Of a DNA stretch of 35,243 bases, positions 1-35,243 are shown piece by piece. A model generated the notes under the pieces. That model was given only the letters and a program-made list of their open reading frames with translations. It was not told the origin of the DNA and ran no database searches. The stretch lies in IMG/VR virus record IMGVR_UViG_3300046007_006957, positions 1-35,243 of that record. The stretch is one strand, 5' to 3'. This stretch comes from a virus. Position 1 is the stretch's first letter. Each line of letters opens with the position of its first letter. The position numbers were made by a program, and so were the translations under genes.

Positions 1-1
1 T

Positions 2-376
2 GTTTTCATGTGGCCATACAAATTAATGCCTGACCCTAGAGCAGTAAAACGTTTGCTTAAAATGGGTTGTGATGTAAAATGGGACAAAACAGAAATTGAA
101 GTACCTGTGAAAGTGACGAATCCTGACGATTTCATCCAGGGTACAAATTATCCTAAAAGCGCAAAACGTAAGGTTTGGTTGGTGCAAATCACCATTCCAT
201 TAGAAGTAATGGATGATATCAAAGAAGGTTCTGTAGACCTAGCAGGTTCCACTGTAGATTTAGAAGAATTAGATGATGCTTATGACGAAGACCTAGATAA
301 AGAAGGTACTGAAAAAGACGACAATCAACAACTTGATCAGCAACCCGCACAACCAATGGGTGCGCCAGTCCAATAA
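2..376 (+). CDS. Unrecognised acidic-tailed protein, 5' end probably outside the window
   Basis: The frame is open from base 2 with no upstream stop, so the ATG at 8 may be an internal methionine and the gene may begin before the window. From that ATG it encodes 122 residues: a mixed alpha/beta-looking part (about 1-75) followed by a strongly acidic stretch (about 76-105) and a Gln/Pro tail ending QPMGAPVQ. There is no signal peptide, membrane segment or motif I recognise. The next gene begins 10 bases after its stop and has its own AAAGG ribosome-binding site. An acidic low-complexity tail of this type is common in phage structural or assembly proteins, but that is only a context-based guess. 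Confidence 0.6.
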   Translation, partial: VFMWPYKLMPDPRAVKRLLKMGCDVKWDKTEIEVPVKVTNPDDFIQGTNYPKSAKRKVWLVQITIPLEVMDDIKEGSVDLAGSTVDLEELDDAYDEDLDKEGTEKDDNQQLDQQPAQPMGAPVQ

Positions 377-386
377 AGGTATAAAA

Positions 387-929
387 ATGAATCAGCAATT
401 AAATGAAGGATTGGATTATCATGATATGAAAAATATGATAGATCCTTTAATATCAGTAGACGAGTACGCTGCAAGAATGGGTGATGATAGTGATGTCGTC
501 ACACTAAGTTTTATTGTATCAAGCCATTTAGCTGCTGACGATTTAGTAAGTTGGTTAGAATTAGGTTATGATTTCATTTTAGATGCTAGCGTTAGTGAAG
601 GCGAACTAGAACCGGGCAAGTGGTTAGTATTTGTTGAGATGAAGCGCAGATCAAATGTACCAAATAAAATCATAGAAATTCTAAAAGATTTAGAAACATT
701 AACAGATTTAGATTTGAAAGATTGGGAAGTTAAAGTAGACGATCACACGCATGACGCTAATTTAGATATTTTAAAGCAAGTGATTATTACTAATCCTAGC
801 CAATATAAAATAGAAAAAGGTAGTGAAGAAGAATTAAATGAAATGAGACAGATCGCAGGATTACATAACAAAAAAGTACACGAAATTGATGATGAAATAA
901 GAAAATTTATAACTAATGCAGGTTTATAA
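387..929 (+). CDS. Unrecognised acidic phage protein (180 aa)
   Basis: I place the start at the ATG at 387 rather than the earlier in-frame ATG at 333, because 333 would overlap the upstream gene by 44 bases, while 387 has AAAGG about 6 bases before it. The 180-residue product is acidic, with a predicted beta-containing middle (around residues 35-85, including LSFIVSSHLAADDLVSW) and a helical C-terminal third rich in Glu and Lys. There are no Cys residues, signal peptide or membrane segments. It sits between two other small genes in the same transcription unit with a 1-base gap to the next. I do not recognise the family; it could be a structural or assembly factor. Confidence 0.65.
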   Translation: MNQQLNEGLDYHDMKNMIDPLISVDEYAARMGDDSDVVTLSFIVSSHLAADDLVSWLELGYDFILDASVSEGELEPGKWLVFVEMKRRSNVPNKIIEILKDLETLTDLDLKDWEVKVDDHTHDANLDILKQVIITNPSQYKIEKGSEEELNEMRQIAGLHNKKVHEIDDEIRKFITNAGL

Positions 930-930
930 A

Positions 931-1167
931 ATGCTTGAAACTATTGTTAAAAATTTGAAAGGTATGCTAGCCGATAGCCATGATGCTGAATGTCTATCAA
1001 GTAAAAGAGTCGTAGCATTTTTAGCATTCATTTGTTGCGTAGTAGCATTTTTTGTTGATCTTTTTTCCAATTATAATGTTAGTGCAAATTTATTTGATGC
1101 AATGATGTGGATCGTAGTTGCAGGTTTGGGCTTTACTGGTTTGGAAAAATTTGCACCTAAGAAGTAA
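931..1167 (+). CDS. Small two-helix membrane protein, holin-like candidate
   Basis: The ATG at 931 follows the previous stop by one base; an in-frame ATG at 916 lies inside the upstream gene and is less likely. The 78-residue protein has a charged N-terminus, the phrase SSKRVVAF leading into a first hydrophobic helix (about 26-44), a short polar loop, and a second helix (about 55-72) with GLGFTGLEKF. Two closely spaced membrane segments with short charged ends is a topology shared by many phage holins and by small virion-associated membrane proteins. There is no adjacent endolysin gene, so the holin role is inference. The TTGCAC of a promoter for the next gene lies within its last codons. Confidence 0.6.
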   Translation: MLETIVKNLKGMLADSHDAECLSSKRVVAFLAFICCVVAFFVDLFSNYNVSANLFDAMMWIVVAGLGFTGLEKFAPKK

Positions 1168-1179
1168 TTCTGTTATAAT
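1151..1179 (+). promoter_or_regulatory. Sigma70-like promoter for the J-protein gene
   Basis: TTGCAC (1151-1156) and TATAAT (1174-1179) are separated by 17 bases, and a TG dinucleotide lies just before the -10 box. The expected start of transcription is about 1185-1187, which is the ATG of the next gene, so the message would have essentially no leader. Boxes seen in sequence; activity inferred. Confidence 0.55.
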
Positions 1180-1184
1180 AAAGC

Positions 1185-1967
1185 ATGGACCATTACGCAA
1201 CGTTGGGTGTTGCAAAAAACGCTACATCCGATGAGATAAAGAAAGCCTACCGCAAATTAGCCAGTCAGCATCACCCTGACAAGGGCGGCGATACCAATAA
1301 ATTCCAAGAAATCCAAACTGCATACGATACATTGAGCGACCCACAAAAAAGATCAATGTATGATAACCCTCAGCCTCAAGGCTTTCCTGGTGGATTCAGG
1401 ATGAATGTCAATGGGTTAGATATCAATGATATATTTGGGCAGATGTTTAATCAAAATTTTGGACAACGCCCGCAAAGACAAGTATACCGTACACAAGTGA
1501 TTGTCTCATTACTAGAAGCATATAACGGGACAAATAAAATTCTAGAATTGAATACTAATAGTGAAAAAAAGATAATTGATATCAAAGTTCCTAAAGGCGT
1601 AAATTCGGGAGATCAATTGCGTTATGACAATGTATTGGATGGTGCGTCCCTTATGATTGAATTTAATGTCATGCCCGATTTAAGATTTGAGCGAAGGGGA
1701 CAGGATTTATTTTGTAATCACAGTATAGACGTATTCGATTTGATCGTAGGTACTAACTTAGAATTTACGACAATATCGGGTAAAAAATTAGCTGTCACAA
1801 TTAAACCAAAAACTCAACCTTATATGCAAGTAAAATTAGCAGGACAAGGCATGCCGATACCTAATAGTAATATGTTTGGAGACCAATACATCTTGCTAAA
1901 ACCCTTTATTCCTGATAACATTAATAGTGAAATTGTTGATACTATATTGCGAAATCGCATACAATAA
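1185..1967 (+). CDS. J-domain co-chaperone (DnaJ/CbpA-like, no zinc finger)
   Basis: The N-terminus is a complete J domain (about residues 1-65) with the essential HPD tripeptide at 30-32, which in this family stimulates the ATPase of Hsp70/DnaK. A short Gly/Phe-rich linker (GFPGGF) follows, then a C-terminal beta-rich substrate-binding region similar in layout to DnaJ/CbpA. The CxxCxGxG zinc-finger repeats of class A DnaJ are absent, so this is the CbpA-like class. The start at 1185 is fixed because J domains usually begin within a few residues of the methionine. There is no clear ribosome-binding site and a promoter -10 box ends 5 bases upstream, which suggests a leaderless message. It lies 17 bases before a Clp unfoldase gene, forming a protein-quality-control pair, probably using host DnaK. 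Confidence 0.9.
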   Translation: MDHYATLGVAKNATSDEIKKAYRKLASQHHPDKGGDTNKFQEIQTAYDTLSDPQKRSMYDNPQPQGFPGGFRMNVNGLDINDIFGQMFNQNFGQRPQRQVYRTQVIVSLLEAYNGTNKILELNTNSEKKIIDIKVPKGVNSGDQLRYDNVLDGASLMIEFNVMPDLRFERRGQDLFCNHSIDVFDLIVGTNLEFTTISGKKLAVTIKPKTQPYMQVKLAGQGMPIPNSNMFGDQYILLKPFIPDNINSEIVDTILRNRIQ

Positions 1968-1970
1968 ATA
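1963..1970 (+). promoter_or_regulatory. NATAAATA late-promoter-like box
   Basis: AATAAATA followed by TTTT lies at the end of the J-protein gene, 14 bases before the Clp start codon, with AGAGAGG in between as ribosome-binding site. It matches the T4-type late box TATAAATA in 7 of 8 positions; use as a promoter is inferred. Confidence 0.35.
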
Positions 1971-1984
1971 TTTTAGAGAGGCTT

Positions 1985-4246
1985 ATGAATAATTCACCCG
2001 AAATCGAAAACATCATCGAACAATCTATTTCTTATGCTAAGGAATTTAAGCATGAGTATGTGACCATTGAGCATTTATTGCTTGGTCTTATCACATTTGC
2101 CCCATTCAAGAAATGCTTGAATGGTTTTGGATGTGAGACAGATTTGATGATTGACGAGATTCGTGCCTACCTACAGAGTTTAACAAGTATTGAACGCTCT
2201 GATAATGAGACTCCTAGAAAAACTAACGCCCTTGAACGTGTGATGAATCGTAGTGTCACGCAGGTATTATTTACTGGTCGTAGACAAGTGACTACGGTCG
2301 ATCTCTACTTAAGTATTATCAGCGAAGGTAATACACATGCACATTATTTCTTGTTAAAGTATGGTGTGAATAAACAAGAATTTTTGGCTTATTGGCAGCG
2401 TCATTATAAGGGCGGCGAATTCAGTAATTTAACTGATACACAAGCCGAAGAAATTCTTGAACAGTTTACTACTAATCTTACAGACCTTGCTAGACAGGAT
2501 AAGTTAGAACCTGTTATCGGTCGTCATAAAGAGATTGATGACATCATCAATGTGCTTGCCAAGCGTTTCAAGAGCAACGTATTGATGGTAGGTGATCCCG
2601 GCGTTGGTAAGACTGCTATCGCTGAAGGTATAGCAAGAGCCATCGTCAATGAAGAAGTTCCAGAATTTTTACAGGATCATGCATTATATAGCCTTGAGAT
2701 TGGAAGCCTCCTAGCAGGTAGTAGATATCGCGGCGACTTTGAGGAAAAGGTCAAGCAGGTTATCGAAGCACTCAACACAAAGAAGAAGGCAATTCTTTTC
2801 ATAGACGAAGCACATACTATGAGCGGTGCTGGTAGCAGCAACAATGGTAGCATAGATTTTGCAAATATGATAAAACCCGCAATCACTAAGGGTACGCTCA
2901 AGGTAATTGCTTCAACTACTTGGGAAGAATTTTATGAGAGTTTCGAAAAGGATCGCGCATTGATGCGACGATTCTTTAGAGTAGCGGTTGATGAACCAAG
3001 CCACGACACAACGATTCGCATCCTTAATGGTTTGCGAGATAGACTCAATGATTTCCATAGCGTAAAAATTACTGATGAAGCCATTAAAGCCTCGGTAGAA
3101 AATGCTGACCGCTATATACATGATCGTAAAAATCCTGACAAGAGCATCGACCTGCTTGATGCAGCCTGTGCCAAGCAACGTGTATTAGAAAACAAAAATG
3201 CTGAAATCACAAAGGAATTAATTTACGAACAGGTTGAAAAATATACTGGAGTGCCTGCTGATAAGCTTAACGGCGACAATTTCGACAAGATTAATAATCT
3301 TGAAAGTAACGTCAAAGATAAATTGTATGGACAAGATGAGGCAGTCAGCGAAGTACTAGATAGAGTTTATGTCAGTTTTGCCGGAATCAACAATGAAACA
3401 AAACCCATTGCGAGCTTTTTGTTCCTTGGTCCAACGGGTACTGGCAAGACCGAACTAGCAAAGTTATTGAGTAAAAATCTTGAAATGCCTTTGCTCAAGT
3501 ATGACATGAGTGAATATAGCGAGAAGCACTCTGTAAGTTCATTGATCGGTCCCCCTCCCGGTTATGTTGGTTTCGGCGACAGCCAAGTGCAAGGTGGTCG
3601 CTTGATCAGTGATTTGAGTAAGAACCCACATAGCGTGATGTTGTTCGATGAAGTCGAAAAGGCACATCCAGATATCTTCAACATCTTCTTGCAGATCCTT
3701 GATGAAGGTCGAGTGACCGGTAGCAATGGTAAGGAAGTGTCTTGTAAGAATTCAATCATTATTCTCACTAGCAATCTTGGTAGTGCTGATGGTGAACGTA
3801 ATAATATCGGTTTCGGTGAGTTGGCTAAGACCGGTGAAGATGATAAGGCATTGAAGGATTTCTTCAAGCCTGAATTCAGAAATCGTCTTGATAAAATTTG
3901 CAAGTTCAAGAAGTTGGACATGCTTTCGATTAAGAAGATTGTTGTCAAGTTTACAGAAGATGTCAAGAAACTCTTGCTTGAAAAACATAACATCACGCTA
4001 AACTTAGCTGAGCCTGTTGTTGAATATCTTGCTGAGAAAGGTTATGATAACAAGATGGGCGCACGTCCTCTAGCACGTAAGATTGATGAATTGATTCGCG
4101 TACCATTGAGTAAAAAGGTATTGTTTGAACAAATCAAAAATGCAAATATCATGGCAAATCTTGTTGATAATAAGATTGAGTTTGTGGTTTCGCATAAAGT
4201 TACAGCCAAAGTGGGCGACGACGGAATCATACAAGTAGAAGGCTGA
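1985..4246 (+). CDS. clpA: ClpA-type double AAA+ unfoldase
   Basis: The 753-residue product has the full ClpA order: an N-terminal Clp repeat domain (about 1-140, containing the EYVTIEHLLLGL block), AAA+ module D1 with Walker A GDPGVGKT (203-210) and Walker B FIDEA (Asp274-Glu275), and module D2 with Walker A GPTGTGKT (482-489) and Walker B LFDEVEKAHP (Asp555-Glu556). An IGF tripeptide at about 608-610 sits in the D2 position where ClpA, ClpX and ClpC carry the loop that docks on ClpP, so it could feed proteins to the host ClpP peptidase. The length is close to ClpA (about 760) and there is no ClpB-style middle coiled coil. It follows the J-protein gene and has an AGAGAGG ribosome-binding site. 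Phage-encoded Clp unfoldases are uncommon; remodelling of host or virion proteins is an inference. Confidence 0.93.
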   Translation: MNNSPEIENIIEQSISYAKEFKHEYVTIEHLLLGLITFAPFKKCLNGFGCETDLMIDEIRAYLQSLTSIERSDNETPRKTNALERVMNRSVTQVLFTGRRQVTTVDLYLSIISEGNTHAHYFLLKYGVNKQEFLAYWQRHYKGGEFSNLTDTQAEEILEQFTTNLTDLARQDKLEPVIGRHKEIDDIINVLAKRFKSNVLMVGDPGVGKTAIAEGIARAIVNEEVPEFLQDHALYSLEIGSLLAGSRYRGDFEEKVKQVIEALNTKKKAILFIDEAHTMSGAGSSNNGSIDFANMIKPAITKGTLKVIASTTWEEFYESFEKDRALMRRFFRVAVDEPSHDTTIRILNGLRDRLNDFHSVKITDEAIKASVENADRYIHDRKNPDKSIDLLDAACAKQRVLENKNAEITKELIYEQVEKYTGVPADKLNGDNFDKINNLESNVKDKLYGQDEAVSEVLDRVYVSFAGINNETKPIASFLFLGPTGTGKTELAKLLSKNLEMPLLKYDMSEYSEKHSVSSLIGPPPGYVGFGDSQVQGGRLISDLSKNPHSVMLFDEVEKAHPDIFNIFLQILDEGRVTGSNGKEVSCKNSIIILTSNLGSADGERNNIGFGELAKTGEDDKALKDFFKPEFRNRLDKICKFKKLDMLSIKKIVVKFTEDVKKLLLEKHNITLNLAEPVVEYLAEKGYDNKMGARPLARKIDELIRVPLSKKVLFEQIKNANIMANLVDNKIEFVVSHKVTAKVGDDGIIQVEG

Positions 4247-4254
4247 CAAATAAA

Positions 4255-4944
4255 ATGACTACGATTCCTGCTATAGAGATTAAAAATAGACTTTACTTCA
4301 ATAAATTTCAATATAAAGCTACTTGCTTTATACAAGGGGCTGCCTATACTTATTATACACCTGATTTAGAAACTTTTATAGCACGTATGGAAAAATTCCG
4401 CGATGCAAGAAATAACAAGTATGGAGTAAGAGTTTTAGATAATGACTGGACAGAATATTGGGAAGAAGTCAATGTAAACCAAATCAGTCAATTTCTTGTT
4501 TGGCGTAATACAGTCGATAAAGAAAAATGCATGTTACGTATACAGGGTGATACAGTAAGTTTTTTCAGTAATAGTTTAGACCTTTTACAAACCCTACAAT
4601 GTATTGATACCAATGTTAGATTTTTTGAGGCTAAAGTGTTGGCATCAGATACTATCTATTTTAGCAAAGAACCTAAGTACAAATTTAGGACTTTTTTTAA
4701 GGGAAAACGTTGTCCTGACGATTTTTTTACTAATGTGATTGAGTTTTGTAGTAGATATCCCAAAGCAAATGTAAGTCGCGGATTGCAATCTTTAGCCCAT
4801 AATCGTAGGAAAAATTACACAAGATTTATATATTTGCACAGCAGTTATTATATAGATTACAACGATGAAAGCATGGTAACTATTTTACATATGCTTTTCC
4901 CAAACATGATCGGTAAAACATATAGTTTAGCTAAACGCCCGTAA
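4255..4944 (+). CDS. Unrecognised basic/aromatic phage protein (229 aa)
   Basis: This follows the Clp gene by 8 bases. The product is rich in Tyr, Phe, Asn and Arg, with a beta-looking N-terminal half (IQGAAYTYYTPDL, then DWTEYWEEVNVNQI) and a basic C-terminal half containing FKGKRCPDDFF and an aromatic run around YIDYNDESM. There is no signal peptide, membrane segment or catalytic motif that I can name. Related sequences may be conserved in marine T4-like phages, but I cannot name the family. The basic C-terminal half would fit nucleic-acid or virion contact, as inference only. Confidence 0.6.
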   Translation: MTTIPAIEIKNRLYFNKFQYKATCFIQGAAYTYYTPDLETFIARMEKFRDARNNKYGVRVLDNDWTEYWEEVNVNQISQFLVWRNTVDKEKCMLRIQGDTVSFFSNSLDLLQTLQCIDTNVRFFEAKVLASDTIYFSKEPKYKFRTFFKGKRCPDDFFTNVIEFCSRYPKANVSRGLQSLAHNRRKNYTRFIYLHSSYYIDYNDESMVTILHMLFPNMIGKTYSLAKRP

Positions 4945-4948
4945 AACA

Positions 4949-4980
4949 GATAAATACTCTAGTAATTATGGAGTATTTAT
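4949..4980 (+). promoter_or_regulatory. Late-promoter-like box inside a perfect 10-bp hairpin over a start codon
   Basis: GATAAATACT starts at 4949. ATAAATACTC (4950-4959) pairs perfectly with GAGTATTTAT (4971-4980) across an 11-base loop. The right arm contains the GGAG-like ribosome-binding site and reaches into the ATG at 4979. A late promoter box and an occluding hairpin on the read-through message therefore coincide. Confidence 0.5.
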
Positions 4981-5146
4981 GGCTAAAATTGTAGAGGATG
5001 TCGTTGTCATCAAGTTCAGTAAAATCGTAAAAGACAACGAAAAAGAAAGCGCAACTATAGCAAATCAAGAAACATTAGCGGCCCTAGAACAAGTCGCTCA
5101 AGAACTTGCGGGTGAGGGCATCGTCGTTGAGGCGATGAAAGCCTAA
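4979..5146 (+). CDS. Small acidic protein (55 aa)
   Basis: This short gene fills the gap between 4944 and 5146. It begins MAKIVEDVVVIKFSKIV, has a beta-strand-like first 17 residues, then a helical middle (NQETLAALEQVAQEL), and ends EAMKA. Its TAA stop overlaps the ATG of the next gene as TAATG, which supports translation of both as a coupled pair. A GGAG ribosome-binding site lies 5 bases upstream and within a hairpin. I do not recognise the family; coupling to a probable virion protein suggests a structural or chaperone role. Confidence 0.65.
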   Translation: MAKIVEDVVVIKFSKIVKDNEKESATIANQETLAALEQVAQELAGEGIVVEAMKA

Positions 5147-5532
5147 TGAGTCAGGTTACTATACTAGAATTATTACCGCAAACTACCTATAATGGTGGCG
5201 GTACAGCAAACGTCTATACTGTGACTGGTAATGCTCAACCTGCTGCCGCATATTACCTAGGTAATCAGGATTTACAAACAGTTAACATCAAGTTAGCAAA
5301 TTGCACCGGTAATATTGTTATCGAGGCAAGTTTAAATAGTAATAGTTCAAATGCTGAATGGTTTAAAGTATATGAGTTGGTAGCAAATGCTAACGCCGGC
5401 TCAGGTACTGAACCATACGATAGCAGCAATGCAAGCATCTATACTAATGTAGAAGGTAATTTCGTCTATCTACGCGCCAAGATCGTTGATTTTGCCGGCG
5501 GCGTTGTAAGCTTTGTGAAATTGAGTTATTGA
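5146..5532 (+). CDS. Probable beta-rich virion structural protein (128 aa)
   Basis: The 128-residue product is rich in Ala, Asn, Thr, Val and Gly with alternating hydrophobic residues, typical of an all-beta jelly-roll or Ig-like fold. Phrases such as AAAYYLGNQDLQTVNIKL, NIVIEASL and EGNFVYLRAKI resemble small structural proteins I have seen in T4-like aquatic phages. There is no signal peptide. It overlaps the preceding gene (TAATG) and precedes the next by one base, so it belongs to a late unit behind the box at 4949. Decoration, neck or tail-tip location cannot be decided from the sequence. Confidence 0.55.
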   Translation: MSQVTILELLPQTTYNGGGTANVYTVTGNAQPAAAYYLGNQDLQTVNIKLANCTGNIVIEASLNSNSSNAEWFKVYELVANANAGSGTEPYDSSNASIYTNVEGNFVYLRAKIVDFAGGVVSFVKLSY

Positions 5533-5533
5533 T

Positions 5534-6229
5534 ATGAAACAGATTGTTGTAATGCCAGGTGGTTTTCATCCTTTTCATGCAGGGCATTACAGCCTTTACC
5601 AGGCCGCAAAAGAACAATTTCCAGATGCTGAAGTGTTTGTAGCTGCGACTAACGATCAAAAAGAAAGACCGTTTCCATTTAATATTAAAGAGAAACTGGC
5701 AAGAGTTGCCGGTGTAGATCCTAGTCATTTTATACAGGTAAAAAGTCCTTTTAGACCAAAAGAAATCACTGATCATTTCAATCCTAATGAAGATGTACTT
5801 ATTTTTGTGCGCAGCGAAAAAGATAGGTTAGAAGAACCTAAACCAGGTGGAACAAAAAAAGATGGCACACCTAGTTACTTTCAACCTTATACTGGAAAAA
5901 ATGTAAAACCTTACGGAAAACAAGCATATATCACATATTTACCAACCATAACTTTTGGTCCAGGAATTAAAAGTGCGACAGAAATTAGAGACAACTGGCC
6001 TACTTTAAGTATGCGACAAAAAACAGCAATGGTTATGAGTTTGTATCCTGCTACTCAGAGTAATCCTAAATTAGCAACTAACGTTGTAAAATTACTGGAC
6101 GCAGGCATGGGCACAGAAACAGTTGATGAGGCGGCAAATCCAGCGCAACAAGCTGCTACAGCAATCAATATGAAAAAAGCTGGTAAAAAGCCTAAAACAG
6201 AAAGCCTAGATTATCTACCAGAAAAATAA
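5534..6229 (+). CDS. Nucleotidyltransferase of the HxGH (cytidylyltransferase-like) superfamily
   Basis: The N-terminus, MPGGFHPFHAGH, carries the HxGH nucleotide-binding signature (His15-His18) of the superfamily that includes NMN and phosphopantetheine adenylyltransferases, which transfer AMP or CMP from a nucleoside triphosphate to a phosphate acceptor. A second feature, GIKSATEIRDNW (about 153-165), resembles the (I/S)SxTxxR motif that holds the triphosphate. The catalytic domain covers about 1-170; residues 180-231 form a Lys/Ala-rich tail ending TESLDYLPEK. The substrate cannot be read from the sequence. In context it lies between virion-type genes and a glycosyltransferase, which would fit NAD metabolism or activation of a sugar or alcohol phosphate. 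The start is 1 base after the preceding stop. Confidence 0.82.
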   Translation: MKQIVVMPGGFHPFHAGHYSLYQAAKEQFPDAEVFVAATNDQKERPFPFNIKEKLARVAGVDPSHFIQVKSPFRPKEITDHFNPNEDVLIFVRSEKDRLEEPKPGGTKKDGTPSYFQPYTGKNVKPYGKQAYITYLPTITFGPGIKSATEIRDNWPTLSMRQKTAMVMSLYPATQSNPKLATNVVKLLDAGMGTETVDEAANPAQQAATAINMKKAGKKPKTESLDYLPEK

Positions 6230-6238
6230 TTTCACACC

Positions 6239-6274
6239 CCTCTCATGATGTAAATATTCATACATTTTGAGAGG
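6239..6274 (+). promoter_or_regulatory. Hairpin with a TGTAAATA box, covering the ribosome-binding site
   Basis: CCTCTCATGATGTA (6239-6252) pairs with TACATTTTGAGAGG (6261-6274) at 12 of 14 positions around an 8-base loop. The right arm contains the GAGAGG ribosome-binding site of the glycosyltransferase gene. A weak late-type box TGTAAATA (6249-6256) spans the left arm and loop. There is no T-run after it, so a terminator role is unlikely. Confidence 0.4.
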
Positions 6275-6278
6275 ATAT

Positions 6279-7148
6279 ATGGCCACTAAAAAACAAAAGA
6301 ACGAAGAGAAGACAGTACCTGTAGAAAAGGTACAAGAGATTGTTGAGCAGCAAGCTGCTCAAAATCAAGAACCAACTGTACCAGGACAGAATCAAGTACA
6401 AGTAAACGTAGATTTCCTACGTACTACTAGAGTACATATTGCTATGCCCTGCTATGGTGGTATGTTGACTGAATCAACATTTATGAGTTTCATCAAGTGG
6501 GCGAATACCGCCCGTCAGTTGGGTATCGACTGGACGCTAGAAACTATGGTTAATGAGTCACTTATTAGCCGCGCACGTAATACACTTACTGCTAAGTTCC
6601 TTGATATGCCAGACGCTACTCACCTGTTCTTTGTCGATGCTGACATTGGCTGGGAACCATGGCACTTGCTAGTTTTATTGAATAGAAATGTAGATGTGAT
6701 TGGTGGTCTGTACCCCATGAAGACTATGCCCATCAAGTGGGTAGTCAATGGATTTGATGGTGCAGAAGAAGGCCCAGACGGTCTACAAGAAGTTAGCAAG
6801 GCAGGCACAGGCTTCTTATTGATGAAGAAGCATGTATTTGAAAAGATGAATAATCACCCTGCTGTCAAGCAGTACAAGAACGATATCGGTCTTGATCCTA
6901 AGTACGACAAGTACCTCAAGACTTATTTCGACACAGCCGTTCGTCAGAATCGTTACTATTCTGAAGATTGGACTTTCTGTGAGAACTGGCGCGATCTTGG
7001 TGGCCGTATCTGGGTTGACAAGCGAGTTCTATTGCGTCATAGCGGTTCTTATGTATTTTGCATGGAGAATCAGCAGTATCTACTTGATAACATCGGCCCG
7101 ATGTACGTCAAGGATCAAGAAGCAAAGAAAGCCCAAGAGGGCAAGTAA
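6279..7148 (+). CDS. GT-A-like glycosyltransferase
   Basis: I start at the ATG at 6279, preceded by GAGAGGA, rather than an upstream in-frame TTG at 6267. The 289-residue product has a Lys/Glu/Gln-rich leader (1-45), then RVHIAMPCYGG entering a Rossmann-like GT-A fold, SRARNTLTAKFL, and a metal/nucleotide-sugar DxD motif as FVDADIGW (Asp120, Asp122). Later YSEDWTFCENWRDLGGRIWVD resembles the acceptor-side Glu-Asp region of GT-A enzymes. It probably transfers a sugar from a nucleotide-sugar to DNA, a virion protein or host surface glycan; the acceptor is unknown. A strong terminator follows. Confidence is high for the fold and low for the substrate. Confidence 0.8.
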   Translation: MATKKQKNEEKTVPVEKVQEIVEQQAAQNQEPTVPGQNQVQVNVDFLRTTRVHIAMPCYGGMLTESTFMSFIKWANTARQLGIDWTLETMVNESLISRARNTLTAKFLDMPDATHLFFVDADIGWEPWHLLVLLNRNVDVIGGLYPMKTMPIKWVVNGFDGAEEGPDGLQEVSKAGTGFLLMKKHVFEKMNNHPAVKQYKNDIGLDPKYDKYLKTYFDTAVRQNRYYSEDWTFCENWRDLGGRIWVDKRVLLRHSGSYVFCMENQQYLLDNIGPMYVKDQEAKKAQEGK

Positions 7149-7157
7149 CAGAGAGAG

Positions 7158-7182
7158 AGCCCCGAAAGGGGCTTTTTCTTTT
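7158..7182 (+). terminator. Intrinsic terminator with GAAA tetraloop
   Basis: AGCCCC and GGGGCT form a 6-bp GC-rich stem around a GAAA (GNRA) loop, followed directly by TTTTCTTTT. It lies 10 bases after the stop of the glycosyltransferase gene and before the late-type box of the next unit. Confidence 0.88.
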
Positions 7183-7201
7183 GTGCAACATATATCCGAA
7201 T

Positions 7202-7237
7202 TATAGATAAATACTATATTATTGCGGATTATCTATA
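7202..7237 (+). promoter_or_regulatory. Late-promoter-like box within a 9-bp inverted repeat
   Basis: GATAAATACTATATT begins at 7206 and closely resembles the T4 late promoter box and its downstream bases. TATAGATAA (7202-7210) is perfectly complementary to TTATCTATA (7229-7237), whose last base is the A of the ATG at 7237. The site separates the terminator at 7158 from the long packaged-protein cluster. Confidence 0.5.
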
Positions 7238-8640
7238 TGAAAGTTAATGATATTTTTGAAAGTACTGTCGCAGGTTCTATCGCAACAGTAGCGAAACCAC
7301 TAGGTGAGATTGAAACAAGGGTTGAAAAACCACCTAAAAGTCCGCCTGTTAAAAAGAATAAAAAGAAGTTCGCTAATCAAATCAGCGAAGGTGCTATGAA
7401 GGCACTTGCCTATAACCTTAAGCATATGGATGCTGACGAATTTCAAAAAGTATATAATAAAACTAAAGAATTTTTTACTAAATCAAATACAGCGGCTGCG
7501 CCCAAACCAACATCTGCACCTAAACCAGCACCTAGCACTAAAACAGGTTCTAAAGCATGGCACGATACTGGGTACACAGATAAAAATGCTGCTAAACAAT
7601 TAGACGAGCCTATTAAGGAAGATGAATTAAAGGAAGATGATTTAATCGTAGTCCCAGGCATGCGCCGTATGAAAGATACAAGTTTCATTCCGCATAAGGC
7701 AGATCGCCGTGACCATGAAGTAGAGATGGCGCGTAGTGATTTATATGCTGCTGCTAAAGACGCTATGCGTATCTATAAGATGATAGAGAACCGCACAGAA
7801 GATGAAGGCTTGATGGGCTGGCAGCAATCATACATCACATTAGCTTCTGACTATCTAAACAGCGTAGCCGATAGTTTAGAACATGATTACGCTGCGGAAG
7901 GTTTAGCAAATGTTGTAGGTAAACTAGCACATGCAGCGGCAAAAAAACAAATAGGAGATTTACCTAAAACAGCAGAAGTACAACGCGCTATAGCAAATCA
8001 AACTAATCAAAACGTCAAGAATATCAAGACAGCAACAAAAGTAGGTGCAGCAGCCGGAGCTGGTGCGGCAGGTAAAGCGGCATCAGACAAAATACAAAAA
8101 GAAAGTGCTGGAGTGTTGGCAGGTGGCATGAGCAATTTTGAAGAATCAAGACCTTATAATCCACTTGACTATGAACGCCGTGAACAATCGGCGATGGATC
8201 AAGAAAGAAGAGATTTCAAAAGAAGAGAAATGGATGCAGAATTAGCCGGTGAAGAGGAACGCGCAAGAAAATATAATCAAGGTCCTTGGTATGTTCGTGT
8301 TGATGGGAAAATTGTAAAAGATAAAAACAAGCAACCATACACGTTTGATAATCTTGAGGTAGCAAGGAAAGCAGCTCAAACTATGATGAAAAAAGATTGG
8401 AATCAAGGTAAACAATTTAGTTATTCACGCAGTCCAACTGATAAAAAAGATGTGGCGGAAGGCAAATGTGTTGAGTGTGGCGGACCTTCTTATAGCGAAG
8501 AAAGTATTGCTGAAGCAAAAGATGCTTGCTATAATAAAGTCAAGAGCCGTTATAAAGTATGGCCATCAGCGTATGCAAGTGGTGCATTAGTCAAGTGCCG
8601 TAAAGTAGGCGCAAGCAACTGGGGCAACAAGAGCAAATGA
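7237..8640 (+). CDS. Mosaic phage protein with T4-like capsid-targeting leader (467 aa)
   Basis: I take the ATG at 7237 because it gives the leader MKVNDIFE-S; an upstream in-frame TTG at 7222 has no better ribosome-binding site. IFE then Ser fits the [I/L]xE site of T4 prohead protease. The body is modular: a Pro/Ala/Lys linker (about 70-110), a helical module with ARSDLYAAAKDAMRIYK and WQQSYITLASDYLNSVADSLE, a Gly/Ala-rich possible membrane-active segment (about 265-280), a WYVRVDGKIV module, a CVECGG pair, and a C-terminal basic module with RYKVWPSAYASGALVKCRK. I have seen the last in large structural proteins of aquatic phages but no function is known to me. It overlaps the next gene by 4 bases. 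Likely an internal virion protein, by inference. Confidence 0.65.
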   Translation: MKVNDIFESTVAGSIATVAKPLGEIETRVEKPPKSPPVKKNKKKFANQISEGAMKALAYNLKHMDADEFQKVYNKTKEFFTKSNTAAAPKPTSAPKPAPSTKTGSKAWHDTGYTDKNAAKQLDEPIKEDELKEDDLIVVPGMRRMKDTSFIPHKADRRDHEVEMARSDLYAAAKDAMRIYKMIENRTEDEGLMGWQQSYITLASDYLNSVADSLEHDYAAEGLANVVGKLAHAAAKKQIGDLPKTAEVQRAIANQTNQNVKNIKTATKVGAAAGAGAAGKAASDKIQKESAGVLAGGMSNFEESRPYNPLDYERREQSAMDQERRDFKRREMDAELAGEEERARKYNQGPWYVRVDGKIVKDKNKQPYTFDNLEVARKAAQTMMKKDWNQGKQFSYSRSPTDKKDVAEGKCVECGGPSYSEESIAEAKDACYNKVKSRYKVWPSAYASGALVKCRKVGASNWGNKSK

Positions 8641-9041
8641 GAAATTACATAAACATCATCGAAGCAATAGAAAGAGGTTGCCCACCGGCAACACAAGATA
8701 TCGAACTCAATCTAAAAAATAGAAAGAAGGCTATCGATGAGTATATGTATGGCCCATTAGATCCCAATAAACCTAATATTGACTATTGGACCAAAATCGC
8801 TGATGAATGGAACATGGATGACATTGAAGATGCTAAGTCTGCAAGATGCGGAAACTGTGCAGCCTTTGATATAACAGAAGATATGCAAAATTGTATATCA
8901 AAAGGTATAGGTAGTGAGCCTGGTTCTGACCCAACATCGACTATTGATGCAGGCACTCTAGGATATTGTAAATTTCTAAAATTTAAATGCGCGGCTAAAA
9001 GAACTTGTAGCGCGTGGGTAGAAGGTGGGCCTATTCAATGA
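8637..9041 (+). CDS. Cys-rich small virion-associated protein candidate (134 aa)
   Basis: The start ATG overlaps the previous TGA. The N-terminus MRNYINIIE-A is leader-like with an IIE/A prohead-protease-type site, though the conserved-looking body begins almost at once with GCPPATQDIELNL. The C-terminal half holds six cysteines in the order CGNC, NC, YC, KC, TC (about residues 71-126), a spacing that could bind a metal or an iron-sulphur cluster. The phrase YMYGPLDPNKPN precedes this. I recall similar sequences in structural clusters of T4-like aquatic phages but no established function. The next gene overlaps its stop by 4 bases (ATGA). Confidence 0.6.
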   Translation: MRNYINIIEAIERGCPPATQDIELNLKNRKKAIDEYMYGPLDPNKPNIDYWTKIADEWNMDDIEDAKSARCGNCAAFDITEDMQNCISKGIGSEPGSDPTSTIDAGTLGYCKFLKFKCAAKRTCSAWVEGGPIQ

Positions 9042-9613
9042 GACACCGTCAATTACTTGAAGCGTGTTGGAAAGGGTACCATAAAGAAGGTATGAAGACC
9101 ATGTTTGGTAAAAAATATCCAAATTGTGTCAAGAATAAAAAGACCAACGAAGATCAAATAAGCGATGAGCGTGTACGTAAGATTCAAAATTTCTTAAACG
9201 ATAAGTTCGATGCTAACTTAGATGTTGATGGCGTGCTAGGTCCATTAACACTAAAAACTATAGACAAGTTTATGCCGGATGCTAAAAAGCGTTTAGCACC
9301 GGAGCCAGACAAGAATACAAATGTTCAAGGATTAGAGAAAAAACTAACTGAACAAGAATTAGAAGAAGATTTACGCAAGTGGTTTAAAGAGAAGTGGGTT
9401 CGTTTTGGACCAGATGGAAAGATTCGCGGAGCATGTGCAAGAGGTAGTGGTAGCGAAGGTAAGCCTAAGTGCTTGCCACAAAGCAAAGCACATAGTTTAG
9501 GAAAGAAAGGTCGAGCAAGCGCGGCGGCACGTAAGCGTAGAGAAGATCCTAATCCAGAGCGTAGTGGCAAAGCAAAAAATGTTGCAACAAAAAGTAAGAG
9601 AGATAGCAAATGA
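9038..9613 (+). CDS. Peptidoglycan-binding-like, basic-tailed mosaic protein (191 aa)
   Basis: I choose the ATG at 9038, overlapping the previous stop; an upstream GTG at 9014 would lose the leader MRHRQLLE-A, which has an LLE/A site typical of T4 prohead protease cleavage. A short CWKGYHKEGMK to NCV module follows. Residues about 45-85 (VRKIQNFLNDKF, then VDGVLGPLTLKTIDKF) match the helical peptidoglycan-binding repeat seen in many cell-wall hydrolases. The C-terminal third (KWVRFGPDGKIRGACA to RKRREDPNPERSGKAKN) is very basic with paired Cys and could bind DNA. It overlaps the giant gene downstream by 4 bases. A role as packaged wall- or DNA-contacting protein is inference. Confidence 0.65.
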   Translation: MRHRQLLEACWKGYHKEGMKTMFGKKYPNCVKNKKTNEDQISDERVRKIQNFLNDKFDANLDVDGVLGPLTLKTIDKFMPDAKKRLAPEPDKNTNVQGLEKKLTEQELEEDLRKWFKEKWVRFGPDGKIRGACARGSGSEGKPKCLPQSKAHSLGKKGRASAAARKRREDPNPERSGKAKNVATKSKRDSK

Positions 9614-12600
9614 GTAAAATTTTTGAAGGTCTAGACAAAGCAGCATCACGCCAAATACAAAATATTGTGCGTCAGAATCCAAAAGGTAGTGCTGCTGAAA
9701 AAATGCTATTAAAGCGTTATATCATGACACCAATGGTTCAAGACTTTGATTTGTCTGCTGAAGAATGGATAGGTCAGGCAACAAAATGGTTAGCTGCAAA
9801 TCAAAATAATATCAAAACAAACTATCCCGAAATTGATACAAGCGATCTTGTTAATCTAGCTACTAAAATGTATGAAGATTTCCTAGCAATGCAAGGACAA
9901 TTAGAAGAAGCGCGTTGGAAAGGTAAAATTGCTGGAGGACTTGCCGGTGGACCATTAGGCGCAATTTTAGGTGATCAAATACAAAAATATATTGATGATC
10001 CAGAATTTAGACAAAAGGTTGATCAAGCGTTTGGTATTGATAAATTAAAAGGCACTAATCAACCAGCTCAACAAGCAGCACAACCTGAAAAAACGTCAGG
10101 TCGTCAGTTAAGTCAAACTCCTGACGCTATACGTAAGCGCGAACAAAGAGCAGCAGCAAAAGCTGCACAAGCAACAGATAAACCTGTTACAGATAAACCA
10201 AGAGCAAGAGTAAATCCACAGACAGGTGCATTGGAACCTGTACGTACGGATACACCTAAAACGACAAAACCTAAAACTACAAGGACACCATCTGTTGCTG
10301 CGGCACCTGCAGCACCTCCACAAAGTTTAGGAGCACAGATAGGTAAAAAGGGTTATGAACCAGACATGCGCTGGTGGAAAAATCTTCCTGATAACAGTAA
10401 ATGGGCTGATGATGTCGCAAAATCTCCACTTGTACCGAAAAAGGTTAAAGCAGCATTAGCAGCATTAGGTGTTGTCGGCGGCGCTGCGGCAGGGCTAGTC
10501 AAAGGTACAGATCCAAGAGATAAAACAACTGCTCCCGCACAGACATCATCCGCTCCACCTCCCCCTCCACCATCCGGTGGCGGTCCTACATCAAGCGCAA
10601 GCAACAATCCTCCGCCGCCGTCGCCTGATAAAGATACAGTAGATATAACAACAGCACCTCCATCTAGCGACACATCAATCATGACTCCTCCTCCGGTCGC
10701 TGGACCTGATGAGCAAGATTCTGATATATTAGGTGCACCAGGTGCTGATACGTCAGAACCAAATGGTCCTATCGATAGAAACAGATCAACTGACGTAGCA
10801 ATACCTCAAAGACCAAAAAAGATTGAATATTCACAACCTGAAATGCCATTTGAAAATACTGATGCTGTTGCTGTTCCTCAACCTTCATCAGGCGCAATTA
10901 AGAAAGCAGCAAAAACAATAGGTAAGGGAGTTTTACCTGCAGCAACTTTATTAACTGTACCGGATGATTATAAAGATTTTCAAAAACGTTTAGGCAATAA
11001 AGATTACGCTGGTGCAGCATTAAGAGGTGTCGCTACTACTACCGGCCTTGTACCCCATTTCGGAGCACAAGCAGCGTCATTAGGTGCGGAAGGAGCACTT
11101 GCTGCCTATGACAATCCTCAAGCAGTAAAAGATTACTTTAAAAATTATAAACCAACAAGTTCAATCGGTAGAGGTATCAAGGAAGGTTATAGTGCTGGCG
11201 CTGTTGGTGGCATAGGACTAGGCGAAGAACTTGATGAAGCAGGCGGCCGTCTAGGCGCGGTAAACACAGTAGCACAATTGTTTAAATCAATTATGCGCGG
11301 CGGAGATCCTGTTGATATGGATATACAACAGAGACAGATGAACGCATTGATGCGCAAATATAATATTGATTATAAAGATATAGGTGTTAAAAAACCTGCT
11401 CCTAAAACATCTAGACAAGCCGCGAGTCCTGATATGAAGCCAGGCCAATACAAAACATGGGATCAAACACTTCCATCATTTGACGATATACCTAAAGCAG
11501 GACAATATCAAAAATGGATGCCCCCTGAAATAGAAGAAACAATCAATACACCAGGTGGCATGGGTCAAGCATATCGCAAGATTAAACTTAAACCAGATGA
11601 GATGGATGAAGGTATTGCTAGCGCAATTAAAGGCGGAACAAAACGTATCGCTACTATGCGTAAATATTTTGCAGGGGATGAAACTGCCAAAGATCCAACC
11701 GATAGTAGTATTCAACGTGCCTGGTTCGCGGATCCTAAAAACCAATATCAGATTCAAAGACCATCTCAACCTGCAAAAACATCTAAGACTACACTTATGA
11801 CTCCTGAAGATGAGATGATAAATGAATTGAGTCCTGAAACTCTAGCAAGTTATAAAAAGAAGGCAGGTGCAGAAGCAAGTGCTGCTGATAAAGAAGGCGA
11901 CTTTCAAAAAGGCAACAAGCGTTTTAGCGGAATAAATCGCGCAACTAGATTGCAATTTAAACAGGATGCTAAAAAAGGTAAAGCAGAGAAGGTTAATGAA
12001 TTAAGTCCTAAAACTATCAATGCATTTTTAGATAAGGCATCAGCAGCAGTAAGAGGCGGCAGACCAGAACCTGCAAAAATAAATCCAATCACTAAACAAA
12101 CAGCACCTCCGGGTTGGAAAGTTGCTGCTGGAAAAGTTGCTAAACCTGGCACAGCAATGGATCACTATGCTAAAGTAAAAGCCATAGAACCTAAAGTGCC
12201 GGTCAAAGAATATGACGCAAATTTGATAAAACAAATAGCAGCAGCAAATCAAATTAAAGATCCTAACTTAATTTATATAGGACAAAAGATCAGACTACCT
12301 TCCGGCGATACTTATGTTGTACAAAAAGGTGATACGCTAAGTGATATAATATATAATAGACCAACACAGTCTGAACCAATTAATGCGCCTGTTGCACCAG
12401 TCGCTTCTATACCAAAAGTAGAACCTAAAATTAGCAACAGATATCCAGATAGTGGTAGAAGCTCAGGCAGTACTTTTGTAGATCCAAGAAATAATCCTGG
12501 CAATTTGCGCGGTACAGACGCACTACGTAGACCAGGATACGTATTAGATAAAGCAGTAGGCTTTGATAAAAATGGTTTCGCTATATTTGCTAATCCCGAA

Positions 12601-13161
12601 GATGGCAAAGAAGCAATGCGCAGACAGTTAGCATTGGATGCATTAAAGAGAGGATTGACAGGCAGACAGTTGATTCACAAGTATGCCCCGCCAGTAGACA
12701 ACAACGATACAAACACATATATTAAAAATACTTTTGGTGAGTTAGGACTAGATCCTGACAGCAAAATCAGTGCAAAAGATTTAGATAGTATTCAAAGATT
12801 GATGGTAAGACAAGAACACGGTAAAGAAGGTATGAAACATTACTTCCCGGATGTTCCTACAAATAATATAATAGCACAGGTGAATGAGATGGAAATATTA
12901 CAAAAATTTTTAGATAGGAATGCTGATAAGAACAAACAGGATAAACCTGTACCAAACCCGAATGCTGTGTATAAAAAGCCGGGCGCGCCTAAATCAGCAC
13001 CCTATGATATCAGTCAGCCTGAAGAACCAGTAGAAGTTCCGGGACATTATTTAGAACGTGATCGTCCTAAACTTGATGCGGAAGTACAAAAGAGAATGCA
13101 ACAACTTCAGCCACAAAAAACAAAAGAAAGTTCAATATTAAAAGGAATTAAAGGACGCTAA
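9610..13161 (+). CDS. Large multidomain virion protein with LysM and lysozyme-like domains (1183 aa)
   Basis: The leader MSKIFE-G has an IFE/G prohead-protease-type site. Domains in order: helical N-terminus (1-100), a glycine zipper (about 105-122, KIAGGLAGGPLGAILG), long Ala/Pro-rich linkers with polyproline around 316-350, a second Gly/Ala segment (about 460-500), two NELSP modules (about 738 and 796), LysM-like segments near 870-915 (IYIGQKIRLP, then YVVQKGDTLSDII), and a lysozyme-like domain about 955-1085 that starts RNNPGNLR and includes FAIFANPEDGKEAMRRQL and KYAPPVDNNDTNTYI. That last arrangement is one I know from phage and bacterial wall-degrading domains. It probably cuts or holds peptidoglycan during DNA entry. 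Internal LEE/A, LDE/A, INE/L and VNE/L sites suggest processing. Confidence 0.75.
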   Translation: MSKIFEGLDKAASRQIQNIVRQNPKGSAAEKMLLKRYIMTPMVQDFDLSAEEWIGQATKWLAANQNNIKTNYPEIDTSDLVNLATKMYEDFLAMQGQLEEARWKGKIAGGLAGGPLGAILGDQIQKYIDDPEFRQKVDQAFGIDKLKGTNQPAQQAAQPEKTSGRQLSQTPDAIRKREQRAAAKAAQATDKPVTDKPRARVNPQTGALEPVRTDTPKTTKPKTTRTPSVAAAPAAPPQSLGAQIGKKGYEPDMRWWKNLPDNSKWADDVAKSPLVPKKVKAALAALGVVGGAAAGLVKGTDPRDKTTAPAQTSSAPPPPPPSGGGPTSSASNNPPPPSPDKDTVDITTAPPSSDTSIMTPPPVAGPDEQDSDILGAPGADTSEPNGPIDRNRSTDVAIPQRPKKIEYSQPEMPFENTDAVAVPQPSSGAIKKAAKTIGKGVLPAATLLTVPDDYKDFQKRLGNKDYAGAALRGVATTTGLVPHFGAQAASLGAEGALAAYDNPQAVKDYFKNYKPTSSIGRGIKEGYSAGAVGGIGLGEELDEAGGRLGAVNTVAQLFKSIMRGGDPVDMDIQQRQMNALMRKYNIDYKDIGVKKPAPKTSRQAASPDMKPGQYKTWDQTLPSFDDIPKAGQYQKWMPPEIEETINTPGGMGQAYRKIKLKPDEMDEGIASAIKGGTKRIATMRKYFAGDETAKDPTDSSIQRAWFADPKNQYQIQRPSQPAKTSKTTLMTPEDEMINELSPETLASYKKKAGAEASAADKEGDFQKGNKRFSGINRATRLQFKQDAKKGKAEKVNELSPKTINAFLDKASAAVRGGRPEPAKINPITKQTAPPGWKVAAGKVAKPGTAMDHYAKVKAIEPKVPVKEYDANLIKQIAAANQIKDPNLIYIGQKIRLPSGDTYVVQKGDTLSDIIYNRPTQSEPINAPVAPVASIPKVEPKISNRYPDSGRSSGSTFVDPRNNPGNLRGTDALRRPGYVLDKAVGFDKNGFAIFANPEDGKEAMRRQLALDALKRGLTGRQLIHKYAPPVDNNDTNTYIKNTFGELGLDPDSKISAKDLDSIQRLMVRQEHGKEGMKHYFPDVPTNNIIAQVNEMEILQKFLDRNADKNKQDKPVPNPNAVYKKPGAPKSAPYDISQPEEPVEVPGHYLERDRPKLDAEVQKRMQQLQPQKTKESSILKGIKGR

Positions 13162-13163
13162 TC

Positions 13164-13346
13164 TTGACACATCTAAGTGACAATAATATAGGTTACTTTA
13201 AACATTTGATTAGAGCATGGCGTTGGAGTTTTATATTATTAGTTCATGGAATATTTCCAGAAATTTGGAAAACAAAAGTGAGCGATGAAATTTGTAAAAA
13301 AAAGGATGAGGATCATTTTAAAAAATATTTAATTAATGGTCTGTAG
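13164..13346 (+). CDS. Small DUF6356-like protein (60 aa)
   Basis: The start is a TTG at 13164, with AAGGA 8 bases upstream inside the end of the previous gene. The product contains GYFKHLIRAWRWSF, a hydrophobic ILLVHGIFPEIW segment and KVSDEICKK. This order (Tyr-Phe-x-His, hydrophobic helix, HGxFP, then xxS) matches my memory of the DUF6356 family of small phage and bacterial membrane-associated proteins, whose function is not known to me. A TTGACA at the start codon is coding sequence and not convincing as a promoter. A 39-residue gene follows after 11 bases. Confidence 0.55.
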   Translation: MTHLSDNNIGYFKHLIRAWRWSFILLVHGIFPEIWKTKVSDEICKKKDEDHFKKYLINGL

Positions 13347-13357
13347 AGGAATAAAAA

Positions 13358-13477
13358 ATGAAAAATTATAAGTTTGAAGTTTTATGCAAAAGCGGTCAAG
13401 TCAAAGTATTTGAATGCACAGCACAGAATTTTCGTGAAGCAAGAAAGTTGCTAGAAGATTTCATACAGGCGAATTAA
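13358..13477 (+). CDS. Very small protein (39 aa)
   Basis: This frame starts MKNYKFEVLCKSG and ends EDFIQAN, with GAGGA 8 bases upstream of the ATG and a stop just 1 base before the Dps gene. The pattern is two short beta strands (YKFEVLC, VKVFECTA) followed by one helix (NFREARKLLEDFI), which is a plausible small folded unit. I do not recognise it. The ribosome-binding site and tight packing make it likely to be translated. Confidence 0.6.
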   Translation: MKNYKFEVLCKSGQVKVFECTAQNFREARKLLEDFIQAN

Positions 13478-13478
13478 T

Positions 13479-13919
13479 ATGTTAGCAGATAAATTAAAAG
13501 TATTATTAGCAAGTTCATATGCCTTCGTCATCAAGGCACAGTATTTTCATTGGAATGTTGAAGGACCAAACTTTCCCCAATACCATGAATTTTTCGGCGA
13601 TCTATACGCTGAAGTATATGCTAGCTTAGATAAGACAGCAGAGTACATCCGCACATTAGATAGTTATACACCCGGCAGTTTTGAGCGTTATAAAGAATTA
13701 TCAATACTTCCTGATCAAACTATGGTACCACGCGCCGAACTCATGTTCGCTGAATTACAGAGCGATAATGAATTATTATTAGGTCTATTACAAGAATGCT
13801 TTGTTGTAGCAGGCAAAGAAAATCAAAGAGGCATTGAGAATTATCTTGCTGAAAGATTAGACGCACATGCAAAACATAATTGGATGATCAAGAGCGTTCT
13901 TAAGAAAGATAGACAATAA
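13479..13919 (+). CDS. dps: Dps-like ferritin (DNA protection / iron storage)
   Basis: The 146-residue product is a four-helix ferritin-like protein. The ferroxidase ligands known from E. coli Dps (His51, His63, Asp78, Glu82) align in spacing with His24 (QYFHWNVEG), His36, Asp51 and Glu55 (LDKTAEYI) here. Dps proteins form 12-subunit shells that oxidise Fe(II) with peroxide and protect DNA. The protein is somewhat short (E. coli Dps is 167) and lacks the Lys-rich N-terminal tail that helps DNA binding. It lies inside the cluster of leader-bearing proteins but has no leader itself. A role in protecting the replicating phage genome from oxidative damage is inference. Confidence 0.87.
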   Translation: MLADKLKVLLASSYAFVIKAQYFHWNVEGPNFPQYHEFFGDLYAEVYASLDKTAEYIRTLDSYTPGSFERYKELSILPDQTMVPRAELMFAELQSDNELLLGLLQECFVVAGKENQRGIENYLAERLDAHAKHNWMIKSVLKKDRQ

Positions 13920-13923
13920 TGAA

Positions 13924-14496
13924 ATGCGCATACGTGATCTTACTAACGAGGCCAGCCCAAATACACTAGAAGGTAGTTTAACTGACGATCTAGTGACTAG
14001 CAAACAATGGCTGGCAAATAAAGTTAAAGAAGGTCTAGGTAATAAATGCGCGAGAACTATCTATGTATTAGGTAGCTGGTATGGCAATCTAGCATATATC
14101 CTACAGAAAGCCGGCGTCGTATTTGATAATATCATGTTGATAGACATTAACGATAACGTATTAAAGACCAGCGAACGTTTATTAAGACCATTATTTAACG
14201 ACGGTCAATTGATATTTTTACATACCGATGCTAAAGATGTGATATATGATAAGCCAGGCATAGTAATCAACACAAGCATCAACGATATGAGTACAGATTG
14301 GTATGATGTTGTACCAGAAGGCATGCCTGTTATAGTACAAGGTCGCGATAGCGTGAGCGGGAGTAAAACTAAAGTTGCTGATATGAAACAGTTTAGCGAT
14401 ATGTTTCCTATGACTGTTGTAAATTATCTAGGTAAAAAAGAATTACAAGATCCGGAAACTGATTATACTCGCTATATGAAGATCGGTAGAAAATAA
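13924..14496 (+). CDS. Rossmann-fold, methyltransferase-like protein with leader
   Basis: The 190-residue product starts MRIRDLTNE-A, similar to the other capsid-leader-like starts, although TNE is a weaker match to the protease site. Residues 46-56 (IYVLGSWYGNL) form a beta strand plus glycine-rich turn in the position of SAM motif I, and IDIND (73-77) supplies the acidic residue after strand 2 that binds the ribose in class I methyltransferases. INTSINDMSTDWY (about 119-131) would be strand 4 and its catalytic loop. The substrate is not evident. It precedes the sulfotransferase-like gene with a TAATG overlap. Binding without catalysis is possible because motif I is imperfect. Confidence 0.6.
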   Translation: MRIRDLTNEASPNTLEGSLTDDLVTSKQWLANKVKEGLGNKCARTIYVLGSWYGNLAYILQKAGVVFDNIMLIDINDNVLKTSERLLRPLFNDGQLIFLHTDAKDVIYDKPGIVINTSINDMSTDWYDVVPEGMPVIVQGRDSVSGSKTKVADMKQFSDMFPMTVVNYLGKKELQDPETDYTRYMKIGRK

Positions 14497-15101
14497 TGAC
14501 ATTAAAACAGTATATTCATATACCTAAAACCGGTGGATCAAGTATAGAAAAAATTATCGAAAGTTCAACAGAGTGGTCTTATACAGGTCATGCTTCAAGA
14601 CTGATGGATATAAATGAAAAAAATGCTTTCTTCTCTATAAGAGATCCATTAACTAAATTTACAAGTGCATTATTGCACACATTGTTTATGGATAAAAAAA
14701 ATAAAGGGAATCTAAATGAGTTTATAGAGTATTTTAAAAATAAAGTAGAAAGCAATATAACAATTTTCTCAAAAAAAAATACACTTAAATTTTATAATGA
14801 CCGAAGATTGCCTATGATTTTTGCCTCGTCAGCATATTGGTTGGGAACTTTAGAAATGTATAAAACGTATGAAAATAAAGTTTTTTTAGCTTTAGAAACT
14901 TCTCAAATCAATAGATACTTTGCAGGATTTAATGATAGCACTGTCCATTACAGAAACCATAATACATATCAAATAAATTTTGATAGTAGCATCTCTGAAA
15001 AAAATTTACAATTTCTTTATGATTTTTACGATGAAGATTATAAACTTTACGAATATATAAAAACAAGACCTTATTATGTAGGGGATACCAGTGCGCAGTA
15101 A
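14496..15101 (+). CDS. Sulfotransferase-like protein (201 aa)
   Basis: The N-terminus IHIPKTGGSSIEK (7-19) is the 5'-phosphosulfate-binding loop of PAPS-dependent sulfotransferases, and FFSIRDPLTKFTSALLH (45-61) matches the 3'-phosphate-binding Arg/Ser segment. Such enzymes move sulfate from PAPS to a carbohydrate or other acceptor. At 201 residues it is shorter than most members (250-300), and the C-terminal half has no motif I can place. The coding sequence is clearly more AT-rich, with many Lys, Asn, Ile and Phe codons, than its neighbours, which suggests acquisition from another source. It overlaps the genes on both sides, so it is integrated in the unit. Confidence 0.75.
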   Translation: MTLKQYIHIPKTGGSSIEKIIESSTEWSYTGHASRLMDINEKNAFFSIRDPLTKFTSALLHTLFMDKKNKGNLNEFIEYFKNKVESNITIFSKKNTLKFYNDRRLPMIFASSAYWLGTLEMYKTYENKVFLALETSQINRYFAGFNDSTVHYRNHNTYQINFDSSISEKNLQFLYDFYDEDYKLYEYIKTRPYYVGDTSAQ

Positions 15102-15825
15102 AGAATTTGTCAACGAAAAATGGACTGCAAAATACAAACGCAGTATCAATTGTAATAATCCTAAAGGCTTTAGTCAACGCGCCCATTGTCAAGGTCGTAA
15201 GAAGAAAACAAATGAAGATGAGGATCTAAGTAAATTTGTAAAAAACAAATTGAAAGCAGCAGGGTATAAGTTTATAGGCAGCGGCTATGATGCGCAAGTA
15301 TGGATGAAAGATGAAGGTACTGTAGTCAAGATACTCATGCCTAAAGAAGATAATACTGCCCATGAAACATTCAGAATGTTTTATCAATTGAGCAAAAAAC
15401 TAAATGCACCTAATTTGCCACAATTCAAACAAGTAGATGGTCGTGAAGTTTATAACTTCACTATAAATGATCAACCGTTTGTTCAGTATGGTATGGAACA
15501 ATTATACCCATTAGAAAAGGGCTCATTAGACGAATACGTAGTTTGGATGTTAGCCGATCTTTCAGCAAAGCAATTAGATTGGGCGAAAGTCGTAGACATA
15601 ATAAGTAAAGATTCGGGCGAGGGCATGTACCCAAATGCTAAAAAACTACAGAAAGAGTTTGTTGCCCAAAATACTAGCAAGTTGAAAGAATATGAGATAT
15701 TCTACAACACCTTGCGTAAATTACATAAAGTAGGAAATAGCAAAGGGTATGGTTGGGATCCTCATACTGAAAACGTAATGAGACGTAGTGATGGCACATT
15801 AGTCATTACTGATCCTTGGGCATAA
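15091..15825 (+). CDS. Kinase-fold (APH-like) protein with capsid-type leader
   Basis: A GTG start gives the leader MRSKEFVNE-K, close to the T4 internal-protein leader. A basic CNNPKGFSQRAHCQGRKK module (21-38) follows, then a protein-kinase-like fold. A glycine loop GSGYDAQVW (63-71), VVKI with the ATP-binding lysine candidate Lys80, Glu92 in the next helix, the catalytic-loop pattern DPHTEN (Asp223 to Asn228, as in D-x-H-x-x-N of aminoglycoside-phosphotransferase-like kinases) and TDPW with Asp241 in the DFG position are all present. All key residues are in place, so activity is plausible. Length after the leader (about 205) is that of a minimal kinase. A packaged kinase that acts on host targets early is inference; small-molecule phosphorylation is an alternative. 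Confidence 0.68.
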   Translation: MRSKEFVNEKWTAKYKRSINCNNPKGFSQRAHCQGRKKKTNEDEDLSKFVKNKLKAAGYKFIGSGYDAQVWMKDEGTVVKILMPKEDNTAHETFRMFYQLSKKLNAPNLPQFKQVDGREVYNFTINDQPFVQYGMEQLYPLEKGSLDEYVVWMLADLSAKQLDWAKVVDIISKDSGEGMYPNAKKLQKEFVAQNTSKLKEYEIFYNTLRKLHKVGNSKGYGWDPHTENVMRRSDGTLVITDPWA

Positions 15826-15828
15826 ATA
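15821..15828 (+). promoter_or_regulatory. NATAAATA late-promoter-like box
   Basis: CATAAATA followed by TATACAT overlaps the stop codon of the kinase-like gene and lies 25 bases before the ATG at 15854. A GAGG ribosome-binding site is between them. Confidence 0.4.
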
Positions 15829-15853
15829 TATACATAGATTGAGGAACATTTTT

Positions 15854-16240
15854 ATGAAGATTTTTGAAGTTATCGAAGCAAAGAAACTTGCAAGATCAGA
15901 TGATCTTGACGATGTTGTGGATAAGCCAGAAGATCCAGATGCTGATAAAGTTCCTCATATCCTGATGCAATTACGTAAGGCAATTGATGTTGATGGCAAC
16001 TATCCTATACTATTCAAAGATGGTAAGAAGGCTAAGTTGTCAATGGATCAGATTGCTGCTTTTGTCAAAAAGTATATGGGTCTAAATCCATCCGATAAAG
16101 AATCATTGCAAAATCAAGCAAGCAACAGCCTAGAGGGCTTCATGGCTGCACTAAAGCAAGAATTCAAAAAGCCAGAATTAGGCAAGATCAAGGGTAGTCG
16201 TTATATGAGCGGATTTGCTGGAGATTATGATGACAAGTAA
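15854..16240 (+). CDS. Small leader-bearing protein (128 aa)
   Basis: The ATG at 15854 has GAGG 9 bases upstream and yields MKIFEVIE-A, again a leader-like start with a VIE/A site; a TTG at 15839 in frame is less likely. The body is acidic at the start (DDLDDVVDKPEDPDADK, about 17-33), followed by a helical domain (HILMQLRKAI, MDQIAAFVKKYMGL, SLEGFMAALKQEFKK), and ends GFAGDYDDK. I do not recognise a family. Low sequence complexity is limited to the acidic linker. Packaging in the capsid is inferred from the leader and neighbours. Confidence 0.6.
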   Translation: MKIFEVIEAKKLARSDDLDDVVDKPEDPDADKVPHILMQLRKAIDVDGNYPILFKDGKKAKLSMDQIAAFVKKYMGLNPSDKESLQNQASNSLEGFMAALKQEFKKPELGKIKGSRYMSGFAGDYDDK

Positions 16241-16697
16241 AATAAGTTATTGGGCTAAACATATTTTAGTAGGATTACTAATAGGTCTTCCAGTAGCATT
16301 TTATAGCCCAAAAATCTTCAGTCAGCAATTATATTCATATAAAGTTGTCAAAGTAAGTGACGGTGATACTATACAGTTTGAAGCACCATTCATGCAACAA
16401 CATTTAGGTCTAAAGCCAGTATTATCATTGCGTGTATTGGGTGTTGACACACCAGAGAAAGGTGGTCGCGCACAGTGCCCACAAGAGGATGCTAAAGCAC
16501 AGGCTGCTAGCACATTCACTAAAGATGCTGTAGCAAAAGCAAAAGTTATACAGTTTGAGATCAAAGACCACGATAAGTTTGGTGGTCGTGTATTGGGTGA
16601 TGTGATTATTGACGGTCAGCGTCTATCTGAACTATTAATCAAAAATGGTTATGCCCGTGCATATTTCGGTGAAAAGAAACAGAGCTGGTGTAACTAA
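16227..16697 (+). CDS. Membrane-anchored thermonuclease-type (SNase) nuclease
   Basis: Two tandem ATGs at 16227 and 16230 follow GGAG; I use 16227, overlapping the previous gene by 14 bases. Residues about 10-26 are a single hydrophobic helix that works as a signal anchor or uncleaved signal. The rest is a staphylococcal-nuclease OB fold: VKVSDGDTIQF, LRVLGVDTPE with Arg69, Asp74 and Glu77, and GGRVLGDV with Arg121, which together reproduce the catalytic Arg-Asp-Glu-Arg set. Such enzymes cut DNA and RNA with calcium. An outward-facing anchored nuclease could degrade extracellular or incoming DNA or exclude competing phages; this role is inference. Confidence 0.85.
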   Translation: MMTSKISYWAKHILVGLLIGLPVAFYSPKIFSQQLYSYKVVKVSDGDTIQFEAPFMQQHLGLKPVLSLRVLGVDTPEKGGRAQCPQEDAKAQAASTFTKDAVAKAKVIQFEIKDHDKFGGRVLGDVIIDGQRLSELLIKNGYARAYFGEKKQSWCN

Positions 16698-16702
16698 AAA
16701 TC

Positions 16703-16730
16703 TTGACAGACCACTGATTTATGATAAAAT
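16703..16730 (+). promoter_or_regulatory. Sigma70-like promoter for the small-gene pair
   Basis: TTGACA (16703-16708), a 16-base spacer and TAAAAT (16725-16730). The predicted transcription start is about 16736-16738, at the ATG of the next gene. Confidence 0.6.
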
Positions 16731-16736
16731 AATATC

Positions 16737-16955
16737 ATGAATCACAAACCTAAACAACTCACTAAAAAAGTTTATGAAATCGCCCTCAACACCGGGGGCA
16801 GTTTCTACCCGGAAGTAAATCCTGATACACTACAGCGTTTTGCTGAAGCAATCGTAGAAGAATGCGCTACTGTGGCAGAAAGTAACAGCAGTTATCCTTA
16901 TAAGGATTATGGTGATAAGATTCGCGCACATTTTGGACTAAAGGATTATGTATGA
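16737..16955 (+). CDS. Small conserved-type phage protein (72 aa)
   Basis: The 72-residue product is helical: KKVYEIALNTGG, then PDTLQRFAEAIVEECATVAE, and a terminal KIRAHFGL. This layout resembles a widespread small phage protein in which an AIVEECA helix precedes IxxHFG, but no function is established to my knowledge. There is no ribosome-binding site and the -10 box of a strong promoter ends only 6 bases before the ATG, so the message would be leaderless. It overlaps the next gene (ATGA). Confidence 0.7.
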   Translation: MNHKPKQLTKKVYEIALNTGGSFYPEVNPDTLQRFAEAIVEECATVAESNSSYPYKDYGDKIRAHFGLKDYV

Positions 16956-17182
16956 CAACTATTGATTTACCAGAATTGAAATTTCGTGAAGGCGACTATG
17001 TTCGCAAGACCGGCGGCACTTATGAAGCAGACGGTATCATTGTAGGTATCGCTGTCACAACACGCGGCGATGTAAGATATGTGTTTGAATTCGAACAGTT
17101 TCCCGGTATGCTACATATCTTCAATGAAGGTCAACTACAACATAGGCTAGTACTTGATGGAACTTTTCCGAGTCACGGTTAG
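16952..17182 (+). CDS. Small beta-rich phage protein (76 aa)
   Basis: The product begins MTTIDLPELKFREGDYVRKTGG and contains IIVGIAVTTRGDVRYVFEFEQFPGMLHIFNEGQL. The pattern GDxVxKxGG, V-R-Y-V-F-E, then LxIFNExQL is common among small phage proteins that look like SH3-type or hydrolase-regulating barrels, but I know no function for it. It starts within the stop of the preceding gene and shares its promoter. A 32-residue membrane peptide overlaps its end. Confidence 0.72.
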   Translation: MTTIDLPELKFREGDYVRKTGGTYEADGIIVGIAVTTRGDVRYVFEFEQFPGMLHIFNEGQLQHRLVLDGTFPSHG

Positions 17183-17255
17183 ATTTAGAACATTCGTATA
17201 TATAATTACGGCACTCATAATTTTGTTCGGAGTAATAGCATATGTTGTACAGTAA
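17157..17255 (+). CDS. Possible 32-aa single-helix membrane peptide
   Basis: An ATG at 17157, inside the last codons of the preceding gene, opens a frame of MELFRVTVRFRTF followed by a hydrophobic run YIITALIILFGVIAYVV to a TAA at 17255. The basic N-terminus and single hydrophobic helix are those of a tiny membrane protein, and the next gene starts 14 bases before its stop. There is no strong ribosome-binding site, so it may depend on coupling. It may not be expressed. Confidence 0.4.
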   Translation: MELFRVTVRFRTFVYIITALIILFGVIAYVVQ

Positions 17256-17415
17256 ACCTGAACATGAATGGGATGATTTAGATATCTATGACCGCGAAGC
17301 AGCAGATATTCGCAGAGCATTACATCAGATTGATCTAGAACAATGGGTACAGGATCTGAAAACACTTGATCCAGAATTGTTCGGCGCACTCAAGCATAAA
17401 CTAAACAAATACTGA
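17242..17415 (+). CDS. Small helical protein (57 aa)
   Basis: The ATG at 17242 has GGAG 9-10 bases upstream. The product starts MLYSKPEHEWDDLDIYDRE, continues as a helix (AADIRRALHQIDLEQWVQDLKTL) and ends PELFGALKHKLNKY. It is charged and helical without membrane or signal segments. It is the last gene of the 16737 unit, followed by a 130-base gap with promoters. Family unrecognised. Confidence 0.6.
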   Translation: MLYSKPEHEWDDLDIYDREAADIRRALHQIDLEQWVQDLKTLDPELFGALKHKLNKY

Positions 17416-17422
17416 TATATTT

Positions 17423-17450
17423 TTGACCGATATCTCATAAATAATACTAT
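17423..17450 (+). promoter_or_regulatory. Overlapping sigma70-like and late-type promoter elements
   Basis: TTGACC (17423-17428) and TACTAT (17445-17450) are 16 bases apart, while CATAAATA (17436-17443) lies between them as a late-type box. The 130-base gap to 17546 also holds a CTATCC/GGATAG inverted repeat (about 17460-17487) and a GGGGGAAGG tract, but no other gene. Confidence 0.4.
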
Positions 17451-17545
17451 ACAAAAGTCTATCCTAAAATAAAAATAATAGGGATAGCAAGTAGCCAGAA
17501 CCTAAAGCATGGGGCGTTTGGGGGAAGGCATATGGAATAAAATAT

Positions 17546-18940
17546 ATGTTTAGATCCGATAAGCTCTTGCTATTGGCAGTGCTTAGTACTGGCATGATCA
17601 CCGTGGCCATGGCACAGACAACTACGGTTTCAACTGTAGATACTACAAGCAATGTCACAACAACAAGCAATACTACAAGTACCACAGATAACACTAATAC
17701 GAATACTAATACAAACTATAATATTCAAAGTGGTACTGCTACTAATGTCAATCAAAATACAAACACTAATACTTCAACAAGTACTAGTGATAACACCAAC
17801 ACGAATATAAACACGAATACGACTACAAGCACAAATACCAACACTAACAACAATGTCATGAGTGGTACTGTGACTTATAACAATAATAATGCTACGACCA
17901 GTACTAACACAAATACAAATGTGAACACAAGCACTGTGAATAGCACTAACAATAATGTCAACACAAATAACAATATCCAAAGTGGTACATTGACTAACAA
18001 TAACAATAATGTCAATACGACTACAAGCAGTAACACAAACACAAACAATAATACAAACACAAATACAAACTTGAATATACAGAGCGGTACGGTTACTAAT
18101 AATAACAACAATGTGAACACGACCACAAGCAACAATACCAATAACAATATCAACACATCTACAAGCACAAACACAAATAATAACAACAATAACATGAGCG
18201 GTGAGGTTACTTATAATAATAACAATAATAACAACACCAACATCAACTCAAATAATGTCAACACGAATAACACTACCAGCGTCAATACTAACAATAACAA
18301 TAATGTCAGTACCAGCACTAACACAAACTTGAATAAAAACGAGAATGTGAGTACTGCTACCAACAATAATAACAATGTGAATGTTAGCACAAGCACTGCT
18401 GTGAACAAAAATGAGAATGTAAACAAGAGCGAAAGCACTAGCCAGAGCAATGTAAAGACAGAAAACACTAACACAAACATCAATCGTAATGAAAACATCA
18501 CTAAGGTAGAGCAAGAGATCAAGGCTCCACCGGCAAGTGCCATAGCCCCAATGATCAGCACTTATAGCCAAGATGTTTGCGTGAGTGGTGTCAGTGGTGC
18601 AGTACAGACACAAGTTATTGGTATGAGCGCAGGTAAGGCTGTCAGAGATATGAACTGCGAACGCTTGAAGTTATCAAAGACACTATATGACATGGGCATG
18701 AAAGTCGCAGCAGTGTCATTGATGTGCCAAGATGAGCGTGTATTCAAGGCTATGGAAATGGCAGGTACACCTTGCCCATATATGGGTAAGATTGGTAAGG
18801 ACGCTACAGAACAGTGGACTGAAAATAAGACAGAACGCCCAGATCAGAAGAAAGGCTGGTTCCGTAGTATCTTTGGTAACAATGACGAAAGCAAGGCTGA
18901 AAAGACTGAAGATATGCCAGAGGCAGATCCAGTAGGATGA
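17546..18940 (+). CDS. Secreted Asn/Thr-repeat protein with conserved Cys-containing C-terminal domain (464 aa)
   Basis: A Sec-type signal peptide (Arg/Lys start, LLLLAVLSTG core, AMA-Q cleavage near residue 24) leads into about 290 residues made almost only of Asn, Thr and Ser. Five degenerate units of about 34-43 residues are marked by [IV][QM]SG-x-[VLA]-T-[NY]. A charged segment (KNENV repeats) follows, then a folded C-terminal domain (about 340-430) with four Cys and the blocks SGAVQTQVIGMSAGKAV, ERLKLSKTLYDMGMKVAAVS and GTPCPYMGKIG. The repeats could form a beta-solenoid stalk. The conserved end suggests a defined partner. It is coupled to the next secreted protein gene. Possible roles are a surface fibre, adhesin or periplasmic assembly factor; none is proved. 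Confidence 0.75.
   Translation: MFRSDKLLLLAVLSTGMITVAMAQTTTVSTVDTTSNVTTTSNTTSTTDNTNTNTNTNYNIQSGTATNVNQNTNTNTSTSTSDNTNTNINTNTTTSTNTNTNNNVMSGTVTYNNNNATTSTNTNTNVNTSTVNSTNNNVNTNNNIQSGTLTNNNNNVNTTTSSNTNTNNNTNTNTNLNIQSGTVTNNNNNVNTTTSNNTNNNINTSTSTNTNNNNNNMSGEVTYNNNNNNNTNINSNNVNTNNTTSVNTNNNNNVSTSTNTNLNKNENVSTATNNNNNVNVSTSTAVNKNENVNKSESTSQSNVKTENTNTNINRNENITKVEQEIKAPPASAIAPMISTYSQDVCVSGVSGAVQTQVIGMSAGKAVRDMNCERLKLSKTLYDMGMKVAAVSLMCQDERVFKAMEMAGTPCPYMGKIGKDATEQWTENKTERPDQKKGWFRSIFGNNDESKAEKTEDMPEADPVG
17720..18211 (+). repeat. Degenerate coding repeats, Asn/Thr with SGT marker
   Basis: Copies of a marker reading roughly AA-CAA/ATG-AGTGG-TAC start near 17720, 17850, 17969, 18070 and 18185, 101-130 bases apart, separated by AAC/ACA/AAT/ACT codon runs. 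Confidence 0.7.
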
Positions 18941-21009
18941 AAAAACTACTGGCATTGTTAGCACTATTACTATTTGGGCCAGCAATGGCCCAAGAAGTCA
19001 GCCCCTATGCTGGTGCCACACAGACAGGTAATCTTGTGCCTGACTTTAGTTTTGATGGTCCAATAGGTACTACACCAAACAATTGGACATTGCAGGGCGA
19101 TAACTTTAGTGGTGGTGCGATACGACCCGGATGTGGTGGATTGAGCAATCAAGGGCAATGTTTTCAATTTTCTTATATGGGTGCAACATTAGCCACTAAT
19201 ATAGATTTGAGCCAATATAACACAAATAGTTTTGAATTCTATTTTGACTTCTTCTATAGAATGAACTGTAATAATAGCATAGGTGGCTTCTGCGAAAACC
19301 CAGATGGTCCAAGAGATTTGTTTGGTGCCAGCGTACAGTTTTTCACAGAACAGGGTGAAGCGGGCTCATTCAACTTCATACCTATAGGTCCAGATTATTT
19401 CAAAGCAGGTGATCCTGGTGTGAACGGACTCGATTACAAGGCAGTTGGATGGTATAGTTCACAACAATCAGAGTTCTTGTTCACATCTGCTATCATAAGT
19501 TTCTATGGTCGTGATGAAGGTTTTTGGGGTGGATATTATGGCCCAGCAATAGACCGTGTGAATTTTCGTATAGGTTATCTTGAAGCACCCGATCCAGTGA
19601 TAGGCGTTGACTGTACATTGAATCCATATGACCCAAGTTGTATTATCAATACACTTGACCTATATGATGATGGTATCATAGACTATAGTGATCCAGAAGA
19701 AGTAGCAGAGATGTTAGCGGATGAAACTGCTATTGATGACGATAACACAGGTAGTGATGATGGCAGCGATGATGGCACAGAAGTCATTGCTGATGAGGAA
19801 GAAGAGGTATTTGTGGCAGATGAAACTATTGATGAGACAGAGTTAGAAGAACTATTACAAGACGAAGAAACTACTGTTGAAGAAACACCATCAGAAACTA
19901 ATGAGAGAGAAGTCACTTATCGTGAATTGACAGACGAAGAAAAAGCACAGATACTTGCAGATAGCATTAGTAAAAATACACTTGAATTGGCATTGAGCGT
20001 AGCAGAAGCAGCGGCAAGTAATAATGTAGCAACTACAGAAACATTATCAACTACTACAGCAAGAACAAACATATCAACTGTTGATGACGAAGTTGAAACC
20101 AAAGAACAAGATAAAATTGATAACGATGAAACTGTAGCAGATAATAGTATTGACAGTGCCAATGATCTACTTGAGACAGGTCGTCAACTAAACAATGTTA
20201 GCATGGCTCAGACACAAGCACAGACAGAACAAAGCGCGAGTGATAGCATAAGCCAAGCAGAAAGTATCGCTATGATAAGTGGTGAAACTAAATCAAATGA
20301 TAGTGTTATTGAGAATATCACTATAGATAATGTCATTGATAATAGTGTTGCTGATAATGATGGTAGTGATTTTGAGATAATGACCGAAGAAAATAAAGTT
20401 GAAACAGTTGTTGAAGAAGTTGTAGCAAATAACATAGAACAAAATGTTGATGGTTCAGTAGATACTATTGATAGTTTTACTGATATCATGAACATAGATA
20501 TCAAGCCGACTGATACTTCAACTGATGATGTTGAGTTTGTACAAAATGTTTTAGCACAGATAGAACAAAAATCAGAAGATACAAGTGTTAGTGCTTTTGA
20601 AGAAGATGAAAAGGTAACAATACAAAATGATCCAAATCTCGCAAACGCTTTCAATGTTGTACCAAACACTACTAATCTTGAAATACTGGGCGTACTCGGT
20701 AATAACAAAGACGAAAAGAGTGATGCTGAAAAGAGAGCAGAAGAAGTCGTTGCTGCTAATAAAGAACAACAAGAAGAAATCAACAAAAACTATATGGATG
20801 CAGATCAATCAGGTATCGTCGCTGCTATGAGTGGTGATACTGATGTATCAAGTTATCGTAGTGCTATGTTGAATGACAACAATATATGGTATAAGCCAGA
20901 AGATATCTACAAGAATGTAGTATACAAAGATAATGTTCGTGGCGCCTATTTTCTTGAGAAGGGCAATAGTGATACTTACAAGAAAATGGTTGAGGAGCAA
21001 TATAAATGA
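18937..21009 (+). CDS. Secreted acidic protein with jelly-roll-like N-terminal domain (690 aa)
   Basis: A clear signal peptide (MKKLLALLALLLFGPAMA, cleavage before Gln19) is followed by a beta-rich domain (about 25-230) with four to six Cys and phrases such as NLVPDFSFDGPIGTTPNNW and FWGGYYGPAIDRVNF, which resemble carbohydrate-binding jelly-roll modules. Residues about 240-600 are low-complexity and extremely acidic (Asp/Glu/Thr/Ser/Val). The C-terminus (about 635-690) is ordered again: SGIVAAMSGDTDVSSYRSAML, IWYKPEDIYKN, KDNVRGAYFLEKGNSDTYKKMVEEQY. I recall similar tails in other phage proteins. It is coupled to its neighbours by 4-base overlaps. It is likely exported together with the Asn/Thr-repeat protein and may bind calcium or glycans, by inference. 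Confidence 0.72.
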   Translation: MKKLLALLALLLFGPAMAQEVSPYAGATQTGNLVPDFSFDGPIGTTPNNWTLQGDNFSGGAIRPGCGGLSNQGQCFQFSYMGATLATNIDLSQYNTNSFEFYFDFFYRMNCNNSIGGFCENPDGPRDLFGASVQFFTEQGEAGSFNFIPIGPDYFKAGDPGVNGLDYKAVGWYSSQQSEFLFTSAIISFYGRDEGFWGGYYGPAIDRVNFRIGYLEAPDPVIGVDCTLNPYDPSCIINTLDLYDDGIIDYSDPEEVAEMLADETAIDDDNTGSDDGSDDGTEVIADEEEEVFVADETIDETELEELLQDEETTVEETPSETNEREVTYRELTDEEKAQILADSISKNTLELALSVAEAAASNNVATTETLSTTTARTNISTVDDEVETKEQDKIDNDETVADNSIDSANDLLETGRQLNNVSMAQTQAQTEQSASDSISQAESIAMISGETKSNDSVIENITIDNVIDNSVADNDGSDFEIMTEENKVETVVEEVVANNIEQNVDGSVDTIDSFTDIMNIDIKPTDTSTDDVEFVQNVLAQIEQKSEDTSVSAFEEDEKVTIQNDPNLANAFNVVPNTTNLEILGVLGNNKDEKSDAEKRAEEVVAANKEQQEEINKNYMDADQSGIVAAMSGDTDVSSYRSAMLNDNNIWYKPEDIYKNVVYKDNVRGAYFLEKGNSDTYKKMVEEQYK

Positions 21010-21200
21010 GTGAACTAGACAAGATAAACTTTAAGGATTTTCATGAGATGAATCATGAAGAAAAAGAGATTTATCTCAAAAATAAAAATTATATGGTAAC
21101 AAACTATCTAGGTGTAAAAACATCCGTCGGTAGTATGAGAGCAAGATTAGAAGCATATCTCAATGAAACTAGAAAATATAGACCTAGTATTTGGGATTAA
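21006..21200 (+). CDS. Small charged protein (64 aa)
   Basis: The ATG overlaps the TGA of the preceding gene. The product, MSELDKINFKDFHEMNHEEKEIYLKNKNYM and ending YRPSIWD, is charged and mainly helical, without signal or membrane segments. It is tied to the secreted-protein unit by overlap. No family is recognised. Confidence 0.6.
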   Translation: MSELDKINFKDFHEMNHEEKEIYLKNKNYMVTNYLGVKTSVGSMRARLEAYLNETRKYRPSIWD

Positions 21201-21214
21201 GGAGAAAATAAACA

Positions 21215-21784
21215 ATGGCTAAAAATAAAAAAGAAACAGATGTTGACAGCAAGATAGATGAACTAGAAGCTGCCAAAGAACAATATATGAGCGAAAACAC
21301 AGTCATCAGTATTGGTGGCTATAGTTTCACACCTGCAAAATTAATGATAGCAGCTGGTATCGTATCAACAGTGTTAGGTGGACTTTATGGAGCATTTGAA
21401 TTCTATAAAGACTATATGGACATGAAAACACAGATACAAGAATACGTAGCGCCAGACTTGAGTGGCATACAAGAGCGTATGACTAAACTTGAAGAAAAGA
21501 TTGATGCTGCCAATGCCCTAGTAGACGAAAGCAATGAGATTATACGCGATGTCCGTATCGATCTAAAGGGTGATATTGATAGTCTACAAGCAGATATTGA
21601 TGCTGCTGAAAGACGTAACCGTGAACTTGACAAAGAAGTACGTGGATTTGTGGGCGTGACAGACCGTGACATGAACGCAAGATTGCGTACAATAGAACGC
21701 GAGACAGATCAGAAACTAAAAGAACTTGAAAGAAAAGTAGACGATAAGATACAGAAAGCATGGGAAAACCCACTAGCAAAATAA
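21215..21784 (+). CDS. Membrane-anchored coiled-coil protein (189 aa)
   Basis: AAGGAG precedes the ATG. After a charged N-terminal helix (1-28) there is one hydrophobic segment (about 45-66, containing PAKLMIAAGIVSTVLGGLYGAF), and then a long heptad-rich coiled coil (about 85-185: MTKLEEKIDAANALVDES, DSLQADIDAAERRNRELD, TIERETDQKLKELERKVDDK). A single membrane helix with a long coiled coil is the architecture of inner-membrane spanins and of some phage assembly factors. The usual outer-membrane spanin partner in an overlapping frame is not visible. It is adjacent to the secreted proteins and could anchor them. Confidence 0.68.
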   Translation: MAKNKKETDVDSKIDELEAAKEQYMSENTVISIGGYSFTPAKLMIAAGIVSTVLGGLYGAFEFYKDYMDMKTQIQEYVAPDLSGIQERMTKLEEKIDAANALVDESNEIIRDVRIDLKGDIDSLQADIDAAERRNRELDKEVRGFVGVTDRDMNARLRTIERETDQKLKELERKVDDKIQKAWENPLAK

Positions 21785-21954
21785 TGCAAACATTGGCTCT
21801 TCCTTTACAGCCAATTAGGTATATGGTGACTAATACTGAGCGTATCATATTAGTCACCTATGACTATAATATAGCGAAAAAACTAGCAAATGCTATAGGT
21901 TCACTAGAGAATCCAACTAAATTTTATGTGCGCGTGGGCAACAAAACCCGATAA
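21784..21954 (+). CDS. Small protein (56 aa)
   Basis: I choose the ATG at 21784 because it overlaps the previous stop as TAATG; an upstream in-frame ATG at 21760 would sit inside the coiled-coil gene. The 56-residue product contains two beta-like segments (RYMVTNTERIILVTY, TKFYVRVGN) around a helix (NIAKKLANAIG). Its TAA stop lies within a late-type GATAAATACT box. The family is unknown to me. Confidence 0.6.
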   Translation: MQTLALPLQPIRYMVTNTERIILVTYDYNIAKKLANAIGSLENPTKFYVRVGNKTR

Positions 21955-21957
21955 ATA
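21950..21957 (+). promoter_or_regulatory. NATAAATA late-promoter-like box just before the metalloprotease
   Basis: GATAAATACTCTA at 21950 ends only 5 bases before the ATG at 21963. With the spacing of T4 late promoters the transcript would begin at or just past that ATG, so either the message is leaderless or the gene is mainly translated from upstream transcripts. Confidence 0.45.
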
Positions 21958-21962
21958 CTCTA

Positions 21963-22703
21963 ATGCGAGCCGCAGAATTCATCACAGAGCGCAAAAAGAA
22001 GCGTAGAAAGAAAACCAAGTTGGGACGTTATTTCTTCCCAGGATTTGCCTATTATGGAGGCTATGGTGGTGAAGGTGACGCCGGTGGCGGAGACGGTGGT
22101 GGTGAGGGCATTGGTAGTAAACTACCACCTAAAGCAGGGTTCAACCCCAAACCTGTAAAAAAAGGCCCCGGAACTAGTAAAGACGATTATGAATATACAG
22201 CCTTTGTCCCGCGCGGTAAAGAAGATAAAGAAGCATGGGCTATAAAAAGAACAGTAGACAAGCAAAAACTTAAACCAAATAAACCAAAAAGTTTAGATAC
22301 AGGGTTTTATAAAAATTATCTAAGTAATCGTCCTATACGTGAAGATGAGGATGAAACAGCTAAAGAGGTTGAAAAATTCAAAGATTGGGCCGTACAAAAA
22401 CTAAAGATAAAGAATCCACCTAAGATAGAATTGAGTTACGATACAGAAGAAGCACAACAAGGCCATCATACCGGACGCCATATTGAAGGTAGCGATAGTG
22501 TCTGGGTATATGCAGCCAATCGCAATCTAGTAGATATACTACGTACTGTATTCCACGAACTCGTACACTGGCGTCAAACTGAATTAGGCATGATTGATCA
22601 CGGTGACAGTTATCCAGGCAGTGCCATAGAAGCAATGGCTGATATGCTTGCTGGCAAGTATATCAAGATTTACGGAAAAGCAAATCGTCAAGTATTTCAA
22701 TAA
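21963..22703 (+). CDS. Zinc metalloprotease-like protein with capsid-type leader
   Basis: The start MRAAEFITE-R resembles the T4 internal-protein leader, with an ITE site for a prohead protease. A very basic stretch (KKKRRKKTK), a Gly-rich linker (about 30-52) and a Lys/Pro-rich linker follow. The C-terminal domain has VFHELVHWRQ with the HExxH zinc signature (His198, Glu199, His202) and, 24 residues after Glu199, SAIEAMADM with Glu223, which fits the third ligand of a gluzincin-type protease. The basic part could bind DNA inside the capsid. A packaged protease ejected into the host, or one that matures virion proteins, is inferred; the leader and context favour packaging. Confidence 0.75.
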   Translation: MRAAEFITERKKKRRKKTKLGRYFFPGFAYYGGYGGEGDAGGGDGGGEGIGSKLPPKAGFNPKPVKKGPGTSKDDYEYTAFVPRGKEDKEAWAIKRTVDKQKLKPNKPKSLDTGFYKNYLSNRPIREDEDETAKEVEKFKDWAVQKLKIKNPPKIELSYDTEEAQQGHHTGRHIEGSDSVWVYAANRNLVDILRTVFHELVHWRQTELGMIDHGDSYPGSAIEAMADMLAGKYIKIYGKANRQVFQ

Positions 22704-22945
22704 TGCTAGTCAGCCTTGACAAAAATAAATGGTTGTTTGATTGGATACAGGATAACTGGCAAAAAGATATCCATAACATACTTGTTGAAATGGACCCGCA
22801 TGTCCCTAGACCAAATGTATTACGCGGTAAGATCGCTAAATTATTAGAGAGTAAAGGATTTAAAATTAAAGTAACTAGCAAACACGATATTATTATTTCA
22901 ATGAAAGATGAAGATTTTACTTTTTTGAAGTTGAAGTATTCTTGA
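22703..22945 (+). CDS. Small protein (80 aa) at a convergent junction
   Basis: Its ATG overlaps the TAA of the metalloprotease gene (TAATG). The product starts MLVSLDKNKWLFDWIQDNWQ and ends FTFLKLKYS, with a Trp-rich helix and then a basic region (RPNVLRGKIAKLLESKGFKIKV). The C-terminal half resembles a winged-helix or RNA/DNA-binding turn only loosely. The 3' end overlaps the end of the minus-strand block by 29 bases. No family is recognised. Confidence 0.6.
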   Translation: MLVSLDKNKWLFDWIQDNWQKDIHNILVEMDPHVPRPNVLRGKIAKLLESKGFKIKVTSKHDIIISMKDEDFTFLKLKYS

Positions 22946-23234
22946 TCTCATCCAACATCTTTACGACTTGTAATTCATTCAAGTCATGTTTCTTATCATA
23001 AGGTACTGGCAATGTTTGCCACTCTTCTTCACTTGCGTCACAAGTCACTAATATTTCGTACTTATGTCCATCGCTTGTGTATAGTTCTACCTGCTCAAGG
23101 CCTAACACGCTATTGCTAGCCTTTGTCAACGCTGTGCCCAATGCTTTCAATGCGGCACGCTCTCCTACTATGATAGCGCGACCATTTGGTTCATTATGAT
23201 TCTGTATATGTAATCTTGCTTTAGCGGTTAGCAT
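22917..23234 (-). CDS. Small partner gene of the DnaE-like polymerase (105 aa)
   Basis: This minus-strand gene overlaps the end of the polymerase gene by 14 bases and follows it in the same direction. The 105-residue product contains beta strands (ARLHIQNH, RAIIVGE), a helix (ALKALGTALTKAS), then EQVELYTSDGHKYEILVTCD and a Lys/Ser tail. There is no signal or membrane segment. I do not recognise a family; translational coupling suggests joint regulation with the polymerase. Confidence 0.65.
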   Translation of the reverse strand: MLTAKARLHIQNHNEPNGRAIIVGERAALKALGTALTKASNSVLGLEQVELYTSDGHKYEILVTCDASEEEWQTLPVPYDKKHDLNELQVVKMLDEIKNTSTSKK

Positions 23235-24900
23235 TTAGTAAATCCTTTAGTTTATATCTCTTGTGCTTATTTACTGTGACATACTCGCTGTTATTTTTAT
23301 ATCCTAACTTACCCACGCCCCATAATATAGGTTGGTCGTGAAAACTTACAGCACGATCTAATATCACATCAAGGTACTTACCATTGCCCGTACCAATAGT
23401 GACAAATGTGATATATTGTTTTGGCGCACTTTTGAATACACGATAGTTAGCAACAAGCCCACAAAACTCTACTTCACCCGGTCTACGTAGTTCTGTACAT
23501 ACTGGCAAGAACTTATCGCTGTGCCAATGTCCTTGTGATAATAATTCATTGACTTCATTGCCCTGATATGTGACTGGGAATGCTCCTGCTAGTTTAGCCT
23601 CATGGTGATATACCCAACGACTATAACTGCCTTGACAATGCTTCAATGTAGCACGCCAAAACTTCTCTGGATTATGTGCTTTCTGATATGCGATAGCCCA
23701 TATCAATCGTCCAAGATTGATAGCATGTGCGCGGCATAATCCAAAATTGCTTAGTTCACGTAGTGCCGCGAATATCTCAGTCTTGTGTTCGTGATCGCCA
23801 ATCTTTTGCATGAACTCATAAATCTTTTCTTCATTCTTTTTAGCGAACGCACGACGCCACATATCTGCCTCATATTGGCTACAACCTAGTAACTGGCTTA
23901 TGAGTATGATAGCGTCATCTTCAAATACTATCGTATTATCAAATGTATCCTTGCTCCAGTCACGGAAAAAACTTGCTTTACGACGACCTTGTGTTGCTAC
24001 TGGTCTTATCAATGCCGTAGCCAACACACAATCTTCTCTACGTTTAGGCTTTATCGCTTTTAGCAATCGTCGCATAGCAGGACTTTCTGCTTGTGTGACA
24101 CCTAACACATTTCCAGTCGCTAATAATTCCGCTGTTTTTTCATCGTATTCAGGATAGTCTAATAAATTCATGTTTGGCTCTATCTCAAACAGTTGCGATA
24201 GTCCACGATTGGCAAGTATGTCTATCTTGAAATGTTCTAAATCTTCAATCTCATATTTGTCAAGCAATATCTGATTAGTGCCATTGATGAGGCTTTTAGG
24301 TACTGGTCTATCAAATATCAATACGCCGCCGCAATGCTTGCTGATACAGCGTTTCTTACCTAATAATTTCTTTGCTAGTTTTTCAGCATCTTCAACAAAC
24401 TCTGGTACAACTTCTTCTAGTTTGAAATTGCGTTTGAGTTTGCCTTTAGCACCGAAACGTTTTGCTGCTTCACGTAACGCACTTTTTTCCTTGTAGGTTA
24501 CATAGTTACTAACACGGGCACTCTGACCTTTCCATTTATCAAATATACGATTCATGACCGTTTCTTGTTGAAAGTGCGGGAAGTCTAAATCAATGTCTGG
24601 TAAGTCATCACGTTTTGGATTCATAAATCTTGACAGTGGTATGTTTTCCTTGATAGGATCTACATCACTGATGCCAAGCAACCAACATAGCAAACTACTG
24701 CCCGCACTACCGCGAGTCATATGTGGTATGTCTTTGGTTATATCTAGTATTTCTACTACACGGAGGAAGTGTTTGGCGAAGCCTAATTTGGCTATAAGTT
24801 CTAATTCTTCTTCTAAACGCTTTTCGTATTCACTGCCGTCGGGTAATTGCCTAATAAATTTACTGATGAGTGTTTCCAACTCTTTATATCGTGTGTCCAT
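23221..24900 (-). CDS. Family C (DnaE/Pol III alpha-like) DNA polymerase lacking the PHP domain
   Basis: The 559-residue product aligns with the catalytic core of Pol III alpha. TRGSAGSSLLCWLLGISDVDP (62-82) matches the palm GRGSAAGSL block, PDIDLDF (101-107) carries two catalytic Asp (104, 106 by alignment), FKIDIL gives the third (Asp227), HCGGVLI (189-195) is the HxxGVVI block, and EADMWRRAFAKK is the fingers helix. The end (about 455-550) looks like an OB fold with ITFVTIG. The N-terminal PHP domain (about 270 residues) is absent; full DnaE is about 1160. It is the main gene of the only minus-strand block and sits opposite the family B polymerase. Whether it replicates, repairs or regulates is unknown. 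Confidence 0.85.
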   Translation of the reverse strand: MDTRYKELETLISKFIRQLPDGSEYEKRLEEELELIAKLGFAKHFLRVVEILDITKDIPHMTRGSAGSSLLCWLLGISDVDPIKENIPLSRFMNPKRDDLPDIDLDFPHFQQETVMNRIFDKWKGQSARVSNYVTYKEKSALREAAKRFGAKGKLKRNFKLEEVVPEFVEDAEKLAKKLLGKKRCISKHCGGVLIFDRPVPKSLINGTNQILLDKYEIEDLEHFKIDILANRGLSQLFEIEPNMNLLDYPEYDEKTAELLATGNVLGVTQAESPAMRRLLKAIKPKRREDCVLATALIRPVATQGRRKASFFRDWSKDTFDNTIVFEDDAIILISQLLGCSQYEADMWRRAFAKKNEEKIYEFMQKIGDHEHKTEIFAALRELSNFGLCRAHAINLGRLIWAIAYQKAHNPEKFWRATLKHCQGSYSRWVYHHEAKLAGAFPVTYQGNEVNELLSQGHWHSDKFLPVCTELRRPGEVEFCGLVANYRVFKSAPKQYITFVTIGTGNGKYLDVILDRAVSFHDQPILWGVGKLGYKNNSEYVTVNKHKRYKLKDLLNANR

Positions 24901-24930
24901 TGTTGAGCCTATATGTGCCTTAAGTGAAAA

Positions 24931-24938
24931 TATTTATT
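24931..24938 (-). promoter_or_regulatory. Minus-strand late-type box for the DnaE-like gene
   Basis: Read on the minus strand, AATAAATATTTT occurs 30 bases before the ATG at 24900. A perfect 6-bp inverted repeat ATTGGG/CCCAAT (24936-24953) lies just upstream of it and has no T-run, so it may be an operator-like element. The 128-base gap up to 25029 holds this and the plus-strand promoter. Confidence 0.35.
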
Positions 24939-24978
24939 GGGCAAATACCCAATCTATAAATTTCTTTACACAAAGTGT

Positions 24979-25006
24979 TTGACTTTTTTACAACAACCTT
25001 TATAAT
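24979..25006 (+). promoter_or_regulatory. Sigma70-like promoter for the DsbA-like and polymerase genes
   Basis: TTGACT (24979-24984), 16-base spacer, TATAAT (25001-25006). A leader of about 16 bases with TAGGAGA leads to the ATG at 25029. Confidence 0.7.
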
Positions 25007-25028
25007 AACTAATCACATAGGAGATTTT

Positions 25029-25289
25029 ATGTCTACAAGAACTTTCAATAACGAAGCAAAACTCAAGTTGACACAGTTGATCAACGAGGGCCTCGCTGTA
25101 ATGCATGAAGTTGAAACACTCAACGGCGGATTGAACGATACTATCAAGGCTATCGCAGAAGAACTTGAAATCAAGCCAAGCGTACTAAAGAAGGCCATCA
25201 AGGTCGCACACAAATCACGTTTGGGCGAAACTAACAAAGAAAACGAAGAACTCAATACTATTTTGGAGACAGTTGGTAAGACTCTCTAA
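25029..25289 (+). CDS. dsbA: DsbA-like small double-strand DNA-binding protein (86 aa)
   Basis: The start is the ATG at 25029, with AGGAG 5-9 bases upstream; the longer frame from 24975 runs through the promoter. The 86-residue helical, charged product (EAKLKLTQLINEGLAVMHEVETL, LNDTIKAIAEELEIKPSVLKKAIKVA) has the size and layout of the T4 DsbA family, which binds double-stranded DNA near late promoters and is similar in cyanophages. It overlaps the polymerase start by TAATG. The assignment rests on pattern and context, so a different small helical replication factor remains possible. Confidence 0.6.
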   Translation: MSTRTFNNEAKLKLTQLINEGLAVMHEVETLNGGLNDTIKAIAEELEIKPSVLKKAIKVAHKSRLGETNKENEELNTILETVGKTL

Positions 25290-27994
25290 TGAGTTACGTT
25301 GACGCAATACACGATAGAGATAGTGATAGGATATTCATTGTAGAACGACAGCCAGATGGTCGTCGCACATACAATGAGTTTCCTGCCAACTATACTTTCT
25401 ATTATACTGATCCTAAAGGCAAGTATCGCAGTATCTATGGCGAGCCGGTCAGTCGTTTCAGCACACGCAAACGTAGTGAGTTTGAAAAAGAAAAGCGTAT
25501 ACACAGCAATAAGAAACTGTATGAATCGGATATCAACCCGATATTCCGCTGTCTAAGTGAAAACTACTTGGGCTGTGAGCCTCCAAAACTCCATACAGTA
25601 TTCTTTGACATTGAGGTAGATTTCGATCCTGAAAAGGGTTTTAGTCCCACTAGTGACCCTTTCAATCCGGTGACGGCTATCTCAATGTACTTGGACTGGC
25701 AAGATGCACTTGTGACACTTGCTATACCCCCCAAGCATATGAGTGATGAAACGGCTCAAGAGTTAGTCAGTGACTTCCCGAACACAATTCTATTTCGTAG
25801 CGAGATAGAGATGTTTGAGACATTCTTTGAACTAATCAAAGATGCTGACATTCTCACTGGCTGGAACTCTGAAGGTTACGATATACCCTACATGGTAAAT
25901 CGTGTGACTAGAGTGATGAGCAAAGATGATACACGCAAATTCTGTTTGCTTGGTCAAACGCCAAAGCCAAGAGAATATGAGCGTTATGGTAAGACTGAAA
26001 CGACATATGATCTAGTTGGTCGTGTACACATGGACTATCTACAGTTGTATAAGAAGTACAACTATGAAAGTCGTCATAGTTATTCGCTCGACAGTATCGG
26101 TGAGATGGAAGTTGGTGAGCGTAAGACACAATATGAAGGCACACTAGACCAACTATATAACAAAGACTTCAAGACGTTCATACAGTATAATCGTCAGGAT
26201 ACGATGTTGCTTGTGAAGATTCACAACAAACTAAAGTTCCTTGATCTTGCTAATGCGCTAGCGCATGAGAATACTGTATTGTTGCCAACTGTCATGGGCT
26301 CTGTAGCAATGATTGAGATGGCTGTGATGAACGAAGCTCATGAGCGCGGACTCATGGTTCCTGACAAGAAAAAGAATAGCAGCGATAGTGACATGGCAGC
26401 AGCAGGTGCTTATGTTGCTGTGCCAAAGAAAGGCATACATGAGTGGGTAGGCGCTGTTGACATCAACAGTCTGTATCCATCAGCAATTCGTACACTCAAC
26501 ATGGCGCCTGAAACAATCGTCGGGCAGTTGCGTCAAACATTGACTGAACAATACTTGACTGACAAGGCACGTAAACTTGCTAGCGAGAAGGCAAGATACG
26601 ACGAAGATGACGAACTTGAGATGAGTTCGTTGCTTTGGGAAGGTCAGTTCGGTAGCCTCGAATACGAAGCCGTGATGAATCAAGAACGTGGCACTATGCT
26701 CACACTTGACTTTGAGAGTGGCGAGAGCGTAGAGATGAGCGCCGCTGAAGTATGGAAACTAATCTTTGACAGCAACAAGCCATATATCTTATCGGCAAAC
26801 GGCACAATCTTTAGGTCGGATAGTGAGGGTGTGATTCCCGGTCTATTGACTAAATGGTATAGTGATCGTAAGACTATGCAGAAGAAACTCAAGGAATCAA
26901 CTACGAAAGAAGATATTGAGTATTGGGATAAACGTCAGTTAGTGCGTAAGATTCTACTCAACTCCGCGTATGGCGCATTGTTGAATGAGCATTGCCGTTT
27001 CTATGACAAGCGTATTGGTCAGAGCGTTACATTATCTGGTAGACAGATCGTCAAGCACATGAGCGCACAGATCAATGAGATCATCACTGGCAAGTATGAC
27101 TATTATGGCGATGCTATCGTATATGGCGATACTGATAGTTGTTATTTCAGTGCTTGGCCCATACTCAATTCGCAAATAGCAAATGGTGAGATGGAATGGA
27201 GCAAGGAACTATGTGTCCAACTCTATGACAATATCGCTGATCAAGCAAACGATACGTTCCCAAGTTTCTGTGAACGTGCTTTCCATGTTCCACGCAAGAT
27301 GTGTGTCATCAAGGCTGGTCGTGAATTGATCGGTGATCGCAGTTTGTTCATCACAAAGAAGCGTTATGCTATCAACATCTTTGACAAAGAAGGCAAAAGA
27401 TTAGATAAGGATGGCAAGCAAGGCAAGATCAAGGCTATGGGTCTTGACTTGAAACGTGCAGATACTCCTAGATATGTTCAAGACTTTTTGTTTGAAGTAT
27501 TAGAGATGGTACTTGCTGGTAAGACTAGAGAAGATGTCATTGAGCGTATCAAAGAGTTCAAGGTAGAACTTGGCAAGCAAGATAGCTGGACAAAGGGCAG
27601 TCCAAAGGGCGTGAACAAACTTACGTTCTATGGTGATTTAGAAACTAATAGCAAGACTGGCAAGGCAAACATGCCCGGTCACGTTCGCGCAGCATTGAAC
27701 TGGAACTATCTACGCCGTGTCAACAGTGATAACTATAGCATGAAGATACTTGATGGCATGAAGGTCATCGTTTGTAAACTCAAGCCAAATCCACTAGGCT
27801 TTACAAGCGTGGCATATCCAGTAGACGAATTGCGTTTGCCTAAATGGTTCCAAGAGTTACCATTTGATGACGCAGCAATGGAAGCAACACTAGTAGATAA
27901 GAAAGTTGAAAACTTGCTAGGTGTGTTGAAATGGGATCTAAAAGCCAACACAGATACGAATAGCACGTTTGATGATTTGTTTAGTTTCGGATAA
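25289..27994 (+). CDS. 43: Family B DNA polymerase with proofreading exonuclease (T4 gp43-like)
   Basis: The 901-residue product has all hallmark motifs in order: exonuclease I FFDIEVD (Asp107, Glu109), exonuclease II LTGWNSEGYDIPY (Asn193, Asp198), exonuclease III YNRQDTMLL (Asp304), polymerase motif A VDINSLYPSAI (Asp391), motif B KILLNSAYGAL (Lys554) and motif C YGDTDS (Asp614, Asp616). The size matches T4 gp43 (898), so it is a single intact replicative polymerase rather than the split version found in some T4 relatives. It is co-transcribed with the DsbA-like gene from a sigma70-like promoter and is followed by the clamp gene, its processivity partner. Confidence 0.97.
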   Translation: MSYVDAIHDRDSDRIFIVERQPDGRRTYNEFPANYTFYYTDPKGKYRSIYGEPVSRFSTRKRSEFEKEKRIHSNKKLYESDINPIFRCLSENYLGCEPPKLHTVFFDIEVDFDPEKGFSPTSDPFNPVTAISMYLDWQDALVTLAIPPKHMSDETAQELVSDFPNTILFRSEIEMFETFFELIKDADILTGWNSEGYDIPYMVNRVTRVMSKDDTRKFCLLGQTPKPREYERYGKTETTYDLVGRVHMDYLQLYKKYNYESRHSYSLDSIGEMEVGERKTQYEGTLDQLYNKDFKTFIQYNRQDTMLLVKIHNKLKFLDLANALAHENTVLLPTVMGSVAMIEMAVMNEAHERGLMVPDKKKNSSDSDMAAAGAYVAVPKKGIHEWVGAVDINSLYPSAIRTLNMAPETIVGQLRQTLTEQYLTDKARKLASEKARYDEDDELEMSSLLWEGQFGSLEYEAVMNQERGTMLTLDFESGESVEMSAAEVWKLIFDSNKPYILSANGTIFRSDSEGVIPGLLTKWYSDRKTMQKKLKESTTKEDIEYWDKRQLVRKILLNSAYGALLNEHCRFYDKRIGQSVTLSGRQIVKHMSAQINEIITGKYDYYGDAIVYGDTDSCYFSAWPILNSQIANGEMEWSKELCVQLYDNIADQANDTFPSFCERAFHVPRKMCVIKAGRELIGDRSLFITKKRYAINIFDKEGKRLDKDGKQGKIKAMGLDLKRADTPRYVQDFLFEVLEMVLAGKTREDVIERIKEFKVELGKQDSWTKGSPKGVNKLTFYGDLETNSKTGKANMPGHVRAALNWNYLRRVNSDNYSMKILDGMKVIVCKLKPNPLGFTSVAYPVDELRLPKWFQELPFDDAAMEATLVDKKVENLLGVLKWDLKANTDTNSTFDDLFSFG

Positions 27995-28001
27995 CAAATG
28001 T

Positions 28002-28030
28002 TTGACACACGCAAAAAATTCCTATATATT
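28002..28030 (+). promoter_or_regulatory. Sigma70-like promoter for the sliding clamp
   Basis: TTGACA (28002-28007), a 17-base spacer and TATATT (28025-28030). The 73-base gap also contains CCTAAATACA, a poor late-type match, and AAGAGG as the ribosome-binding site of the clamp gene. Confidence 0.72.
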
Positions 28031-28067
28031 ACATATAGTTACGACCTAAATACAACAAGAGGATAAC

Positions 28068-28790
28068 ATGAAAGATAATTTACAAGACTTGATTCAGTAT
28101 ATACATGGACTAGGCGTCATTGAACTCATCAAGGTCAATGGCACAGACAAGGCAACTGTTGTCTCAGCAATCGCTGAAGATAAGAGTGTTGTCGTTGAAG
28201 GCACGTTCAAGAATCCATCAGCAGATTTCATCGGCACGTTCGGTATGCCAAATCTAGGCAAACTCAAGACTATCTTGGGCTTTGATGACTATGATGAACA
28301 TGCCAAGATCAGCGTCACACGCAACAAAGACGATGTAGCAACTAGCGTTCACTTTGAGACTAAGGTCGGTGATTTCGTCAATGACTACAGATTGATGGCT
28401 AAGGCTATCGTTGAAGAGAAGGTCAAGGATGTCAAGTTCAAGGGTGCGACATGGAACGTTGAGTTTGAGCCCACTGTTGCTGGCATCATGCGATTGAAGA
28501 AGCAGGCTAGTGCTAACAGCGAAGAAAACAACTTCACTACAAAGACTGACAAGGGCGATCTAAAGATTTACTTTGGTGATGCAAGCACACATAGCGCAAA
28601 CTTTGTGTTTCATCCAGACGTAGAAGGCACATTAGGTCGTGCATGGCAGTGGCCTGTCAAGGTATTCCTAGCAATCATGGACTTGCCAGGTAGTAAGACT
28701 GTGCGCATCAGTGATCAAGGCGCTGCTGAGATTACTGTTGATAGTGGTCTAGCAACTTATCGTTATCTATTGCCTGCACAGAGCAAGTGA
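28068..28790 (+). CDS. 45: Sliding clamp, T4 gp45-like
   Basis: The 240-residue product is close to T4 gp45 (228). It starts with a helical segment (MKDNLQDLIQYIHGLGVIELIKV), has the clamp-like internal strands (TVVSAIAEDKSVVVEGTF, ISVTRNKDDVATSVHF), and a C-terminal domain with KIYFGD, HSANFVFHPDVEG and VRISDQGAAEITVDSGLATYRYLLPA, which is the typical clamp ending. The clamp tethers DNA polymerase and, in T4 relatives, activates the late RNA polymerase. Its clamp loader (gp44/gp62) is not in this window. Its own promoter suggests early expression. The next gene starts at a GTG overlapping its stop. Confidence 0.85.
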   Translation: MKDNLQDLIQYIHGLGVIELIKVNGTDKATVVSAIAEDKSVVVEGTFKNPSADFIGTFGMPNLGKLKTILGFDDYDEHAKISVTRNKDDVATSVHFETKVGDFVNDYRLMAKAIVEEKVKDVKFKGATWNVEFEPTVAGIMRLKKQASANSEENNFTTKTDKGDLKIYFGDASTHSANFVFHPDVEGTLGRAWQWPVKVFLAIMDLPGSKTVRISDQGAAEITVDSGLATYRYLLPAQSK

Positions 28791-29113
28791 TAAGGATAGA
28801 GCAAACAAGTTATCCGTTAGTATGGCAGGTAGATCGTGAATACACGTTACCTGCCCAAAGCGGACAAGTTCGCTGGAACGGCTATAGCAAATGCTTTGAA
28901 GTTTGTGATAACAATAATGACGGCAGATGGTATAAAATAAACAATACTATTGAATTACGCAGTGATCCACAAATTGGAGAAGTTTTAGAGTGGGCTAAGA
29001 AGCGCATGGCATATGAAAAGAAAGTAGAACAACTTGCTAGTCAATATCCTGCTGTGAAAGATGCTAAAGAAAAACTTGACATAATATTGAAATTAGTGCA
29101 AAATGAGACTTGA
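28787..29113 (+). CDS. Small phage protein with WNG-x-FEV start (108 aa)
   Basis: The start is GTG at 28787, overlapping the clamp TGA as GTGA. The product has a beta-rich first half (YPLVWQVD, GQVRWNGYSKCFEVCDNNNDGRWY) and a helical C-terminal half (EVLEWAKKRMAYEKKVEQLASQYPAVKDAKEKLDII), a layout seen in many small phage proteins downstream of clamps or structural genes. I know no function. Coupling to the clamp suggests a replication or late-transcription connection, as inference. Confidence 0.7.
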   Translation: MIRIEQTSYPLVWQVDREYTLPAQSGQVRWNGYSKCFEVCDNNNDGRWYKINNTIELRSDPQIGEVLEWAKKRMAYEKKVEQLASQYPAVKDAKEKLDIILKLVQNET

Positions 29114-29753
29114 ACGTTACAATCAATATTTTTTTCATGGTTGGGGAGATATTTTAACTGTAGAAGATTTTGAATATGGGTATATACCTATACCTAAATG
29201 TGCAAGTACATTGCTTAAAAATTATTTTACACAGAATTTTAATTTTACAAAAGGTTTTAACTATAAAAATTTTAAAAATAAAAGATATGTAGTTTGTTTA
29301 AGAGATCCAATAGACAGATGGTTTAGCGGTGTCACAGAGTATTTTTTTAGATTTCATCAAGATATCATGCAAAAAGAAAATAGCGATGTTATAAAATTTA
29401 TTTGTGACAGAAAGTTTTTTGATGAACACACAGAACTACAGCGTAATTTCCTAGAGGGATTAGATACAGATCAAATTACCTTTTTTTATATGGATAAAAA
29501 TTTGATACCCAATCTAGAGCATTTTGTTTCATGTAAATTTCGTGATTTAAACCACAAAAGAATTAATGCTAAAAACTTGCGTAATAACTACATGTATTAT
29601 AGCCCAGAAAAAATAAGATTCTTTAATGTATTAAAACAGTATGCTACAGAAAATACAAATTTTATTGAAAGCTTAACATCTTTTTATCAACATGATTATG
29701 ATTTAATCAAACGTGTTCGATTCTACGACAGGAACGATACTGATATATTATGA
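29103..29753 (+). CDS. Sulfotransferase-like protein (216 aa)
   Basis: YIPIPKCASTLLKN (27-40) is the 5'-phosphosulfate-binding motif of the carbohydrate sulfotransferase group (PKCASTxL), and VCLRDPIDRWFSGVTEY (64-80) is the 3'-phosphate-binding motif with Arg67 and Ser75. Enzymes of this type transfer sulfate from PAPS to glycans. The coding sequence is markedly AT-rich with Phe, Asn, Lys and Ile codons, like the first sulfotransferase-like gene at 14496 and unlike the clamp and DpdA-like neighbours. It starts 11 bases inside the preceding gene and overlaps the next by 4. The substrate could be the host or virion surface polysaccharide. Confidence 0.78.
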   Translation: MRLERYNQYFFHGWGDILTVEDFEYGYIPIPKCASTLLKNYFTQNFNFTKGFNYKNFKNKRYVVCLRDPIDRWFSGVTEYFFRFHQDIMQKENSDVIKFICDRKFFDEHTELQRNFLEGLDTDQITFFYMDKNLIPNLEHFVSCKFRDLNHKRINAKNLRNNYMYYSPEKIRFFNVLKQYATENTNFIESLTSFYQHDYDLIKRVRFYDRNDTDIL

Positions 29754-31303
29754 CTATTGACTTATCCAAACAACAAAATCCAGATTGGGCATTATTCTTG
29801 CCCGCAGTTAGTTCATTCTTTATTAGTGGGCTAGGAAAGCAGCGCGAAGGTGAGAATTACTTTTCTGCTGAACGTATCCCTGCAGGGTTCAATGGTGATG
29901 TTGAATGCCTTAATTTTTTGAATAGTACACAAGGCTTATACACTTATAAGTGGGGTCTCTATAGTGCGGGTCATGCCAACCTTGATATTAATGTGGACGA
30001 TCCAGCCGAAAGTATCATTAGACGCAGAGAGCCAGGCACGTTCATGTTAGGAGATAGTGGCGGATTCCAGATTCTCAAGTGTCAGTGGCCAGCAGATTGG
30101 AAAGACCCTAACTGCCCACGCGCACTAGAAAAGCGCAAGGCCGTTTTGAAGTGGATGGATACATATATGGATTATGGTATGTGTCTTGATATTCCATCAC
30201 AGAGTTTGACCACGTATCATATCAAGGATAAGAAAACCGGCAAGAGTGCGCATGGTATCAGCACAATTGAAGAAGCGATTGCAGCCACACATATCAACAA
30301 CGAATACTTTATCAAGAACCGTGATGGTCGTTGTAAATTCTTGAACGTAATGCAGGGTCGTAATCACAAGCAAAGTGATGACTGGTATGCAGAGATGAAG
30401 AAGTATTGTGACCCAAATATCTACCCAGATAATCATTTCAACGGTTGGGCATTTGGTGGTCAGAATAAGATTGATATACACTTGATGCTAAAGCGCCTTG
30501 TACATATTATCCATGATGGCCTTCTTATTCCTGGCAAGCATGACTTGTTACACTGCCTTGGTACTAGTATCATGGAATATGCTGTACTTTTTAGTGACAT
30601 CCAAAAGGCAATACGTAAGTATCATAACCCAAACTTTATGATTACATTTGACTGTGCTAGCCCATTCTATGGCGCTGCTAAAGGTCTAGCATATTTCAAC
30701 ACTAATATTGAACACGACAAGAAGTGGTCATATAGCATGGAAAAGACCGCCGAGAGCAAAGACTATGCCAACGACAATCGCAAGTTTAGCGATGCTGTAA
30801 TCTCAGACGGCATACATGAAGTTTTCACTGACAGTCCTGTGACTGAACGAATGATGATACGCGACCTATGCTATCGTGGGCAGGGTTTCATAAATAATCA
30901 AGGTAAAGAGACAAAAACAAGTTGGGATACTCTTTCGTATACACTGATACAAGCACATAATGTCTATCAGCATATTACGGCAGTTCAAGAGGCTAACCGT
31001 CAATATGAACAGGGTGTTGTTCCCAAGATGATCATGAATGAGAATTTTGGAATTTACTTTGGTAAGGTAGTTGACGAAGTTTTCAGTAAAAAGACAAGAG
31101 AAGAAAGTTTAGAGGTAATTGAGTATTACAATAAGTTTTGGCTACAGATGCAGAGTGGTAGTCAGGGTATCAGTGGTAAGCGTACAGTGAATGCAATGAC
31201 AATGTTTGATGAATTGTTTAGTATTGAAGAAAAGGCTGAAGAGGAAATTGACGAAACAATAGAAGATAGTGATGATGCTATCAATGAAGTTTTGGAGAAC
31301 TGA
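29750..31303 (+). CDS. dpdA: DpdA-like tRNA-guanine-transglycosylase-fold protein (517 aa)
   Basis: The product retains the TGT barrel landmarks in order: MLGDSGGFQI (Asp102, first catalytic-position acid), CLDIPSQ (Asp147), NVMQGR (200-204), GWAFGG (232-237), LHCLG (267-271) and FDCASPF with Asp301 in the place of the nucleophile that follows FDC-x-x-P in bacterial TGT. LIQAHNVYQHI (about 403) matches the C-terminal LxxHN helix. The CxCxxC zinc motif of bacterial TGT is not visible. TGT-fold DpdA proteins of phages and islands replace guanine in DNA with 7-deazaguanine derivatives. Length is nearer to DpdA than to bacterial TGT (about 375). No queuosine-precursor synthesis gene is certain in this window, so a host or distant gene must supply the base. 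Confidence 0.75.
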   Translation: MTIDLSKQQNPDWALFLPAVSSFFISGLGKQREGENYFSAERIPAGFNGDVECLNFLNSTQGLYTYKWGLYSAGHANLDINVDDPAESIIRRREPGTFMLGDSGGFQILKCQWPADWKDPNCPRALEKRKAVLKWMDTYMDYGMCLDIPSQSLTTYHIKDKKTGKSAHGISTIEEAIAATHINNEYFIKNRDGRCKFLNVMQGRNHKQSDDWYAEMKKYCDPNIYPDNHFNGWAFGGQNKIDIHLMLKRLVHIIHDGLLIPGKHDLLHCLGTSIMEYAVLFSDIQKAIRKYHNPNFMITFDCASPFYGAAKGLAYFNTNIEHDKKWSYSMEKTAESKDYANDNRKFSDAVISDGIHEVFTDSPVTERMMIRDLCYRGQGFINNQGKETKTSWDTLSYTLIQAHNVYQHITAVQEANRQYEQGVVPKMIMNENFGIYFGKVVDEVFSKKTREESLEVIEYYNKFWLQMQSGSQGISGKRTVNAMTMFDELFSIEEKAEEEIDETIEDSDDAINEVLEN

Positions 31304-31304
31304 T

Positions 31305-31481
31305 ATGGCTTATATACAACAAATTCGTATACTAGAACAAAAATTGCAACAATTAGGTAAGGGTCCATTTGACAAAGAAAATGTTGCAAAGACACTGGAA
31401 ATTCAAAGTCAGATAAGGCGCCTACGACGAATTGAATGGGAAGAAAACTACGAACGTATTAAACTGGACGATGAGAGATGA
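31305..31481 (+). CDS. Small helical protein (58 aa)
   Basis: I use the ATG at 31305, with GGAG 8 bases upstream, because the frame upstream lies within the DpdA-like gene. The product is one amphipathic, coiled-coil-like helix: MAYIQQIRILEQKLQQLGKG followed by VAKTLEIQSQIRRLRRIEWEENYERI. It is highly charged with no membrane segment. Family unrecognised; it could be a regulatory or assembly peptide for either adjacent protein. Confidence 0.58.
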   Translation: MAYIQQIRILEQKLQQLGKGPFDKENVAKTLEIQSQIRRLRRIEWEENYERIKLDDER

Positions 31482-32368
31482 TAAAGCTTGTTATAACAGG
31501 CGGTTGTAGTTTTAGTGATCAATTTGCTTATACTTGGGCGCAACTCTTACAAGAAAAGGTTCAAAGTAAATATCCTGACGTAAAATTTAGACATACAGGT
31601 AGCCAAAGCCAAGGACAGGAATTAATTCAAAAAAAAATAAGTATCGCTTTAATTGAAGAATTAGATAATTATAAGCATCATGAAATTTTAGTATTACCTA
31701 TGTGGTCAGGTACAGAAAGAAAGGCATTTTGGATCGATAATACTGAAATCGTTTATGACATAATGTCTGCCTATGCACAGGGAAAAGGAGCATATCTGCA
31801 CCAATTTACCGATTTACATACAAACATACCCGACGATAAAATAAAGTGGGCTAAAAATACCAAATATAATCCTGAAGGTGGTTGGTATATGGCTAATTAT
31901 TTTATACATGATAGTGCTATTTCGAAAGAATTTTTTAATTTACATCAAACAATAATAGGATTTGTGACTACAAGTCTTGAAAATATTATTTTTTTACAAA
32001 ACCTTTGCAAACTTAAAGGTGTAAATATTTTACAAAGTTTTTTTAGAAGTTATGTTTATGATGATATCATCCAAAATAAAGATCATTTGAACCTTAAATA
32101 CTTGTTTAGTGTATTAGACCATGATACTATTGTTTCAACAACTGGCATATACGAACACTTGAGGCCTACAAAAATTGTAAATGATAAACATGAGGGAAAT
32201 AATATATTTTATAAACCCTTTGAAGAAGATCGTGTATCTACTGCAAAATATTTTTGTGTTGATGATGCACATCCAAACACATCAGGTCATAACAAATGGT
32301 TAGATGAAGTTCTTATACCTAAACTAAACGAAAAGAACTTTTTCAAAATTAATAAAAAGGATATATAA
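31478..32368 (+). CDS. SGNH-hydrolase-like protein (296 aa)
   Basis: Residues 5-14 (VITGGCSFSD) carry a GxSxxD-type nucleophile block with Ser11, and the C-terminus has CVDDAHPNTSGHNKW with Asp262 and His265 in the DxxH block of SGNH esterases and acyltransferases. These enzymes add or remove acyl groups, usually acetyl, on sugars. The middle is AT-rich and poorly conserved, so blocks II and III are uncertain. It starts within the end of the upstream gene (ATGA). In context with sulfotransferase-like genes, modification of a polysaccharide is likely. Confidence 0.6.
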   Translation: MIKLVITGGCSFSDQFAYTWAQLLQEKVQSKYPDVKFRHTGSQSQGQELIQKKISIALIEELDNYKHHEILVLPMWSGTERKAFWIDNTEIVYDIMSAYAQGKGAYLHQFTDLHTNIPDDKIKWAKNTKYNPEGGWYMANYFIHDSAISKEFFNLHQTIIGFVTTSLENIIFLQNLCKLKGVNILQSFFRSYVYDDIIQNKDHLNLKYLFSVLDHDTIVSTTGIYEHLRPTKIVNDKHEGNNIFYKPFEEDRVSTAKYFCVDDAHPNTSGHNKWLDEVLIPKLNEKNFFKINKKDI

Positions 32369-32802
32369 TGGAACAACTAGAAATGGCAATGACAGAAAAG
32401 CGTAATCGTATTAGCAATGCAGCCAAACGTATGATTTGGGTGACTTTTCAGCGTGAGGGCATTCATAGATTTCCCGCTGCTGCTACTGACCCTAAACTTG
32501 CTGATGTTGCTTTCTTGGCAAATGAGCATAGACACATTTTTCATTTCAACGTAAGTATTGAAGTATTTCACAACGATAGAGATATTGAGTTTATCCAGTT
32601 CAAGCGTTGGTTAGAAAGTCTCTACCAAGGCACTCTGGAACTAAATTTCAAGAGTTGTGAGATGATTAGCGATGACCTCTATGAAGTTATTGCTAGTCGT
32701 TACCCAGGCCGTGACATCGAAATCACTGTCAGCGAAGATGGAGAGAACGGTGCCACGATTCGTTACAATACCACAAAACCAAATCTAAACATAGTCATAT
32801 AA
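32368..32802 (+). CDS. Possible T-fold (QueD/PTPS-like) protein (144 aa)
   Basis: The product has His33, His54, His56 and His59 (NEHRHIFHF), followed by strand-like VSIEVFH, the phrase RDIEFIQFKRWLESL and a terminal SEDGENGATIRY. The order resembles 6-carboxytetrahydropterin synthase (QueD), where His-x-His zinc ligands, a DF-x-x-LK helix start and a C-terminal Glu recur, but the catalytic Cys before the HxH is not visible and SCE appears later. Phage families with HRHxFH and EDGENGA are familiar to me, without an assigned function. Located 1.1 kb after the DpdA-like gene, so a pathway link is possible and unproven. Confidence 0.5.
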   Translation: MEQLEMAMTEKRNRISNAAKRMIWVTFQREGIHRFPAAATDPKLADVAFLANEHRHIFHFNVSIEVFHNDRDIEFIQFKRWLESLYQGTLELNFKSCEMISDDLYEVIASRYPGRDIEITVSEDGENGATIRYNTTKPNLNIVI

Positions 32803-33917
32803 TGACTGAAAGTTTTAACATCCTTAAAGACAGGCTGGATGCACTCAAGCCTAATAGACAGGCTGTTCCATTTTCACCAACTTTTACAGGACGCCATCCT
32901 GAACCAAATATAATTGAAAAATCTAATTATTATGAGCTAGATCCATCTAAACATAGGTCCGGGAGTCAAACTGACTGGAGATTTGGCCAAACCAGTCTTA
33001 CCGCGTCAAAAATCTTGATGACTGATGACAACATGAAACCAATCATGATTGAACATCCGGCAAAAAATACAGAGTTTCATGTTATACGAGGTAGTGATAC
33101 ACTATTTGTGAACATTGGAGAGAGTTGGACCTATGGAGAAATTTTATTTGATCCATACGATATGACGCGACAGGTCGCGACCGGCGTGGGTCAATACCAT
33201 TTAGACATACAATTACAATACTGCTTTGGTGCTAGAATTGCTGAAGCTACAGGCTGGGACTATTATCAATTTGCTATTCCAGGTAATTGTAATCTGTATA
33301 TGCATACCGATTTAGAAAGGATACTAAAACACGTTGCTACATTAGGATATAAAAAGGTTTATGTATCTATGCAATTGACCGATCCTAGTAGGGAACTTAA
33401 TATATCTGATACAAAACTTTTTAAATCGCATCCAATAAATGATTGGTTTAACTATCCGATAGATAATAAAATTCACATCGTAGATTGGTTAGCAATGTAT
33501 GATGAAATTTTCTTTGAACACTTTAATAGAATCTTAAATAGTTTCACGGCATGCGCAATTGAAGGAATTATGTGGAGAAATTTTACAAAATTTGTAAGCA
33601 ATAAAAGAGATTATAATTTTAAATTTATTGAAACAAATTGGGTCACACATACAGCCAAATTAGTTAATCACAGTGACGTAAATGTACATATGATCATGGC
33701 TTATGTATTTGATGACTATAAGCGTGAAGTAGGCAAAAATTTGATTATACCACTAGAATGGATGGAAAGTGAGGTTGAAGCGATACATCGTTTGCATGAT
33801 TATATAGGTATGAAATCTGTACCGGGTCAAATTTACCATAATAATCACCCAACATATTTAGGTCATTTGGTTTGGGCGCATCATTTGATGCGACAGGCTG
33901 GGTGGAAAGATGTTTGA
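32802..33917 (+). CDS. SGNH-like protein with variant triad (371 aa)
   Basis: A long N-terminal extension (1-95) precedes LFVNIGESWTYGE (101-113), which resembles block I of SGNH hydrolases with Ser108. The C-terminal YHNNHPTYLGH (345-355) resembles the terminal DxxHP block, with His346 where the Asp is normally found and His349 in the catalytic position. It is thus a possible second acyl-modifying enzyme paired with the one at 31478. Downstream of it a sigma70-like promoter overlaps its last codons. Confidence in the fold is moderate; activity is uncertain because of the Asp change. Confidence 0.5.
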   Translation: MTESFNILKDRLDALKPNRQAVPFSPTFTGRHPEPNIIEKSNYYELDPSKHRSGSQTDWRFGQTSLTASKILMTDDNMKPIMIEHPAKNTEFHVIRGSDTLFVNIGESWTYGEILFDPYDMTRQVATGVGQYHLDIQLQYCFGARIAEATGWDYYQFAIPGNCNLYMHTDLERILKHVATLGYKKVYVSMQLTDPSRELNISDTKLFKSHPINDWFNYPIDNKIHIVDWLAMYDEIFFEHFNRILNSFTACAIEGIMWRNFTKFVSNKRDYNFKFIETNWVTHTAKLVNHSDVNVHMIMAYVFDDYKREVGKNLIIPLEWMESEVEAIHRLHDYIGMKSVPGQIYHNNHPTYLGHLVWAHHLMRQAGWKDV

Positions 33918-33942
33918 TTTTTAAATTTCTTTCTGTTATTAT
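33914..33942 (+). promoter_or_regulatory. Sigma70-like promoter for the small gene at 33976
   Basis: TTGATT (33914-33919), 17-base spacer, TATTAT (33937-33942) preceded by TG nearby. A leader of about 27 bases contains AGGAGA before the ATG. Confidence 0.55.
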
Positions 33943-33975
33943 AAACTTGTGTTCAACTTAATTAGGAGATAGAAA

Positions 33976-34185
33976 ATGTCTAGAAATGAAAAGCGTTCAA
34001 ACAACCAGGTAAATCAGATTTTTGATGATCTTGACGGTTATCGTAACTTCTGTCGTTTATATGGTTATAAGTTTGACGAGGCTGAACTGTATAGTAATCG
34101 TAGTTTTGCCTTCAGGCAATTTACGAAATACATGCAAGGAAAGCCCTTCAAGGACATGTGGGAGCTTGACAGTAAGTCAGCTTGA
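33976..34185 (+). CDS. Small phage protein (69 aa)
   Basis: The ATG at 33976 follows AGGAGATAGAAA, a strong ribosome-binding site. The product MSRNEKRSNNQVNQIF is followed by a helical core (DDLDGYRNFCRLYGYKFDEAELY) and RQFTKYMQGKPFKDMWELD. It is a small charged helical protein and is the only gene between its promoter and terminator, which suggests strong, independent expression. It may be a phage regulator; I do not recognise the family. Confidence 0.7.
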   Translation: MSRNEKRSNNQVNQIFDDLDGYRNFCRLYGYKFDEAELYSNRSFAFRQFTKYMQGKPFKDMWELDSKSA

Positions 34186-34195
34186 TAATAATATA

Positions 34196-34223
34196 TACGA
34201 GGGGGCAACCCCTCGTATCTTTT
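34196..34223 (+). terminator. Intrinsic terminator with GCAA tetraloop
   Basis: TACGAGGGG and CCCCTCGTA make a perfect 9-bp stem around GCAA (GNRA), followed by TCTTTTG. It ends the transcript of the gene at 33976. The T-run is short but the stem is strong. Confidence 0.8.
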
Positions 34224-34231
34224 GAGGTGTT

Positions 34232-35243
34232 ATGAGAAAATTATTTTACATGGGACTTGAGCCATACAAGGCTCGCTATACATTACAACTAACTGACTGG
34301 AATGAGCGTGTATTTAGGAATCGCGGAATACATTATGTTATCGTTCCCGGCGATACGCTATCTAGCGATCAAAACATCGTAGTAGGTCAGGTGCTTGACG
34401 CACATGGTCGCACACATTATAGCCTCACACAGATGGCTAATCTAATCAAGTTGATGAAAAGCGGCGAAGTCACTAGTGACGATGTGATTTATTTTGAAGA
34501 TATGTATACATCAGGTCTTGAGAGCCTAGCATACATTATCAAACAAGTTCCGGAACAGTATCGTCCAAAGATTTTTGTTCGTTGCTTGGCACAAACTATC
34601 GATCCTGATGATTTCTTACACGTATGGGGCATGGAAGGTTTCATGCGTAAGTATGAAGAAATGATCAATGAGTTTTGTATCATTCTTGCTAGCAACGAAG
34701 AGATGGTCATGCATATGAAGGTCGCGGGCTGGAAGGCTCCTATCTACAATATCAGTGGTCTAGCATTTGGTAAAGATGAAGTGCGTAGTCGTGTAAAATC
34801 TGTCAAACCATTTGAGTTGAAAAAGCGACGAGTCGTTTTTGCTGCACGTTGGGATCAAGAAAAGCAACCCGACTTTTATATGGACATCATTGAAAAGTAC
34901 ACAAAGATGCACAACGGTGACGTTGAATTCGCATTATTGAGTGGTGCAAAACTACGTAGCAATAATAGTTCATATATGGAACGCACTTATAGATTACAAG
35001 ATGAAGGTAAACTAAGCATCTATAGCGACCTTAGCAAAGACGAATATTATGGAATATTGAATGACAGCCGTGTATTATTCAACTGTGCTTTGCAAGACTG
35101 GGTCAGCAACACTGTCAGCGAAGCGGACGCATTAGGTTGTAATGTTGTATATCCAGCATATCGCAGTTTCCCAGAAACGTTTGCTAATGATCATACACGA
35201 TTGTATGTGCCTTGGTCACAAGATGACGCATTGAATAAACTCA
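34232..35243 (+). CDS. GT-B-like glycosyltransferase, 3' end cut by the window
   Basis: The ATG at 34232, with GAGG 7 bases upstream, opens a frame that runs to the last base (about 337 codons). The N-terminal half is a Rossmann-like domain (DDVIYFEDMYTSGLESLAYI, KIFVRCLAQTI). After the linker, VVFAARWDQEKQPDFYMDII (about 195-215) matches the start of the second domain of GT4-type glycosyltransferases, and VSNTVSEADALGCNVVYPAYR (about 290-310) contains the Glu-x-x-x-x-G pattern that binds the nucleotide-sugar. The N-terminus MRKLFYMGLEPYKARYTLQL fits a phage DNA or glycan glycosyltransferase. The acceptor is unknown; given the DpdA-like gene, hypermodified bases are one option. Confidence 0.78.
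   Translation, partial: MRKLFYMGLEPYKARYTLQLTDWNERVFRNRGIHYVIVPGDTLSSDQNIVVGQVLDAHGRTHYSLTQMANLIKLMKSGEVTSDDVIYFEDMYTSGLESLAYIIKQVPEQYRPKIFVRCLAQTIDPDDFLHVWGMEGFMRKYEEMINEFCIILASNEEMVMHMKVAGWKAPIYNISGLAFGKDEVRSRVKSVKPFELKKRRVVFAARWDQEKQPDFYMDIIEKYTKMHNGDVEFALLSGAKLRSNNSSYMERTYRLQDEGKLSIYSDLSKDEYYGILNDSRVLFNCALQDWVSNTVSEADALGCNVVYPAYRSFPETFANDHTRLYVPWSQDDALNKL

Follow-up and report, generated by a model that had tools for sequence, protein, structure and literature searches.

A minimal kinase related to T7 gp0.7 with a candidate T4-type capsid-targeting leader in an environmental phage

Introduction

In bacteriophage T4, the first ten residues of the capsid-targeting sequence are sufficient for packaging foreign proteins, and gp21 cleaves this sequence after L/I-X-E (PMC9026906). 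It has been reported that kinases were detected by mass spectrometry in virions of S-CREM2, S-CRM01, S-TIM5 and S-CBWM1 (PMC10665884). Kinase-PolyVal (PF18762), a minimal kinase of polyvalent proteins, was predicted to be injected (Iyer et al. 2017, PMC5512222), and T7 gp0.7 was reported to phosphorylate host proteins (PMC5512222). Since both cyanophage virion kinases and injected polyvalent minimal kinases have been described, the concept of a packaged kinase is not new.

In this study, we analysed a kinase gene in a 35,243-nucleotide stretch of viral DNA (IMG/VR record IMGVR_UViG_3300046007_006957; "the window" denotes this whole stretch). The initial annotation proposed an APH-like minimal kinase fused to a probable ejection leader and a small basic Cys module, and knew of no described case of this fusion. 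Virion kinases and polyvalent kinases had in fact been described in the reports cited above. In the open-licence literature, we found no account that joins a capsid-targeting leader to the present gp0.7-type family, and none of the Cys module or of the fixed junction.

Results

The kinase gene and its relatives

As shown in Table 1, the leader (MRSKEFVNE) and the basic Cys module (residues 10-42) precede the kinase domain, and the ORF and the residues Lys80, Glu92, Asp223, Asn228 and Asp241 were all found where the initial annotation had placed them. The ORF shares 11 bases with the one upstream, and the ortholog in G001, a 98%-identical relative of 150,743 bp (locus L001), starts with ATG. 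Relatives of the kinase were found at 37 viral loci, and no cellular relatives were found in the genome_contigs search. The dN was 0.079 against a dS of 1.125 for the pair L025/L026, and 0.267 against 1.709, with dS near saturation, for the window and L025. Because of the 37 viral loci, the invariance of the catalytic residues in 29 of 29 sequences and a dN far below dS, the observed arrangement of ORF and motifs exceeds chance. These results indicate that the kinase ORF is real and evolves under purifying selection.

At L025, L026, L037, L040, L045, L047 and L050-L054, polyvalent-like fusions contain the kinase as their final domain or an internal one, with ASCH, zeta/PNK, HAD, ParB-like, GNAT, AIG2, ART and nucleotidyltransferase domains as partners. 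A second, divergent kinase of this type was observed near the first locus or near head genes at L008 2468-3184 and at G008 205691-206380, the latter with the leader MRVVEFITE. Short kinase-like proteins were also seen in cultured Vibrio phages at L014 2590-3093 and L015 2602-3081 (WDLRDSNVM/WDLHGGNIM, ITDP); the L014 protein, from Vibrio phage vB_VpaM_R16F and a candidate rather than a confirmed family member, begins with MRLNELFKDE, and these Vibrio phage proteins are possible laboratory models.

Table 1. Features of the kinase locus, in window coordinates
Feature	Position	Strand	Remark
ATAAATA, T4-late-promoter-like	7207..7213	+	precedes the operon running into the kinase gene
Three upstream operon genes, leaders MKVNDIFE, MRNYINIIE, MRHRQLLE	7237..9613	+	
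1183-aa operon gene, start MSKIFE	9610..13161	+	many internal x-x-E sites; peptidoglycan-hydrolase-like part
Methyltransferase-like protein with leader MRIRDLTNE/ASPNTLEGS	13924..14496	+	
Sulfotransferase-like gene	14496..15101	+	inserted between the methyltransferase-like gene and the kinase relative to G001
Kinase precursor ORF	15091..15825	+	244 aa, GTG start
T4-type capsid-targeting-like leader MRSKEFVNE, residues 1-9	15091..15117	+	predicted gp21-type cut after Glu9
Basic Cys module KWTAKYKRSINCNNPKGFSQRAHCQGRKKKTNE, residues 10-42	15118..15216	+	flanked by two x-x-E junctions
Predicted minimal protein-kinase domain, T7 gp0.7-like, residues 43-244	15217..15822	+	ends one residue past DPW
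Lys80 codon (VVK)	15328..15330	+	invariant in the 29-sequence alignment
Catalytic loop Asp223-Pro-His-Thr-Glu-Asn228	15757..15774	+	Asp and Asn invariant
Asp241-Pro-Trp, equivalent of the DFG metal-binding Asp	15811..15819	+	Asp and Pro invariant
ATAAATA	15822..15828	+	precedes the next leader gene (MKIFEVIE, 15854-16240)

Kinase fold and catalytic residues

An alignment of 29 sequences, with relatives from viral contigs, was used for conservation counts and as AlphaFold2 input. K80, D223, N228, D241 and P242 were present in every sequence, and Glu136 and Leu138 were likewise invariant (29/29). Loss of Lys80, Asp223 or Asp241 in relatives was looked for and none was found. Among the catalytic residues named by the initial annotation, Glu92 was the one that did not stand: apart from the window and its near-identical copy (2 of 29), no sequence has Glu at this position, and the reading of it as a conserved alpha-C glutamate was dropped.

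The overall pLDDT of the AlphaFold2 model was 81.7, with about 82-98 per block over approximately residues 50-244 and values below 50 across most of the leader and Cys module. Foldseek against the PDB returned kinases (best E 5.6e-6, probability 1.0) at low TM-scores of about 0.28-0.36, with APH(2'')-Ia structures at the top by E-value and PknB next. In VIA-align, human MPS1 matched with Z 10.0 (136 residues, 3.5 A) and many protein kinases, the bulk of its rows, with Z 8-10. In a viral library, the top match was an uncultured-phage protein (E 1.9e-12), followed by annotated phage seryl-threonyl kinases. Sequence searches of the PDB with the single protein, A1 and a relative gave no kinase at a useful E-value. 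The confident prediction and its structural matches suggest that residues 43-244 almost certainly adopt a minimal protein-kinase fold, as the initial annotation had expected. Since the domain ends one residue past Asp241-Pro-Trp, the rest of a normal C-lobe is absent.

Relationship to T7 gp0.7 and other kinases

T7 gp0.7 is an early protein and is not known to occur in virions. The window protein matched PHROG 15752 (phrog_15752), which holds the kinase of the E. coli jumbo phages 121Q and PBECO4, with E 1.2e-9, and this family in turn matches T7-group gp0.7 kinases. By hhalign, the probability was 98.4% (E 9.1e-15) against T7 gp0.7 and four orthologs, and 97.6% (E 3.1e-12) against the jumbo-phage set. 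The glycine loop, the VVK/VIK lysine, D-x-H-x-x-N and ITDP are common to the window kinase and to T7 gp0.7 with its jumbo relatives (121Q gp205, PBECO4). These profile matches make it very probable that the kinase domain is homologous to that of T7 gp0.7. The initial annotation had likened the protein to the T7 kinase in concept; the kinship was borne out, but as real homology and not in concept only.

Its "APH-like" label was not upheld. No APH profile in Pfam matched at E up to 1, the window loop WDPHTEN is without the preceding His-Gly of the HGD-type APH loop, and the sequence profiles point to a gp0.7-type kinase, so "T7-kinase-like" fits better. T7 gp0.7 lacks a capsid-targeting leader and has its own C-terminal extension of ~140 residues, whereas the window protein has the leader and Cys module and stops at residue 244; the C-terminal host-transcription-shutoff region of gp0.7 is absent from it. 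The window protein is classed as a homologue of the gp0.7 kinase domain and not as a gp0.7 ortholog.

The window protein had no match to Kinase-PolyVal PF18762 in Pfam, and this profile was sub-threshold in two relatives (20.7 bits for L037 and 19.1 bits for L040; cut-off 27). Like Kinase-PolyVal, the window kinase is without the C-terminal subdomain, its domain stopping right past D241-P-W, and kinases of the family are fused to other effector domains. Kinase-PolyVal is part of one giant protein, whereas the window has a short T4-type leader and cut-site-like junctions, and the phages are different. The sole Pfam hit of the window protein was a sub-threshold one to phiKZ gp86 (0.052), which was judged not credible.

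The leader

The T4 internal proteins IPI-IPIII and Alt carry an N-terminal leader of about ten residues that ends in x-x-E and is cut by gp21; IPI begins with MKTFKEF. The kinase leader resembles them, but here it precedes a kinase, from which it is separated by a further module bounded by two cut-site-like junctions. The predicted cut site has V in the window (MRSKEFVNE), I in G001 (MRSKEFISE), and I or L in many relatives. Such a leader begins 27 of the 30 non-redundant kinase ORFs, compared to 75 of the 250 other ORFs of these stretches (p 2e-10; this and the other leader p-value are indicative, since the patterns were drawn up after data inspection and some of the sequences are related to one another). 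The three kinase ORFs that did not match the pattern were L028, L040 and L058. Leader-like N-termini numbered 6 against 0.8 expected in G001, and 12 against 1.2 expected in G008 (266 kb). The leader was also present on proteins otherwise unrelated to the kinase. A chance origin was rejected on the strength of internal-position controls and of the comparison with MS-detected proteins. The ejection-type leader proposed by the initial annotation was thus found again across the family, and its T4-like form makes it quite likely to be a capsid-targeting sequence.

T4-type gp21 and gp23 were found on two kinase-bearing jumbo contigs, G008 and G009 (318 kb), with RKYIAE/S and RKQLVE/N at the expected T4-type cleavage position of gp23, and a gp22-like gene also occurs among kinase-bearing relatives. 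In the window's own lineage (the window and the 150-kb G001, both incomplete contigs), gp21 and gp23 were not found; the protease was thus observed only in kinase-bearing contigs that are more distantly related.

A separate observation concerns a 1676-aa protein of G001 (91984-97014; L020 11984-17014, minus strand) with many internal x-x-E sites, which looks like an internal polyprotein. One of its basic modules weakly matches RaK2/121Q virion structural proteins (E 4e-3 to 5e-3), and tblastn with the whole large polyprotein gave no matches.

The Cys module and the kinase junction

The Cys module (33 residues) contains 10 K/R and 1 D/E, with cysteines at positions 21 and 33, and is probably disordered according to the model. 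At least 449 viral stretches carry it, and the proteins to which it is joined include methyltransferase-like, nucleotidyltransferase-like and ART-like ones. A glutamate directly precedes it in all 47 unique copies, and a second x-x-E follows most of them. In the methyltransferase-like homologue of L008, the module sits between the leader and the ASP start, and in the window the leader joins directly to that same ASP start. The module is therefore an interchangeable insert by its distribution, shuffled among proteins and present or absent at one and the same start, and it is probably cut off from the kinase. We rejected a regulatory role of the module in the kinase in view of the many non-kinase carriers and the low-confidence modelling. 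The fusion named by the initial annotation does exist, but its Cys module is generic, shuffled and bounded by two cut-site-like glutamates, and would probably be removed.

We found [LIVFMT]-x-E with its Glu 18-19 residues upstream of the conserved kinase GY in 23 of 30 sequences, compared to 0-5 sequences in most other two-position bins. This junction was independent of the upstream part, be it the leader, the Cys module, a zeta/PNK ATPase, an HAD/PNK-phosphatase-like, ParB-like, GNAT or AIG2 domain, or an ART (ParB-like, GNAT and ART were assigned by eye). The fixed junction would look like a processing site that frees the same mature kinase; alternatively, it may be a preferred recombination boundary.

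Two further Cys/basic modules, CWKGYHKEG..NC and CYNKVKSRYKVWPSAYASGALVKCRK, were observed at window 9038-9613 and 7237-8640. Both recur in S-SCSM1 protein 29, a virion-detected protein.

Late promoters and the kinase operon

ATAAATA is the core of the T4 late promoter. In G001, 30 of 42 ATAAATA sites lie 8-70 nt before a gene start, compared to a permutation-set mean of 12%, and all seven TATAAATA sites do so, including those of the tail sheath and tube genes. This strong placement before gene starts makes late genes callable from sequence in the G001 lineage. As shown in Table 1, such sites precede both the operon running into the kinase gene and the gene that follows.

Leader-like N-termini are found on six of the nine genes of the kinase operon, and in two of the three genes at its start, x-x-E sites flank other Cys/basic modules. 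Between the window and G001, the first 45 nt of the kinase gene are identical at 32 of 45 positions, and the remainder at 688 of 690; the leader pattern survives this exchange. The sulfotransferase-like insertion (14496-15101) and the replaced kinase start (15091-15135) have the appearance of a cassette exchange at the leader. Within the leader-gene operon there is also a Dps/ferritin-like gene without a leader (13479-13919). A cytidylyltransferase/NMNAT-like protein at 5534-6229 has no obvious leader; homologous functions have been reported in cyanophage virions.

Leaders on cyanophage virion proteins

The link between leader and virion was examined in two published proteomes, S-CREM2 (PMC10665884, Table 3) and S-SCSM1 (PMC9602691). 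In S-CREM2, leader-type starts were found on the virion kinase gp14 (MKRFDAFLTE), the SAM hydrolase (MKDFDSFLEE), the cytidylyltransferase (MKNFSSFLTE) and gp13 (MKDLHSFLTE). The leader pattern occurred in 5 of 27 MS-detected non-structural proteins compared to 3 of 161 undetected ORFs (p 0.0018; small counts), and in none of 23 structural proteins; the authors of that proteome noted that CsCl carry-over is possible. In S-SCSM1, the virion NMNAT begins with MKSFLQFLKE/A and none of 51 control genes matched.

The S-CREM2 kinase was rejected as a direct homologue (hhalign probability 4.5%). It belongs to a different family, called APH/ChoK-like in PMC10665884, and has long parts flanking its kinase motifs on both sides, but it shares the leader-type start with the window kinase family. 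This leader is not discussed in the section of PMC10665884 on the kinase. By analogy, the virion proteome data support the idea of delivery and not homology of the cargo.

Discussion

Since the kinase carries a T4-like head-loading tag, it probably travels in the particle and enters the cell along with the DNA. The fold, the catalytic residues, the gp0.7 homology, the recurrent leader, the fixed junction, the occurrence of such leaders on virion enzymes of two other phages and the late-promoter context come directly from the analysis. We infer packaging, cleavage, injection and a host target, and propose that they would proceed as follows. The precursor polyprotein would be expressed late, and the nine-residue leader would steer it into the prohead core. 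A gp21-type protease would cleave after Glu9 and also after Glu42, so that both the leader and the Cys module are lost. The freed minimal kinase (residues about 43-244) would remain in the head, be ejected with the DNA, and phosphorylate host proteins ahead of all phage gene expression, as T7 gp0.7 does early on once it has been synthesised. We put the probability of this whole scheme, a targeted, processed, packaged and ejected kinase that hits the host at time zero, at roughly 60%. Judged by its parts, packaging in the virion is probable on sequence grounds, and for early phosphorylation of host proteins, argued by analogy, the odds are about even.

A different reading, also compatible with the leader and the late context, is that the packaged kinase acts inside the phage and has its substrates there, among prohead or core proteins or DNA-bound internal peptides, while the particle is being assembled. 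The operon is rich in basic modules that are potential substrates. We consider this rather improbable: T7 gp0.7, the nearest functional relative, targets host proteins (PMC5512222), and swapping among effector-type domains (ART, zeta/PNK, nucleotidyltransferase) suits host attack better. It is also unlikely, if a little less so, that the protein is an ordinary late kinase of the infected cell whose N-terminal motif is no packaging signal. T7 gp0.7 is made in the cell, and L028, L040 and L058 show no clear leader; against this, the leader fits the experimentally defined T4 capsid-targeting sequence, is retained on otherwise unrelated proteins, and marks virion enzymes in two cyanophages.

The Foldseek ranking of APH(2'')-Ia and the APH/ChoK-like label of the S-CREM2 virion kinase in PMC10665884 would suit a small-molecule kinase of the aminoglycoside or choline type. 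This is very improbable, given that profiles tie the window protein to the seryl-threonyl kinase gp0.7, that the VIA rows are mainly protein kinases, and that the stop right past DPW leaves no remaining C-lobe for small-molecule binding.

The preferred reading, a kinase loaded into the head and delivered at infection, joins three things that were known separately: T4 capsid-targeting peptides, host-reprogramming gp0.7-type kinases, and unexplained cyanophage virion kinases. Somewhat better than an even chance may be given to a wider proposal, in which environmental T4-like jumbo phages and their relatives would have a general loading system. Interchangeable leaders and basic spacers bounded by prohead-protease sites would deliver dozens of swappable enzymes as polyproteins into the head and then into the cell at time zero; the cargo would include kinases, ARTs, zeta/PNK enzymes, nucleotidyltransferases and peptidases, the present kinase being one cargo cut at a fixed site. 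The sequence rule, a leader plus an x-x-E junction, offers a prediction of which proteins of environmental phages are carried in the capsid. With this rule, the cargo of uncultured phages would become readable from sequence, and exact processing sites could be predicted.
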